Shown here: positions 1 through 64,000 of the stretch, in pieces
How positions within the stretch are numbered: the first letter of the stretch is position 1
Layout of the letters: every line of letters starts with the position of its first letter
Assembly: GCF_014236855.1 (NCBI RefSeq)
Contig: NZ_CP051261.1
Coordinates: forward strand, 4,340,001-4,404,000
Source: Xanthomonas sp. SI
Lineage (GTDB): Bacteria; Pseudomonadota; Gammaproteobacteria; Xanthomonadales; Xanthomonadaceae
Direction of reading: 5' to 3'
Length of the DNA stretch: 64,000 nucleotides
Notes under the pieces: model-generated
The model's input: the letters and a program-made list of their open reading frames with translations, nothing else
Databases searched by the model: none
What the model was told of the DNA's origin: nothing
Made by a program: the position numbers and the translations under genes

Positions 1-363
1 TTCATGAGCAACTTCCTTGAGCATCTGCCGACCAAGGACCTGGTCCTGCAGACACTGCGGGAAAGCGCACGCATGCTCAAGCCGGGCGGCAGGGTGATCA
101 TCCTGCAACCCAACATCCGCTTCCTGTACGACGAGTACTGGGATTACTTCGACCACCATACGGCGCTGAGCGATCGCAGCCTGGTCGAGGGCGTATTGAT
201 GGCGGGGCTGGATCCGAAGGTCGTGATTCCGAAATTCCTGCCGTATACCACCAAGAGCCGGCTGCCGCAGGCCCCTTGGCTGGTGTCGCTGTATCTGCGC
301 ATCCCGCTGGCCTGGCACATTCTTGGCAAGCAGGCGCTGGTCGTCGCGTACAAGCGCGCCTGA
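1..363 (+). CDS. SAM-dependent methyltransferase, C-terminal part (cut by window edge)
   Basis: The first 120 codons are open from base 1 and end at TGA 361-363. The N-terminus, with the SAM-binding glycine motif, lies outside the window. What remains contains the typical late class I methyltransferase pattern: an E-H-L stretch, then 'LKPGGRVIILQPN' (residues about 26-38), the strand and turn found after motif III. It is followed 29 bases later by an epimerase gene and by other sugar or lipid-linked glycan genes, so a role in modifying an O-antigen sugar is plausible. The substrate cannot be read from the fragment. The family call is firm; the function is inference from context. Confidence 0.75.
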   Translation, partial: FMSNFLEHLPTKDLVLQTLRESARMLKPGGRVIILQPNIRFLYDEYWDYFDHHTALSDRSLVEGVLMAGLDPKVVIPKFLPYTTKSRLPQAPWLVSLYLRIPLAWHILGKQALVVAYKRA

Positions 364-392
364 CCCTTCATCCACTGTTTTCGAGTCCGTCC

Positions 393-1337
393 ATGGCACA
401 GAAAAGTGACAAGATCGTCTTGACCGGTGCCGCAGGCCTGGTGGGGCAAAACCTCATCGTCGAGATGAAACAGCAGGGATACACGCAGCTGGTCGCCATC
501 GACAAACACGAGCACAACCTCGAGATCCTGCGCAAACTGCACCCGGACGTGAAGACGGTATTGGCCGACCTCGCCGAACCTGGCGCTTGGACCGAAGCGT
601 TTGCGGGCGCTCAGTTGGTAGTGCAGTTGCATGCACAGATCACCGGCAAGTTCCGCACTTTGTTCGACCGCAACAACCTGCAGGCGACCGAGCGCGTGCT
701 GCAGGCCTGCAGGGACCATCAGGTTCCCTACATGGTGCACATCAGCTCGTCGGTGGTGAATTCGGTTGCCACCGATGACTACACCGAGACCAAGAAGCTG
801 CAGGAGGCGCAGGTGCGCGCCAATGGAATTCCCCATTGCGTGCTGCGCCCCACGCTGATGTTCGGCTGGTTCGATCCCAAGCATCTCGGTTGGTTGTCGC
901 GTTTCATGGCGCGCACCCCCGTCTTCCCGATTCCCGGCGACGGCAAGTTCATGCGCCAGCCGCTGTACGAGCGCGATTTCTGCCGCTGCATCGCCAAGTG
1001 CATCGAAACGGAGCCGGATGGCACGGTGTACGACATCGTGGGCGACACTCGCGTGGACTATGTGGACATCATCCGCACCATCAAGCGGGTCAAGAAGCTG
1101 CATACGCTTATCGTGCACATCCCGATCGGCTTCTTCGCGTTCCTGCTGCGCACGTATTCGTTGTTCAGCAGCAAGCCTCCCTTTACTGCCGACCAACTGA
1201 AAGCACTCAGCGCCGGCGACGATTTCAAGGGAATCGACACCGAAGCGGTGTTCGGCGTGCGGCAGACACCGTTCGAGGACGCCATCCGCGAAAGCTATAC
1301 CGACCCACGCTACAGCCATATCGTGCTGAAGCGCTGA
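393..1337 (+). CDS. NAD-dependent epimerase/dehydratase (extended SDR family)
   Basis: A 314-residue protein starting at ATG 393; the reading frame stays open upstream, but this is where the Rossmann fold begins. The nucleotide-binding motif TGAAGLVG is at residues 11-18. A serine-rich strand (HISSSVVNS, about 117-124) is followed by the catalytic Y-x-x-x-K (Y130, K134). These are the hallmarks of extended short-chain dehydrogenases that epimerise, reduce or dehydrate nucleotide sugars. The exact reaction is not identifiable. It sits between a methyltransferase and an FAD oxidoreductase, probably in one operon with them, and likely makes or modifies a sugar for LPS or a lipid-linked glycan. 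Confidence 0.85.
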   Translation: MAQKSDKIVLTGAAGLVGQNLIVEMKQQGYTQLVAIDKHEHNLEILRKLHPDVKTVLADLAEPGAWTEAFAGAQLVVQLHAQITGKFRTLFDRNNLQATERVLQACRDHQVPYMVHISSSVVNSVATDDYTETKKLQEAQVRANGIPHCVLRPTLMFGWFDPKHLGWLSRFMARTPVFPIPGDGKFMRQPLYERDFCRCIAKCIETEPDGTVYDIVGDTRVDYVDIIRTIKRVKKLHTLIVHIPIGFFAFLLRTYSLFSSKPPFTADQLKALSAGDDFKGIDTEAVFGVRQTPFEDAIRESYTDPRYSHIVLKR

Positions 1338-1366
1338 CCAGACAAAACAGACGGAACAACATTGGA

Positions 1367-2674
1367 ATGAGCAAATTCGCCATCACCGGCAGCGGGCCGA
1401 TGGGCCTAATGGCAGCGCTGGAGCTACTCAAGCAGGGCCACGCGGTCGACGTCTACGAGCGCGACGACCGGATCGGCGGCATGTCGGCCGACTTCGATTT
1501 CGATGGCCTGCGCATCGAGCGCTACTACCACTTCATCTGCAAGACCGACTACCCGCTGTTCAAGCTCCTGGATGAGATGAAGCTGTCTGATCGCCTGCAT
1601 TGGACAGACACCAAGATGGGCTATTACTACGAAGGCAAGCTGCACAAGTGGGGCACGCCGTTCGCGCTGCTCGGCTTCCCGCACCTGGGCCTGATCGACA
1701 AGGTCCGCTATGCCCTGCACGTGATGCACACCAAGGGCATCAAGGACTGGACCGCGCTGGACAAGCAGAATGCCCGCGACTGGATTACCCGCTGGATCGG
1801 CCCGAAGGCCTACAAGGTGATGTGGGAAAAAGCATTCGCGCTGAAGTTCTTCGAGTACCAGAACGACCTGTCCGCATCCTGGATCGGCACGCGCATCAAG
1901 CGCGTGGCGCTGTCCCGGCGCAATCTGTTCAACGAGAGCATGGGCTACCTGGAAGGTGGCTCGGCGGTGCTGCTCGACCGCATGGCCGAAGAAGTCCGTC
2001 GACTGGGAGGCAACATCCTGCTCGGGCAGCCTATCGAGGAAATCACTTCCGATGCCGGCAAGGTCACCGGTATCCGCACCCGCGACGGAAAGCATGCCTA
2101 CGATCGCGTTATTTCCACTGCACCAATCCAGTACGTCCCCAAACTGGTGCCTGGTCTGCCAAAAGACTATGCCGACAAGGTCGATGCCATCGACAACATT
2201 CCCGTTGCGTGCGTGATCCTGAAACTGTCACAGCCGCTGAGCGAGAATTTCTGGATGAACATCAGTGACGATCGGATCGCGATCCCGGGCCTGATCGAAT
2301 ACAGCAACCTCAATCCGGGCAAGGGGCCGGGCGAACACATCGTGTACGCACCTTACTACATGCCCAAGACGCATCCGAAGTGGCAGTGGAGCAACCAGCA
2401 ACTCATCGATGAGGTCATCAGCTACCTGCCGATGATCAACCCGGAGTTCAAGCCCGAATGGATCCGTGCGACCCATTGCCACCGCTATGAGTACGCACAG
2501 ACCATCTGCCCCCCGGGCTTCCAGGACATGTTGCCGCCGATGAAATCGCCGCTCGACGGCTTTTTCATGGCCGACACGGCCTATTACTATCCGGAAGACC
2601 GTTCGATCAACGAAAGCATTGCCGTGGGTCAGACCTTGGCCCGCGTTGCGTCGTCTGGCACGAGCAACGAATGA
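1367..2674 (+). CDS. FAD-dependent oxidoreductase (amine oxidase/protoporphyrinogen oxidase-like)
   Basis: A 435-residue protein. Start ATG 1367 places the dinucleotide-binding motif GSGPMG at residues 8-13 and the ribose-binding acidic residue E31 at the end of the second strand. The following R-x-G-G-M stretch is typical of the amine-oxidase/UDP-galactopyranose mutase-like flavoproteins. Such enzymes often occur in polysaccharide loci beside GtrA proteins and epimerases, but their reaction is usually undefined. Its TGA overlaps the ATG of the next gene (ATGA, 2671-2674), so translation is probably coupled to gtrA. Family confident, substrate unknown. Confidence 0.8.
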   Translation: MSKFAITGSGPMGLMAALELLKQGHAVDVYERDDRIGGMSADFDFDGLRIERYYHFICKTDYPLFKLLDEMKLSDRLHWTDTKMGYYYEGKLHKWGTPFALLGFPHLGLIDKVRYALHVMHTKGIKDWTALDKQNARDWITRWIGPKAYKVMWEKAFALKFFEYQNDLSASWIGTRIKRVALSRRNLFNESMGYLEGGSAVLLDRMAEEVRRLGGNILLGQPIEEITSDAGKVTGIRTRDGKHAYDRVISTAPIQYVPKLVPGLPKDYADKVDAIDNIPVACVILKLSQPLSENFWMNISDDRIAIPGLIEYSNLNPGKGPGEHIVYAPYYMPKTHPKWQWSNQQLIDEVISYLPMINPEFKPEWIRATHCHRYEYAQTICPPGFQDMLPPMKSPLDGFFMADTAYYYPEDRSINESIAVGQTLARVASSGTSNE

Positions 2675-3072
2675 GGACTTCCGTTCCGTCCCGCCAATTC
2701 GTGCTGTTCCTGATCGCCGGTGGACTTGCCGCGGCGATCAATGTCGGCTCGCGTATCGTTCTCAGCCACTGGCTGCACTATGTGCCTGCCATCGTCGTCG
2801 CCTACTGCCTGGGCATGATCACCGCTTTCACGCTCAATAAGATGTTCGTCTTCGGCGAAACCAGCAACCGCTTCCACCAACAGGTACTGTGGTTTGCTGC
2901 AATCAACCTCGCTGCCGTCGCGCAGACGATCGCGATCAGCCTGCTGTTCGCGCTTTTGCTCCTGCCAGCCATAGGCATCGACTTCCACAGCGAAACAATC
3001 GCGCACGCAATTGGCGTCGCCTTTCCAGTCATCACCAGTTACTTCGGCCACAAGCGCTTGTCGTTCGCGTAG
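2671..3072 (+). CDS. GtrA-family membrane protein, copy 1
   Basis: A 133-residue protein with four predicted membrane helices and the GtrA signature 'FLIAGGLAAAINVGSR' near the N-terminus and 'FTLNKMFVF' in the middle. GtrA proteins are small inner-membrane proteins thought to flip polyprenyl-phosphate-linked sugars for O-antigen or cell-wall glycan decoration. It starts inside the stop of the preceding flavoprotein gene (ATGA). A close paralogue lies at 4448-4852, about 73% identical counted by eye, with a polytopic membrane protein between them. No GtrB-type glycosyltransferase is present in the window; it may lie upstream of base 1. Confidence 0.85.
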   Translation: MRTSVPSRQFVLFLIAGGLAAAINVGSRIVLSHWLHYVPAIVVAYCLGMITAFTLNKMFVFGETSNRFHQQVLWFAAINLAAVAQTIAISLLFALLLLPAIGIDFHSETIAHAIGVAFPVITSYFGHKRLSFA

Positions 3073-3111
3073 AAACGCATCGTTGAAAAAGCACAACGGA
3101 TACCACCGCAC

Positions 3112-4401
3112 ATGATCCTGCACTCCAATCCGCCGAGAGATCGGCAATTCCAGACGCTCAAGGACCGGATTGGGTTCTTTCTCGTCGTCCTTTTCGCTAT
3201 CGCCTATAAGAGCAACGACGCACTCAGCAACCCGCAGTTCTGGGCGGAAGATGCCACCGTTTTTTTCAAGGACCAGTTCGGAAGCGCGCTACCCCAGCTG
3301 TTCACCCCGTATGCCGGTTATCTGCACACCATCCCCAGACTAGTGGCATGGATCGCGTCCTGGCTGCCTTCTGCGAAGGCGCCGCTGATCTACAACGCCT
3401 GCGCCGTCATCTTGAGCGCAGCAGCGCTTGCGCTTACCTGCAAGCGGCTGCAGACCTACATTCCCACTTGGATCGTTGCACTGTCCCTCCTTGCTGTGCC
3501 GACCAGTGGCGAGATATTCGGCACGATCACCAACGCGCAGTGGTTCCTGCAGTTCGCACTGGCAGCCTACTGCCTTACACCGGCGGAGCGAAGCGGCACG
3601 ACCCGCGCCTATTTGCTGCGCGCCATTGGCATTCTGGCCATTGCGCTGACCGGCCCCTTTTCCATCTTGCTGCTGATCGTCGTCGCAGGAATGCTCGCTG
3701 CTAGCTGGGCAGCCAAGCGGTTTGCCGTGGATCCGTTCGATGGCGCCCTGAGCGACTTTGTCGCCAGCCGCGATTGGTACATATTTTCGGCGCTGTCACT
3801 GGGCGCAGTGGTTCAGGCGGCCGTGCTGATCACCAACCCCCCAGCGGAGAATGGAATCCAGCATGGCCTGCTTCCGACACTCAAGAGCACCTTCACCGAG
3901 CTCGTGCCAATCCATACCTTTGGCAGCGACTTCCTGACGGGAACTGCCTGGCTTCTTCTGTATGCGCTGATCATCGGCACGCTGGTGCTCTCCAAAAAGA
4001 TTGACGGGCGCGCCCGCCTGATCGTAATGGGATTCATGGCGTTTGCCGCGATCGAAGCCTTCGCGCCCGTCGCCAGGATGAAGGATTTCTCCCCTCTTTA
4101 CACACTCGCGGCAGCGGACCGCTACTTCTATCTGGCCAAAGTGATCTGGTGGTGGGCGGTGTGGCTGGCACTCTCTGCAACCGGCAGGCGCAGCCGATCG
4201 AATGCCACTGTGATGACCGCCGCGCTGATCTGCTTGTTTGCTATCACCAATCTACAAAACCTGCGGCGAACTGCGTTCATAGATTACGCGTGGCGGAGCC
4301 ATGCCAAACAGCTTGAGCTGCCTGGTCCTCATACGGTCCCGGTCAATCCTCCGGGATGGGGCGTTACCGTCGAAACCACGCCAACTGAGGCGAAACGATG
4401 A
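3112..4401 (+). CDS. Polytopic membrane protein, possible GT-C-type glycosyltransferase
   Basis: A 429-residue hydrophobic protein with roughly ten membrane segments. A first membrane helix is followed by an acidic loop 'FWAEDATVFF' and then 'PYAGYLHTIPRL'. An acidic pair in the first periplasmic loop is typical of GT-C glycosyltransferases, which use polyprenyl-phosphate sugars. This fits a position between two GtrA flippase-like genes, as in Gtr serotype-conversion operons, where the third member is a variable membrane glucosyltransferase. No family was recognised with certainty. It could also be a polymerase-like or unrelated membrane protein. Confidence 0.55.
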   Translation: MILHSNPPRDRQFQTLKDRIGFFLVVLFAIAYKSNDALSNPQFWAEDATVFFKDQFGSALPQLFTPYAGYLHTIPRLVAWIASWLPSAKAPLIYNACAVILSAAALALTCKRLQTYIPTWIVALSLLAVPTSGEIFGTITNAQWFLQFALAAYCLTPAERSGTTRAYLLRAIGILAIALTGPFSILLLIVVAGMLAASWAAKRFAVDPFDGALSDFVASRDWYIFSALSLGAVVQAAVLITNPPAENGIQHGLLPTLKSTFTELVPIHTFGSDFLTGTAWLLLYALIIGTLVLSKKIDGRARLIVMGFMAFAAIEAFAPVARMKDFSPLYTLAAADRYFYLAKVIWWWAVWLALSATGRRSRSNATVMTAALICLFAITNLQNLRRTAFIDYAWRSHAKQLELPGPHTVPVNPPGWGVTVETTPTEAKR

Positions 4402-4447
4402 GCAGCCGAGGCATAGCCCGAATGGTTCCGCAGAGAGCCGGCTGCCG

Positions 4448-4852
4448 ATGAGGACTCCCGCTCTTTCCCGGCAATTCTTGCGATTCTTGGCAGCCGGCGG
4501 CCTTGCCGCGGCGGTCAACTTCGGCTCGCGTATCGTCTTCAGCCAATGGCTGCACTATGTCCCCGCGATCATTGCCGCGTTTTGCCTTGGTTTGGTCACC
4601 GGCTTCACCCTCAACAAACTGTTCGTGTTCAACGAGGCAGGCAATCGTTTGCACCATCAAGTATTGTGGTTCACAGCGATCAACCTCGCTGCCGTCGTAC
4701 AGACGATCCTGATCAGCCTGCTGTTTGCGCGCTGGCTGTTGCCAAGCTTGGGGGTCGATTTCCACAACGAAACAATCGCGCATGCCATCGGCGTGGCTGT
4801 TCCCGTCGTCACAAGCTACCTTGGTCACAAGCGCTTTTCATTCCGGACATGA
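4448..4852 (+). CDS. GtrA-family membrane protein, copy 2
   Basis: A 134-residue protein. Start ATG 4448 was chosen by alignment with copy 1 at 2671, since both begin M-R-T and share S-R-Q-F. It keeps 'FLAAGGLAAAVNFGSR' and 'FTLNKLFVF' and has four membrane helices. The DNA also matches copy 1 closely, so the pair arose by duplication. The likely role is flipping an undecaprenyl-phosphate-linked sugar for the adjacent membrane enzyme. It is the last plus-strand gene before a roughly 630-base non-coding stretch and the convergent minus-strand LPS operon. Confidence 0.85.
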   Translation: MRTPALSRQFLRFLAAGGLAAAVNFGSRIVFSQWLHYVPAIIAAFCLGLVTGFTLNKLFVFNEAGNRLHHQVLWFTAINLAAVVQTILISLLFARWLLPSLGVDFHNETIAHAIGVAVPVVTSYLGHKRFSFRT

Positions 4853-5480
4853 TTCGACTCAGCCGGCCCCTGCTTGCGTTCGGCTTGACCAAGCTGTCAG
4901 AGTCCGCCGATGCAGCGTGTCTGGCCGAAGTGATCATGGATATACCAACTTGTAGCCCTACAGCCGCATAGTGAACATCGTTGCGCTCGGGCACAGCGTC
5001 CCTGCAAGCTGTAGCGCGATGTCGATCGTCCAGAAGCGCGATGCCTACCCTTAGCTTGCTGGAAGATGCGCTGGCGACGGCCTACCCCATGCGCTGCTGA
5101 ACCGCAGTTTTGGATGGAAAGGACTCCCGGCTGGGACCTGGCCAGGTTTCAGTGCGACGCGCTGAACCACCGTCCTCTCGCGACACTATTCGACTGCGAG
5201 CTCAGCAACCGAGGCCTGACGCTGTCCAGGAATCCGCCCGCAACCCAGCAGACGTAGGCGGCTCTGGACCATCCTGGCAGCAAGCTGCTGGCGCGACAAT
5301 GAGACGGCGCGCGGACCGACGTGCCAGCAGCCTCGCAGCCTGGCAGCTCCCAGGCGTTCGCATCACACTGAGGGGCCAATACCCCTCAACCGGAAGGAGC
5401 GTCAACTCGCGCTGGCAACACTGTGCCCTGTTCGTCACTGTCCAGGCTAGCCAGGGACGGAGCGGCAGCTGACGACGACG
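4853..5480. other. Non-coding stretch between convergent LPS gene sets
   Basis: This 628-base gap separates the plus-strand GtrA cluster from the end of the minus-strand LPS operon. It has no open frame with family-like features; the short frames across it have no plausible ribosome-binding site and unusual composition. No clear rho-independent terminator, repeat or insertion sequence remnant was recognised. It may be degraded coding sequence left from rearrangement of the locus, but that is only inference. Confidence 0.4.
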
Positions 5481-7820
5481 TTACCTGGATGGCGCCGGCA
5501 CATCATCTGTCCGATGGATTGTGAGCATCGCAGGACTACAGAGCAGTTGCCGGCTGCCATTGTCTTGGACAACGCGGATCTGGGCATCAGCGGGAAGCTG
5601 CCGAACGTCCACATAAGCCTCATAGCCTGCATATTCGAGTACGGGTTGCTTGAAATAATCAGCTACATCAGGGCGGGATACGTGGCTCGCCGGCACGACA
5701 TGCGTCACCAGATCGCGTCCGGTGACAAGCAGGGCCACCCCCTTGTTCGGCCTGCCTTTAGCGCTGTCCAGCGCGGCCCACCCTCTGATGACCACTATGC
5801 TGCCGGACAGATCCATGGCCGAGGCCGTGACTTTGCGACGGTCAACGTCGTCGATGTTGCAATCACCGCCTGTCGCATACGACGACGGCGGCGAACTTGG
5901 CGTGCTCGATCCGGCCAACACCGTATCCGCTTCGACCGACAACGGGATATCCAGGCGCGCGAAGCTGACGCGATAATCGAGATCCCAGAGAAACCGCGTG
6001 CCGCTGTCACCGATCACGTTGAATGCGACCACCTTGCGCTTGCCAAGCAGCTCGGGACGATAAAGTGAACCGATCACGACGAAATCTCTGGCATCGGCCA
6101 CCGTGGGCGAAAGCAGGAAGCCGGTCTGGGTCATGCCCGCAACGAGCCGGAAGCCGGCGGTATCGCCGTTCTCATAGCGCACTTTCAGCGACAACTTTGG
6201 CGCCTTGTAGAAGATCGAGAACAGCCTGCCGACAAGGGTAGGTCTGATATCCATCGTGACCCACACCGGCTGGTCCGAACCGACCACCGTCACCTCTTCT
6301 CCCAGCACGGCGCTTACCTGCACCGGTGTCTGAGGAACCAGCGCTGGCCTGCCGGGATCAGCTCGCTCGAGCACCGCATACCCACCGTCGAGAGCCTTCG
6401 GAGTGAAACTGCCGAGCAACGCCAGCCAACTGGCGCCATCCTCGAGCGAAGGATACCGATGATCGATGGGAGCGACTTTGAAATACACGCGCGACGGCGG
6501 GTTGTTGGCCAGATGAGCGGCATTGGCCTTGAGAAGACGAGGCGAATAAGCCGCATAGCTCTGCAGCATGGGGCGCGGCTTCCAGACCCCGCCGGCGGCC
6601 AACATCGGTGACAGTTCCGAGGGATAGACATCGGCGGTTCCCATGTAACCGGCGAATGGTGGCCGCGTTCCCATATACGCGACCTGCTTCTTGAACTGTC
6701 CAGACAATAGGTCCGGCTGGGTCATCCGTAGCCATACGCCGTGCGCATGATGACGCACCATCAGGGAGAACCTCGCTGTCGAGGTATCCCAGGTGACCGG
6801 CATGTAGGCGTTTGCGATCAGTCCCCAGCCCAGCAGCCCCGCAAAGACTGCAAGGGCGCCTGCGCGGCCACCCTGGGCCAAGCAAAGAAGAAGTCCCACA
6901 AACGCCAGGGCGACAGCGGAAACAAGCGCATGCTCGTCATGCCTGACGAAACCGGATTTGAAGGTGATGAACAGATAGGCAGTCACCAGGATCGGGGCAT
7001 ACCAGTGACGACGCAGCCCGCCAAGCGTGGAGATTGCCAACAAAAATGCGCCGGCCACCATGAAGATGGCAATATCGAGCGTACGCCCCTCCACCGACAT
7101 GCCATCGGTGTATCCGGAGAGCGTCGGTCCTTGTGCCAGGAAATAGCTCGGCAGATCAATCAGCGCCTGCCCGGAAATCAACCAGGCACCCACCATGACG
7201 ACAAACTGGACGGCGAGGATAATGAGTGCGGTCTTGCGCGAAGAGCGCCAGCAGAGAATCAACGCAATCGCCGTTGTCAACGCGACTATCAGGCCGAAGT
7301 TGCCCTTCACCAGGGGCAGAATGGCCATGGCCGCCGCCACGATGCACAAGGTCGCCGTGAACGGCTTGCCCCGCTCCACTCCGCGCATGACGACATAGGG
7401 CAGCAACAACGGCAGGAAAAGGAGAGCGGCATCACGCCCCCATCCAAGGCTGATGATCACAGGCAGCAGCAGCAGCAGGGTACGCCGTTGCGGAGGGACT
7501 ACCGCGAACAGTCCAGCGAAGAGCGCGATGGCGATGAGCAACGACCCACCAAGCATCAAACTGTCAGTGGCGGGGTGGTAAATGCCTGTGTAGATCGATG
7601 CCAGCGGGCCAAACGTAAAGACGATGTCCGACCCGAACCTCAGGTGTTGCGCGGTCGCGACATTCATCGCGTAGGCCCACGATCCATCGATACCAGCGAA
7701 AGGCATCGTCACGGCGAAATGCGTCAACATCAGTACCGCCAAAATGCAGGCAAACGCCGACGCAAGCCAGCTCCACGTCGTCGTCGACTCGCTGTCGGTT
7801 TTTGCGTTGCCGTTGTCCAT
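5481..7820 (-). CDS. Large polytopic membrane protein of unknown function in the LPS operon
   Basis: A 779-residue protein. ATG 7820 is preferred over a TTG 54 bases upstream because TAAGG lies before it. After a short cytoplasmic tail come about ten to twelve membrane helices (to residue ~400), including an early loop 'IDGSWAYAMN' and 'FTFGPLASIYTG'. The C-terminal ~350 residues are mostly soluble and end with beta-rich, probably periplasmic, sequence. The architecture (multi-pass N-half with acidic early loop, periplasmic C-half) resembles membrane glycosyltransferases, but no named family was recognised. It is the last gene of the minus-strand LPS operon, 50 bases after a methyltransferase gene. 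Confidence 0.6.
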   Translation of the reverse strand: MDNGNAKTDSESTTTWSWLASAFACILAVLMLTHFAVTMPFAGIDGSWAYAMNVATAQHLRFGSDIVFTFGPLASIYTGIYHPATDSLMLGGSLLIAIALFAGLFAVVPPQRRTLLLLLPVIISLGWGRDAALLFLPLLLPYVVMRGVERGKPFTATLCIVAAAMAILPLVKGNFGLIVALTTAIALILCWRSSRKTALIILAVQFVVMVGAWLISGQALIDLPSYFLAQGPTLSGYTDGMSVEGRTLDIAIFMVAGAFLLAISTLGGLRRHWYAPILVTAYLFITFKSGFVRHDEHALVSAVALAFVGLLLCLAQGGRAGALAVFAGLLGWGLIANAYMPVTWDTSTARFSLMVRHHAHGVWLRMTQPDLLSGQFKKQVAYMGTRPPFAGYMGTADVYPSELSPMLAAGGVWKPRPMLQSYAAYSPRLLKANAAHLANNPPSRVYFKVAPIDHRYPSLEDGASWLALLGSFTPKALDGGYAVLERADPGRPALVPQTPVQVSAVLGEEVTVVGSDQPVWVTMDIRPTLVGRLFSIFYKAPKLSLKVRYENGDTAGFRLVAGMTQTGFLLSPTVADARDFVVIGSLYRPELLGKRKVVAFNVIGDSGTRFLWDLDYRVSFARLDIPLSVEADTVLAGSSTPSSPPSSYATGGDCNIDDVDRRKVTASAMDLSGSIVVIRGWAALDSAKGRPNKGVALLVTGRDLVTHVVPASHVSRPDVADYFKQPVLEYAGYEAYVDVRQLPADAQIRVVQDNGSRQLLCSPAMLTIHRTDDVPAPSR

Positions 7821-7870
7821 GTGTACCTTACTGTTCCGCGTATCAGGTGATGCGCCGTGGTTGACTTGGA

Positions 7871-8722
7871 TCAACCCGGCACAAGTGAACGCAGTTTACG
7901 CCTTGCTCTCTGCACTAACGATGCCTTTTTGCGAACAGTGAAGAATCCCTGCGGCAGCAGACCCGGGTCGTCGACGAATGCGATCGACCGAGCCAGCGCA
8001 CCAATCTCCCTTTCCACGAAGGCCGGCGGCATGGCCGCCCACCCATAGTTTGCAGCCTCCAAGACGTCCGCATTGCCCGCCACGGCGGCATATACATGCT
8101 CACCGGCAGCGTAACGACGACGCGCGTCCGCAGGGTCGGCAAACATATGCGCATAGTCCTCTTCGTAGCGATTGCGACCGCTCTCCTTGAGCGAGCACGC
8201 CTGGCATAGCTCAAGGAAATGATCGGTCGTGGTGGTCATGACCAATGTGCCGCCCGGCTTGAGCACTCGCATCAACTCACCCAGCCAGAACGTCGCCGAC
8301 ACCGCCGAAAGATGCGAGAACACCGAAAACGCATAGACGATGTCGAAGTAACCGTCTTCGTAAGGAAGGCGAGCATTAGGGCCGATAAGACTCAGGTTGC
8401 CTGGAACTCCCGTTGCCCGAGCCACATCGAGAATGGCTTCGTCGACATCGACACCATGCAGGTTGCTCGCATCCACATCGTTGAGGAAGAACCGGATGAT
8501 ACGTCCCCAGCCAACGCCGAAATCGAGAACCCGGGAATTGTTGCGGAGGGGATAACTGCTTGCCTTGACGATCTTGTAGAACGTGAAAGCTTCGGCCAAC
8601 GCAACTTCGTTCGACTTACCAACGAAGACTTCCTGCTGGTATACAGATGGAAACCCTGGCAACCCAAGTGATGGATCGTCCACGGAACGAAGAATGCGCT
8701 CATACCACTGCTGATCATCCAT
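7871..8722 (-). CDS. Class I SAM-dependent methyltransferase
   Basis: A 283-residue protein. ATG 8722 is preceded by GGAG at good spacing. Motif I 'VLDFGVGWGRIIRF' spans residues ~65-78, the acidic post-I strand 'GVDVDEAIL' ~90-98, and 'LMRVLKPGGTLVMTT' marks the strand after motif III, so a complete Rossmann methyltransferase is present. It lies 29 bases after the RgpF-like gene and 50 bases before the large membrane protein gene, so it is co-transcribed with the LPS genes. It probably methylates an O-antigen sugar or terminal residue; the acceptor is unknown. Confidence 0.85.
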   Translation of the reverse strand: MDDQQWYERILRSVDDPSLGLPGFPSVYQQEVFVGKSNEVALAEAFTFYKIVKASSYPLRNNSRVLDFGVGWGRIIRFFLNDVDASNLHGVDVDEAILDVARATGVPGNLSLIGPNARLPYEDGYFDIVYAFSVFSHLSAVSATFWLGELMRVLKPGGTLVMTTTTDHFLELCQACSLKESGRNRYEEDYAHMFADPADARRRYAAGEHVYAAVAGNADVLEAANYGWAAMPPAFVEREIGALARSIAFVDDPGLLPQGFFTVRKKASLVQRARRKLRSLVPG

Positions 8723-8751
8723 TTCTTGCTCCGTTGGGTAAAGCCACTACA

Positions 8752-10461
8752 TCAGGAAGGCAAAACGGAAATACCCTGCTTCTCGTAATCATCATGGCGC
8801 AGTGCGATACGAGGCGAGCGTGTGGTTGCCGCGAAGTAGCCTGCCTGCTCGACCCACAGCACAAAGAGCCGCTCGATCACGTGCGCGAGCGTAGCATCGC
8901 GCTGTCCTGCCTCCGGATCGAATTCGCTCAGTCCGATGTTTCGCATACGAAGCGCAGCCAGCGCAGCAGGCCGAAACCAGAACATTGTGCCGGCGAAGAA
9001 GCCCAGACGGATGCGCGCGTCGTCGATACCCGTCTCGGCGGCGAGGACGCGCAGGCGCTCCTCATTGCCCCCCCAGAACCGTGCATTGCTGAGGTAAGCC
9101 GACTCTGGGCCAACGATACCGCAAACCGGATTGTCGTCAAAAGCGCGAAGAATCCTCAGGACATCGAACGAAGAGCCCAGCAAGGACTTCATCAATTCAT
9201 CGCGCCACTGACCACCGCCATCGTGATAGACGCTCTTTTTCGAATGGATCTTGCAGACCGCGTCGTAGCGATCGAGCAGACCGGTGTTTAGCAGACTGAC
9301 GAACGGTCCGACATCCCGCCCGACATTGGGGTGGATGAATACGAACGCCCGAACCTTATGCTCCTGGAAGTACCGAACCGCGATGCGACGATCGGCAATC
9401 GACTTCACTGACACGAAAACATCGTGATCGACGATCACGTTGCGCATGTACGCGTAAATCGAATCGATCAGATCGACATGAAACAGGTGCAATACAATCG
9501 CGAAGCGCGCGCCCAAGCTTTCGGCATCGATCGCCCCCACACCATAACGTTCTAATTCTTCCGGGGTCGGGACATCGCGCTCTCCCGTGGCGATTGGCAT
9601 GGTGTTCTTGCGTGTCTGGCGCATCCGCGCAATTTCACGCTCGAGCATCGCACGCGCGCCGGCATCGGGGATCACGCGTTCCAGCTCTACATCGAGCACG
9701 CCATTAGGGTCATCACGGAGAACTTCGCTCTTGATGAAACCAAAACGACGATACAGCGCGTCCCAGAGATAATGAGCGGGATTGGCATGCATCACCCCCT
9801 GCTTGCTCGGCGCTGCGATCAGGGCATTGACACCATCGCGCAAGCGCTTCCGCTTCAATCTGACCGCCACGGTCCGCTGTGCAGCGGCATCGGGCTGGAA
9901 TGCCACCCCGATCTTCGCGCCGTGAGAGAGCAGCCACTGGGTCAAACCGACTTCATAGGAAAGAATGATTTCCCACTTGTCGTCCAGTACCCGGACATTC
10001 CTCCAGAACCGTTCGAAGTAATGGCTGAAAAAGGCGCTCTTGCGGAATACCAAGAAATAGGATTGCAGGTGGCGACTTACCTGCAACGACTCGGTCATTC
10101 CCCAAACATCGCATTCGACATCGCGCATCTGCGCGAAAGCCTTGCCTATGCCCCCGCGATCGATCGTAATCACGCTGTCATTGGCGATAATCAGTTCGTC
10201 GTAGGAATACAGTGCCTCGACGGCGAAGATACCAGTACGGAATGAGTAGAAATCATAGCCGACGTTTTCGCGTACGATCACCTTGATCCGATCATCCAGA
10301 CCCGCGGCCTGCTCGGGCGCCAGCCGTGTCGACACCAGCACGATCCGCTCGGCGTGCAGCAGCAACTCATCGAGCAGGCGCCGAGTGAACTCGGTCAACA
10401 GGCCTTCGGCGTCGAAGTGGGCGACGACCGCAACCCGACGCGAGGCCTTCATCGATTCCAT
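8752..10461 (-). CDS. RgpF-like rhamnan synthesis F family protein
   Basis: A 569-residue soluble protein of the rhamnan synthesis F (RgpF) family, known from streptococcal rhamnose-glucose polysaccharide and from rhamnose-containing O-antigen loci. The N-terminal part 'VAVVAHFDAEGLL' and 'NVGYDFYSFRTGI' repeat the family's F-D-x-x-G-x-x and G-Y-D-x-x-S-x-R patterns. The C-terminal half (from ~residue 310) has the typical 'VFIHPNVGRDVGPF' and 'KIHSKKS' stretches. It likely acts as a rhamnosyltransferase or its partner in O-antigen assembly. An alternative start at ATG 10452 would give an exact ATGA overlap with the upstream WbsX-like gene; the ATG at 10461 is kept here but the choice is open. 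Confidence 0.8.
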   Translation of the reverse strand: MESMKASRRVAVVAHFDAEGLLTEFTRRLLDELLLHAERIVLVSTRLAPEQAAGLDDRIKVIVRENVGYDFYSFRTGIFAVEALYSYDELIIANDSVITIDRGGIGKAFAQMRDVECDVWGMTESLQVSRHLQSYFLVFRKSAFFSHYFERFWRNVRVLDDKWEIILSYEVGLTQWLLSHGAKIGVAFQPDAAAQRTVAVRLKRKRLRDGVNALIAAPSKQGVMHANPAHYLWDALYRRFGFIKSEVLRDDPNGVLDVELERVIPDAGARAMLEREIARMRQTRKNTMPIATGERDVPTPEELERYGVGAIDAESLGARFAIVLHLFHVDLIDSIYAYMRNVIVDHDVFVSVKSIADRRIAVRYFQEHKVRAFVFIHPNVGRDVGPFVSLLNTGLLDRYDAVCKIHSKKSVYHDGGGQWRDELMKSLLGSSFDVLRILRAFDDNPVCGIVGPESAYLSNARFWGGNEERLRVLAAETGIDDARIRLGFFAGTMFWFRPAALAALRMRNIGLSEFDPEAGQRDATLAHVIERLFVLWVEQAGYFAATTRSPRIALRHDDYEKQGISVLPS

Positions 10462-11762
10462 ACCTGGTAGATCTGGACAGCGGACGCACGGAGTCGCGGA
10501 AAGGGTCTGAGCATCCTTCCGATCAGCGATCGAACACGGGACGGCTTAATGACAGGAGCTTCCAGGGGCTTCGCCCGGCGTAGTTCCGCGGAAAGCAGAA
10601 CCACTTCGTTGATGAGACGGTCACGGTCATCCAGCAACGCCGCCGCGCGTTCGCCACCGATTGCGCGAAGCAACTTGCCATCCTTGAGAAGATCGTCCAG
10701 ATCGGGATTGCCCCCTGTCACCGCGACATGTGTCGCCTCGAGATAGGCCAGGCCATGCTTCAGATCGGGCTCAAGATGGCAGCCCTCCCCCCATTCGTTC
10801 CACGCATTAATGAAGATCAGCTGGTCGTCGGGCGCGTTATTGAGACGCGTGTACTCGACCAGCAGGCGCAGCCAATACTGGTAGAGCGATGGCGAGGAAT
10901 CCACCAAGATGTGCGACGTATGCTGGCGTCGGGCAGTGTTGTCCCATGACGGGACGATGCCGCGGTACCAGCGAAAATCGGGCTTTTCGCGGCTGATGGA
11001 CTGTGCGATGACCTTGCGGTAATCGGCCATGCCACCCCGGAATTCCGGGTTGATCATGTCCACGTGGTGGGTTACCCGGTTTTCCGAGCCGAGGAAGGTA
11101 TGCGGCGGGAATTCAACGGCAGCATCGAAACCCCAGTCGCGCGGATCCACGATCCCGTAGAACTGCACGGCGACCAGATGGATTTCGCCGATGCCATGCT
11201 CCCGCGCGACATCGCGCCAGCGCTCGGCGGTCTGCTTCGAGTTCGGAAACAGGTCTGCGCGGTAGACGAGCAGCATCGGCTTGCCGTCTACCCGGATCGC
11301 CCGCCGGTCGCCCAGCAGCGGAAGGATATCTTCGAGGAAACGGCGATCTTCATCATCACCATGCTTCTGCTCCAGCAGGACATCTTTCTCCATGCCGTCC
11401 CAAGTGCGCGTCCAGTTCTCGTTCGCCCAACAGATGCAGAACGGGAACTCGATGTCGCTCTTCAAATAGTTGTCGATCGGCAGCTCGAGGATACGACGCC
11501 CATCGAACCAGTAGTAATAGAAGCAGAACCCATGAATACCGTAAAGCTTTGCAAGTTCGGCTTGCGCTCGCATGTTGTCGACAAGGCGCAGATCATAGAA
11601 CCCAAGTTCGCGGGGAACATGCGGTTGATAATGGCCGACGAAATTCGGCCGCCCCTTGGCAACATTGGTCCATTCCGTGAAACCGGGCCCCCACCATTCT
11701 GAGTTTTCAGCCACCGGGTGATATTGCGGCAGATAAAAGGCAATTGGCTTTACAGTCGACAT
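10449..11762 (-). CDS. WbsX-like glycosyltransferase/GH99-like protein
   Basis: A 437-residue protein of the WbsX group, which carries a GH99-like fold and is found in O-antigen and rhamnan loci. The N-terminus 'AFYLPQYHP...EWWGPGFTEWTNV' and later 'FCFYYYWFDGRRILELP', 'CWANENWTRTWDG' and 'NAWNEWGEG' near residue 350 are the family's strongest signatures. The C-terminal ~90 residues are variable. These proteins often pair with RgpF-like proteins, as here (the two genes overlap by a few bases). The enzymatic activity of the family is poorly established; a role in assembling the repeat unit is inferred from context. Confidence 0.8.
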   Translation of the reverse strand: MSTVKPIAFYLPQYHPVAENSEWWGPGFTEWTNVAKGRPNFVGHYQPHVPRELGFYDLRLVDNMRAQAELAKLYGIHGFCFYYYWFDGRRILELPIDNYLKSDIEFPFCICWANENWTRTWDGMEKDVLLEQKHGDDEDRRFLEDILPLLGDRRAIRVDGKPMLLVYRADLFPNSKQTAERWRDVAREHGIGEIHLVAVQFYGIVDPRDWGFDAAVEFPPHTFLGSENRVTHHVDMINPEFRGGMADYRKVIAQSISREKPDFRWYRGIVPSWDNTARRQHTSHILVDSSPSLYQYWLRLLVEYTRLNNAPDDQLIFINAWNEWGEGCHLEPDLKHGLAYLEATHVAVTGGNPDLDDLLKDGKLLRAIGGERAAALLDDRDRLINEVVLLSAELRRAKPLEAPVIKPSRVRSLIGRMLRPFPRLRASAVQIYQVWNR

Positions 11763-11936
11763 TGTTATCCCAAAAATTCGGATAGATCCCGGTTACCGAG
11801 ACACCTTCAAGGCTGAAAGCAGAAAATCCCCCTGCTACAGACTGATTGATCGTACATGACCAGGAACTTCCTAGTCTTTTGCAGCCTTGGCAGCGAGAGA
11901 CACGACCGAGGCACACAGCGTGAGCTTAGTGGCCAA
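11763..11936. other. 174-base gap inside the LPS operon
   Basis: This is the only sizeable gap in an otherwise tightly packed minus-strand operon. It separates the coiled-coil methyltransferase gene from the WbsX-like gene and is AT-richer than its surroundings. It could hold an internal promoter for the downstream four genes. No convincing -35/-10 pair or terminator was assigned. Confidence 0.3.
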
Positions 11937-13028
11937 TCAACGACGCCACCAGCGTCGCTGCAGCAGCAACTTATCCAGTTTTTGCTCACTACTCTCCAAA
12001 TATGGCACCACCACGGCCTTCATTTCGTTCAGCATCTGTGCGTGATCCTCGGCAATTGTCCGCTGCAGCTCTGCCGACGCCGCCGAGTCCTGTGAAAGCT
12101 GTTGAATCTGCTGCTCCATTAGCTGAGCACGCAACAAGTATTCCTGGGACTGCTGTCCAAGTTGCTGGAGGTGCTGCTGGACCTGCTGCTCTAGCTGCTG
12201 GACCTGCTGCTGCAGCTGTTGTTCCTGCTGTTCCAGTTGCTGGACGCGCTGCTGATGTATCTGCTCCTGCTGGGTGAGGCCAACAACCTGACCACGCGCA
12301 TCGGCAAGACCGGCGTAGACGCGCTCAAGTTCCTCAGTGCCCTTGACGTTACGCCCAAGCACGTCGAACAAGCGGTTGATCAACGCAAACTCGCCAGCGG
12401 CGGCAGTATCGGCAAGCTTCAACAACGCAGGACTGCGCTCCTTGCCGACCAGCAGCACGCCCAGTCCATGCGTGTGGGTAAATTCGAACGCGGGATATTG
12501 CTGACTGATTTCGGCCCAATATTGCCAGACGCCAAATCCACGCTCGCGTACGCAGGTGTCATGGAACAGGACCACGCCGCGACTGGAAAGCTTCGGCAGC
12601 CACGTCTCGAAATCCTCACGGACGGCTTCATAGGTATGCAGGCCATCGATGTGCAGAAGGTCGACTGAGCCCTCGGCGAAGTACTCCAGCGCCTCGCTGA
12701 AGCGCATCCGCAACATCTCGGAAATGCCGGCATAGTTGCGCTGTTGGTAGTCGCGCAGTTCGTTATAGATGTCGTCGCCGTAGAAACCTGCATGTTCATC
12801 GCCTTCCCAGCTGTCGACTGCGAACACGCGCGAAGTGAACTTCTGCTCCTCGACGGCCTGGCAGAAGGCAAGAAAAGACGCACCGCGATGCGTCCCCAGT
12901 TCTACGATCGACTGCGGCCGAAGCTGTTCCACCAGCCAAGACGCGAATGGAATATGTCCCAACCATGCGCTGAAGGAGAGCGAGCGCGGAGCGATCAACA
13001 TACTGGGGGATAACGGAAAATCGATCAT
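11937..13028 (-). CDS. Methyltransferase with C-terminal Gln-rich coiled coil (possible chain-length ruler)
   Basis: A 363-residue protein. Start ATG 13028 overlaps the upstream TGA (ATGA). Residues 1-230 form a class I methyltransferase of the Methyltransf_24 type: '[11 protein letters not shown]' (41-51), 'VDSWEGD' (71-77) and '[15 protein letters not shown]' (126-140). From ~233 to ~335 the sequence is a long coiled coil; 31 of the 66 residues between 251 and 316 are glutamine, with repeated Q-Q-L-E-Q-Q units. The protein ends in basic, aromatic QRRWWRR. In E. coli O9a, WbdD combines a methyltransferase with a coiled-coil ruler that sets O-antigen length before Wzm-Wzt export. Position in the wzm-wzt operon suggests a similar role, but no kinase domain is seen. 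Confidence 0.75.
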
Positions 13029-13654
13029 GGGACGGTATGGTTCGCAAAAGGGGAAACGGAATCGTCGGCGCGCGGCGCAGCAGCGACGAAGGCACTGATG
13101 TCGTCGGAACACAACAGGGACTCGAAGGCACGGATCTTCTCGATCGGCCACTGCCACCAACGAATCTCCAGCAGGCGTGCGACGATCTGCTCGTCGAAGC
13201 GCATGCGCACCACGCGCGCGGGGTTGCCGGCGACAATCGCGTAAGGCGGCACATCCCTGCTGACGACCGCGCCAGCACCGATACACGCACCGTCGCCCAC
13301 GGTGACACCGGACACAACCATGGCGCCATGGCCGATCCAGACGTCGTTACCGATGACCGTGCGACCCTTCGTGTGCGGATGTCCGTCCTGTCCGGCGCCC
13401 GGGGAATTCAATGCAATCCGCAGCGGATAGGTGGTGACCCAGTCCAGGCGATGCTCGCCGCCACCGAAGATGAGCACATCGTCGGCGATCGAACAAAACG
13501 CACCGATATCGATCCTCTCGCCTTCACTCCACACTTTGAACTGCGGATTGCCGTAGGTAAAGCGACCAACGGAGATGCGCGGGTCGTTCGTCACCAATGG
13601 CGGGATGAATCCGCTGCGCTCCGTCACCGCCATTGGAAGAGATGCATCACTCAT
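13025..13654 (-). CDS. CatB-related O-acetyltransferase (hexapeptide repeat)
   Basis: A 209-residue left-handed beta-helix acyltransferase of the xenobiotic/CatB group. It shows hexapeptide-type turns '[25 protein letters not shown]', a loop carrying the likely catalytic His, then '[37 protein letters not shown]' and the family ending '[16 protein letters not shown]'. It transfers an acetyl group from acetyl-CoA, most plausibly to an O-antigen sugar given the neighbours. It overlaps both the upstream wzt and the downstream methyltransferase gene by ATGA, so the three are translationally coupled. Confidence 0.85.
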
Positions 13655-15015
13655 GGTTTGGGACTCGTGCGCTCCATCGTCACCTCATCGAAAGGAATGC
13701 CGACCAACCCGTAGCGCAGACGGGGCGAAGCGACCCGGATCAACACAGCATCATGCAACCAGGCATGCTGCGTATTAGCATAAGGATCGCCATCGGCGAT
13801 AGAGACCGTCATGGAGTATTCGCCATTGGGCAGAAGCGGCAAGGTGAAGCGGAAGGACGCTTCCAGACCGGTATCGGCCTCCACCTGCATGGGCGGCTGC
13901 ACATAGGTATAGGTGTGCTCGCCGAACAACGACTGGCCGAGCCGGTCCTTGACGAAGAATCCGATCAGCGGACTCTGCAGCGGTTGGTAGGCAGTGGCCC
14001 GGATTTTTAGCACCACATCCTCGCCACCGGCGAAAGAAGTAAAGGGCTCTCCCCGGTCGTTGCACAGCGTCACCGAATCGATGCTCGCAACGCCGGACTG
14101 CCACCCACCAGAGTTGGCCACGTTGTCGAAAAGCTCGACCTTCAGGTCCTTTTCTATGCGACCCGGCGACAGCGCCTTCGGCTCGGCCTTGCCTGCCTGT
14201 CGCGACTGCAGCTTCACCGTGTCGCCATAGACTTCCTGGGAGCAATACTCGATGTAGGCGTTGCAGGTGTCCTGTGCCGTGCCGTGCATCCGCATCTCGC
14301 CACGATCGAGCCATACCGCGCTCTGGCAGAAATTCAGTACCGAGGACGTGTCATGGCTGACGAACAAGAGAGTGCCGTTCTCGCGGAATTTGCGCAGGAA
14401 ACGCATGCACTTCTGCACGAAGATGGCGTCGCCTACCGCCAGGGCCTCGTCGATCACCAGGATGTCGGCGTCGACGTGAGCGATCACCGCGAACGCCAGT
14501 CGCACATACATGCCGCTGGAGTAGGTCTTGACCGGCTGTTCAAGGAAGTCGCCGATATCGGCGAATGCCACGATGTCGTCGTACTTGCGATCGATGTCCT
14601 CGTACGACAGACCGAGGATCGAGGCACTCATGTAGACGTTCTCTCGACCGGTGAATTCTGGGTTGAAACCCGCACCCAGTTCCAGCAGCGCCGCGACGCG
14701 CCCACGCACGGCGACTTCGCCGGTGGTCGGTTGCAACGTGCCGCAGATGATCTGCAACAGGGTGGACTTGCCTGAGCCGTTGCGTCCGATGATGCCTACC
14801 GTATCGCCACGGCGCACTTCGAAATTGACGCCCTTCAGCGCCCAGAACTCGCGGTAGTGTCTGTGGCCAGGCTTGCCCAGGAAGCGGGAAAGGCGCGGCA
14901 GGATGGCCTGCTTGAGGCGATCCTGTGGCTGCGAGTAAACCTGGAAACACTTGGTGACGTCCGATACGCGGATCGCAAGCTCCGCCTGGTCCTGGACCGA
15001 TTGCTTAGATGACAT
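13651..15015 (-). CDS. wzt: O-antigen ABC exporter ATP-binding protein Wzt
   Basis: A 454-residue protein. ATG 15015 is preferred over a TTG two codons upstream. The ATPase part has Walker A GRNGSGKS (77-84), a YSSGM signature (165-169), Walker B ILVIDE (185-190) and H-loop H221. Residues ~290-440 form a beta-rich Wzt C-terminal domain. In O9a-type systems this domain recognises the capped non-reducing end of the O-antigen before export through Wzm. It overlaps wzm by 11 bases. The presence of the C-domain implies that polymer modification and export are linked, consistent with the downstream methyltransferase and acetyltransferase genes. Confidence 0.93.
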
Positions 15016-15844
15016 CGGCAAATCCTCGGCGCATCTTCTGGAAACACACGTAGCCGAACCAGGCGACGAACGCGGCGAAGACGGTGTATTTGCCCAGCCC
15101 GCTGAAATCGGGCGTCTTGTTCCAGATCAGCACATCGCGCGATGCTTCGATGATGAAGGTAAGCGGATTGAGATAGATCCACTTGCGAATGCCCTCGGGC
15201 AACGAGGAGACCGGATAAAAGACCGGCGCCAGGAACAGCAGGATCGTCGTCAGGATGCCGGTCATCTGTCCGATGTCGCGCACGAACACACCCAGTGCCG
15301 ACAGCAGCCAAGCCAGGCCCATGGTGAGCAGCACCAGCGGGAGCAGCACCAGCGGGAGGTAAACGACCGTTATCGGCAGAACCCCGCGAATGAGCAACTG
15401 CGCAAGCAGCAACACGCCCAGCGATACCAGCGCATGGAACAGCGCGGCGCCCATTGCCACCCACGGCAGCGTCTCCAACGGAAACACGACGCGCTTGACG
15501 TAGCTTGCGTTGCCGACGATCAAGCTGGGGGCACGATTCACGCATTCGGCGAAGATGCCATGCACCAGAATGCCGACGAACAGAATGATGGCGAAATCAC
15601 CCTTGTTCGCTGTCTCCACGCCCCAGCGCGCATTGAAGACCACCGAGAACACGAACGTGTAGACGGCCAGCATCAGCAGCGGATTGAAGAACGACCAAGC
15701 CAGGCCCATCAACGAACCGCGATAGCGGCTGATAACCTCGCGCTTGGACAGTTGATAGATGAGCACGCGATTGCTGACGAAGCTGCGGATCATTGCCATC
15801 GGCGAACCCGAGATGGCGACGGAGGAAGAGATCATCGGGTTCAT
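15005..15844 (-). CDS. wzm: O-antigen ABC exporter permease Wzm
   Basis: A 279-residue ABC-2 type permease with about six membrane helices and the family's cytoplasmic entry 'LSKREVISRYRGSLMGLAWSFFNPLLM' region (residues ~33-58). It forms the inner-membrane channel that exports lipid-linked O-antigen with Wzt. ATG 15844 overlaps the metB TGA (bases 15841-15844), so the LPS operon is directly coupled to metB. The wzm-wzt-next-to-metB arrangement is the known right border of the Xanthomonas LPS locus. Confidence 0.92.
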   Translation of the reverse strand: MNPMISSSVAISGSPMAMIRSFVSNRVLIYQLSKREVISRYRGSLMGLAWSFFNPLLMLAVYTFVFSVVFNARWGVETANKGDFAIILFVGILVHGIFAECVNRAPSLIVGNASYVKRVVFPLETLPWVAMGAALFHALVSLGVLLLAQLLIRGVLPITVVYLPLVLLPLVLLTMGLAWLLSALGVFVRDIGQMTGILTTILLFLAPVFYPVSSLPEGIRKWIYLNPLTFIIEASRDVLIWNKTPDFSGLGKYTVFAAFVAWFGYVCFQKMRRGFADVI

Positions 15845-17037
15845 GCGGAAGTACCAGCTAGCGCCCTTTGCAAATCCGCCCGCAAATCCCCCACATCCTC
15901 AACCCCAACGCTCAACCGCACCAGCGCATCGCTGATGCCGAGCTGGGCGCGCCGTTCCACCGGCACCGAGGCGTGGGTCATGACCGCAGGATGGTTGACC
16001 AGGCTTTCCACGCCGCCCAGCGATTCGGCCAGGGTGAACAGCTCGGTACGTTCGCAGAAGCGCTTGGCCGCGTCGAAGCCGCCCTTGAGCACGATCGAGA
16101 CGATGCCGCCGAAACCGGACATCTGCCGCTGCGCCAGGGCGTGCTGCGGATGCGAGGCCAGGCCGGGGTAGATCACCTTGTCGATCGCCGGATGGGTGTC
16201 CAGCCACTGCGCCAGCTGCAGCGCATTGTCGCAATGCGCGCGCATCCGCAGCGGCAGGGTCTTGAGCCCGCGCAGCGCCAGGAAGCTGTCGAACGGGCCC
16301 TGCACGCCGCCCACCGAGTTCTGCAGGAACGCCAGCTGCTCGGCCAGTTCGGCATTGGCGCCGACCACGGCGATGCCGCCGACCATGTCGGAGTGGCCGT
16401 TGAGGTACTTGGTGGCCGAATGCACCACGATGTCCGCGCCCAGTTCCAGCGGGCGCTGCAGCATCGGCGAGGCGAAGGTGTTGTCCACCACCACCAGCAG
16501 GCCGTGCTGGCGCGCGATCGCGGCGATCGCGGCAATGTCGACGATCTTCAGCATCGGGTTGGTGGGCGTCTCGATCCACACCATCTTGGTCTTGGACGTG
16601 ATCGCGGCGGCGAACGCGGCCGGATCGGTCAGGTCGACGAAGCTGAAGTCCAGTGCGGCGGTGCGCCGGCGCACGCGCTCGAACAGGCGGTAGCTGCCGC
16701 CGTACAGGTCGTCCATCGCCACCACGTGGCTGCCGCTGTCCAGCAGTTCCATCACCGTGGAGGTGGCGGCCATGCCCGAGGCGAACGCGAAGCCGCGCGA
16801 GCCGCCTTCCAGCGCGGCGACGCAGCGCTCGTAGGCGAAGCGAGTCGGATTGTGAGTACGCGAGTACTCGAAGCCCTGGTGTTCGCCGGGGCTGGACTGG
16901 GCGTAGGTGGAGGTCGCATAGATCGGCGGCATCACCGCGCCCGTGGACGGGTCCGGATGCTGGCCGCCATGGATCGCCAGGGTCGCCAGCGACAGCGCGC
17001 GGCCGTCGCCATTGGGGTTGGACGTGTGGTCCGTCAT
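15841..17037 (-). CDS. metB: Cystathionine gamma-synthase/lyase
   Basis: A 398-residue PLP enzyme of the Cys/Met metabolism family. The PLP lysine is K210 in 'HSATKYLNGHSD', and 'YSRTHNPTRFAYE' (58-70) and 'ETPTNP' (156-161) are conserved active-site stretches. It joins an activated homoserine with cysteine to give cystathionine in methionine synthesis, or cleaves cystathionine. The gene lies downstream of a cystathionine beta-synthase, so the pair may run transsulfuration in the homocysteine-to-cysteine direction, which makes the lyase reading possible. Its last codon overlaps wzm. Confidence 0.9.
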   Translation of the reverse strand: MTDHTSNPNGDGRALSLATLAIHGGQHPDPSTGAVMPPIYATSTYAQSSPGEHQGFEYSRTHNPTRFAYERCVAALEGGSRGFAFASGMAATSTVMELLDSGSHVVAMDDLYGGSYRLFERVRRRTAALDFSFVDLTDPAAFAAAITSKTKMVWIETPTNPMLKIVDIAAIAAIARQHGLLVVVDNTFASPMLQRPLELGADIVVHSATKYLNGHSDMVGGIAVVGANAELAEQLAFLQNSVGGVQGPFDSFLALRGLKTLPLRMRAHCDNALQLAQWLDTHPAIDKVIYPGLASHPQHALAQRQMSGFGGIVSIVLKGGFDAAKRFCERTELFTLAESLGGVESLVNHPAVMTHASVPVERRAQLGISDALVRLSVGVEDVGDLRADLQRALAGTSA

Positions 17038-17119
17038 GAGGGGTTCCCGGAGAAGGGGCGTGATTCTAGCAGCGAGGTCTGAACGGCCCCCTGTATCGGG
17101 GGCCGTCCACGAGGCACCG

Positions 17120-18490
<1,371 letters not shown>

Positions 18491-18582
18491 CGCGTCCGGA
18501 TGCATCGCGCCGTCATAGCGGCTGGACCGGTGATTATCCGCGGTATGCGCCGGAATGTCAGACATAGCGCGGAACCGGCACG

Positions 18583-18604
18583 AAAAAAGCCGCGATCGCG
18601 GCTT
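18583..18604 (-). terminator. Rho-independent terminator after the DUF465 gene
   Basis: An 18-base perfect palindrome (18587-18604, AAGCCGCGATCGCGGCTT) is followed on the minus strand by a run of six T. It lies 88 bases beyond the stop of the small DUF465 gene and upstream of the cystathionine beta-synthase start, so it separates the two transcripts. Confidence 0.8.
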
Positions 18605-18692
18605 CGGGAGGAGATGACGCGGACGGTGGCAAGCCGACGAGGAGGCCGGCCACCGCCCGCGACAATTGAACGCTTGTCGTGGGAGAGAGGAA

Positions 18693-18917
18693 TCAGTGAG
18701 GCTTTTGCTGCTCGTCGTAGAGCCGCAACAGCTTTTCCTTGGCCGCGAGCTTTTCCCGCTTCATCTGCGACAGGGTGAGATCGTCGATCGGCAGCACGCC
18801 GAGCTCGGCGTCCATACACTTCTTGTCCAGGGTCTTGTGGCGTTGGTAGAGCTGCTTGAATTCCGGATCGGACTTGATCAACGCGTCGATTTCGGTCTGC
18901 GGTTGCCCTTCGAACAT
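18693..18917 (-). CDS. YdcH-like DUF465 protein
   Basis: A 74-residue mostly helical protein. ATG 18917 is preceded by GGAGG at eight bases, which fixes the start. It has the DUF465 pattern: an aspartate/proline-rich beginning, 'LYQRHKTLDKKCMDAE', then 'LSQMKREKLAAKEKLLRLY', a helical hairpin with heptad spacing. DUF465 (YdcH) proteins are small, widespread in proteobacteria and of unknown function. It is monocistronic and bounded downstream by a clear terminator. Confidence 0.85.
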   Translation of the reverse strand: MFEGQPQTEIDALIKSDPEFKQLYQRHKTLDKKCMDAELGVLPIDDLTLSQMKREKLAAKEKLLRLYDEQQKPH

Positions 18918-19254
18918 AGGAATAGCCTCCTTCAGCTGGAAACAAGAACGCCCCGGCCGGAACGGCACGGGGCGTTGCCTGGGAGCGGAGTCGCGCGGGT
19001 CGCCAGCCACTCCACCGCAACGCCCGGGCCTGCTGCCCTTGGAACGTCTCGCTGCGGTGCGTGCCACTGCTTCATCGGCCCGGAGTCTCCGTGGAACCAG
19101 GCGACGATGTATCGCCTGGGAGTTCGACCCTACGCCTCCCCACCAGTTCCGGCAAGGGCAGCAGCGCGCGCTTTCCGCATTCAGTTGCTTGCCGCTCAGG
19201 CCCAGAGAAAAACCGCGTTAAACGGGCTCCAGGACCTGCAACGGCCAGCCCCGC
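18918..19254. other. Intergenic stretch without a recognised gene
   Basis: A 337-base gap between two minus-strand genes. It must contain the promoter of the DUF465 gene. A short GTTCGACCC at 19122-19130 and a CCACCA-like end resemble tRNA pieces but do not fold into one. No repeat or RNA was recognised. Confidence 0.4.
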
Positions 19255-20151
19255 TCAGGGCGCGATCACCACCTCGGCGGCACGCGCCTTGGTCGCCGGC
19301 GCCTTCTTGCCGACCGCCTGCAGGCGACCCGCCGCGACGCCGCCAGCGACCAGCGCGTCGCGCAACGCGTCGGCGCGCTTCTGCGCCACGCCGGCATCGG
19401 CGTCGTAGGCCTCGATCCGCACCCGGCCCTTGGCGCCGATCTGCAGATACTGCGCCAACGCCTTGGCCTGGCCGCCGGCATCGGCCGACAGCGCCGCCTT
19501 GCCTGCGGCGAAGGCGCCGCCGGTGACGGTGAACACCTCCCCGCGCGGCTCGAAACGCGACGCCGGCAGCTTGGCCCCGGCGACCAACTCGGCCTCCTCG
19601 CGGGCCAGCTTGGCCGACTTCTGCTGCGCGGCGCTGAGCTTGGCGGTCTGCTGCCCGGCGACGTTGGTCAGCGCCTGCTCGGCATCCTGCCGCGCCAGTT
19701 GCTCGGCCTCGGCGGCCTGGCGCAGGCTCTCGGCCTCTTCGGCCTGGATCTGCGCCTGCACCCGCAGCCGCTCGGCTTCCTGGCGCGCGCGCGCGGCCTC
19801 GCGCCGGCTGGCCTCGACCAGCAAGTCGCTGCGGGTCTTCTCCAACTGGTCGACCTGGCGCCGCGCCAGTGCCGCGCGTGCGGCGGTCTCGGCGATCTCG
19901 ACGCGGCGCTCGGCGAGATAGCGTGCGTCGTCCTGCTCCTTGCGCTTGGCCGCGGCGAACGCGGCGACCGCCTGCTGCGCCTGCAGCCGCTCGTAGGCGG
20001 CCACGTCGGCACTCAGCGGATCGGCCTGCAGCGCGACCAGGCGCTGGTTCAGCACCGCCAGTTCCGGATCGTCGGCCGCGAACGCGGCCAGCGGTGCGAC
20101 CAGCAACAACAGCGCGGCCAGGCGGCCGGCCATCCCCAGGTAGCGGCTCAT
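19255..20151 (-). CDS. Exported coiled-coil protein with degenerate OmpA-like C-terminal domain
   Basis: A 298-residue protein with a signal peptide ending near 'LLLVAPLAAFA' (residues ~14-25, cleavage A-A-D). Residues ~60-200 are alanine-, arginine- and glutamate-rich coiled coil. The last ~100 residues ('RFEPRGEVFTVTGGAFAAGKAALS' to the end) match an OmpA-type peptidoglycan-binding fold, with 'IEAYDADAGVAQKRADALRDALVAGGV' replacing the canonical N-x-x-L-S-x-x-R-A helix. The asparagine and LS core residues are missing, so peptidoglycan binding is uncertain. It overlaps the upstream DUF4398 gene by ATGA; such DUF4398-OmpA pairs are common in this lineage. Confidence 0.7.
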   Translation of the reverse strand: MSRYLGMAGRLAALLLLVAPLAAFAADDPELAVLNQRLVALQADPLSADVAAYERLQAQQAVAAFAAAKRKEQDDARYLAERRVEIAETAARAALARRQVDQLEKTRSDLLVEASRREAARARQEAERLRVQAQIQAEEAESLRQAAEAEQLARQDAEQALTNVAGQQTAKLSAAQQKSAKLAREEAELVAGAKLPASRFEPRGEVFTVTGGAFAAGKAALSADAGGQAKALAQYLQIGAKGRVRIEAYDADAGVAQKRADALRDALVAGGVAAGRLQAVGKKAPATKARAAEVVIAP

Positions 20152-20540
20152 GGACGGCCCTCCCCGGTGTTCAAACTGCGCTGCAGGTCGGCCACCTCGG
20201 CCTTGCGCTGCTTGAGCTGCGCGTTCGCCACCGCCTCCTCGCTGCGCACCCGCGCCAGGTCGGCGTCGGCCGCCACGCGCAGCGCCAGCTGCGGTGCGGT
20301 CTTGCGTTGGCGGCGGTCCAGCGCCGCCTGTTGCGCCTGCTCCAGGCCCTGGCGGGCGGTGGCGATCAGGTCCGGGGCGTATTGGTCGGCGTCGGCCTGG
20401 ATCGCGCGCTGCACCGCCTGCTGCGCGGTCTGCAGTTCCGGCGAGGCGACCTGGGCAAAGGCGGCGGGCGTGGCAAACAGCGCCAATGCGCACGCCATCA
20501 CGTACTGCGGGCAACGGATTTGTGCGAAGCTAGTTTTCAT
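20148..20540 (-). CDS. DUF4398-domain exported protein
   Basis: A 130-residue protein from ATG 20540 with a signal peptide 'VMACALALFATPAAFA' (about 14-29). A second possible start is M15 (20498). The mature part is an alpha-helical domain rich in Q, A and R ('SPELQTAQQAVQRAIQADADQYAPDLIATARQGLEQAQ') as in DUF4398 periplasmic proteins. It is translationally coupled to the OmpA-like gene. Function unknown; an envelope role is inferred from the signal peptide and partner. Confidence 0.7.
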   Translation of the reverse strand: MKTSFAQIRCPQYVMACALALFATPAAFAQVASPELQTAQQAVQRAIQADADQYAPDLIATARQGLEQAQQAALDRRQRKTAPQLALRVAADADLARVRSEEAVANAQLKQRKAEVADLQRSLNTGEGRP

Positions 20541-20639
20541 CAAGGGGGGCCGTAGGCGGAGACGTCGAGCACGGCCATTGTCGGAAGCCTGTGGCGCGCT
20601 TGCAACGGGCTGCCGCGGATTGTTGGGGAACCATTGCGC

Positions 20640-21788
20640 ATGGATATCGGCTACTTCCTGAAGCTGATGACCGAAAAGAACGCCTCGGACATGTTCCTGA
20701 CCACGGGAGCACCGGTCTATATCAAGATCGAAGGCAAGCTGTACCCGCTCGGCGCCACCGGCCTGCCGCCGGGCATGGTCAAGAAGATCGCCTATTCGCT
20801 GATGGACGAGGGCCAGGTACCGCAGTTCGAGCGCGAGCTGGAGCTGAACATGGCCATCGCGCTGCAGGACGCCGGCCGCTTCCGGGTCAACGTGTTCAAG
20901 CAGCGCGGCGAGGTCGGCATGGTGATCCGCGCGATCCGCAGCAAGATCCCCAGCATCGAGGAACTGCACCTGCCGCAGGTGCTCAAGGACGTGATCATGA
21001 CCCCGCGCGGGCTGGTCCTGGTGGTCGGCTCCACCGGCTCGGGCAAGTCCACCTCGCTGGCGTCGATGATCGACCACCGCAACAGCACCACCACCGGGCA
21101 CATCCTCACCATCGAGGACCCGATCGAATACCTGCACAAGCACAAGATGTCGATCGTCAACCAGCGCGAGGTCGGCCTGGACACCCATGCCTTCCACAAC
21201 GCGCTGAAGAACGCGATGCGCGAGGCGCCGGACGTGATCCTGATCGGCGAGATCCTGGACGCGACGACGATGGAGGCGGCGATCGCCTTCGCCGAGACCG
21301 GCCACCTGTGCCTGGCCACGCTGCACTCCAACAACGCCGATCAGACCATCGAGCGCATCCTCAACTTCTTCCCGGAAAGCGCGCACAAGAACGTGCTGAT
21401 GAACCTGGCGCTGAACCTGCGCGCGGTGGTCTCGCAGCGCCTGGTCAAGGACAAGAACGAGCGCCGCCGCCCGGCCACCGAGGTGCTGCTGAACACGCCG
21501 ATGATCCGCGACCTGCTGCGCCGCGGCCAGGTCCACGAGATCAAGGCGGCCATGGAGGAATCGCTGGAGGAAGGCATGGAGACCTTCGACCAGTGCCTGT
21601 TCCGGATGGTCAAACAGGGCCAGATCGAGCAGGAGGAAGCGCTGCGCGCGGCCGACTCGCGCGACGGCCTGGCGCTGAAGTTCCGCCTATCCGAAGGCTC
21701 CAGCGGCGAACACGACCCTTACGCCGACTACGACGCCGGCGGCAGCGGCGGCGCCAGCTCGCCGCGGATCACCCACGGCTTCGGCTGA
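20640..21788 (+). CDS. pilU: PilT/PilU-family twitching motility ATPase
   Basis: A 382-residue hexameric retraction ATPase of type IV pili. ATG 20640 is chosen over a TTG two codons earlier. Walker A GSTGSGKS is at 130-137, the Asp box TIEDPIEYLH at 157-166, Walker B DVILIGEI at 198-205 and the His box GHLCLATLH at 221-229. After Walker B it reads 'LDATT' where PilT usually has R-D-x-E-T, which with the long acidic/glycine-rich tail favours PilU. PilU assists PilT in pilus retraction. No pilT is adjacent in this window. The gene diverges from the DUF4398 gene. Confidence 0.8.
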   Translation: MDIGYFLKLMTEKNASDMFLTTGAPVYIKIEGKLYPLGATGLPPGMVKKIAYSLMDEGQVPQFERELELNMAIALQDAGRFRVNVFKQRGEVGMVIRAIRSKIPSIEELHLPQVLKDVIMTPRGLVLVVGSTGSGKSTSLASMIDHRNSTTTGHILTIEDPIEYLHKHKMSIVNQREVGLDTHAFHNALKNAMREAPDVILIGEILDATTMEAAIAFAETGHLCLATLHSNNADQTIERILNFFPESAHKNVLMNLALNLRAVVSQRLVKDKNERRRPATEVLLNTPMIRDLLRRGQVHEIKAAMEESLEEGMETFDQCLFRMVKQGQIEQEEALRAADSRDGLALKFRLSEGSSGEHDPYADYDAGGSGGASSPRITHGFG

Positions 21789-21803
21789 GACCGCTGCGCA
21801 TCC

Positions 21804-21871
21804 TGTGGGGCGGCTTCGGCCGCGACACATATCGCCCGGCAAGACCCTGTCGCGGCTGAAGCCGCTCCTAC
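21804..21871. repeat. REP/REPIN-like inverted repeat after pilU
   Basis: Two inverted arms (TGTGGGGCGGCTTCGGCCGC at 21804 and CGCGGCTGAAGCCGCTCC at 21851) form an imperfect palindromic pair around a ~20-base spacer. The right arm matches the repeats at 31134 and 49451. It sits between convergent pilU and maiA and may also act as a bidirectional terminator. Confidence 0.75.
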
Positions 21872-21889
21872 AGGGTCGAGGCGCCAGGC

Positions 21890-22549
21890 TCAGCCTTGGG
21901 CGTCCGGCTGCCGCTCCGGGCGCGCCGCCTCGAATGCCGGTAGCGCCAGGCAGGCCTGCTCGATCCGCGCGATGGTCGGATACGCCTGCATGTCCACGCC
22001 GAAGCGGCGCGCGTTGAACGCCTGCGGCACCAGGCAGCAATCGGCCAGTCCCGGCTGTTCGCCATGGCAGTAAGTGCCGGTATCCGGCGATTCGGCCAGC
22101 AACTGCTCCAGCGCATCGAAGCCCAGCACGATCCAGTGCAGCATCCACTCTTCGCGCTCGGACTGCGGCACGCTCCAGACGGTCTCGAAGAATTGGGTCA
22201 CGCGCAGGTTGTTGAGCGGATGCACGTCGCTGACGATCAGTTGCGCCAGCCCGCGCACCCGCGCGCGGTCGATCGCCGCATCGGGCAGCAGCGGCGGCTC
22301 CGGCCAGCGTTCGTCCAGGTATTCCAGGATCGCCAGCGACTGGCGGATCGGCTGGCCGTCGTGGCACAGCGTCGGCACCAGTTCCTGCGGATTGAGCCGC
22401 GCGTACTCCGGCGAATGCTGTTGGCCGCCGTCGCGCAGCAGATGCACCGGCAGCGCCTGGTAGGCCAGCCCCTTCAGATTGAGACCGATGCGAACGCGAT
22501 AGGCGGCGCTGGAACGCCAGTAGGTGTACAGCTGCAACGCCTCTTCCAC
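21890..22549 (-). CDS. maiA: Maleylacetoacetate isomerase (GST zeta class)
   Basis: A 219-residue glutathione S-transferase zeta-class enzyme. The start is GTG 22549, supported by GGAG eight bases upstream. 'YTYWRSSAAYRVRIGLNLKGL' (residues ~9-29) carries the SSxxYRVRI glutathione site typical of the family, with 'LVPTL' and 'QSLAILEYLDE' following. It isomerises maleylacetoacetate to fumarylacetoacetate in tyrosine/homogentisate degradation. It lies 89 bases after the fumarylacetoacetate hydrolase gene on the same strand, completing the last two steps of the pathway. Confidence 0.9.
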   Translation of the reverse strand: MEEALQLYTYWRSSAAYRVRIGLNLKGLAYQALPVHLLRDGGQQHSPEYARLNPQELVPTLCHDGQPIRQSLAILEYLDERWPEPPLLPDAAIDRARVRGLAQLIVSDVHPLNNLRVTQFFETVWSVPQSEREEWMLHWIVLGFDALEQLLAESPDTGTYCHGEQPGLADCCLVPQAFNARRFGVDMQAYPTIARIEQACLALPAFEAARPERQPDAQG

Positions 22550-22638
22550 GCTCTGCTCTCCGCATTCGGACGATCAAGATACCGGTGGACAGCGGCGCAG
22601 CGGTACCGCCGGTCGTCTCGGTGCCGCCACTGGCCGGC

Positions 22639-23628
22639 TCAGGGCCGGGAGGCTGGCTCGATGCGCTGCTCGATCGCGCCGAAGATGCTCACTCCATCAC
22701 GGTCCAGCATCTCGATCCGCACCACATCGCCGAATTTCATGAACGGCGTACTCGGCTGGCCGTCGCGCAGCGTCTCCACCACGCGCAGCTCGGCGAAGCA
22801 CGAGGCGCCGCGCGAGGTGTCCTGGTTGGCGATGGTGCCCGAACCGATCACCGCGCCGGCCGCCAGCGGCCGTGTCTTGGCCGCGTGCGCGACCAGTTGG
22901 GCGAAGTCGAACTGCATGTCCTCGCCGGCTTCCGGCGCGCCGAACCAGGCGCCGTTGATGTGGGTCAGCAGCGGCAGGTGCAGCTTGTTGTCGCGCCAGG
23001 CCTCGCCCAGCTCGTCGGGGGTGACGAACACCGGCGACAGCGCGGAGCGCGGCTTGGACTGCACGAAGCCGAAGCCCTTGGCCAGCTCGGCCGGGATCAG
23101 GTTGCGCAGCGACACGTCGTTGACCAGCCCGATCAGCTGGATATGCGCGGCGGCCTGCGGCGCATCGACCGCCATCGGCACGTCGTCGGTGACCACCACG
23201 ATCTCCGCCTCCAGGTCGATGCCGTAATCCTCGCTGACCACCTTGACCGCCTCGCGCGGGCCATAGAAGCCGGCGCTGACCGCCTGGTACATCAGCGGAT
23301 CGGTGTAGAAGCTCTCCGGCACCTCGGCGCCACGCGCGCGGCGTACCCGCTCCACGTGCGGCAGGTAGGCGCTGCCGTCGAGGAATTCGTAGGCGCGCGG
23401 CAACGGCGCCGCCAGCGCGGCGATGTCCAGGTCGAACTGGCCGTCGGCGCTGCCGTCGTTGAGCGACTCGGACAGCGCATTCAGGCGCGGCGCCAGATTG
23501 CTCCAGTCCTCCAGCGCGCGCTGCAGGGTCGCGGCGATGCCGGTGGCGCGCACGGCGCGGGTCAGATCGCGGGAAACGACGATCAGGGTGCCGTCGCGGC
23601 CGCCTTCCTTCAGGGAACCTAGCTTCAT
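22639..23628 (-). CDS. Fumarylacetoacetate hydrolase family protein
   Basis: A 329-residue protein; ATG 23628 begins 'MKLGSLKEG'. The frame stays open upstream, but the conserved protein starts here. It has the FAA-hydrolase N-terminal region and a C-terminal catalytic core with metal ligands in 'IDLEAEIVVVTDDV' and 'GTIANQDTSRG' (the E-x-E and lysine/serine region of the family). It likely cleaves fumarylacetoacetate to fumarate and acetoacetate. It is shorter than animal FAH but of normal length for the bacterial clade. Operon with maiA. Confidence 0.85.
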   Translation of the reverse strand: MKLGSLKEGGRDGTLIVVSRDLTRAVRATGIAATLQRALEDWSNLAPRLNALSESLNDGSADGQFDLDIAALAAPLPRAYEFLDGSAYLPHVERVRRARGAEVPESFYTDPLMYQAVSAGFYGPREAVKVVSEDYGIDLEAEIVVVTDDVPMAVDAPQAAAHIQLIGLVNDVSLRNLIPAELAKGFGFVQSKPRSALSPVFVTPDELGEAWRDNKLHLPLLTHINGAWFGAPEAGEDMQFDFAQLVAHAAKTRPLAAGAVIGSGTIANQDTSRGASCFAELRVVETLRDGQPSTPFMKFGDVVRIEMLDRDGVSIFGAIEQRIEPASRP

Positions 23629-24004
23629 GTCCGTCCAGTGCTGGGGAGCTGATCGGGCGATTGTACGGCCAGACCGGATATTGGTTGCAACTGAAACGGA
23701 ATCGCCGACTGTCGGCTGGTTCTCTGCGGCTTTTGTGCAACGCGCCAATTCAGCGTAGACTGGCCAGGTCTGCATGCGGCCGTCCGTTTCCCTTAGGGAT
23801 CGCCGGCGAGGCCAGGATCGTTCCGATCCGCTCGCCCGCCCCGCCCGACGCCTTTCGTGGTGCCGACAAACCCGAGCGCTGTTCTGCTCCGGGTTGATCC
23901 ACCCTCTCGCAGCGCGGTTCACGGGAACGCTCCGAGCCTCACCCTACTTGCGTCTGCACTCCGGGCACGTCCCGGCGACGGCGCGTTATCCGGAGCTTTC
24001 CTCG
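23629..24004. promoter_or_regulatory. Divergent promoter region of FAH and rhlE genes with a long rhlE leader
   Basis: The 376-base gap between divergent genes contains a candidate plus-strand promoter TTGTGC (23733-23738), 17 bases, TAGACT (23756-23761). Transcription from it would give an rhlE leader of ~235 bases, long enough for structure-based control such as cold-shock regulation, which is common for DEAD-box helicase genes. No recognised riboswitch lies in the leader. Confidence 0.4.
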
Positions 24005-25363
24005 ATGTCTTTCGAATCCCTGGGCCTGGCGCCCTTCCTGCTGCGTGCGTTGGCCGAGCAGGGCTATGAAACCCCCACCCCGATCCAGTTGCAGGCGATT
24101 CCGCTGGCGCTGGCCGGCCACGACCTGATGGCCGGCGCGCAGACCGGTACCGGCAAGACCGCCGCGTTCGGCCTGCCGCTGCTGCAGCACCTGGGCACCT
24201 CGCCGCAGCCGGTCGGCAATGGCGCACGCAAGCCGCGCGCGCTGATCCTGACCCCGACCCGCGAGCTGGCCACCCAGGTGCACGACAGCCTGCGCGGCTA
24301 CAGCAAGTACCTGCGCATTCCCAGCACCACCATCTACGGCGGCGTCGGCATGGGCAACCAGCTCGACGCGCTGCGTCGCGGCGTGGACCTGCTGATCGCC
24401 TGCCCGGGCCGCCTGCTCGATCACCTCGAGCGCCGCAGCGTGGACCTGTCGGGCATCGAAATCCTGGTGCTGGACGAAGCCGACCGCATGCTCGACATGG
24501 GCTTCCTGCCCTCGATCAAGCGCATCCTGGCCAAGCTGCCCAAGCAGAACCGGCAGACCCTGCTGTTCTCGGCCACCTTCGAGGAAGGCATCAAGCAGCT
24601 GGCCCGCGAGTTCATGCACAACCCGCAGGAAATCCAGGCCACGCCGAGCAACACCGTCGCCGACACCATCACCCACCGCGTGCACCCGGTCGACGGCACC
24701 CGCAAGCGCGAGCTGCTGCTGCACCTGCTGGCCGCCGATTCGCGCATGCAGACGCTGGTGTTCGCGCGCACCAAGCACGGCGCCGACAAGCTGACCATGT
24801 TCCTGGACAAGTCCGGGCTGAAGACCGCCGCGATCCACGGCAACAAGAGCCAGGGCCAGCGCCTGCGCGCGCTGAGCGACTTCAAGGCCGGCCGCATCAC
24901 CGTGCTGGTGGCGACCGACATCGCCGCGCGCGGCATCGACATCGACCAGCTGCCGAAGGTCATCAACTACGACCTGCCGATGGTCGCCGAGGACTACGTG
25001 CACCGGATCGGCCGCACCGGCCGCAACGGCTCGCAGGGCGAGGCGGTGTCGCTGGTGGCGCAGGACGAGGCCAAGCTGCTGCGTGCGATCTCGCGCATGC
25101 TCAAGCGCGAGATGGACATCCGCGACGTGCCGGGCTTCGAGCCGTCCACGCCGATCCGCTGGGGCAACAACAATCCGGCCGACGAGCGTCCGGGCGGCCA
25201 GCGTCCGCCGCGCAAGAGCACCCACGCGCGCCGTCCGCACGGCGATGCGCCGCGCCCGCACGCGCATGCCGGGGCCAAGCCGGCCGGCGGCACCCAGCCG
25301 GGCGGCGCACGCCGCCAGGGCGAGCGTCGTCGCAGCGGCGGCCAGCCCAGCGCCGCGCGCTGA
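24005..25363 (+). CDS. rhlE: DEAD-box ATP-dependent RNA helicase RhlE
   Basis: A 452-residue protein from ATG 24005. All helicase motifs are present: Q motif '[26 protein letters not shown]', motif I AQTGTGKT, Ia PTRELA, II DEAD in '[14 protein letters not shown]', III SAT and [10 protein letters not shown]. After ~residue 380 comes a basic tail rich in R, P, H and G, typical of the RhlE subgroup and used for RNA binding. It unwinds structured RNA in ribosome assembly, RNA decay or cold adaptation. It is followed by a strong terminator. Confidence 0.92.
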
Positions 25364-25382
25364 GCGCAGCCGACCGCAGTAC

Positions 25383-25416
25383 CACGAACGCCGCCTTCGG
25401 GCGGCGTTCGTGTTTT
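25383..25416 (+). terminator. Rho-independent terminator of rhlE
   Basis: A perfect 13-base-pair stem (25383-25395 with 25400-25412) closes a TTCG tetraloop and is followed by TTTT. It is 20 bases after the rhlE stop, on the plus strand. Confidence 0.9.
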
Positions 25417-25494
25417 CGCGACGCACCGTTATCGCGAAACCGCAGCAGTGCTGGCGATCCGCCGGCCACTTCCCCCGCCACCTACAATGACGCC

Positions 25495-25854
25495 ATGGAT
25501 ATCTTCAAGAGTTTTACCCTCGAGGCAGCGCACCGCCTGCCCAACGTCCCGCCCGGCCACAAGTGCGCGCGGCTGCACGGGCATTCGTTCCGGATCGAGC
25601 TGCACGTCAGCGGCGAACCCGGCGCCGACACCGGCTGGGTCATGGACTTCGGCGACATCAAGGCCGCGTTCCGCCCGCTCTACGACCGCCTCGACCACCA
25701 CTACCTCAACGACATCGAGGGACTGGAGAACCCGACCAGCGAACGCCTGGCTATGTGGATATGGGAGCAGCTCAAGCCTGCATTGCCGCTGCTGAGCGAG
25801 GTGGTGGTGCACGAGACGTGCACTTCTGGGTGCCGGTATCGCGGGCCGGCTTGA
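25495..25854 (+). CDS. queD: 6-carboxy-5,6,7,8-tetrahydropterin synthase QueD
   Basis: A 119-residue protein of the 6-pyruvoyl-tetrahydropterin synthase family. Zinc ligands are H13 and the HxH of 'RLHGHSF'. The catalytic cysteine lies in '[10 protein letters not shown]' and the substrate-holding glutamate in 'VHETCTSGC' near the C-terminus. It converts 7,8-dihydroneopterin triphosphate to 6-carboxytetrahydropterin in synthesis of queuosine, a tRNA wobble base. Length and motifs are normal for QueD. No other que gene is in the window. Confidence 0.92.
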
Positions 25855-25856
25855 GG

Positions 25857-25888
25857 CAGGGATTCGGGATGGGGGATTCGCAAGGGCG
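25857..25888. repeat. GGGATTC-type heptamer repeats
   Basis: The stretch contains GGGATTCGGGATGGGGGATTCG, irregular tandem copies of a seven-base GGGATTn unit. Similar runs occur at 26613-26645 and, as an inverted pair, at 56010-56121. They are always intergenic here. Confidence 0.6.
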
Positions 25889-26065
25889 GCATGGCGGCGA
25901 CTGACCGGTGCGGATGGATGGATGGCCCCGTTCCGGGGTGCCCGCCTCAGCGCAACCGGCGTCCGCGCGGTGCCTGCGCAGGCCAGATCAGCGCCAGGCA
26001 GATCGTCTCCAACTCATTGATCCGAAAGAAAGTTTGAACGAAGCCTGAGCGGCTTCAGAAAATAA

Positions 26066-26106
26066 TGTTGCATTGCAGCAGAATGCGCGTATGTTGCACT
26101 GCAACA
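26066..26106. promoter_or_regulatory. Two operator-like palindromes upstream of the phasin gene
   Basis: TGTTGCATTGCAGCA (26066-26080) and TGTTGCACTGCAACA (26092-26106; a perfect palindrome about a central base) are 26 bases apart, ending 25 bases before the phasin ATG. Both fit the TGnTGCnnnGC core described for PHB regulators of the PhaR/PhbF family, which repress phasin genes until polymer is made. The regulator itself is not in the window. Confidence 0.65.
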
Positions 26107-26131
26107 GCAATCGGCATTCCCTTGGAGTCGC

Positions 26132-26506
26132 ATGATGTCCGCTCAGTTCAACGATCAATTCAGCAGCTACACCCAGCAGTTCGCCGCCGCCGCTTCGCGC
26201 GCCAACCGCCTGGCATTGGAAAGCGCTGAGAGCGTGTTCGGCGTGCAGCTGAAGACCTTCGAGAAGAACGTCGCCGCGACCACCGGCTTCCTCGGCGAGC
26301 TCACCGAAGCGCGCGACATCGGCAGCGTGCAGTCGCTGTGGCCGAAGGGCCTGCAGATCGCCCGCGACAACTTCGAGCGGCTGGCCACGGCCAACCAGGA
26401 AATGTTCGGCCTCGGCCTGAAGACCTCCGAAGCCATCGGCCAGCTCGCCAAGAGCCAGTTCGAGGCGGCCAGCGACCAGGCCGCGCCGAAGGCCAATACC
26501 AAATAA
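26132..26506 (+). CDS. Phasin family protein
   Basis: A 124-residue helical protein beginning at two consecutive ATG codons (26132, 26135) behind GGAG. It has the phasin_2 pattern: 'FAAAASRANRLALESAESVFGVQLKTFEKNVAATTGFLGELTEARDI', then 'LWPKGLQIARDNFERLATANQEMFGLGLKTSEAIGQLAKSQF'. Phasins coat polyhydroxybutyrate granules, although some serve as chaperone-like proteins. A high-confidence terminator follows, so it is monocistronic. No PHB synthesis gene is in the window. The operator palindromes upstream support a PHB-linked role. Confidence 0.85.
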   Translation: MMSAQFNDQFSSYTQQFAAAASRANRLALESAESVFGVQLKTFEKNVAATTGFLGELTEARDIGSVQSLWPKGLQIARDNFERLATANQEMFGLGLKTSEAIGQLAKSQFEAASDQAAPKANTK

Positions 26507-26570
26507 GTCCACTGCGGCGCAGCCGCACGACTGACCAGTGGTACGCGCGGGTCCCTCCCCCCGCGCAGCC

Positions 26571-26608
26571 AAGACCCGGTAGATCCCTCCCTCTACCGGG
26601 TCTTTTTT
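26571..26608 (+). terminator. Rho-independent terminator of the phasin gene
   Basis: A 13-base-pair perfect stem (26571-26583 with 26592-26604), an eight-base loop and a run of six T. It follows the phasin stop by 64 bases. Confidence 0.9.
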
Positions 26609-26612
26609 ATGG

Positions 26613-26645
26613 CCGGGATTTGGGATTCGGGATTTGGGATTCGCA
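26613..26645. repeat. GGGATTC-type heptamer repeats
   Basis: Tandem imperfect copies of a GGGATTn heptamer (GGGATTTGGGATTCGGGATT and following) occupy the phasin-bioD gap directly after the phasin terminator. The rest of this ~300-base gap shows no gene. Confidence 0.65.
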
Positions 26646-26807
26646 AGTGCGGGCATTCCTGCGCTGCTTGCCAGGGCCTAGGGCCGAAGTTTTTCCAGTC
26701 CGGCATCCGGGCTGAAAGTCCCTCCTTCACAACAGTCCTTTCCTCGCGAAAGCGGCTACTGCGCTGCGTGGCGCTTCCGGCCAGGTGCCGGCTCAGTCCT
26801 GCGCCAT

Positions 26808-27488
26808 CTACGCGCCCTGCCATGGGGTCAGCGACGCCGCAAGCGCTGCCGGGTCCGGCTGCGGCCGATACGGCAGCCGCCCCCAGCACGGTATCGGCAG
26901 CCGCTCCTGCAGCATGCGCATGTTGGCGTCGATGCGCTCCATCGCCGGATCGATCTCGTTGCCGATCCAGCCGATGCAGCGCAGGCCGTCGGCGGCGATC
27001 GCCGCGGCGGTGAGCCGGGCATGGTTGAGGCAGCCCAGGCGCAGGCCGACCACCAGGACTACCGGCAGCGCCAGCGCGCGCGCCAGATCGGCCTGCTCCA
27101 GGCTCGCCGACAGCGGCGCCGCCCAGCCGCCAACGCCTTCCACCACCACCACGTCGGCTTGCGCACGCAACCGCGCGAAGGCAGCGGCGATCGGCGCCAG
27201 TTCCACGCACACCCCGGCGTCGGCCGCGGCCAGTTCCGGCGCCAGCGGCAGCGGCAAGGCGTAGGGATTGAGGTCGGCATAGTCCGGGCGCGGCATGCTC
27301 GCCGCCTGCAGCGCCAGTGCATCCTCGTTGCGCCAGCCGTCCGCGCTGCGCTCGCAGCCGCTGGCGACCGGCTTCATGCCCACCGCGGCCTGCCCGCGCG
27401 CGCGCAGCGCGTGCAGCAACGCGGTGCTGGCGACGGTCTTGCCGATGCCGGTATCGGTGCCGGTGACGTAGAAGGCGGGAAAGCGCAT
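26808..27488 (-). CDS. bioD: Dethiobiotin synthetase
   Basis: A 226-residue P-loop enzyme. The N-terminal 'FYVTGTDTGIGKTVAS' is the ATP-binding loop of BioD. 'GMKPVASGC' supplies the lysine and 'VVVEGVGGWAAPL' the glutamate of the active site. It carboxylates and closes 7,8-diaminopelargonate to dethiobiotin in biotin synthesis. The gene stands alone on the minus strand, away from other bio genes in this window. Start ATG 27488. Confidence 0.92.
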   Translation of the reverse strand: MRFPAFYVTGTDTGIGKTVASTALLHALRARGQAAVGMKPVASGCERSADGWRNEDALALQAASMPRPDYADLNPYALPLPLAPELAAADAGVCVELAPIAAAFARLRAQADVVVVEGVGGWAAPLSASLEQADLARALALPVVLVVGLRLGCLNHARLTAAAIAADGLRCIGWIGNEIDPAMERIDANMRMLQERLPIPCWGRLPYRPQPDPAALAASLTPWQGA

Positions 27489-27671
27489 CGTGGCAGGATC
27501 CTCGAGGTCGGCGCATGCGGCGCGGGCGCGCAGGATAGCTGGCGCGCCGCGTCAGCGCTGCCCGGCCTTTCGCCGGCGCGCTTGAGAATGGTGCCTCGGG
27601 ATACCGCCCTGCCTCGCGCCTCGACCGGTACCGGCGCGCAGGCCGCCATCGGCCGCTGCTAGACTCGCGCG

Positions 27672-28154
27672 ATGTTCGCTTCCTCTTCGCTCACCGGCAG
27701 CAAGCCGGAACAGTACGCCCAACTGCTCGCCCAGGCCCGCTCCCTGGTCAGCGGCGAGCCCGACCGCATCGCCAATGCCGCCAACCTGGCGGCGCTGGTG
27801 TACCACGCGCTGCCGCGGCTGAACTGGGTCGGCTTCTACCTGTACGACGGCAAGGAACTGGTGGTCGGGCCGTTCCAGGGCCTGCCCGCCTGCGTGCGCA
27901 TCCCGCTGCACAAGGGCGTGTGCGGCGCCGCCGCCAGCAGCGGCCAGACCCAACGCATCGACGACGTCGAGGCCTTCCCAGGGCATATCGCCTGCGATGC
28001 GGCCTCGCGCTCGGAACTGGTGGTGCCGCTGCTGCGCGCTGGCGAGCTGATCGGCGTGTTCGACCTGGACAGCCCGGACCTGGCGCGCTTCGACGCCGAC
28101 GACCAGCACGGCCTGGAAGCGATCGCCCAGGTCTTCGTCGACGCGCTGCGATGA
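27672..28154 (+). CDS. msrC: Free methionine-(R)-sulfoxide reductase (GAF domain)
   Basis: A 160-residue single GAF-domain protein. The three cysteines used for catalysis and resolution in fRMsr are present as C74, C84 and C108 ('ACVRIPLHKGVCG' and 'HIACDAASRSE'). It reduces free methionine-R-sulfoxide with thioredoxin, repairing oxidative damage to methionine. The downstream TfoX-C gene overlaps its stop by ATGA. Confidence 0.88.
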   Translation: MFASSSLTGSKPEQYAQLLAQARSLVSGEPDRIANAANLAALVYHALPRLNWVGFYLYDGKELVVGPFQGLPACVRIPLHKGVCGAAASSGQTQRIDDVEAFPGHIACDAASRSELVVPLLRAGELIGVFDLDSPDLARFDADDQHGLEAIAQVFVDALR

Positions 28155-28570
28155 GCACCGAAAAACTGCGCAACATCGGCCCCAAGAGCGCGGCCTGGCT
28201 GCGCCAGGTCGGCCTGCGCACGCAGGAGGACCTGGCCGCGGCCGGCGCGGTCGGCGCGTTCCTGAAGGTCAAGCGCGCCGGCTTCAAGCCCAGCCTCAAC
28301 CTGCTGTATTCGCTGGAAGGGGCGCTGACCGGTTGCCATTGGCAGGAACTGCCCGAGGCGCGACGCGCGCAGCTGCTCGGCGAGCTGGAAGCCGCGGCGG
28401 CGCAGCTGCCGGCGCAGCGCGGCCTGCCGGTGGCCGGGCCGGTGGCGACCACCCATTTCGACCGCGACGGCGACCGCAGCGACACGCCGTATGCGCAGGA
28501 TGCGCACGACGCATCCGACGAGCACGAACGCGACGACGATGGCCACGCCAGCGAGCGCGACGACGACTGA
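28151..28570 (+). CDS. TfoX C-terminal domain protein with acidic tail
   Basis: A 139-residue protein. The first ~85 residues match the TfoX C-terminal domain, a helix-hairpin-helix-like fold: 'MSTEKLRNIGPKSAAWLRQVGLRTQEDLAAAGAVGAFLKVKRAG'. Residues ~100-139 form a disordered acidic D/H/E/R tail. The N-terminal TfoX domain of competence regulators is missing, so a Sxy-like competence role cannot be assumed. It is translationally coupled to msrC. Confidence 0.75.
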   Translation: MSTEKLRNIGPKSAAWLRQVGLRTQEDLAAAGAVGAFLKVKRAGFKPSLNLLYSLEGALTGCHWQELPEARRAQLLGELEAAAAQLPAQRGLPVAGPVATTHFDRDGDRSDTPYAQDAHDASDEHERDDDGHASERDDD

Positions 28571-28611
28571 TCCGCGCGCAACAGCGGCGATCGCGTACAA
28601 TCGCGCCGCTT

Positions 28612-28800
28612 CAAGGTGACCTGCCGGCTCCGGCCTGCAGGTTGAAACGGGAAGCCGGTGCGTCTTGCGACAAGGCCGGCGCTGCCCCCGCAACGGTAAG
28701 CGATCCGCGCTGACGACTTGCGCCACTGTGCCTTGGGCATGGGAAGGCGTCGCAGCCGGGAGTCCGACTCCCAGATCGCCAGCCCGGAGACCGGCCTTGC
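28612..28800 (+). promoter_or_regulatory. Adenosylcobalamin riboswitch upstream of btuB
   Basis: The region has the cobalamin riboswitch landmarks in order: CGGGAAGCCGGTGCG (28649-28663), CTGCCCCCGCAACGGTAAGC (28682-28701), the B12 box GCCACTG (28722-28728) and AGCCCGGAGACCGGCC (28781-28796). It lies 124 bases before the btuB ATG. Binding of adenosylcobalamin would shut down receptor synthesis, most likely by blocking translation or causing early termination. Confidence 0.93.
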
Positions 28801-28923
28801 AGTTCACTGGTTGCGATGCGGAGGGCGTCGCGGCGTGCCGCGCCGCGTCTGGCGCCGTCCGCTTGCACCCTCCGTTCGCGACTCCTTTGCCGTCACAGCG
28901 CGCCCGCGCGCCGGAGTTGCCCC

Positions 28924-30795
28924 ATGTCGTTCCGCCTGCTTTCGGTCGCGATCGCGTCCGTCCTGTCCCTGCCCTCGCTGGCGCTCGCCGCCGATGCCGC
29001 CACCGATCTGGACCAGGTCCTGGTCACCGCCACCCGCACCCAGATCTCGGTCGAGGACAGCGTGGTCCCGGCGCAGGTGATCGACCGCGCCGAGATCGAG
29101 CGCAGCCAGGCCACGTCGCTGGCGCAGCTGCTGCAGGGCCGCGCCGGCATCGGCGTGTCCAACCAGGGCGGGCTGGGCAAGCTGACCACGCTGAGCCTGC
29201 GCGGCAGCGAATCGGACCACGTGCTGGTGCTGGTGGACGGCGTGCGCATCGGCTCGGCCAGCGCCGGCCTGGCCGCGTTCCAGGACCTGCCGCTGAGCCA
29301 GATCGACCGCATCGAGATCGTGCGCAGCCCGCGCTCGAGCCTGTACGGCTCCGATGCGATCGGCGGCGTGATCCAGATCTTCACCCGCCGCGGCGGCCAG
29401 GGCCTGCAGCAGAACCTGAGCCTGGGCGCCGGCAGCCACGGCCTGCGCGAGGCCAGCGCCGGTTTCAGCAACCGCGGCGAGCGCGGCTGGCTGTCGGTGC
29501 AGGGCGGCTACCAGAACAGCGACGGCATCAACGCCTGCAACGGCTCGGCCACCCTGTTCGCTGGCTGCTTCGTCGATGAGCCGGACCGCGACGGCTACCG
29601 CAACACCTCGCTCAGCGCGCGCGGCGGCTATGCGCTGAGCGACACGCTGCGCATCGAAGGCCAGGCGCTGAACATCGACAGCCGCAACGAGTACGACGGC
29701 GATGCGCTGTTCGCCGGCAACGAGGCCGACAACACCCAGCAGGTGTTCGGCGGCAAGCTCGACTGGACCCCGTCCGAGCGCGTGCATCTGGCCGCGCAGC
29801 TGGGCCGCAACACCGACCAGGCCGACAGCTACTACCACGCCGCCGGCAGCGACACGCGCAGCTTCGTCAGCACCTTCGACAGCCGCCGCGACACCGCCTC
29901 GCTGCAGGGCGACTTCGGCCTGGCCGAAGGCCACCTGCTCAGCGCCGGCGCCGACTGGCAGCGCGAGGAAGTCACCGGCACCACCGCCTTCGACGTGGAC
30001 CAGCGCGACAACACCGGCGTGTTCGCCGAGTACCAGGGCCGCTTCGGCGCGCAGCAGGTGCAGGCCAGCGTGCGCAGCGACGACAACGAACAGTTCGGCC
30101 AGCACACCACCGGCAGCCTCGGCTGGGGCCTGGCGCTGGACGGCGGCTTCAAGCTCACCGCCAGCCTCGGCACCGGCTTCAAGGCGCCGACCTTCAACGA
30201 CCTGTACTACCCGTTCTCCGGCAATCCGGAACTGAAGCCGGAGAAGTCCAAGAGCGGCAACCTGGGCGTGGCGCAGTACGCCGACAGCTGGAACTGGACG
30301 TTCAACGTGTACGAGACCCGGGTCGACGACCTGATCTCCTACGATGCCGCCACCTTCCTGCCGGTCAACGTGGACAAGGCGCGGATCCGCGGCGCCGAGC
30401 TGACCGGGTATGCGACGCTGGCCGGCTGGGAACTGTCGGCGCAGCTCAGCCACACCGATCCGCGCAACCGCAGCGACGGCGCCAACCGCGACAACTGGCT
30501 GGCGCGGCGCGCGCAGGACACCGCGCGACTGGACGTGGACCGCGGCTTCGGCCCGGTCAAGCTCGGCGTCACCGCGTTCGGCAGCGGCCACCGCTACGAC
30601 AACGCGGCCAACAGCGTGCGCCTGGCCGGCTACGGCACGCTGGACCTGCGCGTGGAATACGCGTTCGCGGCGGACTGGACGCTGCAGGCCAAGGCCAGCA
30701 ACGTGTTCGATCGCGACTACCAGACCATCAGTTGGTACAACCAGCCGGGCCGCGAATACGCGCTGACCCTGCGCTACGCGCCGGCGGCGCGCTGA
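28924..30795 (+). CDS. btuB: TonB-dependent vitamin B12 receptor
   Basis: A 623-residue outer-membrane receptor with a signal peptide 'LSLPSLALAA' (cleavage near residue 23). The TonB box 'DLDQVLVTATR' follows. The plug ('VIDRAEIERSQATSLAQLLQGRAGI', 'LVLVDGVRIGS', 'IEIVRSPRSSLYGSDAIGGVIQIFTRR') and a 22-strand barrel are clear. It imports cobalamins with energy from TonB. The cobalamin riboswitch upstream fixes the substrate class. The protein ends '...LTLRYAPAAR' rather than with a terminal aromatic residue as usual for outer-membrane barrels. Confidence 0.92.
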   Translation: MSFRLLSVAIASVLSLPSLALAADAATDLDQVLVTATRTQISVEDSVVPAQVIDRAEIERSQATSLAQLLQGRAGIGVSNQGGLGKLTTLSLRGSESDHVLVLVDGVRIGSASAGLAAFQDLPLSQIDRIEIVRSPRSSLYGSDAIGGVIQIFTRRGGQGLQQNLSLGAGSHGLREASAGFSNRGERGWLSVQGGYQNSDGINACNGSATLFAGCFVDEPDRDGYRNTSLSARGGYALSDTLRIEGQALNIDSRNEYDGDALFAGNEADNTQQVFGGKLDWTPSERVHLAAQLGRNTDQADSYYHAAGSDTRSFVSTFDSRRDTASLQGDFGLAEGHLLSAGADWQREEVTGTTAFDVDQRDNTGVFAEYQGRFGAQQVQASVRSDDNEQFGQHTTGSLGWGLALDGGFKLTASLGTGFKAPTFNDLYYPFSGNPELKPEKSKSGNLGVAQYADSWNWTFNVYETRVDDLISYDAATFLPVNVDKARIRGAELTGYATLAGWELSAQLSHTDPRNRSDGANRDNWLARRAQDTARLDVDRGFGPVKLGVTAFGSGHRYDNAANSVRLAGYGTLDLRVEYAFAADWTLQAKASNVFDRDYQTISWYNQPGREYALTLRYAPAAR

Positions 30796-30802
30796 GTCAG
30801 GA

Positions 30803-30828
30803 AGGGCTGCGCCATTCGGCGCAGCCCT
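30803..30828 (+). terminator. Hairpin terminator of btuB
   Basis: A perfect 11-base-pair stem (30803-30813 with 30818-30828) closes the tetraloop ATTC eight bases after the btuB stop. There is no T run, so it may stabilise the mRNA end or terminate weakly. Confidence 0.6.
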
Positions 30829-30934
30829 CTGCACGAACACGGGTCCGCCTCCTGCAGTCTCGCCAACGCCGCTACAGCGCTTGGTGGTCGTGAACGCAAC
30901 TTCCTCGATGCGCACGTGACAGTTAACGCGATGG

Positions 30935-31002
30935 TGTGGGAGCGACTTCAGTCGCGATTGGCGCTACCGACAAGGCCCGTCGCGACCGAAGTCGCTCCCA
31001 CA
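30935..31002. repeat. REPIN-like inverted repeat, GTGGGAGCGACTTC subfamily
   Basis: Arms TGTGGGAGCGACTTCAGTCG and CGACCGAAGTCGCTCCCACA are inverted around a ~20-base spacer. The sequence differs at several positions from the GTAGGAGCGGCTTC family nearby, so two REP subfamilies coexist in one gap. A run of six T follows (31004-31009). Confidence 0.8.
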
Positions 31003-31133
31003 ATTTTTTGTGCCTGCAGTTGCATGAAGAATGCTGTGGCGATGCCAGATCGGCCACGCCGACGACCGCACCCCCAATGTCGGTAATTCGCATGCCGTGC
31101 GTCGGCGTACGAGTGCAGAGGCTGCGCGCCCCT

Positions 31134-31200
31134 GTAGGAGCGGCTTCAGCCGCGACAGAACGTATCGGTAAAGCCCGGTCGCGGCTGAAGCCGCTCCTAC
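31134..31200. repeat. REPIN-like inverted repeat, GTAGGAGCGGCTTC family
   Basis: Arm GTAGGAGCGGCTTCAGCCGC at 31134 and its complement ending CTCCTAC at 31200 flank a ~20-base spacer. The same arms recur at 49451. With the repeat at 30935 it fills the btuB-gph gap (30796-31245), which has no gene. Confidence 0.85.
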
Positions 31201-31245
31201 TCGACAGTCAGCTCGATTGCAGCGGCACGCGTGCAATGACCCGCA

Positions 31246-31899
31246 TCACCCCAGCGCCAGCAACTCGCGCATGTCGTCCATCAGCAGCACCACGTCGGCG
31301 GTGGCCAGGTCCAGGTCGCGCGGATAGCCGTAGCGCACCAGTGCGGCCGGCATGCCGGCGGCGTGCGCGGCCTGCAGGTCGGTGCCGGAATCGCCGACCA
31401 TCAAGCAGTGCGCCGGCGGCTGCGCGAACTGCTGCGCCAGGTGCAGCAGCGGCAGCGGGCTGGGCTTGCGCTCGGGCAGGCTGTCGCCGCCGAGCGCCGC
31501 GGCGAACGCATCGGCCACGCCGAGATGGCGCAGCAGCGGCAGAACGAACGCCGACGGCTTGTTGGTGCACAGCGCCAGGGTGACGCCGCGCGTGCGCAAC
31601 TGCGCCAACGCCTCGGCAACGCCCGGATACAGGCGCGGGCTGCGCAGCAGGCATTCCTCGTAGTGGCGCATGAAGGTCGGCATCACCGCGTCGATCGGGG
31701 TGGCGTCGTGCGCATGCCGCCACGCGGCTTCGACCAGCTTGCGCACGCCCTCGCCGATCCAGCCAAGCACGGTAGCTTCGGGCACGCGCGCCAGGCCGAA
31801 CTCGGCCAACGTGCGATTGAGCGCTTCGGCGATATCGGCGCCGCTGTCCACCAGTGTGCCGTCCAGATCGAACACCACCAGCGCGTACGGAAATGTCAT
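31246..31899 (-). CDS. gph: Phosphoglycolate phosphatase (HAD family)
   Basis: A 217-residue HAD hydrolase from ATG 31899. Motif I 'VVFDLDGTLVDS' holds the nucleophilic aspartate (D10), motif II threonine is in 'LCTNKP', and motif III/IV lie in 'KPSPLPLLHLAQQ' and 'MVGDSGTDLQAAHAAGM'. It dephosphorylates 2-phosphoglycolate, which arises in DNA repair. Other sugar-phosphate substrates of the HAD family are possible. No ubiG is adjacent in this window. Confidence 0.82.
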   Translation of the reverse strand: MTFPYALVVFDLDGTLVDSGADIAEALNRTLAEFGLARVPEATVLGWIGEGVRKLVEAAWRHAHDATPIDAVMPTFMRHYEECLLRSPRLYPGVAEALAQLRTRGVTLALCTNKPSAFVLPLLRHLGVADAFAAALGGDSLPERKPSPLPLLHLAQQFAQPPAHCLMVGDSGTDLQAAHAAGMPAALVRYGYPRDLDLATADVVLLMDDMRELLALG

Positions 31900-31943
31900 G
31901 TCGTTCCTGGATGCGAAAGCAGCGCCCATTGTAGGCGCCGCGC

Positions 31944-32846
31944 TCAGTCGCGATCCCAGTACGGCACTTCGCCGAAACGCGCGACCAGGAAATCCAGGAA
32001 CGCGCGCACGATCGTCGGCTGCTGCCGGCGCGATGCGTACACGCCGAAGATGTCCATCGTGTCCAGGTCGTGGTCGGGCAGCACGCGCTGCAATTCGCCG
32101 CTGCGCAGCAACGCCGCGGCCTGGTAGGTCGGCAGCATGGCGATGCCGGCGCCGGCGCGCACCGCCTCCAGCAGCACAGTGGCTTCGTTGGCGGTGAAGT
32201 TGCCGCTCACCGCCACCGACACCGGTTCGCCGCGGTAGCGCAGCGGCCATTCGTGCTTGCCCACGTAGTGGTGGCCCAGGCAGTTGTGCGCGACCAGGTC
32301 GGCGGCGCTGTGCGGTGCGCCTTGCCGCTGCAGATAGGCCGGCGCCGCGCATAGCACCGAGCGGCACACGCTCAGGCGCCGCGCGATCAGCCCGGGGTCG
32401 ACGCGATGGGAAATGCGCACCGCCAGGTCGATGCGTTCCTCGACCAGGTTGACCGTGCGGTCGGCCAGCAGCATGTCCACCCGCGCCTGCGGGTAGCGGG
32501 TCACGAACTCGGCCGCCGCCGCGGCCAGATGCGCCTGCCCGAACGAGGCCGAGGCGGTGACGCGCAGCTGTCCGTGCGGCTCCGGGTCGTCGCTGGCCAG
32601 CTCGTCGCGCAGCGAGGCGCCGATCGCCAGCATCGGCCGGAACCGCGCCAGCGCGGTCTCGCCGGCGCCGGTCAGGGTCACCCGCCGCGTGGTCCGGTGC
32701 AGCAGGCGCGCGCCGAGCCAGCGCTCCAGTTCGGCCAGATGCCGCGAGACCATCGCCCGCGACAGGTCCAGCGCCTCGGCGGCCGCGGTGAGGCTGCCGC
32801 GCTCGGCGACCTCGACGAATACCGCAATCGCGGTCAGACGGTCCAT
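31944..32846 (-). CDS. LysR family transcriptional regulator
   Basis: A 300-residue protein with an N-terminal helix-turn-helix ('GSLTAAAEALDLSRAMVSRHLAELERWLGARLLHRTTRRVTLT', residues ~17-59) and a C-terminal effector-binding domain. 'VRISHRVDPGLIARRL' and 'FTANEATVLLEAVRAGAGIAMLP' place it in the CrgA/DmlR-like subgroup. It is divergent from the NAD(P)-binding oxidoreductase at 32950 with a 103-base shared promoter region, so it very likely controls that gene and itself. Confidence 0.88.
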   Translation of the reverse strand: MDRLTAIAVFVEVAERGSLTAAAEALDLSRAMVSRHLAELERWLGARLLHRTTRRVTLTGAGETALARFRPMLAIGASLRDELASDDPEPHGQLRVTASASFGQAHLAAAAAEFVTRYPQARVDMLLADRTVNLVEERIDLAVRISHRVDPGLIARRLSVCRSVLCAAPAYLQRQGAPHSAADLVAHNCLGHHYVGKHEWPLRYRGEPVSVAVSGNFTANEATVLLEAVRAGAGIAMLPTYQAAALLRSGELQRVLPDHDLDTMDIFGVYASRRQQPTIVRAFLDFLVARFGEVPYWDRD

Positions 32847-32949
32847 TTGATCGTTCCATGCAACAAATTGGCGACTTATACGCTGTTTATCGTGCTAATT
32901 GCCAGGACTAGGCTGTGCGCATCCCGTCCACCCTCCCCGGAGAACCTCA
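32847..32949. promoter_or_regulatory. Divergent promoter of the lysR and oxidoreductase genes
   Basis: The 103-base gap is much AT-richer than its neighbours around 32860-32905 and must carry both promoters and the LysR operator. Several T-N11-A sites are possible, but none stands out enough to name as the operator. Confidence 0.4.
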
Positions 32950-33585
32950 ATGCACATCGCCCTGTTCGGCGCCACCGGCAATATCGGCCGCCATATCGCC
33001 CAGGAAGCCCTGCGCCGCGGCCACGCGGTCACCGCCCTGGTCCGCCGCACGCAACCGCTGCCGCCGGAACTGGACGGCGCCAGCATCGTGCTCGCGTCGC
33101 TGGACGACCGCGCCGCCCTCGCCGCCGCGGTGCGCGGCCACGACGTGCTGGCCAGCGCCTACGGCCCCAGCGCCGCGGCCGCCGACACCATTCCGGCCGT
33201 CGCCCAGGCGCTGATCGAGGTCGCCCGCGACGCCGGCGTGCAGCGCCTGCTGGTGGTCGGCGGCGCCGGCAGCCTGGAAGTGGCGCCGGGCGTGCAGCTG
33301 GTGGACACGCCGAACTTCCCCGACGCCTACAAGCCCTACGCGCTGGCGCACCGTGCCGCCCTGCAGCACTTCCATGCCGCCGCCGACCTGGACTGGACCT
33401 TCTACGCGCCGGCCGCGGAAATCGGCCCGGGCGCCAAGCGCGGCGGCGTGCGCACCCAGGCCACCGCGCTGCTCAGCGATGCGCAGGGCCGTAGCGCGAT
33501 CAGCTATGCCGACTACGCCAGCGCCTTCGTCGACGAGATCGAGCGCCCGCAGTACCTGCGCCAGATCGCCACTGCCGCGTACTGA
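32950..33585 (+). CDS. NAD(P)-dependent oxidoreductase (atypical SDR, NAD(P)H-binding)
   Basis: A 211-residue protein with the nucleotide-binding start 'MHIALFGATGNIGRHIAQEALRRGHAV' (GATGNIG at 7-13). It has a single Rossmann domain with 'LLVVGGAGSLEVAPG' typical of the YwnB/NAD(P)H-binding atypical SDR group. Substrate unknown; related proteins act as flavin or quinone reductases or stress-related reductases. ATG 32950 is the only sensible start. It diverges from a LysR regulator. Confidence 0.8.
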   Translation: MHIALFGATGNIGRHIAQEALRRGHAVTALVRRTQPLPPELDGASIVLASLDDRAALAAAVRGHDVLASAYGPSAAAADTIPAVAQALIEVARDAGVQRLLVVGGAGSLEVAPGVQLVDTPNFPDAYKPYALAHRAALQHFHAAADLDWTFYAPAAEIGPGAKRGGVRTQATALLSDAQGRSAISYADYASAFVDEIERPQYLRQIATAAY

Positions 33586-33726
33586 GCGCAACGCCGGGCA
33601 GGCGGTTGCGGGCGTGCATGGCAGCGCGCGCAGTCGCCCTCCCCCGCCGCGGCCACTGCACGGTCGCGGCCCGATTGCCTCACGCCATGCCGATGCATGG
33701 CCTCGCCTTCTCCGATGGAGTTCCGC

Positions 33727-34668
33727 ATGCCTAGCCTTTCGTTGTCGCGCCTGAGCGCCGCGCTGATCCTTGCCCTCGGTCTCGCCGGCGCGGCGCATGC
33801 CGCCACCGGCACCGCCGCCCACGCCGCGGCTGCCACCGCCACCGCGGCACAGCCGGCCGCCGCGCCGCTGCAGGTGCAGGTCTACCACCCGGACGCGAAC
33901 GCGATCTTCGGCGTCGCCTCGGTGCTGGTCAGCGGCGCCAAGGACGCGATCCTGGTCGACGCGCAGTTCTCCGCGGCCGATGCGCGCGCCCTGGTCGCGC
34001 AGATCCGCGCCTGCGGCAAGCGCCTGACCACGATCTACATCAGCCACGGCGATCCGGACTACTACTTCGGCCTGGACGTGCTGACCCAGGCGTTCCCGCA
34101 GGCCAAGGTACTAGCCAGCCCGGCGACCGTCGCGCACATCCGCCAGACCCAGGCGCAGAAGCTGCAGGTGTGGGCGCCGAAGCTGGGCGCCGACGCGCCG
34201 CAGCGCATCGTGCTGCCGCAGCCGCTGCACGGCGACCGCCTGCTGCTGGAAGGCCGCGAACTGCAGATCGTCGGCCTGGACGGCGCGAGCCCGGACCGGA
34301 CCTTCGTGTGGATTCCGTCGATCAAGACCGTGCTCGGCGGGATCCCGGTGATGGCCGGCGAACACGTGTGGATGGCCGATACGCAGACCCCGGCGTCGCA
34401 TGCGCAGTGGCTGGCCACGCTGCAACGGATCCAGGCGCTGCAGCCGCAGCGGGTGATTCCCGGACACTTCGTGCCCGGCGCGGCGCAGGACCTGGCCGCG
34501 GTGCGTTTCACCGCCGACTACATCCGCGCCTTCGACGAGGAAACCGCCAAGGCCAAGGATGCGGCCGCGCTGGTCGCGGCGATGCAGCAACGCTATCCGC
34601 AGCTGGGCGGCGTGGACTCGCTGCAGCTCAGCGCGAAGGTCGCCAAGGGCGAAATGCGCTGGCCCTGA
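33727..34668 (+). CDS. Exported metallo-beta-lactamase-fold protein with altered metal site
   Basis: A 313-residue protein. ATG 33727 follows GGAG at a good distance. The signal peptide is 'LSAALILALGLAGAAHA' (about 9-25). The MBL motif normally T-H-x-H-x-D-H reads S-H107-G-D109-P-D111-Y112: the first histidine and the aspartate remain, the second histidine is aspartate and the last is tyrosine. Later ligands 'GEHVWMADTQT' and 'VIPGHFVP' are partly kept. Such sites can be inactive or bind metal differently. The likely location is periplasmic; substrate unknown. Confidence 0.75.
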   Translation: MPSLSLSRLSAALILALGLAGAAHAATGTAAHAAAATATAAQPAAAPLQVQVYHPDANAIFGVASVLVSGAKDAILVDAQFSAADARALVAQIRACGKRLTTIYISHGDPDYYFGLDVLTQAFPQAKVLASPATVAHIRQTQAQKLQVWAPKLGADAPQRIVLPQPLHGDRLLLEGRELQIVGLDGASPDRTFVWIPSIKTVLGGIPVMAGEHVWMADTQTPASHAQWLATLQRIQALQPQRVIPGHFVPGAAQDLAAVRFTADYIRAFDEETAKAKDAAALVAAMQQRYPQLGGVDSLQLSAKVAKGEMRWP

Positions 34669-34698
34669 GCCGGCGCAATGCGTTGGCCATGAGCGAAC

Positions 34699-34740
34699 TG
34701 CCGGCGCGCGCGGCGGTGCATACGACCGCCGGCGCCGGCA
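34699..34740. terminator. Nested hairpin between convergent MBL and dinB genes
   Basis: An outer stem TGCCGGCGC/GCGCCGGCA (34699-34707 with 34732-34740) encloses a second stem GGCGGT/ACCGCC (34712-34717 with 34725-34730). It lies between two convergent stops and could end both transcripts; no T run is present. Confidence 0.45.
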
Positions 34741-34746
34741 AGCGGC

Positions 34747-35808
34747 TCAACGGAACAGCCGACCTTGCGCCTGCCCGGGCTCGCGCTCGTGGAAACCGGC
34801 CAGCCCCACGCCGACCAGGCGGTAGCGCGTGGACGCGGGCAAGTCGACGCGCTGGCGCAAGGCCAGCGCGATGTCGGTCAGCACCTGCAGCGATTCCGGC
34901 GGTTGCTCCGGGGTGAAGCTGCGGGTCAGGATGCGGAACTGCGCGGTCTTCAGCTTCAGCACCACGGTGCGCGCGACGCGCTCGGTGCGGCGGGTCGCGT
35001 TCCAGGTCTTTTCCGCCAGTTGCCGGATCGCCGGCTCCAGCGCGTCCAGCGCCAGGTCTTCGGCGAACGTGTCTTCCGAAGAAATCGACTGCACCTGTTG
35101 ATCCGATTCCACCGGACGCTCGTCGATGCCGCGCGCGCGCTGATACAGGCGACGCCCGAAGCTGCCGAAGTGCGCTTCCAGTTCCGCTTCGCCGTGCGTG
35201 CGCAGGTCGCCGACGGTGACGATGCCCAACGCCGCCAGCTTTGCCTGCATCACCTTGCCCACGCCGTGCACCTTGCTGACCGGCAGCGGGGTCAGGAACG
35301 CTTCCACCTGGTGCGGGCGGATCACGAACTGGCCATCGGGCTTGCGCCAGTCCGAGGCGATCTTGGCCAGGAACTTGTTCGGCGCGATGCCGGCCGAGGC
35401 GGTCAGCGCGGTTTCCTCGCGGATCTGCGCGCGGATGGTCTGCGCGATCTCGGTGGCGGTGGCCAACTCCCCCTTCGGCGCGGTGACGTCGAGATAGGCC
35501 TCGTCCAGCGACAGCGGCTCGATCATGTCGGTGTGGCGCTGGAAGATCTCGCGCACCTGCCGCGACACGGCCTTGTAACGCGCGAAATCCGGCGGCACGA
35601 AGATCGCGTCCGGGCACAAGCGCTCGGCGCGCAACGCCGGCATCGCCGAGCGGATGCCGAACACGCGCGCCTCGTACGACGCGGCGCACACCACCGAACG
35701 CATGCCGCGCCAGGCCACCACCACCGGCTTGCCGCGCAATGCGGGATCGTCACGCTGCTCCACGGACGCGTAGAACGCATCCATGTCGACGTGAATGATC
35801 TTGCGCAT
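34747..35808 (-). CDS. dinB: DNA polymerase IV
   Basis: A 353-residue Y-family polymerase. Catalytic acids are D8 in 'HVDMDAF' and D102/E103 in 'SLDEAY'. 'VCAASYEARVFGIRSAM', the little-finger domain and the C-terminal 'QAQGRLF' (a beta-clamp-binding pentapeptide of the QxxLF type) are all present. It performs error-prone translesion synthesis. No recognisable LexA box was seen upstream, so SOS control is uncertain. Confidence 0.93.
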   Translation of the reverse strand: MRKIIHVDMDAFYASVEQRDDPALRGKPVVVAWRGMRSVVCAASYEARVFGIRSAMPALRAERLCPDAIFVPPDFARYKAVSRQVREIFQRHTDMIEPLSLDEAYLDVTAPKGELATATEIAQTIRAQIREETALTASAGIAPNKFLAKIASDWRKPDGQFVIRPHQVEAFLTPLPVSKVHGVGKVMQAKLAALGIVTVGDLRTHGEAELEAHFGSFGRRLYQRARGIDERPVESDQQVQSISSEDTFAEDLALDALEPAIRQLAEKTWNATRRTERVARTVVLKLKTAQFRILTRSFTPEQPPESLQVLTDIALALRQRVDLPASTRYRLVGVGLAGFHEREPGQAQGRLFR

Positions 35809-36014
35809 CGGCCCTGCACCCTACGCCAGCGAACGGTAGCCGCATGATAAGCCAGGCCTGCGCATGCGCTGCGAACGCATGCCTTGATTTCGCTTAGCGC
35901 GCCGCATTGCAGCACTGCCTACGCTACGCGTGCGTACGGATAAAACGTTTGATTGAAAGCGCGGGCGTCGTGCACGCTTGCGCGCCTCGACTGTCTGCCC
36001 TGGGAAATTCGCTC
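35809..36014. other. Shared upstream region of divergent dinB and fabA
   Basis: A 206-base gap that must hold the fabA-fabB promoter and the dinB promoter. AT-rich GGATAAAACGTTTGATTGAA lies at 35938-35957. No definite operator for a fatty-acid regulator or LexA box was found. Confidence 0.4.
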
Positions 36015-36530
36015 ATGAGCCGCCTCACTTCGTATTCACGCGAACACCTTCTCGCCAGCGCGCGCGGCGAACTGTTCGGCGCCGAGGCCGCACGCCTGCC
36101 CAACGATCCGATGCTGATGTTCGACCGCATCACCCACATCGACGACAACGGCGGCACGCACGGCAAGGGCGTGGTCCGCGCCGAACTCGACGTGCGCCCG
36201 GACCTGTGGTTCTTCGGCTGCCACTTCATCGACGATCCGGTGATGCCCGGCTGCCTGGGCCTGGATGCGCTGTGGCAACTGACCGGGTTCTTCCTGACCT
36301 GGATCGGCGCGCCCGGCCGCGGCCGCGCGCTGGGCGTGGGCGAAGTGAAGTTCAGCGGACAGGTGCTGCCGACCGCCAAGCAGGTGGTCTACGAGCTGGA
36401 CATCAGCCGGGTCATCAACCGCAAGCTGGTGATGGCGGTGGCCGACGGCCGCATGTCGGTGGACGGCCGCGAGATCTACACCGCCAAGGATCTGCGCGTG
36501 GGCCTGTTCACCTCGACGGAGGCGTTCTGA
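36015..36530 (+). CDS. fabA: 3-hydroxydecanoyl-ACP dehydratase/isomerase
   Basis: A 171-residue hot-dog-fold enzyme of standard length. The active-site residues H70 and D84 are in '[21 protein letters not shown]', exactly where E. coli FabA has them. It dehydrates 3-hydroxydecanoyl-ACP and isomerises the product to cis-3-decenoyl-ACP, starting unsaturated fatty acid synthesis. ATG 36015. It forms an operon with fabB through a one-base stop/start overlap (TGATG). Confidence 0.95.
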
Positions 36531-37738
36531 TGCGCCGCGTCGCGATCACCGGCATGGGCATCACCTCATGCCTGGGCAACGATCTGGACACGGTGTCGCG
36601 CGCGCTGCGCGAGAGCCGCGCCGGCATCCGCGCCAACCCCGAGGCGGCCGAACACGGCCTGCGCAGCCAGGTCGCCGGCGACGTGCAGCTGGACCTGGAG
36701 GCCTTGATCGATCGCAAGCTCAAGCGCTTCATGGGCGATGCGTCCGCGTACGCGTACCTGGCGCTGCGCGATGCGATCGCCGATGCGGGCCTGGACGAGG
36801 CCGTGGTCAGCGACGTGCGCACCGGCCTGATCGCCGGTTCCGGCGGCGGCTCCAGCCACTGGCAGGTGGAAGCGGCGGACCTGCTGCGCAACCGCGGCGT
36901 GCGCAAGGTCGGCCCGTACATGGTGCCGCGCACGATGTGCTCGGCGGTCTCGGCCAGCCTGGCCACCGCGTTCAAGATCAAGGGCGTGAGCTATTCGCTG
37001 TCGGCGGCCTGCGCGACCTCGGCGCACTGCATCGGCGCGGCCGCGGACCTGATCCGCCACGGCCAGCAGGACGTGATGTTCGCCGGCGGCGGCGAGGAAC
37101 TGGACTGGACCATGAGCCTGATGTTCGACGCGATGGGCGCGCTGTCCAGCAGCTTCAACGACCGCCCGGCGGTGGCCTCGCGTCCGTACGACGCCGAACG
37201 CGACGGCTTCGTCATCGCCGGCGGCAGCGGCATGCTGGTGCTGGAGGATTACGAACGCGCGGTGGCGCGCGGCGCGCGTATCCATGCCGAGCTGCTCGGC
37301 TATGGCGTGACCTCCGACGGCGCCGACATGGTCGCCCCGTCCGGCGAAGGCGCGGTGCGCTGCATGCAGATGGCGATGCAGGGCGTGGACGCGCCGATCG
37401 ACTACCTCAACACGCACGGCACCTCGACGCCGCTGGGCGACGTCACCGAGTTGGGCGCGGTACGCGAGGTGTTCGGCGATGCGGTGCCGCCGCTGTCCTC
37501 GACCAAGGCGCTGTCCGGGCATTCGCTGGGCGCGGCCAGCGTGCACGAGGCGATCTACTGCCTGCTGATGATGCGCGACGGCTTCATCGCCGGCTCGGCC
37601 AACATCGACGCGCTGGACCCGCGCGCCGAGGGCTTCCCGATCGTGCGCGAGAGCCGCGAGGCGAACCTGCGCACGGTGATGTCCAACAGCTTCGGCTTCG
37701 GCGGCACCAACGCCGCGCTGGTGTTCGGCAAGCGCTGA
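36530..37738 (+). CDS. fabB: 3-oxoacyl-ACP synthase I
   Basis: A 402-residue ketoacyl synthase. The catalytic triad is C161 in '[13 protein letters not shown]', His in '[11 protein letters not shown]' and His in '[15 protein letters not shown]'. Together with FabA it elongates the cis-3-decenoyl intermediate to unsaturated fatty acids. Its start codon overlaps the fabA stop, giving tight co-translation. A 10-base-pair hairpin follows. Confidence 0.94.
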
Positions 37739-37754
37739 GCGCGCCTGCGCACCG

Positions 37755-37779
37755 CAGCGGCAGGGGCGTCCTGCCGCTG
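37755..37779. terminator. Hairpin between convergent fabB and SH3-protein genes
   Basis: CAGCGGCAGG (37755-37764) and CCTGCCGCTG (37770-37779) form a perfect 10-base-pair stem with loop GGCGT, between convergent stops. It lacks a T run; a bidirectional terminator or mRNA-end stabiliser is likely. Confidence 0.55.
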
Positions 37780-37792
37780 ATCACCGGCGACG

Positions 37793-38638
37793 TCAGCGTT
37801 CGAGTTGCTTGTCGTCGCGGCGCTTTTTCTCGTCCTCTTGCTTGGTCCGCTCTTTCCTGGGCGGCGGCGCGGATGGCGGCGGTGCTGGTGGGGGCGAAGC
37901 AGGCTTCGGCGGCGGCGGCGGCGGCGTGTGCTGCGCTGCCTGCACCACCGTCTCCGGCTTCGGCGGCCACCATGGCGAGGCGGACGACGAGGGTTGCGAC
38001 GGCTCGGGCGTCTGGTGCAGGGACTCGCGCCAGCGGCGATCCTCTTCGTCGCGCCGCTGCTGCTCGGCCAGTTCCTTGTTGCGCTTTGGGTTGAGCGCAT
38101 CCGGCGGCGGCACCTGGTACATGCGCTCGCCCGGCGGCACCCATTGCGACTGCATCGGCGCCTCCACGGCGGGCGGCGCCGGCTGGTAGCCGCGCGTGTC
38201 GGCGATGCGTTGCGGGATCAGCTGGCGCTTCAGCGCATCGGGCATCGGCGCCGGCGCAGATGGCGAGGCCTGCGCTTGCTGCCGCCAGCGTGCGCGGTCG
38301 CGGGCCCAGGGCCGGCCACGGTAATGCGCGTCCCAATAGGGATCGATGGCGAACCCGATGGCCGGAGCGAAGACACCGTCGCGCGCGTCGAACTCGACCA
38401 CGCCGGCCGGCAACCATCCGCGCGCCTCGCGCCAGCGCACGTCGCACCACGAAAAATCGTTGACGCACCCGTAGACGGTGATGCTGTCGCCGCCCACCAC
38501 CGTGGCGACGCGCGGATAGTCGTTGGCCGGGCCTGCGCGCAGATTGGCGCCGCTGCGGGCGAACCCGCCATTGCTCTGCGCCAGCACCGGCGCGACGGCG
38601 GCCAGCAACAGTGGTGCGATCCAGATGCAGCGTTTCAT
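37793..38638 (-). CDS. Exported SH3-domain protein with Pro-rich tail
   Basis: A 281-residue protein; ATG 38638 follows GGAGG. The signal peptide is 'IWIAPLLLAAVAPVLAQ' (5-21). Residues ~27-85 form a bacterial SH3 domain ('GANLRAGPANDYPRVATVVGGDSITVYGCVNDFSWCDVRW', ending in 'GWLPAGVVEF'). The rest is low-complexity, proline- and charge-rich sequence, with a run of prolines near residue 235 and a basic K/R/E/D end. SH3_3 domains bind cell wall or proteins in the periplasm. Function unknown. Confidence 0.75.
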   Translation of the reverse strand: MKRCIWIAPLLLAAVAPVLAQSNGGFARSGANLRAGPANDYPRVATVVGGDSITVYGCVNDFSWCDVRWREARGWLPAGVVEFDARDGVFAPAIGFAIDPYWDAHYRGRPWARDRARWRQQAQASPSAPAPMPDALKRQLIPQRIADTRGYQPAPPAVEAPMQSQWVPPGERMYQVPPPDALNPKRNKELAEQQRRDEEDRRWRESLHQTPEPSQPSSSASPWWPPKPETVVQAAQHTPPPPPPKPASPPPAPPPSAPPPRKERTKQEDEKKRRDDKQLER

Positions 38639-38950
38639 GCCCAACCTCCTGTGCCTGGCCGGCCCTGTGGCCGGCGCTTCTTCCATGGGCTCGTGCGAGC
38701 CATCGTATTCGGCAATGTTCTAGCACGCCGATGCGCTAAGGACCTGTTAACCCGCTCGGGTCGCGCCGTGCCTGGGCGCATGCGAGGCAGGAAGACAAGG
38801 AACCGCTGCCACGAGCGACCACGCACTCATGCTGCCGCGTGCGCGGCCAAGCGGATTGTCGGGTTGCTGCGCGCGACAAGCGGATGGGTGCGCCAGCGCA
38901 TTCGGCACGTCGCCCCCGCGCCGCATGGATAGCGGCGCGGGGGCGGGCGA
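38639..38950. other. Intergenic stretch with strong hairpin near the peptidase gene
   Basis: A 312-base gap between two minus-strand genes, with promoter sequence for the SH3-protein gene at its left side. Its main feature is a perfect 14-base-pair hairpin at 38911-38945 (loop ATGGATA), five bases beyond the peptidase stop. It probably ends the peptidase transcript, although no T run follows. Confidence 0.6.
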
Positions 38951-40975
38951 TCAGCCAGCCATGCCGCTATGCCGCAGCAAGGCATCCAATTCCGGCGCAC
39001 GACCGCGGAACGCGGTGAAGTTCTCCAACGCCGGACGGCTGCCGCCGCGCGCCAGGATCTCCTGCAGGAAGCGCGCACCGGTGGCGGCCAGCTGGTCAGG
39101 CGCCTCTTCGAATGCGGCGTACGCGTCGGCGCTGAGCACTTCGGCCCACTTGTAGCTGTAGTAGCCGGCGCCGTAGCCGCCGGCGAAGATGTGGCTGAAC
39201 TGATGCGGGAAGCGGTTCCATGCCGGCGGCCGGTTCACCGCGACCTCGTCGCGCACGCGTTCGAGCAGTTGCAGCATGCTGTCGCCGGCGGCGTCGAAGC
39301 TGTGATGCAGCTGCATGTCGAACAGCGCGAACTCCAGTTGGCGCACGGTGAACATGCCGCTCTGGTAGTTCTTCGCCGCGAGCATCTTGTCGAACAGCGC
39401 GCGCGGCAGCGGTTGCGCGCTGTCCACGTGCGCGGTCATCGCCTGCAGCCGCGGCCATTCCCAGCAGAAGTTCTCCATGAACTGGCTGGGCAGCTCCACC
39501 GCGTCCCATTCCACGCCATTGATGCCGGCCACGCCGAGTTCGCCGACCTGGGTCAGCAACTGGTGCAGGCCGTGGCCCATCTCGTGGAACAGGGTGGTGA
39601 CTTCGTTGTGGGTGAAGGTGGCCGGCTTGCCGTCGCCGCCACGGCCGAAGTTGCACACCAGGTAGACCAGCGGCGTCTGCACGCCATCGGCGCGGTCGCG
39701 GCGGTTGCGGCAGTCATCCATCCAGGCGCCGCCGCGCTTGCCCTCGCGCGCGTACAGGTCGAGGTAGAACTGTCCGATCAGGCGGCCGCGCGCATCGCTG
39801 ACACGGAAGAAGCGCGCGTCCGGATGCCACACCGGCGCGCTGTCGGCCTGCACCTGCAGGCCGTACAGGTCGTTAATGACGCCAAACAGGCCATCCAGCA
39901 CCTTCGGCTCGGTGAAATACTGCTTCACTTCCTGCTCGGAGAAGCTGTAACGCGCCTGCTTGAGCTTTTCGCTGGCGTAGGCGACATCCCAGGCCTGCAG
40001 TTCGTCCAGGCCCAGATGCTCGCGGGCGTAGGCTTCCAGTTCGGCGCGGTCGCGCTGCGCGTAGGGCTTGGCGCGCGCGGCCAGGTCGCGCAGGAAACCC
40101 AGCACCTCGTCGGGGCTCTGCGCCATCTTGGTCGCCAGCGAATATTCGGCGTAGCTGGCGAAACCGAGCAGGCCGGCCAGTTCGCCGCGCAGCGCCAGGA
40201 TGCGCTCGATCGCCGCGCTGTTGTCCAGCGCCGCGTCACCGAATTCCGAGGCGCGGATCGCGTTGGCGCGGTACAGGGTCTCGCGCAGTGCGCGGTCGTC
40301 GGCGTACATCTGCACCGGCAGATAGCACGGCATCTGCAGGGTCAGCTTGCAGCCGGCCTGGCCGTCCTTTTCCGCCGCCGCACGCGCCGCGGCGACCACA
40401 TCGTCGGGCAGGCCGGCGAGACGAGACGACTCGTCGATGAGCAGCGACCACGCATCGGTGGCGTCGAGCACGTTCTGCGAGAACTTCGCCGACAGCGCCG
40501 ACAGTTCTTCCTGGATCGCGGCGAAACGCTGCTTGTCGGCATCGCCCAGTTCGGCGCCACCCAGGCGGAAATCGCGCAGCGCGTTGTCCAGCACCTTGCG
40601 CCGCGCCGCGTCGTAGCCGGCGGCCTCGGGCGTGGCGGCCAGCGCGCGGTATTGCGCGAACAGCGCCAGATTCTGCCCCAGCGCGCTGGAGAAGCGCGTC
40701 ACCTTGGGCAGGTTGGCGTTGTAGGCCTCGCGCAGCGCCGGCGTGTTGACCACGCCCTGCAGGTGGTTGACCTGGCCCCAGGCGCGCCACAGGCGCTCGG
40801 CGGCATCGTCCAGCGGCGCCACGAAGCTGTCCCAGCTCACCGGCGCGACTTGCTCGGCGTGCGCGACCGCGGCCTCGGCGGCGGCCAGCAGCGCGTCGAT
40901 CGCCGGGCCGACGTGCTCGGGCTGGATCGCATCGAAGCGCGGCAGGCCGGAAAAATCGAGCAGGGGATTGGTCAT
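38951..40975 (-). CDS. prlC: M3-family oligopeptidase (oligopeptidase A-like)
   Basis: A 674-residue zinc peptidase of the M3A family. The zinc motif H464-E-M-G-H468 and the downstream glutamate ('GINGVEWDAVELPSQFMENFCWE') are present. The alpha-helical N-half and the 'GGYGAGYYSYKWAEVLSADAYAAFEE' region match oligopeptidase A, which degrades cytoplasmic peptides and cleaved signal peptides. No signal peptide was seen. Peptidyl-dipeptidase Dcp is the close alternative. Start ATG 40975. Confidence 0.88.
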   Translation of the reverse strand: MTNPLLDFSGLPRFDAIQPEHVGPAIDALLAAAEAAVAHAEQVAPVSWDSFVAPLDDAAERLWRAWGQVNHLQGVVNTPALREAYNANLPKVTRFSSALGQNLALFAQYRALAATPEAAGYDAARRKVLDNALRDFRLGGAELGDADKQRFAAIQEELSALSAKFSQNVLDATDAWSLLIDESSRLAGLPDDVVAAARAAAEKDGQAGCKLTLQMPCYLPVQMYADDRALRETLYRANAIRASEFGDAALDNSAAIERILALRGELAGLLGFASYAEYSLATKMAQSPDEVLGFLRDLAARAKPYAQRDRAELEAYAREHLGLDELQAWDVAYASEKLKQARYSFSEQEVKQYFTEPKVLDGLFGVINDLYGLQVQADSAPVWHPDARFFRVSDARGRLIGQFYLDLYAREGKRGGAWMDDCRNRRDRADGVQTPLVYLVCNFGRGGDGKPATFTHNEVTTLFHEMGHGLHQLLTQVGELGVAGINGVEWDAVELPSQFMENFCWEWPRLQAMTAHVDSAQPLPRALFDKMLAAKNYQSGMFTVRQLEFALFDMQLHHSFDAAGDSMLQLLERVRDEVAVNRPPAWNRFPHQFSHIFAGGYGAGYYSYKWAEVLSADAYAAFEEAPDQLAATGARFLQEILARGGSRPALENFTAFRGRAPELDALLRHSGMAG

Positions 40976-41036
40976 CGCGGGAATCTCGGTAGCGGGGGAA
41001 GGGCCGGCGTTGCCGGCCTCGAAGGGGATATGGCGG

Positions 41037-42140
41037 TCAGGACAACGCGGCACAAGCCAGCGGCGGCAATCCGGCGCCGGCCACCGCCGCGGCCAGTTGC
41101 GCGTCGGCCTGCTCCACGTCGATGCCGTGCTCGCGGTACCAGTCCGGCCGGTAGTAGCTGTGCCCGTAGCGCTCGCCGCTGTCGCACAGGATGGTGACGA
41201 TGGAACCGCTGCGGCCATGCTCGCGCATCCGCGTCGCCGCCTGCAGCACACCGACGAAGTTGGTGCCGGTGGAACCGCCCACGCGCCGGCCCAGGCGCAC
41301 GCTCACGTAGCGCATCGCCGCCAGGCTCAGCGCGTCCGGCACCTTGACCATCGCATCGACGCAGCTGGGGATGAAGCTCGATTCCACCCGCGGCCGGCCG
41401 ATGCCCTCGATGCGCGAACCGCCGGTGCTGGCCAGGCCGGCGTAGTCGCGCCCGGCCAGCGCCTCGCAATAGCCGTCGAAGAACACCGACACCTCCGGAT
41501 CCGCGCACAGGATGCGGGTGTCGTGGCGGCGGTAGCGCACGTAGCGGCCCAGCGTGGCGGCGGTGCCGCCGGTGCCGGGACTGCACACGATCCATTCCGG
41601 CACCGGATGCGGCTCTTCCTGCATCTGCCGGAAGATCGACTCGGCGATGTTGTTGTTGGCGCGCCAGTCGGTGGCGCGTTCGGCGTACAGGAACTGGTCC
41701 ATGAAATGGCCGCCGCTCTCGCGCGCCAGCTGCACCGAATCGGCGTGCAGGTCGCAGGCGCGCTCGACCAGATGGCAGCGCCCACCCTGGAACTCGATCG
41801 CGGCGATCTTCTCCGGCGAGGTCGTGGCCGGCATCACCGCGATGAACGGCAGCCCCAGCAGGCGCGCGAAATAGGCTTCGGACACCGCGGTGGAGCCGCT
41901 GGACGCCTCGATCACCGGGCGCCCCTCGCGCAGCCAGCCGTTGGCCAGCGCGTACAGGAACAGCGAGCGCGCCAGACGGTGCTTGAGGCTGCCGGTGGGA
42001 TGGCTGGACTCGTCCTTGAAATACAGGTCGATGCCGGGGAAACCGGGCAGGTCCAGCGGAATCAGGTGGGTGTCGGCCGAGCGGTTGAAATCGGCTTCGA
42101 TCTTCTGGATGGCGTTGGCCACCCAATCGCGATAGGTCAT
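41037..42140 (-). CDS. PLP-dependent Cds1-like cysteine desulfhydrase
   Basis: A 367-residue PLP fold-type II enzyme from ATG 42140 ('[18 protein letters not shown]'). '[24 protein letters not shown]' holds the PLP lysine and closely resembles L-cysteine desulfhydrase Cds1 proteins rather than classic CysK. '[22 protein letters not shown]' is the substrate loop, and '[15 protein letters not shown]' binds the phosphate. It likely releases sulfide from cysteine; cysteine synthase-like activity is possible. It lies 62 bases upstream of the peptidase gene on the same strand. Confidence 0.75.
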
Positions 42141-42272
42141 GGCGGTGCGCAGGACGGAAAAAATCGCGTCCACGATACACGCCCGCCCCATGCACTGGGG
42201 CTGCACGCGGCGGCGTGGCGTGGCGACGTTCACTTGGCGGCGGTGGCTTTGCCCCGGGCGGCGCGCCGCCGC

Positions 42273-42485
42273 TCAGCGGGCCGCGACGCCGAAGCCGGCA
42301 TCGACGATGACGCGCTCGATCGCCGCGGCATCGGTGCGGGCCTCGTCGTAATCGACGCCGACGCGCCCGCCATCCAGCACCACCTCGGCCGCGGCGACTC
42401 CGGCGCTGGCGTCCAGCACACGTTTCAACCGCGCCGAGCAGCCGCCGCAGGTCATGCCCTGAACGGTCAATTCGAGATGGCGCAT
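42273..42485 (-). CDS. copZ: Copper chaperone with a single HMA domain (CopZ-like)
   Basis: A 70-residue heavy-metal-associated domain with the metal motif M-T-C-G-G-C (residues 11-16). It would carry Cu(I) to the copper ATPase, whose gene ends 43 bases upstream on the same strand. It is last in the merR-copA-copZ operon. Confidence 0.87.
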   Translation of the reverse strand: MRHLELTVQGMTCGGCSARLKRVLDASAGVAAAEVVLDGGRVGVDYDEARTDAAAIERVIVDAGFGVAAR

Positions 42486-42528
42486 TGCAGTGTCCTCGTT
42501 TGGAAAGAGCGTTGCTGCGGCACTGCGC

Positions 42529-44979
42529 TCAGCGCGGCCGCCAGCGGTTCAGCAGCAGGGAATTGGCCAGCACCGAGACCGAACTCAGCGCCATCGCCGC
42601 GCCGGCGAGCACCGGATTGAGCAGACCGAACGCGGCCAGCGGGATGCCGAGCACGTTGTAGACGAAGGCGAAGAACAGGTTCTGGCGGATCTTGCGCAGG
42701 GTCGCCGCGGACAGGTCGATGGCGGTGGCCACGCCATCCAGGTCGCCATGCACCAGCACGACGTCGGCCGCCTCCACGGCGATGTCCGAGCCGGCGCCGA
42801 TGGCGAAGCTGACGTCGGCCGCGGCCAGCGCCGGCGCATCGTTGATGCCGTCGCCGACCATGCCGACGTGCGCGCCGGGTTCGACCTGCAGGCGCCACAC
42901 TTCCTCGGCCTTGTGCTGCGGCAACACCTCGGCCAGCACCCGCGCGATGCCGACCTGCGCGGCCACGGCCTGCGCGACATGCCGGTTGTCGCCGCTGAGC
43001 ATGATCACCTCGATGCCGCGCGCCTTGAGCCGCGCCACCGCGTCGAGGGCACCGTCGCGCAGCGGATCGGCAATGGCGATGTAGCCGGCGAGGCAGCCGT
43101 CCAGCGCGACCGCGACCACGCTCTGGCCCTTCGCCTGCGCCGCCTCGGCGCGCTGCAGCAGCGTCGCATCCGGCGCCTGCACGGACAGCTCGCGCAACCA
43201 CGCCAGCGACCCCAGCGCCACCTCGCGGGTATCGACGCGGCCGCGCACACCCTTGCCGGGCACCGTTTCGACCGCCGCCACCGGCAGTGGCACTGACCCG
43301 CGCACGCCCTCGTCGGCGGCCCGCCGCACGATCGCATCGGCCAGCGGATGCGCCGAACCGACCTCCAGCGCGGCGGCCAGGCGCAGCAGCGCCGTCGCAT
43401 CGTCGCCTTCCGCCACGCCGATCGCAGTCACCTGCGGCCGGCCTTCGGTGAGGGTGCCGGTCTTGTCCAGCACCAGCGTGGTCAGCGCACGCGCGCGCTC
43501 CAATACCTCGGCGTTGCGGATCAGGATGCCGGCCCTGGCGCCCACACCGGTGCCGACCGTGATCGCGGTTGGCGTGGCCAGGCCCAGCGCGCACGGACAG
43601 GCGATCACCAGCACCGCCACCGCATGCACCAGCGCGGTGGCGAAACTGCCGCTGAGCCACCAAGTCGCGGCCAGGGTCAGCGCGGCGATGGCGATCACCG
43701 CCGGCACGAACACCGCGGCGATGCGATCGACCAGATGCTGGATCGGCGCCTTGGAGCCCTGCGCCGCATCGACCATGCGGATGATCTGCGCCAGCAGCGT
43801 GTCGGCGCCGACTCCGGTGGCACGCGCGCGCAACATGCCGAACTGGTTCACGGTGGCGGCGAACAGGCGGCTGCCCGGCTCCTTGGCCACCGGCATCGCC
43901 TCGCCCGACAGCATCGCCTCGTCCACGCTGGAACGGCCGTCGAGCACCTCGCCGTCCACCGGCACGCGCTCGCCGGCAGCGACCACGAACACATCGCCGA
44001 CGATCAGTTCGGCGGCATCGATCTCCACGATCGCGCCGTCGCGCTCCACCCTGGCGGTCTTGGGCTTGAGGTCGAGCAGCGCGCGGATCGCCGAGGAGGT
44101 CCTGCGCCTGGCGCGCGCTTCCAGCAGGCGCCCGAGCAGGATCAGGGTGACGATCGAGGCGCTGGCCTCGAAATACACATGCTGCCCGGCCAGGCCGAAC
44201 ACGGTGACCGCGGCGCTGTACAGGTAGGCCATGCTGGTGCCGAGCGCGACCAGCACGTCCATGTTGGCGCGGCCATTGCGCAAGGCCGCGAACCCGGCGC
44301 GGTAGAAGCGCGCGCCGAGCCAGAACTGCACCGGCGTGGCCAGCAGCAGCTGCAGCCAGCGCGGCAACGGCTCGGCGTGCTGGCCGCCGAGCGCATGTTC
44401 GATGGCGGAGACGTCCAGCATGCCGAACATCTGCACGAACAACGGCAGGGTCAGCAGCGCCGCCGCGGCGAACCGGCCCAGCTCGCGGTGCCAGGCACGG
44501 CGCTCGGCCTGTTCGCGCGCTTGCAGTTGGACCTGGTCCAACTCGCGCACGACGCTGGCGCCGAAGCCGGCGCTGCCGATCCGCGCGACGATGTCGGCCG
44601 GCGCGACCAGTTCCGCCACGTACTCCACACGCGCCCTGGCCGAGGCCAGGTTGACGCTGCCGGCGATCACCCCGGGCGTGTTCGCCAGCACGGCTTCGAT
44701 CGCGGCCGCGCAGGACGCGCAGCTCATGCCGCTGAGTTCCAACGTCACCATCTGCGTCGGCACCGTGTAACCGGCCTGGCCGATGCGCTGCAGCAGCGTC
44801 TGCGCATCCACCTGCTGCGGGTCGTAGTCCAGGTGGACGCGCGCGGCGGCGTAATTGGCTTGCGCGACGACTCCGGGCAAGCGGTTGAGCGCCTGCTCCA
44901 GGCCGACGGCGCAGGACGCGCAGCTCATGCCGTGTACCGGCAGGCTCACTGTGGCGGTGGTGGCGGCCGTCGCGTTCAC
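42529..44979 (-). CDS. copA: Cu(I)-translocating P1B-type ATPase CopA
   Basis: An 816-residue ATPase. GTG 44979 overlaps the merR stop (GTGA) and is preferred to an upstream in-frame start. There are two N-terminal HMA domains (C20-A-S-C23 and C87-A-S-C90), eight membrane helices with C-P-C in 'IACPCALGLATPTA', phosphorylation site DKTGTLTEG, 'SAHPLADAI' and GDGINDAPAL. It exports Cu(I) from the cytoplasm to the periplasm. It is expressed with the MerR regulator upstream and CopZ downstream. A separate, unrelated copA (multicopper oxidase) lies at 46218. Confidence 0.93.
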   Translation of the reverse strand: MNATAATTATVSLPVHGMSCASCAVGLEQALNRLPGVVAQANYAAARVHLDYDPQQVDAQTLLQRIGQAGYTVPTQMVTLELSGMSCASCAAAIEAVLANTPGVIAGSVNLASARARVEYVAELVAPADIVARIGSAGFGASVVRELDQVQLQAREQAERRAWHRELGRFAAAALLTLPLFVQMFGMLDVSAIEHALGGQHAEPLPRWLQLLLATPVQFWLGARFYRAGFAALRNGRANMDVLVALGTSMAYLYSAAVTVFGLAGQHVYFEASASIVTLILLGRLLEARARRRTSSAIRALLDLKPKTARVERDGAIVEIDAAELIVGDVFVVAAGERVPVDGEVLDGRSSVDEAMLSGEAMPVAKEPGSRLFAATVNQFGMLRARATGVGADTLLAQIIRMVDAAQGSKAPIQHLVDRIAAVFVPAVIAIAALTLAATWWLSGSFATALVHAVAVLVIACPCALGLATPTAITVGTGVGARAGILIRNAEVLERARALTTLVLDKTGTLTEGRPQVTAIGVAEGDDATALLRLAAALEVGSAHPLADAIVRRAADEGVRGSVPLPVAAVETVPGKGVRGRVDTREVALGSLAWLRELSVQAPDATLLQRAEAAQAKGQSVVAVALDGCLAGYIAIADPLRDGALDAVARLKARGIEVIMLSGDNRHVAQAVAAQVGIARVLAEVLPQHKAEEVWRLQVEPGAHVGMVGDGINDAPALAAADVSFAIGAGSDIAVEAADVVLVHGDLDGVATAIDLSAATLRKIRQNLFFAFVYNVLGIPLAAFGLLNPVLAGAAMALSSVSVLANSLLLNRWRPR

Positions 44980-45419
44980 GGCTGCGGCTTGCCTGGCGCG
45001 GCGTCGCCGCGGATGTCGCTGAGAATCGGGCAGCATGCGGGTTCGCCGCTGCCCGGGCATTCGGCGACCAGCACGGCCAGCGCATCGCGCATCTCGGTGA
45101 GCTGCGCGATGCGACGATCCAGTTCGTGCAGGCGCTTGCTCGCCCGCTGCTTGATGCCTTCCACGCCATGCAGGCGATCGTCCTGCAGCGCGAGCAGGTC
45201 GCGGATCTCCTCCAGCGAGAAGCCCAGGTCCTTGGCGCGGCGGATGAAACGCACCCGCTCCACCGCGGCCGCATCGTAGTCGCGGTAGCCGGACGCGCGC
45301 CGCGGCGGCGTCGGCAGCAGGCCCTGGCGCTCGTAGTAGCGGACCGTGTCGATGGCGACGTCGGCCTGGCGCGCGAGCGCGCCGATGGTGAAGCGGGACG
45401 GAGTGGCGACCGGATTCAT
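44976..45419 (-). CDS. MerR-family heavy-metal regulator (CueR-like)
   Basis: A 147-residue protein with the MerR helix-turn-helix 'FTIGALARQADVAIDTVRYYERQGLL' (10-35) and a dimerisation helix. The metal loop 'CPGSGEPACCPIL' near residue 120 gives C-x7-C spacing as in CueR, plus an extra cysteine. The position matching CueR Ser77, which separates Cu(I) from divalent sensors, is valine by my alignment, so metal choice is uncertain. It is in an operon with copA and copZ, and its promoter has a MerR-type dyad. The candidate -10 ends only seven bases before the ATG. Confidence 0.82.
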   Translation of the reverse strand: MNPVATPSRFTIGALARQADVAIDTVRYYERQGLLPTPPRRASGYRDYDAAAVERVRFIRRAKDLGFSLEEIRDLLALQDDRLHGVEGIKQRASKRLHELDRRIAQLTEMRDALAVLVAECPGSGEPACCPILSDIRGDAAPGKPQP

Positions 45420-45425
45420 GCGTGC

Positions 45426-45457
45426 AAGCTACTCCCTGGAGGCTGGTCCAGGGTCAA
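45426..45457 (-). promoter_or_regulatory. MerR-type promoter and dyad of the merR-copA-copZ operon
   Basis: Reading the minus strand: -35 TTGACC (45457-45452), a 20-base spacer, -10 TAGCTT (45431-45426). The spacer holds a perfect dyad CCCTGGA-N6-TCCAGGG (plus-strand 45434-45453). Long spacers with such dyads are diagnostic of MerR-family promoters, where the regulator twists the DNA. An identical dyad occurs 117 bases away at 45551-45570. Confidence 0.8.
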
Positions 45458-45550
45458 GCCATTGTCGCCGTTGCGCGCGAATTGTTCATTGGCGACTCAC
45501 GCTGGCGCCAAACCCTTGCCGCGCAGGCCTTCGCCGGGCATGGAGGCGTG

Positions 45551-45570
45551 CCCTGGACCCGGCTCCAGGG
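45551..45570 (+). promoter_or_regulatory. Second MerR-type dyad between merR and copL
   Basis: CCCTGGA-N6-TCCAGGG at 45551-45570 is identical in both half-sites and spacing to the dyad in the merR promoter (only the six middle bases differ). It lies 95 bases before the copL start on the plus strand. Flanking -35/-10 elements are weak, so it may be an upstream activator site or part of a degenerate promoter. Confidence 0.6.
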
Positions 45571-45665
45571 TGCGACGATGGCTAGCCGCCGCCTCGTCCC
45601 GGCGCTTGCCCGCAGCCGTCGCTGCAGTATTCTCCGCGTATCCCTTTGCGTGCTCTGCGTGTTCC

Positions 45666-46097
45666 GTGCCGATCTTCGCCTTGCTGACCCGCCTGCTGCT
45701 GTGCCTGAGCCTGCTGCTCAATGGCGCCGGCACAGCTATGGCGATGCCGGGCATGGCAGAGGCGCCGCAGCGCACGGACGCCGGCATCTCCCGGCACCGC
45801 GCCGCCGAGCATGCGCATGCCACGCACGTCGCGGCGGCGGCGATGCCGTGTCACCACCATGAGGCCGCACCGCCCGCCGCGGAGCATGACGATGGCCATT
45901 GCCCCAAGCAGGCCGGCAAGCACGGCTGCTGCGGCACCGCGGCCGGTTGCCAGTGCCCGCATGCGCAGCCGCTGCCGGCGCTGATCGCGCTGCCGCTGGC
46001 ACTGCCGATCGCCGCGCAACCGCTGTTCCCGCGCGGCCGCCAGGATGGCCGCGGCGCGCCCGGCCTGCCGCGGCTGGAGCGACCTCCCAGCGCCTGA
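45666..46097 (+). CDS. copL: CopL-family copper regulatory/metal-binding protein
   Basis: A 143-residue protein. GTG 45666 opens 'VPIFALLTRLLLCLSLLLNGAGTAMA', a signal-peptide-like start typical of CopL. The rest is rich in H, C and M ('AMPCHHHEAAPPAAEHDDGHCPKQAGKHGCCG', 'GCQCPHAQ'). In Xanthomonas, copL lies upstream of copAB and is needed for copper-induced copAB expression. The same gene order here supports the call. Start is tentative; no clear ribosome-binding site was seen. Confidence 0.75.
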   Translation: MPIFALLTRLLLCLSLLLNGAGTAMAMPGMAEAPQRTDAGISRHRAAEHAHATHVAAAAMPCHHHEAAPPAAEHDDGHCPKQAGKHGCCGTAAGCQCPHAQPLPALIALPLALPIAAQPLFPRGRQDGRGAPGLPRLERPPSA

Positions 46098-46185
46098 TCG
46101 CGACGCCGCCGCCCGCTCGGGCGGCGCCACGGCGACCGCGCATCCGCGCGCGGTCGCTTCTGCGCACGCACCGCCCACGCGGTCG

Positions 46186-46205
46186 CGCATCGCATCGCAT
46201 CGCAT
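46186..46205 (+). repeat. CGCAT pentamer tandem repeat upstream of copA
   Basis: Four tandem CGCAT copies (46186-46205) end just before GAGG and the copA ATG at 46218. Slippage could change the leader length but not the gene's frame. Confidence 0.7.
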
Positions 46206-46217
46206 CGAGGTTCGCTC

Positions 46218-48056
46218 ATGAAACCACCTTCCTCCGGCCTGCCGGCCCTACCGTCGCGGCGTCGCTTCGTCACCGGACTGGCGCTTGGCGCCGCCGCCGG
46301 CATCGGCGGCCTGCCGCTGCGGCAAGCCCACGCCGCGGCGCTGGCGCGCAATGGCGCCGTGCCGTATCAGCTGCGCGGCACCGATTTCGACCTCAGCATC
46401 GGCAGCGCGCGGGTCAACTTCACCGGGCGCGAGCGTCCGGCCATCACCGTCAACGGCAGCGTGCCCGCACCGATCCTGCGCTGGCGCGAAGGCGACACCG
46501 TCGAGGTGCGCGTCGCCAATCGCCTGCCGGGGCACGCGCAAACCTCCGTGCACTGGCACGGCATCCTGCTGCCGGCGAACATGGACGGCGTGCCGGGCAT
46601 GAGCTTCGACGGCATCTACCCGGGCGAGACTTACCGCTACCGCTTCGCCCTGCGCCAGTCGGGCACCTACTGGTACCACAGCCACTCGCTGCACCAGGAA
46701 CAGGCGGGCCTATACGGCGCGATCGTGATCGACCCGCTGCAGCCGCCGCCCTACCACTACGACCGCGAACACGTGCTGCTGTTGTCGGACTGGACCGACC
46801 TGGACCCGGCGGCGCTGTTCCGACGGCTGAAGAAGATGCCGTCCTACGACAACACCTACCAGCGCACCGTCGGCGACTTCCTGCGCGACGCGCGCGAAGA
46901 CGGTGTGCGCGCCACCCTCGCCGACCGCGGCATGTGGGGACGCATGCGCATGACCCCCAGCGACCTGTCCGACGTCAACGCCAATACCTACACCTACCTG
47001 CTCAACGGCGTCGCCCCCGGCGGCAACTGGACCGGCGAATTCCGTCCCGGCGAAAAGGTACTCCTGCGCCTGATCAACGCCTCCAGCATGACCTATTTCG
47101 ACCTGCGCATTCCCGGGCTGAAGATGACCGTGGTCGCCGCCGACGGCCAGTACGTGCACCCGGTGAGCGTGGACGAACTGCGCATCGCCGCGGCCGAGAC
47201 CTACGACGTGCTGGTGGAACCCAACGGCCAGGACGCCTATACCGTGTTCGCCCAGGACATGGGCCGCACCGGCTACGCGCGCGGCACCCTGGCCGTGCGT
47301 CAGGGGCTGCAGGCGCCGGTGCCGGCGAACGATCCGCGCCCGCTGCTGCGCATGCAGGACATGGGCCACGCCATGGGCGGGCACGCCGGCATGGACCATG
47401 GCGGCACCGCCACGATGAAAGGCATGGAAGGCGGCTGCGGCGCCAGTATGGGCATGGCCGGCACGGACCATGCCGCGATGGGCCACGGCACGATGGACCA
47501 CAGCGCGCATGCGCCTGGCGACGCCGGCGCGGCGCCCACACATCCGCGCAGCGAGCGCGGCAATCCGCTGGTGGACATGCAGTCCTCCGCCACCGCGCCG
47601 AAGCTGGATGATCCGGGCATCGGCCTGCGCGGCAACGGCCGCCGGGTGCTGAGCTACGCCGACCTGCACAGCCTGTTCGACGACCCCGACGGCCGCGACC
47701 CCGGGCGCGAGATCGAACTGCACCTGACCGGCAACATGGAAAAGTTCGCCTGGTCCTTCGACGGGATCCCGTTCGCCAGTGCCGAGCCGCTGCGGCTCAA
47801 CTACGGCGAGCGCCTGCGCATCGTGCTGGTCAACGACACGATGATGCAGCACCCGATCCACCTGCACGGCATGTGGAGCGACGTGGAGAACGCAGCAGGC
47901 CAGTTCCAGGTGCGCAAGCACACCGTGGACATGCCGCCGGGCACGCGCCGCAGCTACCGCGTGCGTGCCGACGCGCTGGGCCGCTGGGCCTACCACTGCC
48001 ATCTGCTGTACCACATGGACGGCGGCATGATGCGCGAAGTGCGGGTGGACGCATGA
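46218..48056 (+). CDS. copA: Copper resistance multicopper oxidase CopA
   Basis: A 612-residue periplasmic multicopper oxidase with a Tat signal (S-R-R-R-F near residues 14-18). All four copper motifs are present: 'HWHG', 'HSH', 'HPIHLHG' and 'HCHLLYHMDGGMM'. Residues ~380-440 are a Met/His-rich insert with M-D-H and M-G-H repeats that likely binds extra copper. It oxidises Cu(I) and sequesters copper in the periplasm. Second in copLAB, followed by copB with an ATGA overlap; ATG follows GAGG. Confidence 0.93.
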   Translation: MKPPSSGLPALPSRRRFVTGLALGAAAGIGGLPLRQAHAAALARNGAVPYQLRGTDFDLSIGSARVNFTGRERPAITVNGSVPAPILRWREGDTVEVRVANRLPGHAQTSVHWHGILLPANMDGVPGMSFDGIYPGETYRYRFALRQSGTYWYHSHSLHQEQAGLYGAIVIDPLQPPPYHYDREHVLLLSDWTDLDPAALFRRLKKMPSYDNTYQRTVGDFLRDAREDGVRATLADRGMWGRMRMTPSDLSDVNANTYTYLLNGVAPGGNWTGEFRPGEKVLLRLINASSMTYFDLRIPGLKMTVVAADGQYVHPVSVDELRIAAAETYDVLVEPNGQDAYTVFAQDMGRTGYARGTLAVRQGLQAPVPANDPRPLLRMQDMGHAMGGHAGMDHGGTATMKGMEGGCGASMGMAGTDHAAMGHGTMDHSAHAPGDAGAAPTHPRSERGNPLVDMQSSATAPKLDDPGIGLRGNGRRVLSYADLHSLFDDPDGRDPGREIELHLTGNMEKFAWSFDGIPFASAEPLRLNYGERLRIVLVNDTMMQHPIHLHGMWSDVENAAGQFQVRKHTVDMPPGTRRSYRVRADALGRWAYHCHLLYHMDGGMMREVRVDA

Positions 48057-49396
48057 ACGCCACGCCGCTCGCCACGCTGGCGCAGGCCGTCGGCCTGGCG
48101 CTGCTGCTCGCGCATGGTGCTGCAGGTGCGCAGCATGTGCATGCGCCTGGAGCTGCCGATGCCGATAGCGCAGCAGCTGCAGCTGCAGCTACATCCACAT
48201 TTACATCCGCACCTGCGGCATGCGTGTGTCCGCCACCCGACGATGGGGCGCATGCGCACACCGCGCCAGCGCCGCCCGCCGTCGCCGACGTCGATGACGC
48301 AGCGATGGCGCATGCCGGCATGGATCACGCAGCGATGGGTCACGCTGCGCACGCCGCCAGTGTTCCGGCCGCTCCGACGACGAGCGACGGGAGCATGCAG
48401 CACTTGGACGTAGACATGGACCACGCAGCACATGGCGAGCATGCCATGCCCGGCCACGCAGACATGCAGCACATGGACATGCAGCCGGCCACGATGGAGC
48501 ACGGCAAGCCAACAGCAGCGCAGGCCGATAGCGCCATGCAGGACCACGCCGGGATGCAGCCGGGGATTGTGGAGCCGGGACCACGGGCCGAGGACCAGGG
48601 GTCCGGGAAAATAGAAGCGCGCCATGCTCACTCCAGCGCAGCGGCGACGTGTACCTGCGCCAGTGCATCCGCTCCCACGCTACCGCGCGAGCCGATCCCA
48701 GCGCTCACCGACGCCGACCGCGCCGCCGCATTTCCGACCCTGCGGACGCACGCGATGTTGCATGCGCCGTCGCGCACCGGCTACCTGCTGTTCGACCGGC
48801 TGGAAGGCTGGGACAACGACCACGGCAACGGCCAGGCCTGGGCAGCCAGCGCCTGGTACGGCGGCGACATCGATCGGCTGTGGCTGCGCAGCGAAGGCGA
48901 GCACAGCGGTGGCCGCACCGAAGCGGCGGACCTGGAAGCGCTGTACGGCCACGCGGTCTCGCCGTGGTGGGACCTGCTGGTCGGCGTGAAACAGGACGTC
49001 GCCCCCGGCGATGCGCGCACCTCCGCCGCATTCGGCGTGCAGGGCATGGCGCCGTACAAGTTCGAGGTCGCGGCCACCCTGTACGTCGGCGAAGGCGGCA
49101 GCGCCAGCGCACGCCTGGAAAGCGAGTACGACGTGCTGCTGACAAACCGCTGGATCCTGCAGCCGCGACTGGAGGCGCAGGCGGCGTTCGCCGACGATCG
49201 CGCGCACGGCATCGGCAGCGGCCTGTCCACGATCGAGGCCGGGCTGCGTTTGCGTTACGAGATCAACCGCCGTTTCGCGCCCTATCTCGGCGTGGTCCAC
49301 GAACGCGCGTTCGGCGCCACCGCGGACTATCGGCGCGACGCGCGAGAAGCCGCGCGCGAAACGCGTGTGGTGGCCGGTGTGCGGGTCTGGTTCTGA
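48053..49396 (+). CDS. copB: Copper resistance outer-membrane protein CopB
   Basis: A 447-residue protein from ATG 48053, overlapping the copA stop. After a signal peptide comes an unusually long, low-complexity region (~30-200) rich in M, H, D and A, including 'MAHAGMDHAAMGH' and 'MQHMDMQPATMEHG'. The final ~230 residues are the CopB beta-barrel ('LLFDRLEGWDNDHGNGQAWAASAWYGGDIDRLWLRSEGE', ending in W-F). It is thought to bind or export copper at the outer membrane. Last gene of copLAB; a REPIN follows. Confidence 0.9.
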   Translation: MNATPLATLAQAVGLALLLAHGAAGAQHVHAPGAADADSAAAAAAATSTFTSAPAACVCPPPDDGAHAHTAPAPPAVADVDDAAMAHAGMDHAAMGHAAHAASVPAAPTTSDGSMQHLDVDMDHAAHGEHAMPGHADMQHMDMQPATMEHGKPTAAQADSAMQDHAGMQPGIVEPGPRAEDQGSGKIEARHAHSSAAATCTCASASAPTLPREPIPALTDADRAAAFPTLRTHAMLHAPSRTGYLLFDRLEGWDNDHGNGQAWAASAWYGGDIDRLWLRSEGEHSGGRTEAADLEALYGHAVSPWWDLLVGVKQDVAPGDARTSAAFGVQGMAPYKFEVAATLYVGEGGSASARLESEYDVLLTNRWILQPRLEAQAAFADDRAHGIGSGLSTIEAGLRLRYEINRRFAPYLGVVHERAFGATADYRRDAREAARETRVVAGVRVWF

Positions 49397-49450
49397 GCGG
49401 CCGCCAGAAAATTCCCGCCATTTGAAGGGCAATGGCTGTTGCTGGCTCTT

Positions 49451-49513
49451 GTAGGAGCGGCTTCAGCCGCGACAGGTACCGATAGATCCTGTCGCGGCTG
49501 AAGCCGCTCCTAC
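49451..49513. repeat. REPIN-like inverted repeat after copB
   Basis: GTAGGAGCGGCTTCAGCCGC and its complement flank a short spacer between convergent copB and the small unknown gene. It matches the repeat at 31134 almost exactly. Confidence 0.87.
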
Positions 49514-49599
49514 ATCGCTTCGCCAACCGTAATGGCACGGCGCGCATCGCGCGCCACCACGGTGTCCAGCAACCGCTCACTCACACCAGTCCCGGCCGC

Positions 49600-50073
49600 T
49601 CAAGCACGCAGCGAACCATCCTCACCGATCCGCCAGTCGCGCGGCGGACGCAGCGCGCCCAGCGTGCGCACCAGTTCCTGGTAGCTGCGCGCCAGCTGTC
49701 CGAACAGGCCGGCATCGCTGGCGCGGGTTTCGGCCACTTCGTAGTAGGCACCGCGGCCCAGGTCGATGAAATAGTCCACGCTGACCCGGCGCCGTGCGGC
49801 CACGCCGGGAAACAGGCCGGCGATCAGCAGGCAGCCGTCGCCGACCTCGCGCAACGCATCGGCGCGGGCGCGCCCGACCTGCTCCTGCGCATGCAGCCAG
49901 GCCAGCGCCTGGGTGCGCGACAGCAAGTGTCCATCGGCCTGGTAGCGCAGCAACACGAACACCAGATAGCTCTCGCGCGACTCGTCCAGCGGCCGGCCCA
50001 GCCGCTGCCCTGCCTCGTGCACCAGCGCCTGCCACAACTCGGCCGGCGCCCCCTGTCTGAAAGACTCGTACAT
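49600..50073 (-). CDS. Conserved hypothetical protein, 157 aa
   Basis: Not recognised. A 157-residue cytoplasmic protein with a strong ribosome-binding site (AGGAGG) before ATG 50073. The first half is helical ('MYESFRQGAPAELWQALVHEAGQRLGRPLD...YLVFVLLRYQADG'), with a later beta stretch 'RRRVSVDYFIDLGRGAYYEVAETR' and a helical end. No signal peptide or membrane segment was seen. A perfect 16-base AT-rich palindrome 34 bases upstream may be its operator. Confidence 0.6.
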   Translation of the reverse strand: MYESFRQGAPAELWQALVHEAGQRLGRPLDESRESYLVFVLLRYQADGHLLSRTQALAWLHAQEQVGRARADALREVGDGCLLIAGLFPGVAARRRVSVDYFIDLGRGAYYEVAETRASDAGLFGQLARSYQELVRTLGALRPPRDWRIGEDGSLRA

Positions 50074-50106
50074 GCGTCCTCCTGCGTGGTGGGAACCCTC
50101 GCCAGG

Positions 50107-50122
50107 AGCTTATGCATAAGCT
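50107..50122. promoter_or_regulatory. 16-base perfect palindrome, possible operator
   Basis: AGCTTATGCATAAGCT is its own reverse complement and is strikingly AT-rich for this region. It lies 33 bases before the 157-aa gene start. Confidence 0.5.
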
Positions 50123-50133
50123 GGGCCATTGCG

Positions 50134-50160
50134 TTGGCAGCCGACCGCGGCGGCTGCCAA
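50134..50160. other. Hairpin in the tetR-157 aa gene gap
   Basis: TTGGCAGCCG (50134-50143) pairs with CGGCTGCCAA (50151-50160), a perfect 10-base-pair stem with loop ACCGCGG. It may end tetR transcription before the 157-aa gene. The rest of the 327-base gap (50074-50400) shows no gene. Confidence 0.5.
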
Positions 50161-50400
50161 TCCGGCGTGCGCACGCACGGAGAACGCCGTGGAGCCAGGC
50201 GGATACGCGGATGCCGCACGATGCCGCAATCACCGAACATGCGTGCATGAAACCGGTACGCCGCATGCGCCGACGACCAGCGGCGATCCGGCAACCGTAG
50301 AGGCTCGCGACCGCAATGACGGCACATGGCGCCAGCATGTTGACCAGACCGGTCCGCTACACCCGCCGTGCCGGCACCGCGACGCGACGGCACCCCCCCG

Positions 50401-51129
50401 CTACTTCTTCTTGGTGGCGATCTTGCGGCCCGGCACGGCGGCCGGCTGCGCCTGCGCGCGCCGTGCCGCCAAACCGTGCAGGATCAGGTCGATGCCGGCC
50501 AGGAAATCCACCCGGTCGTCATGCGTGCGCAGGTGTACGGCCATGCCGCGCACGAACGGGTACGTGTCCGCATCCAGCCGCGACCACGCCGTCGCCACCG
50601 CATCCAGGAAATCGGACCTGACGATGCCGCGCGTGCGCGCGAGCTGCGTGTTGGCCGCGTTCTGCCCGGCAACGCCGAGGATGTAGCTCAACAACGCGGA
50701 GACCGCGGCCCACTGCTCGTGGTCCGGCACGCCGAGCGCATGCACCTGCTGGCCGATGCGCTCGACGACGCGCACGATCGGCAATTCGCCGGGCGCGCGG
50801 GTGAGCGCCGAACCCATCCACGGATGCGCATCGATCGCATCGAACATGCCCAGCGCCAGCGCGCGCAGCGCCGCCTCCGGCGTGGCGTCGGCGGAGGGCG
50901 CATGCAAGGTGCGCGCGACGATGGCGTCGCAGGCGGCGGTCAGCAGGTCGCGCTTGTCGGCGACATGCCAGTAGAGCGCACCGGGGCCGGTGGCGAGCCG
51001 TTCGGACAGCGCGCGGAAGGTCAGGCCGCCCTCGCCGCCGCTGTCCAGCAGCGCGATCGACGCGTCCACGATCTGTTCGCGCGAGAGCGATGCCTCGCGT
51101 CGCGGGGTGCCGCGCGTTGTCTTGGCCAT
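50401..51129 (-). CDS. TetR family transcriptional regulator (TetR_C type)
   Basis: A 242-residue repressor from ATG 51129. The DNA-binding domain is '[50 protein letters not shown]' (~14-63), followed by a TetR_C-like ligand domain. The end is basic ('GRKIATKKK'). It is divergent from an FAD monooxygenase gene, and the 100-base shared region carries two matching palindromes. It therefore most likely represses the monooxygenase and its own gene until an inducer binds. Confidence 0.88.
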
Positions 51130-51137
51130 GCCCCATC

Positions 51138-51182
51138 TTGACATGAATGGAACACCATTCCAACATGTGGAACGACGTTCCA
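51138..51182 (+). promoter_or_regulatory. Divergent promoter with two TGGAA-N5-TTCCA operators
   Basis: TGGAACACCATTCCA (51148-51162) and TGGAACGACGTTCCA (51168-51182) share the TGGAA-N5-TTCCA dyad and are 20 bases apart centre to centre, two helical turns, on one face of the DNA. TTGACA (51138-51143) fits a -35 with CAACAT at 17 bases as a -10. Two TetR dimers could block it. Confidence 0.8.
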
Positions 51183-51229
51183 TCCGTATTCGCGCCCGTC
51201 CCGGCGCAGCCACTCGATCAAGGATTCAG

Positions 51230-52360
51230 ATGCACACTCCCATCGCGATCATCGGCGCCGGGCTCGGCGGGCTCATGCTCGCCCGCGTGCTGCACGTGCA
51301 CGGCATCGCCGCCACGATCTACGAAGCCGAAGCCTCGGCGGATGCCCGCCCGCAGGGAGGCTTGCTCGATATCCACACCTACAACGGGCAGCGCGCGCTC
51401 AAGGCCGCAGGCCTCTACGAGGCGTTCCTCGGCCTGGTCCTTCCCGGCGCGGACGCAAAACGCGTCGTCGACAGCCAAGGCGCCATCCTGATCGACCGGC
51501 CCGACACGGGTAGCGGCGCCAGGCCCGAAGTGGATCGCGGAAACCTGCGCAGGCTCCTGCTCGGCGCGCTTCCCGCGGGCACCATCCGCTGGGGGCGCAA
51601 GCTGGCCACGGCCGCCCCGCTCGGCGACGGGCGGCACCTGCTGCGCTTCGCCGACGGCGCGACCGTGACCACCGATCTGCTCGTGGGCGCGGACGGCGCC
51701 TGGTCGCGCGTGCGTCCGTTGCTGTCGGCCGCAGTGCCCGCCTACGCCGGCACCTCGTTCATCGAGACCTGCCTGTTCGACGGCGACACCCGCCACCCCG
51801 CCAGCGCGCAGGTGATCGGCGGCGGCACGCTGATGGCGGTCGCGCCGGGCAAGGGCATCCTCGCCCACCGCCATGCCGATGGCACCCTGCAGACCTATGT
51901 GTCGCTGAACAGGCCGCAGGACTGGTTCGCCCGCCTCGACTTCGCCGACCCGGCGGCCGCACTGGCCCGCGTCGCCGCGGAATTCGATGGCTGGGCCCCG
52001 GCGTTGACGGCACTCGTCACCGATGGCGACACCGACCCCGTGCTGCGCCCGATCCATGCACTGCCGATCGAGCACCGCTGGGAGCGCACGCCTGGCGTGA
52101 CCTTGCTCGGCGATGCGGCGCACCTGATGTCGCCGTTCGCTGGCGAAGGCGCCAATCTCGCGCTCCACGACGGCGCCGAACTCGGCCAGGCCATCGTCGC
52201 CAATCCCGGCGCGATCGACGCCGCGCTCGCCGCGTACGAAAGCGAGCTGTTCCCGCGCAGCGCGGCCTTTGCCGAAGAGTCGGCGCAGAATCTCGCGATG
52301 TTCTTCGACGCCGATGCGCCGCAGGGCCTGGTCGCGTTCTTCGACGGCGTTGCCGGGTAG
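51230..52360 (+). CDS. FAD-dependent monooxygenase (TetX-like)
   Basis: A 376-residue class A flavoprotein monooxygenase. The FAD motif GAGLGG is at residues 10-15 ('[21 protein letters not shown]'), '[11 protein letters not shown]' is the D-G motif and '[27 protein letters not shown]' the second FAD motif. The pattern is closest to TetX-like hydroxylases, which modify aromatic or polyketide substrates. ATG 51230. It is controlled by the divergent TetR gene. It could detoxify a xenobiotic; the substrate is unknown. Confidence 0.82.
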
Positions 52361-52525
52361 CCGAATCGGTTACGCAGCGGCAGTCGTGCCGCATCGCCCG
52401 ACACGGCCGTGCCGGCATCGGCCATTGGCTGCGGCCTTCTCGAACCAGCGATGCGCCAGCGATTTCGCTGCGCAGCGCCGGCTGGCCTGCGAAGGCAGGC
52501 AGGCCCCAGTGACGCACGCCCGCCG
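52361..52525. other. Gap between convergent monooxygenase gene and glmS
   Basis: A 165-base gap with only a weak hairpin (GGCCTGC 52484-52490 with GCAGGCC 52499-52505). No gene or strong terminator. Confidence 0.4.
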
Positions 52526-54355
<1,830 letters not shown>

Positions 54356-54594
54356 AGCCGCACCCTGCACCGAAAGAACGCCATTCTAGCTTTGTCCGCT
54401 GAATGTCCTATAGGACCTGCCGACGCGACTTGGATGCGCCATCGCATGCCCTGGCGGTACGGCTCGGGTTGCGGCGAACCAGCACGAAGCTTCCGTATGT
54501 GGCGCGACCGAGTGGGGACCGCCGGACCTGGCCCCGTACACGATCCAGACGCGGATCGCGGCAGCGCGGCCTGTCCCGATCGTCCGGGAAGGCT

Positions 54595-54644
54595 GCGGAC
54601 ACGGTGTCCGCGAACGTGTCCGCGGACACACGGACAGCCGTCCG
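54595..54644 (+). promoter_or_regulatory. Cluster of GGACA/TGTCC palindromes, possible enhancer sites
   Basis: GCGGACACGGTGTCCGC (54595-54611), GTGTCCGCGGACAC (54616-54629, perfect) and CGGAC-AGCC-GTCCG (54631-54644) share the TGTCC/GGACA half-site. The first two are ~20 bases apart. They lie ~50-100 bases upstream of the sigma-54 -12 element, the normal place for binding of an NtrC-family activator. Confidence 0.65.
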
Positions 54645-54680
54645 CCCCAATCAAACCTAAGGTATTTCAGTCACTTGCGA

Positions 54681-54697
54681 TTGGCACGCGACGTGCT
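54681..54697 (+). promoter_or_regulatory. Sigma-54-type promoter of the ABC locus
   Basis: TTGGCACGCGACGTGCT matches the sigma-54 consensus (TGGCAC-n5-TTGC): GG at 54683-54684 and GC at 54695-54696 have the required 10-base spacing, and only one core base differs. A transcript start near 54708 would precede the gene at 54735. Confidence 0.75.
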
Positions 54698-54734
54698 TTG
54701 GATTCGTTCATTCTCCACTGCGCCGACCCGACCG

Positions 54735-56006
54735 ATGATCCGCGACACTTCCGCCCAGGACCAGGTTCTCGCCCGCCCCCGCTCCGCCTCCGCCTGGCGC
54801 CGCTGGCTCTGGCCCGCACTGATCGCGCTGGCGGTGCTGCTCGGCATAGCCTTCGCCGCGCGCGGCTGGATCGCCGGCAGCCGCTCGTTCGACGCGCAAC
54901 GCGTGCGCATCGCCACGGTCAGCCGCGGCGACCTGGTCCGCGACATCTCCGCCGACGGGCGCCTGATCGCCGCCAACAGCCCCACCCTGTACGCGATCTC
55001 CGGCGGCACCGTGAGCCTGAAGGTGGTCGCCGGCGACGTGGTCAAGCAGGGCCAGGAACTGGCCGAGATCGACAGCCCCGAACTGCGCAGCAAGCTCGCC
55101 CAGGAAGAAGCCACGCTGGCCGGCCAGGAAGCGGAAGCCGGCCGCGCCGACCTGGATGCGGTGCTGGCGCGGGCCAATGCCAGCAAGCTGGTCGACCAGG
55201 CGCAGATCGAGCGGCAGGCGGCCAGCCGCGATCTGGAGCGCTACCAGCGCGGCTACGACGGCGGCGCGGTGCCGCAGGTGGAACTGGCCAAGGCGCAGGA
55301 CTCGCTGAAGAAAGCCGACATCGCGATGAGCCATGCGCAAAAGGATTCCGGCCTGCAGACCCAGGGCGCCAGCCTGGATGCGCGCAACAAGCGCCTGCTC
55401 GCCGAGCGCCAGCGCGCGGTGGTGACCGAGGTGAAGCGCCAGGTGGATCTGCTCACCCTGCGCTCGCCGTTCGACGGCCAGGTCGGCCAGGTGCAGGTGT
55501 CGCAGCACACCAACGTCGCCGCCAATGCGCCGGTGCTGAGCGTGGTCGACCTGTCCAAGTTCGAACTGGAGATCAAGGTGCCGGAGAGCTTCGCCCGCGA
55601 CCTGGCGATCGGCATGCCGGCGCAGCTGACCAGCGGTGCCGGCGAACCGTTCGCCGGCGCGATCTCGGCGGTATCGCCGGAAGTGGTCAACGGCGAGGTC
55701 AACGCGCGCATCCGCTTCACCGACAAGCAGCCGCCGGGCCTGCGCCAGAGCCAGCGCATGAGCGCGCGGGTGCTGCTGGATACCCGCAAGAACGTGCTCA
55801 AGCTCGAGCGCGGTCCGTTCGTCGAACAATCCGGCGGCCGCTACGCCTACGTGATGGACGGCAACTCGGCGATCCGCCGCCCGGTGGAGCTGGGCGTCAC
55901 CAGCCTCGGCGAAGTCGAGGTGCGTTCGGGCCTGCAACCGGGCGACCGCGTCGTGGTCTCCGGCAGCGACCTGTTCGGCGAGGCGCCGCAGGTGACGGTG
56001 CATTGA
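54735..56006 (+). CDS. Periplasmic membrane-fusion (HlyD/MacA-like) protein of the ABC system
   Basis: A 423-residue adaptor protein from ATG 54735. A single membrane helix spans ~22-41. Then come a barrel-sandwich/lipoyl region ('GGTVSLKVVAGDVVKQGQELAEIDSPEL'), a coiled-coil hairpin (~115-235), its second lipoyl half ('LRSPFDGQVGQVQVSQHTNV') and a beta-barrel domain ('GLQPGDRVVVSG' near the end). It links the inner-membrane ABC complex to an outer-membrane partner, as MacA does with TolC. It is the first gene of the array and the only such adaptor here. Confidence 0.88.
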   Translation: MIRDTSAQDQVLARPRSASAWRRWLWPALIALAVLLGIAFAARGWIAGSRSFDAQRVRIATVSRGDLVRDISADGRLIAANSPTLYAISGGTVSLKVVAGDVVKQGQELAEIDSPELRSKLAQEEATLAGQEAEAGRADLDAVLARANASKLVDQAQIERQAASRDLERYQRGYDGGAVPQVELAKAQDSLKKADIAMSHAQKDSGLQTQGASLDARNKRLLAERQRAVVTEVKRQVDLLTLRSPFDGQVGQVQVSQHTNVAANAPVLSVVDLSKFELEIKVPESFARDLAIGMPAQLTSGAGEPFAGAISAVSPEVVNGEVNARIRFTDKQPPGLRQSQRMSARVLLDTRKNVLKLERGPFVEQSGGRYAYVMDGNSAIRRPVELGVTSLGEVEVRSGLQPGDRVVVSGSDLFGEAPQVTVH

Positions 56007-56009
56007 AGG

Positions 56010-56121
56010 CTGGGATTGGGGATTCGGGATTGGGGATTCGTCTTCCCCTGCCGTTTTCCTTCCCCGCTTGCTGATTCCGAATCCCGATATTCCCAATCCC
56101 AATCCCCAATCCCCGCTCCAC
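56010..56121. repeat. Inverted GGGATT/AATCCC heptamer arrays inside the operon
   Basis: Plus-strand GGGATTnG heptamers (56010-56041) face AATCCC-type copies (56085-56121) across a ~43-base spacer. The transcript could fold into a long imperfect hairpin between the adaptor and ATPase genes. This may set the ratio of the two or stabilise the mRNA. It matches the heptamer type at 25857 and 26613. Confidence 0.75.
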
Positions 56122-56138
56122 CGCCAAAGGACTACGTC

Positions 56139-56855
56139 ATGCTCGAAATGCGCTCCGTCTCCAAGGTCTTCCGTACCGAACAGGTCGAGACGCACGCGTT
56201 GCGTTCGCTGGATCTGCATGTGCGCGAAGGCGAATTCGTCGCCGTCACCGGGCCGTCCGGCTCCGGCAAGACCACCTTCCTCAACATCGCCGGCCTGCTG
56301 GAGACCTTCACCAGCGGCCAGTACCTGCTCGACGGCCAGGACGTCAGCAACCTCAACGACGACGCGCGCTCGCGCATGCGCAACCAGAAGATCGGCTTCA
56401 TCTTCCAGGGCTTCAACCTGATCCCCGATCTCAACCTGTTCGACAACGTCGACGTGCCGCTGCGCTACCGCGGCATGGCCGCGGCCGAGCGCAAGCAGCG
56501 CATCGAGGACGCGCTGGGCCGGGTCGGGCTGGGCTCGCGGATGAAGCACTACCCGTCCGAGCTGTCCGGCGGCCAGCAACAGCGCGCGGCGATCGCGCGC
56601 GCGCTGGCCGGTAGCCCGCGCCTGCTGCTGGCCGACGAACCGACCGGCAACCTGGACTCGCAGATGGCGCGCGGGGTGATGGAACTGCTGGAAGAGATCA
56701 ACGCGCAGGGCTCGACCATCGTCATGGTCACCCACGATCCGGAACTGGCCGCGCGCGCTCAGCGCAACGTGCACATCGTCGACGGCCAGGCCACCGACCT
56801 GCAGCGCGAACCGGTGCTGGGGCATACCGGCCACGGCGCCGCGGCCAACGGCTGA
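56139..56855 (+). CDS. ABC transporter ATPase (MacB/LolD type)
   Basis: A 238-residue ATPase; ATG 56139 follows AAAGGA. Walker A GPSGSGKT, signature 'LSGGQQQR', Walker B 'LLLADEPT' and 'TGNLDS', and the H-loop in 'MVTHDPE' are present. The sequence is typical of LolD/MacB-type partners of FtsX-like permeases. It is the only ATPase gene beside at least six permease genes, so it probably powers all of them. Confidence 0.92.
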   Translation: MLEMRSVSKVFRTEQVETHALRSLDLHVREGEFVAVTGPSGSGKTTFLNIAGLLETFTSGQYLLDGQDVSNLNDDARSRMRNQKIGFIFQGFNLIPDLNLFDNVDVPLRYRGMAAAERKQRIEDALGRVGLGSRMKHYPSELSGGQQQRAAIARALAGSPRLLLADEPTGNLDSQMARGVMELLEEINAQGSTIVMVTHDPELAARAQRNVHIVDGQATDLQREPVLGHTGHGAAANG

Positions 56856-56884
56856 CGGCGCGGCGACGGCAGGCGAAGAACGGC

Positions 56885-58207
56885 ATGTTCGGCTACTACC
56901 TTCAGCTTGCGCTACGCAGCCTGCGCCGCAGTCCGGTGTTGAGCGCGTTGATGGTGCTATCCATCGCCGTCGGCATCGGCGCGGCGATGACCACGCTGAC
57001 GGTGATGCGGCTGCTGTCCGGCGATCCGTTGCCCGGGCGCAGCCAGCGGATCTTCTACCCGCAGCTCGATCCGCGCCCTGCCGGCAGCACCGGCCGGCAG
57101 CCGTTCGACAAGCTCGACTATCCCAGCGCGATGGACCTGTGGAAGACCGGGCGCGCCGATCGCCAGGCAATCGTGGCCGAGAGCCAGATCAAGCTGCGCG
57201 CGCCCGAACGCGACGGCCCGGCATTCATGGCGCAGATGCTGTCCACGCAAGCCGATTTCTTTCCGATGTTCCAGGTGCCGTTCGCCTACGGCAGCGGCTG
57301 GCGTGCGCGGGACGACCAGGACCGCGCCCGGGTGGCAGTGATTTCGGCCGATCTCAACAACAAATTGTTCGAGGGCCGCAACAGCGTCGGACAAAGCCTG
57401 CTGGTACGCGGCAATGCGGTGCGCATCGTCGGCGTGCTGGCGCCCTGGCGGCCGTCGCCGCAGTTCTACACGCTGGCCGGCGGCAGCTTTTCCCACGGCG
57501 ATACCGGCAGCTTCTATGGCAAGCCGCAGGACGTGTTCGCGCCGCTGTCCACCAGCCTGGAGATCAACGACGGCCACATCGAGCCGTGGACCTGCTTCGG
57601 CACGCCGGCGCAGCCGCTGGACCTGCGCATTGCACCCTGCGTGTGGGTGCAGTTGTGGGTGCAACTGGATACGCCAGCCAAGGTGGCCGCCTACCGGCGC
57701 CTGCTGGCCGATTACGCCGCCCAGCAGCAGGCGGCCGGACGCATCGGCCGCACCGACACGGCGCGCCTGCTGTCCTTGCCGCAGTGGCTGGACCACAACC
57801 GGGTCGTGCCTGGCGACGTGCGCCTGCAGAGCTGGCTGGCGGTGGCGTTTCTGGGCCTGTGCCTGTTCAACAGCGTCGGCCTGCTGCTGGCCAAGTTCCT
57901 GCGCCGCGGCGGCGAAATCGGCGTGCGCCGCGCGCTGGGCGCGTCCAGGCGCGCGATCTTCGCCCAGTGCCTGACCGAAGCCAGCGTCATCGGCTTGATC
58001 GGCGGCATCGGCGGATGGCTGCTGACCCTGCTGGGGCTGTGGAGCGTGCGCCAGCAGCCGGCCGCCTACGCCGATCTGGCGCGCCTGGACCTGTTGGCAT
58101 TCGCCGGCACCTTCGTGCTGGCCGTCGGCTGCAGCGTGGCAGCCGGCCTGTTCCCGGCCTTGCGGGCAAGCCGGATCGCGCCGGCGCTGCAGCTCAAGAC
58201 CCTGTGA
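56885..58207 (+). CDS. FtsX-like ABC permease, type A copy 1
   Basis: A 440-residue permease. It opens 'MFGYYLQLALRSLRRSPVL' and has one N-terminal membrane helix, a large MacB-type periplasmic domain (~60-300) and three C-terminal helices with 'GEIGVRRALGASRRAIFAQC' (FtsX loop). Type A proteins share the MFGYY start and 432-440 length with genes at 59452 and 62014. It probably forms a dimer with the next type B protein and moves a periplasmic substrate or drives the adaptor. Confidence 0.88.
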   Translation: MFGYYLQLALRSLRRSPVLSALMVLSIAVGIGAAMTTLTVMRLLSGDPLPGRSQRIFYPQLDPRPAGSTGRQPFDKLDYPSAMDLWKTGRADRQAIVAESQIKLRAPERDGPAFMAQMLSTQADFFPMFQVPFAYGSGWRARDDQDRARVAVISADLNNKLFEGRNSVGQSLLVRGNAVRIVGVLAPWRPSPQFYTLAGGSFSHGDTGSFYGKPQDVFAPLSTSLEINDGHIEPWTCFGTPAQPLDLRIAPCVWVQLWVQLDTPAKVAAYRRLLADYAAQQQAAGRIGRTDTARLLSLPQWLDHNRVVPGDVRLQSWLAVAFLGLCLFNSVGLLLAKFLRRGGEIGVRRALGASRRAIFAQCLTEASVIGLIGGIGGWLLTLLGLWSVRQQPAAYADLARLDLLAFAGTFVLAVGCSVAAGLFPALRASRIAPALQLKTL

Positions 58208-58220
58208 CCGGGACCCCTCC

Positions 58221-59438
58221 ATGATGCAGATCGCCCCCATCCTGCGCGCCCTGTCGCGCCACCGCATCGCCGCGACGCTGATCGCGCTCGAAGTCGCGCT
58301 GGCCTGCGCCGTGCTGTGCAACGCGTTCTTCCTGATCGGCAACCGGCTGGATCTGATGCATCTGGACAGCGGCGTCGACGAAGCCGCGCTGGGGCTGGTG
58401 TCCCTGTCCGGTTGCGACGGCTGCAACAACGCCGATCTCAATGCGCGCGTGCTCGATGCCATGCGCCGCATCCCCGGGGTACGCGCGGCAGGCACCATCA
58501 ACACGGTCCCGTTCGCTCCGGCTGCAGGCAACAGCGGCATTTGCCTGGACCAGGCCTGCACCGAGGTCGGCGGCGTACCGCATTTCTATACGGCCAGCCC
58601 GGGCGCCGTGGCCGCCCTGGGCCTCAAGCCGGACAGCGGCCGCGCGTTCGACGACGCCGACTACCAGCCGTTCGAGCACTTCGCCCCGGACACGGCCGAC
58701 GTGTGGATCACCCGCGCCCTGGCCGACCACCTGTGGCATGGCCAGGATCCGCTGGGCCGCGAATTCTGGGCCGGCGGCCACTACCGCGTGGTCGGCACGC
58801 TGCCGCACCTGGCCCGGCCCGATCCCGGCCGCAGCGAGGATGGCGCGATCGGCAGCGACTGGTCGGTGCTCATCCCGGTGCGCGAGGCGTCGCAATCCGG
58901 CATCTACGTGCTGCGCGCCGATCGGCGCGAGCTGCCGCGCGTGATCGAACAGGCGCGCACCGCGGTGGCGCGCGCGGCGCCCGACGCGGTCCTGGACGGC
59001 GAGTACAGCAAGCCGTTGAACGAACTGCGCCAGCGCTACTTCCAGAGCGATCGGGCCATGGCCAAGCTGCTGCTGGCGGTCATCGCCGCGATGCTGCTGG
59101 TGACCGCGCTGGGCATCGTCGGCCTGGCCAGTTTCTGGGTGCAGCAACGCACCCGGCAGATCGGCATCCGGCGTGCGCTCGGCGCCACCCGCCGCGACAT
59201 CCTGCAGCACTTCCACACCGAGAACCTGCTCATCGTCGGTGCCGGCGTGGTGCTGGGCATGCTGCTGGCCTACGCCGGCAACGTCCTGCTGATGCGCTTC
59301 TTCGAACTGGACCGACTGCCCGCGACCTACCTGCCGGCCGGTGCCGCGCTGCTGTGCGCGCTCGGCCAGCTCGCCGTCCTCGGCCCCGCGCTGCGCGCCG
59401 CCGCCGTCCCACCCGCCACCGCCACCCGTAGCGCCTGA
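58221..59438 (+). CDS. FtsX-like ABC permease, type B copy 1
   Basis: A 405-residue permease beginning 'MMQIAPILRALSRHRIAATLIALEVALACAV'. It has the FtsX/MacB topology: one helix, a periplasmic domain, then three helices with 'ASFWVQQRTRQIGIRRALGATRRDI'. It lies 13 bases after type A copy 1. Its last 82 bases (to 59442 including the spacer) are identical to the end of type B copy 2. Start is the first of two adjacent ATG codons. Confidence 0.86.
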   Translation: MMQIAPILRALSRHRIAATLIALEVALACAVLCNAFFLIGNRLDLMHLDSGVDEAALGLVSLSGCDGCNNADLNARVLDAMRRIPGVRAAGTINTVPFAPAAGNSGICLDQACTEVGGVPHFYTASPGAVAALGLKPDSGRAFDDADYQPFEHFAPDTADVWITRALADHLWHGQDPLGREFWAGGHYRVVGTLPHLARPDPGRSEDGAIGSDWSVLIPVREASQSGIYVLRADRRELPRVIEQARTAVARAAPDAVLDGEYSKPLNELRQRYFQSDRAMAKLLLAVIAAMLLVTALGIVGLASFWVQQRTRQIGIRRALGATRRDILQHFHTENLLIVGAGVVLGMLLAYAGNVLLMRFFELDRLPATYLPAGAALLCALGQLAVLGPALRAAAVPPATATRSA

Positions 59439-59442
59439 CCCG
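59361..59442 (+). repeat. 82-base direct repeat, copy 1
   Basis: The end of type B copy 1 and its spacer (59361-59442) is base-for-base identical to 61923-62004, 2562 bases away. Confidence 0.9.
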
Positions 59443-59451
59443 AGACCCACG

Positions 59452-60762
59452 ATGTTCGGTTATTACCTCCACCTCGCCCTGCGCAGCTTCGGCCGCAACA
59501 AGATCCTCACCACGCTGATGGTGCTGGCCGTGGCGCTGGGCATCGGCGCCTCGATGACCATGCTGACGGTGCTGCATACGCTGTCCGGCGATCCGCTGCC
59601 CGGCCGCAGCGCCACGCTGTTCCATCCGCAACTGGACCCGCGTCCGCGCGACCTGCCGGGTGCCGACCAGGAGCCGCCCGACGAACTGACCTGGCAGGAC
59701 GCGAATGCGCTGTACCGGCTGCACGCTGCGCCGGCGCAGACCATGACCAGCGCGAACTGGCTGCCGGTCCGCCAGACCCTGCCGAATAGCCCCTTGCGCA
59801 TGCTCACCACCCGCGCCGCGACCGCCGACCTGTTCGCGATGTTCGGCATGCGCTTCCTCTACGGCAGCGGCTGGAGCCGTGGCGACGATGCGCAGCGCGC
59901 GCAGGTGGTGGTGCTGACCCGCACGCTCAACGACACCTTGTTCGGCGGCGCCGACAGCGTCGGCAAGACCTTGACCATCGCCACCCGCCCGTTTCGGGTG
60001 ATCGGGGTGATCGACACCTGGGATGCGCAGCCGCGTTTCTACGATCTCAATTCGGGCGCGTACAAGGCGCCAGAAGCGCTGTACGTGCCGTTCGAGACCT
60101 GGCTGGACCTGCCCCAGGACTACGGCTATGGGCCAATGCAGTGCTGGGGCCGGGACCAGGAAGCGGGCCTGCACAATCCCAAGAGCGCGCAATGCACCTG
60201 GGTGCAGTATTGGGTGCAACTGCGCACGCCGGCGCAGGTCCAGCGTTACCGCACCGCGCTGGACGACTACAGCGCGCAGCAACGTCAGTTGGGCCGGTTC
60301 GAACGCGCACCCAACACACGCCTGCGCGATCTGCTCGACTGGCTCGACTACAAGCGGGTGGTGCCGGCCACCGTGCGCATGCAGAGTTGGATCGGCTTCG
60401 GCGTGCTGCTGGTGTGCCTGCTCAATGCGGTCGGCCTGCTGGTCGCCAAGTTCATGCGCAAGGCCGCTGAGATCGGCGTGCGCCGCGCGCTGGGCGCCAG
60501 CCGCCGCGCGGTGTTCCTGCAATGCCTGGCAGAATCCGGGCTGATCGGCTGCCTCGGCGGACTGCTCGGCATCCCGCTGACCTGGATCGGCCTGTGGCTG
60601 GTGCGTCAGCAACCGGTGGCCTACGCCCAACAGGCGCATGCCGACCCATCGCTGCTTGCGCTCGCGCTGGCCGTGGCGGTGCTGTCGGCCCTGGCGGCCG
60701 GCGTGTGGCCCGCATGGCGCGCTTCGCGCATCGCTCCCGCCCTGCAGGTGAAATCGCTATGA
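59452..60762 (+). CDS. FtsX-like ABC permease, type A copy 2
   Basis: A 436-residue permease that begins 'MFGYYLHLALRSFGRNKILTTLMVLAVALGIGASMTMLTVL'; ATG 59452. The C-terminal FtsX core ('AEIGVRRALGASRRAVFLQC') is present. The periplasmic domain differs from copy 1 more than the membrane parts do. It overlaps the next gene by ATGA. Confidence 0.86.
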   Translation: MFGYYLHLALRSFGRNKILTTLMVLAVALGIGASMTMLTVLHTLSGDPLPGRSATLFHPQLDPRPRDLPGADQEPPDELTWQDANALYRLHAAPAQTMTSANWLPVRQTLPNSPLRMLTTRAATADLFAMFGMRFLYGSGWSRGDDAQRAQVVVLTRTLNDTLFGGADSVGKTLTIATRPFRVIGVIDTWDAQPRFYDLNSGAYKAPEALYVPFETWLDLPQDYGYGPMQCWGRDQEAGLHNPKSAQCTWVQYWVQLRTPAQVQRYRTALDDYSAQQRQLGRFERAPNTRLRDLLDWLDYKRVVPATVRMQSWIGFGVLLVCLLNAVGLLVAKFMRKAAEIGVRRALGASRRAVFLQCLAESGLIGCLGGLLGIPLTWIGLWLVRQQPVAYAQQAHADPSLLALALAVAVLSALAAGVWPAWRASRIAPALQVKSL

Positions 60763-62000
60763 CCGCGCTGAGACACGCACGCCCCATTCTTTCCGCGCTG
60801 GGCAGCCATCGTGCCGCGGTGGTGTTGATGGTCTTGCAGATCGCCCTGACCCTGGCGGTGCTGTGCAACCTGGTGTTCATCATCGCGCGCACCTACCAGC
60901 GGGTGGACACGCCGACCGGGGTGATGGAGCAGGACATCGGCCTGATCCAGAGCATCTCCGTGATCGGCGAGCAAGACAGCAAGAGCAGCGTCGGGCGCAG
61001 CCTGGATGTGTTGCAAGCGGTGCCCGGCGTGGAAGCGGCCGCCTTTGGCGCACCGCCGCTGTGGAATCCGAACCGGGTGCAACTGTTCCGGGAAGCGCAG
61101 GCGACGCAACCGGCGGCGCACGCGACGCTGTTCTCCGGCAGCCAGGGCCTGAACCGCGCCCTGGGCATCCGCATCGTCGCCGGCCGCGACCTGCACGACG
61201 CCGAGCTGCCGGCTGCCGCCGAGATGTTCGCGGAGAGCAACCATGGCGAGCGGCAGCTGCCGACGCTGATCACCCCGTCGCTGGCCGCCAAGTTGTTTCC
61301 TGGCGTTTCGCCGCTGGGGCAGAAGATCTACACCACGATGTGGAACCAGGCGGTACGGCTGGATGTCGTTGGGGTGATGGCACCGCTGCGTGGCGTGATC
61401 GCCGGCCACGACGACGATGCAGACGCGCTGCTGACCGAACTGCGCGTCGGCGCCGAAGGCTGGGGCGGCGGCTATCTGATCCGCAGCAAACCGGGGCAAC
61501 TGCCGCAGGTCCTGCAACGCGCGGCGGCGGCGATGCAGCATGCCAACCCGACCTATGTGCAGCACCAGGTCGCCACCATGCAGGAACTGCGCGCGGACTA
61601 TTTCAGGAGCGACAGCGCAGTGGCGCGCATGCTGCTGGCGATCATCGTGATCCTGCTCACCGTCACCGCGTTGGGCATCGGCGGGCTGGCCAGTTTCTGG
61701 GTGCAGCAGCGCACCCGGCAGATCGGTATCCGCCGCGCCATCGGTGCCACCCGCCGCGACATCATGGGGTACGTCCAGCTGGAAAACTTTCTGATCGTCG
61801 GCGGCGGCGCCGTGTTGGGCGCCGTCCTCGCCTACGTCATGAACCAATGGCTGATGCAACGCTTCGAACTGGAGCGGCTGTCCTCGCCCACGGTGCTCAC
61901 CGGCATCGTGGCGGTATGGCTGCTCGGCCAGCTCGCCGTCCTCGGCCCCGCGCTGCGCGCCGCCGCCGTCCCACCCGCCACCGCCACCCGTAGCGCCTGA
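60759..62000 (+). CDS. FtsX-like ABC permease, type B copy 2
   Basis: A 413-residue permease starting 'MTALRHARPILSALGSHRAAVVLMVLQIALTLAV'. It overlaps the upstream type A gene by ATGA, which decides the start. Its FtsX core 'ASFWVQQRTRQIGIRRAIGATRRDI' is near-identical to copy 1. Its end shares an 82-base identical DNA stretch with copy 1, evidence of recent gene conversion or duplication. Confidence 0.86.
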   Translation: MTALRHARPILSALGSHRAAVVLMVLQIALTLAVLCNLVFIIARTYQRVDTPTGVMEQDIGLIQSISVIGEQDSKSSVGRSLDVLQAVPGVEAAAFGAPPLWNPNRVQLFREAQATQPAAHATLFSGSQGLNRALGIRIVAGRDLHDAELPAAAEMFAESNHGERQLPTLITPSLAAKLFPGVSPLGQKIYTTMWNQAVRLDVVGVMAPLRGVIAGHDDDADALLTELRVGAEGWGGGYLIRSKPGQLPQVLQRAAAAMQHANPTYVQHQVATMQELRADYFRSDSAVARMLLAIIVILLTVTALGIGGLASFWVQQRTRQIGIRRAIGATRRDIMGYVQLENFLIVGGGAVLGAVLAYVMNQWLMQRFELERLSSPTVLTGIVAVWLLGQLAVLGPALRAAAVPPATATRSA

Positions 62001-62004
62001 CCCG
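61923..62004 (+). repeat. 82-base direct repeat, copy 2
   Basis: Identical to 59361-59442; it spans the last codons of type B copy 2 and the first four bases of its spacer. Confidence 0.9.
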
Positions 62005-62013
62005 GAGCCACCC

Positions 62014-63312
62014 ATGTTCGGCTATTACTTCCGCCTCGCCTTGCGCAGCTTCCGCCGCAACAAGGTCCTCACCGCGCTGATGGTGCTGGCCATCGCGCTT
62101 GGCATCGGCGCCAGCATGACCACGCTGACCGTGTTCTACGTGCTCTCCGGCGACCCGATCCCGCAGAAGAGCGATCGGTTGTTCTACGTGCAGGTCGATG
62201 CGCAGCCGAAAGCCGGCTTCCAGCCCGGCGAGGAGCCGGACTTCCAGAACACGCGCTACGACGCCGAAACGCTGCTGCGCGAGAAACGCGCCAAGCGGCA
62301 GGCGATCATGACCGGCGGGTCGGCGGCGATCGAGCCGCTCAGGAGCGGGCTGAAACCGTTCAAGTCGGAAGTACGGCTTACCTCAGCGGATTTCTTCCCG
62401 ATGTTCGACACGCCGTTCCTGTACGGCCACGGCTGGACCGGTACGGAAGACGAACGCCACGAGCGGGTGGCGGTCATCAGCAAGAAGCTCAACGAGAAGC
62501 TGTACGACGGCGCCAACAGCGTCGGCCGCGAACTGCGCATGGACCAGAACACGTTCCGCATCATCGGCGTGCTCGACACCTGGGCCCCCAATCCGCGCTT
62601 CTACGACATCACCAACACTTACGGTTCGGACGAACAGGCCTACCTGCCGTTCTCAGTCGCGATGGACCTGAAGATAGACCGCAACGGCAACATGAACTGC
62701 TTCGGCGACAGCAACGGCGATCAGACCTCGCTCAATGCGCCTTGCACCTGGATGCAGTACTGGGCGGAATTGGAGAGCCCGGCGCAGGCCGCCGATTACA
62801 AGGCCTACCTAGAGAACTACTCCAACCAGCAGCGCGCCGCCGGCCGCTTCCAGCGTCCGAACAACGTGCGCCTGCGCAACGTGATGCAGTGGCTGGACCA
62901 CAACGAAGTGGTGCCGGGCGACGTGCGCCTGCAGCTGTGGCTGGCGATGGGTTTTCTTTTGGTATGCCTGCTCAATACCGTCGGTCTGCTGCTGGCCAAG
63001 TTCCTGCGCCGCAGCGGCGAGATCGGCGTGCGCCGCGCGCTGGGCGCCTCGCGCCGTGCGATCTTCGCGCAGTGTCTGGTCGAAGCCGGCACCATCGGCC
63101 TGGCCGGCGGCATCGCCGGTCTCGGCCTGGCCGTGCTCGGCCTGTGGGCCGTGCGCCAGCAGCCCTCCAGCTACGCCAAGCTCGCCCATATGGACCCTAC
63201 GATGCTGGCACTGACCTTCGCCCTGGCCCTGGCCGCCAGTCTGCTGGCCGGCCTGCTGCCGGCCTGGCGCGCGATCCAGGTGGCGCCGGCGCTGCAGCTC
63301 AAATCGTCCTGA
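62014..63312 (+). CDS. FtsX-like ABC permease, type A copy 3
   Basis: A 432-residue permease with the same 'MFGYYFRLALRSFRRNKVLTALMVLAIALGIGASMTTL' opening and 'GEIGVRRALGASRRAIFAQC' core. It is closer to copy 1 in the C-terminal core and distinct in the periplasmic domain. It begins 13 bases after type B copy 2, the same spacing as between B copy 1 and A copy 2. Confidence 0.86.
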   Translation: MFGYYFRLALRSFRRNKVLTALMVLAIALGIGASMTTLTVFYVLSGDPIPQKSDRLFYVQVDAQPKAGFQPGEEPDFQNTRYDAETLLREKRAKRQAIMTGGSAAIEPLRSGLKPFKSEVRLTSADFFPMFDTPFLYGHGWTGTEDERHERVAVISKKLNEKLYDGANSVGRELRMDQNTFRIIGVLDTWAPNPRFYDITNTYGSDEQAYLPFSVAMDLKIDRNGNMNCFGDSNGDQTSLNAPCTWMQYWAELESPAQAADYKAYLENYSNQQRAAGRFQRPNNVRLRNVMQWLDHNEVVPGDVRLQLWLAMGFLLVCLLNTVGLLLAKFLRRSGEIGVRRALGASRRAIFAQCLVEAGTIGLAGGIAGLGLAVLGLWAVRQQPSSYAKLAHMDPTMLALTFALALAASLLAGLLPAWRAIQVAPALQLKSS

Positions 63313-63376
63313 TCATCGCCCCCGCCGCACGGCGGCGGGCAGACCGCCAACGAAGGTCCCTCACAAGGTTATCGCC

Positions 63377-64000
63377 ATGGACATCCGCCCCATCCTTTCC
63401 ACCCTGCGCCGGCACAAGACCGCCGCCGCGCTGATCGTGCTCGAGATCGCGCTGGCCTGCGCGATCGTGTGCAATGCGCTGTTCCTGATCGGCAACCGCA
63501 TCGAGACCCTGCACCGGCCCAGCGGCATCGCCGAGTCGGAACTGGTGACGGTCTCGCTCGGCGGCATCGGCCAGCAGGTCAATGCGGCCGCGCGCACCCG
63601 CGAGGATCTGGCCGCGTTGCGCGCCGTGCCGGGCGTGCGCAACGCGACCGTGCTCAACCAGGTGCCGTTCGTGCACTACTCCTCGAACACCAGCCTGTCG
63701 CTGACCCCGGACCAGGAGCGGCCCACCCTCAACGCGGCGCAGTACATGGCCGAGGAAGGCACGCTGCAGACCCTGGGGCTGCAGTTGGTGGGCGGGCGCG
63801 ACTTCACGCCCGACGAATACCTCGATCTGGAAATCGCGAAAACCGACAGGGACGCGCAGAAAAAAGGTACCGCCATCATTCTCAATCGCGCCACCGCGGA
63901 GAAGATGTTCCCCGGGCAGAATGCCCTCGGCAAGACCCTCTATATCGGACAGATCCCGGTGCGCGTGGTCGGCATCGTCGACACGCTGGCGCGGCCGGCC
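63377..64000 (+). CDS. FtsX-like ABC permease, type B copy 3 (cut by window edge)
   Basis: Open from ATG 63377 to the last base (208 codons). It starts 'MDIRPILSTLRRHKTAAALIVLEIALACAIVCNALFLIGNR', clearly type B, and continues through the first periplasmic half. The C-terminal three-helix part is beyond the window. It is 64 bases after type A copy 3, a longer gap than in the other pairs. The array may continue, perhaps with a sensor kinase and sigma-54 activator. Confidence 0.82.
   Translation, partial: MDIRPILSTLRRHKTAAALIVLEIALACAIVCNALFLIGNRIETLHRPSGIAESELVTVSLGGIGQQVNAAARTREDLAALRAVPGVRNATVLNQVPFVHYSSNTSLSLTPDQERPTLNAAQYMAEEGTLQTLGLQLVGGRDFTPDEYLDLEIAKTDRDAQKKGTAIILNRATAEKMFPGQNALGKTLYIGQIPVRVVGIVDTLARPA

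Follow-up and report, generated by a model that had tools for sequence, protein, structure and literature searches.

A conserved, modular gene array for a probable MacB-type ABC exporter with a single ATPase and adaptor in Xanthomonas sp. SI and related Xanthomonadaceae

The DNA analyzed here (the window) is a 64,000-nucleotide stretch of Xanthomonas sp. SI, positions 4340001-4404000 within one 5.25-Mb contig. Toward its end, six permease genes follow a single ABC ATPase gene on the plus strand in the strict order A-B-A-B-A-B up to the window end, just as an earlier note on this DNA had described. Extended past base 64000, the full array on the chromosome comprises four A-B pairs and a lone B gene, flanked by a periplasmic adaptor and the ATPase on one side and by an NtrC-type regulator and a histidine kinase on the other. 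The gene upstream of the adaptor, on the opposite strand, is one that we take by eye to be glmS; genes farther downstream of the array are presumably those of ATP synthase, also labeled by eye. The following description of parts, one-ATPase layout, pair cohesion, promoter- and enhancer-like sites, and kinase topology is drawn from sequence. Features are listed in window coordinates.

54595..54629, no strand: enhancer-like repeats of GCGGACAC/GTGTCCGC units, with terminal palindrome GTGTCCGCGGACAC at 54616-54629
54682..54697, plus strand: sigma-54 -24/-12 promoter-like site TGGCACGCGACGTGCT, one mismatch
54735..56006, plus strand: periplasmic adaptor (MacA/HlyD/DarC type); Pfam HlyD_3 and HlyD_D23, NCBIfam RND_mfp
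56139..56855, plus strand: single ABC ATPase (LolD/MacB/DarD type); best NCBIfam model DarD, below cut-off
56885..58207, plus strand: permease A1, class 1, 440 aa
58221..59438, plus strand: permease B1, class 1, 405 aa
59452..60762, plus strand: permease A2, class 2, 436 aa
60759..62000, plus strand: permease B2, class 2, 413 aa; its ATG overlaps the A2 stop
62014..63312, plus strand: permease A3, class 3, 432 aa; model pLDDT 91.2
63377..64000 and onward to genome position 4404603, plus strand: permease B3, class 3, 408 aa; model pLDDT 93.6
L015:2653-9252, past the window (within the next 19 kb): in order A4, B4, lone B, sigma-54 response regulator, histidine kinase

A had four matches in the source genome, all within the array, with no further A at E 1e-5. 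B had five full matches in the array (lone B counted) and five weak ones, two outside the array and three inside A genes. All four pairs are open reading frames. The operon showed no outer-membrane channel gene; elsewhere in the genome there are 23 OEP domain matches.

Permeases, ATPase and adaptor

The permeases fall into the two types that had been proposed. Among the array paralogues of the source genome, identity was 47-58% between A proteins, 40-57% between B proteins (excluding lone B, at 27-34%) and 18-23% between A and B. The FtsX domain (PF02687) scored above cut-off in 8/8 permeases of the four pairs and in lone B, and the MacB periplasmic core domain (PF12704) did so in 7/8 and in lone B; B2 (queried from 60768) gave no PF12704 match at 0.01.

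A similar membrane core with divergent periplasmic domains, as had been suggested, was also found: across the four paralogues, the periplasmic part was 41% identical for A and 31% for B, and the coupling helix averaged 85% (A) and 89% (B). The same gradient appears in pairs that own an ATPase, which makes it a family property and not evidence for a common engine. Coupling-helix conservation was rejected as proof of a common ATPase, since those pairs are equally conserved there. It is plausible that the periplasmic domain chooses the substrate.

Against the ADOP model (TIGR03434), A1 and A2 aligned to positions 5-400 and A3 to 5-401; B1, B2 and lone B aligned to 411-802 and B3 to 411-801. The model was matched by 60/60 sampled A and 60/60 sampled B proteins (alignment positions in these samples being available for the first member only). 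Scores were 134-189 bits among the matches listed versus a cut-off of 622, missing the whole-protein threshold. By sequence, A is the N-half and B the C-half equivalent of the ADOP two-half permease; they are ADOP-like and not ADOP members. Since A thus corresponds to one half and B to the other half of a known permease, heterodimers are likely, as had been proposed.

Models of A3 and B3 consist of a helix, a large periplasmic domain, a helix, a coupling helix and two helices. The closest solved structures were MacB, the S. pneumoniae exporter 5xu1, HrtBA and LolC/E. The structure alignments drew on 60 of 206 selectable pairs. On these models, A and B are predicted to fold as 4-helix MacB-type permeases of the MacB/FtsX superfamily (type VII ABC).

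The adaptor scored above cut-off with NCBIfam RND_mfp and below it with the MacA and DarC models. The nearest PDB chain to the ATPase was 5xu1_A, and the LolD and FtsE models also scored well. All darobactin equivalog cut-offs were missed (DarD, 260.6/375 bits; DarC, 55.7/450 bits; DarB, 18.2/700 bits). Another 24 ATPases in the genome matched at E 1e-20; none lies in the array. The next best ATPases are 53-54% identical and sited at other loci, which speaks against each pair having an ATPase of its own elsewhere.

Distribution and cassette structure

In the source genus, A matches were found in 19/20 genomes, one to six in each, off-array matches included. Across the family, A was matched at E 1e-60 in 105/119 genomes, with exactly one match in most. 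A wider class search with the A profile at E 1e-50 had matches in 6/229 genomes, three of them outside the family. One genus (g15; genomes of 4.4-6.3 Mb) had a single A at E 1e-60 in 19/20 genomes, so array size is not tied to genome size there, and the genus of G040 had one A each in 2/4 genomes. Named loci (the best 80 of a longer list) belong to Xanthomonas, Stenotrophomonas, Pseudoxanthomonas and others, and include S. maltophilia and X. albilineans.

The sole member of the source genus without A (G004) retains glmS, a truncated adaptor that stops at residue 186 and a remnant of the regulator end. The adaptor stub stands directly before the regulator end, which indicates that ATPase and array were lost together. 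Among the other 14 family genomes without A, an adaptor matching at E 1e-40 was missing from 13, and one had a weak match.

Using the same references, 119 loci were annotated; removal of 12 incomplete loci and 5 duplicates (among them L100, a duplicate of L049) left 102 distinct complete loci, in which the layout recurs. Its genomic position is conserved too. Exactly one full ATPase was present in 101/102, whatever the pair number (1 to 6), which upholds the claim of one ATPase and one adaptor per array. The exception is the X. phaseoli locus (L076), with fragmented ATPase, A, regulator and kinase. All 102 had one adaptor (split over two frames in L064), a presence partly built in by selection, as loci were found through adaptor or A. 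With L076 set apart, there was one pair in 66 loci, two in 15, three in 6, four in 5, five in 8 and six in 1. No intact lone A was found in the 102 loci, in keeping with A-B heterodimers, and lone B genes occurred in 21 (one partial). One pair with no lone B made up 55/102 loci, and the pair was of class 3 in 54 of these 55. Classes 1, 2, 4 and 5 each span two or more genera.

Classes of A and B were compared in 208 non-identical pairs out of 231, off-array pairs included. Agreement between clusters of the A and B trees was high (adjusted Rand index [ARI] 0.70, 1.00, 0.88, 0.999, 0.99, 0.95 and 0.97 at 5, 8, 10, 12, 15, 20 and 30 clusters, respectively), with permutation maxima of 0.025-0.231 over the seven cluster numbers. 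Within pairs, A class accounted for 99% of B-class entropy (220 pairs, off-array included), versus 51% of class entropy from a B to the following A (99 junctions, one of which, in L129, spans glmS and does not join true neighbors). Gaps between aligned ends were short at both (median 29 bp within pairs, n=181; 42 bp between pairs, n=79), and the difference despite this implies that rearrangements keep pairs whole. Free mixing of A and B is ruled out by the class agreement. The pairs had been proposed as interchangeable, which is not supported in the sense of mixing, as each A class retains its own B class. By sequence, the pairs behave as fixed cassettes; this supports heterodimers short of proof, since linkage also co-inherits adjacent genes. 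Nearest-neighbor concordance in multi-pair loci (4129/5453, 0.76 versus an expectation of 0.36) was not kept as a measure, since its value falls when classes are absent from the other genome.

Of the 22 loci compared, 20 contain exact repeats (24-93 bp) shared by paralogues; many of the longest ones sit close to the coupling helix and the end of B. One of 83 bp is common to B1 and B2 in the source genome, close to the gene end. Such repeats are a likely route of cassette gain and loss.

Promoter, enhancer and two-component genes

A sigma-54 site with two or fewer mismatches was present ahead of the adaptor in 106/108 distinct upstream regions, which 0.9% of shuffles reach (shuffles preserving blocks of two bases only). 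Three one-mismatch sites occur in the window, TGGCACGCGACGTGCT among them. The consensus with up to two mismatches was not enriched window-wide (25 sites versus 37 expected), so the support for this site is its conservation.

TGTCC/GGACA half sites averaged 6.3 per upstream region versus 0.66 in shuffled regions (108 regions), and the commonest half-site spacing was 2 (92 occurrences). As a motif, the palindrome TGTCC-N4-GGACA gave no signal. The enhancer core GTGTCCNNGGACAC occurs at a single place in the 5.25-Mb genome, and a search with the exact palindrome found no further regulon members in the source genome.

Domain matches identify a receiver, a sigma-54 AAA+ and a Fis-type domain in the regulator. 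As far as sequence can tell, the operon is of the sigma-54 type under an NtrC-type regulator. The kinase has a HATPase match and a weak HisKA match. By hydropathy, 84/88 kinase copies (duplicates retained) have two helices with 2-13 residues between the 19-residue windows, and the remaining four have a single helix above threshold. With almost no loop, the kinase may sense via the pump; we regard this coupling as a reasonable conjecture that falls somewhat short of probable.

Pairs outside the array

We examined 14 off-array pairs (L036-L045 and L151-L154). A full ATPase like that of the array (74-78% identical) adjoins three (L036, L037 and L152), and the first 50 residues of one remain at L038. 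No like ATPase was found within the stretch read around the other 10.

Clear biosynthetic neighbors were present at no fewer than 4/14 pairs: an NRPS/PKS operon with an ABC exporter at L041, a class III lanthionine synthetase (above cut-off) at L040, a radical-SAM enzyme and a C39 peptidase exporter at L151, and an NRPS, by motif, in the vicinity of L038. Suggestive features were a penicillin-acylase type enzyme and an ABC exporter common to L036, L037 and L038, and a peptide hydroxylase model matched below cut-off at L045, L153 and L154. The layout at L042 and L044 resembles that of L045, L153 and L154. NRPS genes were absent from the single flank read at L036. No biosynthetic neighbor was recognized among the few genes examined at each of L039, L043 and L152, with no match on three reading frames at L152. 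The peptide-gene neighbors of off-array pairs suggest peptide substrates.

Comparison with known systems

To our knowledge, ADOP genes have no linked ATPases, LolCDE has no adaptor of the MacA/HlyD/DarC kind, and BceAB-S/R has no adaptor. The BceAB-S/R regulator is of the OmpR type. ADOP carries its two halves in one polypeptide, whereas A and B are separate genes with ATPase and adaptor adjoining; an ADOP-directed literature search returned only unrelated work.

The darobactin exporter DarBCD likewise combines adaptor, ATPase and permease, and among NCBIfam models the array ATPase fits DarD best. DarBCD has one permease gene, however, and the array scores below its equivalog cut-offs; passages of PMC9055067 place DarBCD in the gene cluster of a peptide antibiotic. 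MacAB-TolC shares the fold, adaptor type and periplasmic core domain with the array but joins ATPase and permease in one MacB chain, where the array has separate genes. The passages available from PMC5985334 describe MacB as a homodimer and give MacB-type permeases as homodimeric, heterodimeric or fused; an array is absent from those passages. LolCDE is similar in having two 4-helix permeases as a heterodimer with a separate ATPase (PMC5985334 and PMC8277102, in the passages available) but differs in having a single pair.

BceAB-S/R resembles the array in its kinase, whose two helices leave hardly any extracellular loop (84/88 array kinases, by hydropathy), but is a Firmicutes system; its permease is fused (PMC5985334, in the passages available). 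A two-component system without a sensing domain has been proposed to read pump cycling in Bce modules (PMC10314905, in part). Importers with a common ATPase (FhuC and MsiK) use one ATPase for several permease sets, as given in an extract of PMC10147376; unlike the array, these are importers with permeases spread over separate operons.

Our searches of open-access literature, mostly at index level, brought up no account of a MacB-type exporter in which many fixed pairs are arrayed with a single ATPase and a single adaptor, and no report on the function of this operon in Xanthomonas, Stenotrophomonas or relatives. The locus is a real, conserved, modular exporter array and a variant of the MacB type.

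Discussion

The array is probably a modular MacB-type (type VII) ABC efflux system for peptide-type substrates, in which dedicated A-B pairs share one common engine. Its parts differ in strength: a shared ATPase and adaptor engine is very likely, and peptide-type substrates are favored by a small measure. One ATPase and one adaptor would serve several dedicated A-B heterodimers (an assembly that we infer). Each pair would work as a single LolCE or two-half ADOP/DarB permease does, its own periplasmic domains giving it a separate set of substrates. In the periplasm, the pumps would do mechanical work, with substrates, most likely peptide-type antibiotics, passing through the adaptor and leaving via a TolC-type channel encoded elsewhere. 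The regulator-kinase pair at the operon end would turn on the sigma-54 promoter. With almost no periplasmic part, the kinase probably senses the membrane or working pumps, in a BceS-like manner. Pairs would be gained, lost and shuffled as whole cassettes.

In a more tentative and rather doubtful extension, the ATPase and adaptor of the glmS locus would be a cell-wide chassis into which pairs of antibiotic clusters elsewhere, lacking a matching ATPase or adaptor, plug for self-protection or export. Useful pairs would be kept there as a resistance cassette array, and the permeases would act as sensors for the kinase.

Envelope maintenance of the LolCDE/FtsEX type, with the pairs transporting lipoproteins or glycolipids, or powering enzymes of the periplasm, instead of expelling antibiotics, would account for the fold class common with LolC/LolE and FtsX, the good LolD and FtsE scores of the ATPase and the housekeeping-like presence of A in 105/119 family genomes. 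We consider it improbable, as the adaptor is of the efflux type, pairs adjoin NRPS/PKS, lanthipeptide and radical-SAM/C39 genes, cassettes vary by species and control is of the sigma-54 type.

Less probable still is mostly redundant tandem duplication, with class 3 alone mattering and the other cassettes being dosage copies or decaying relics. The prevalence of single-pair loci (55/102, 54 of class 3) and the lone B genes without A in 21 loci (one partial) agree with such a history, for which paralogue repeats of up to 93 bp provide material for duplication and loss, but classes 1, 2, 4 and 5 are each present in at least two genera, identity in the periplasmic parts reaches just 31-41%, and all four source-genome pairs are open.

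That the pairs recruit other genomic ATPases, with the array ATPase serving a single pair, is very improbable: 24 candidates exist (best, 53-54%) and cross-use is known for importers (PMC10147376, in part), but none of these lies within the array and exactly one full ATPase stands ahead of the pairs in 101/102 loci, the 85-89% average identity of the coupling helices being not decisive alone.

If the modular efflux reading is true, a new substrate range would need just another permease pair. It would also direct attention to an inducible operon conserved in Xanthomonas, Stenotrophomonas and their relatives, and give a testable regulon (promoter, enhancer and regulator) tied to peptide natural product genes.

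A class 1 A-B permease pair (the sequence class of A1/B1 in the window) and other A-B pairs were also found outside the adaptor/ATPase array, some of them beside biosynthetic genes. At locus L041, taken with L147 and L148, an A-B pair lay within an NRPS/PKS operon, flanked by a PKS gene with a thioesterase and an NRPS gene; no ATPase or adaptor resembling those of the array was found across about 46 kb. At L040, a class 1 pair was adjoined by an ABC exporter and by the following gene:

L040:8388-11144, class III lanthionine synthetase (LanKC)

At three further loci (L036, L037, and L038), an ABC exporter and an enzyme of the penicillin-acylase type stood next to the pair, and this combination is reminiscent of PvdQ and PvdE of pyoverdine maturation.

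A B permease gene without an A partner was located in L015, the stretch continuing the array past the window end:

L015:5236-6405, lone B permease gene, just beyond the window and immediately 5' of the regulator gene

Among the matches listed, the genus had copies (71 to 95% identity) at 8 other loci, and remoter lone B genes (28 to 40% identity) occurred in further loci, many of them Pseudoxanthomonas.

In one genus member (G004; locus L167), the ATPase and every pair were absent: after adaptor residue 186 came the regulator's final quarter, with the kinase split over two overlapping frames. Separately, a single record, X. phaseoli ATCC 49119 (L076), carried a fragmented ATPase, A permease, regulator, and kinase.

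The gap between adaptor and ATPase contained repeats:

Window 56007-56138, recurring GGGATTCGGGATTGGGG-like units, together with an inverted copy of these

These units resemble an intergenic palindromic repeat; similar units were sited upstream of the adaptor at another locus (L046).
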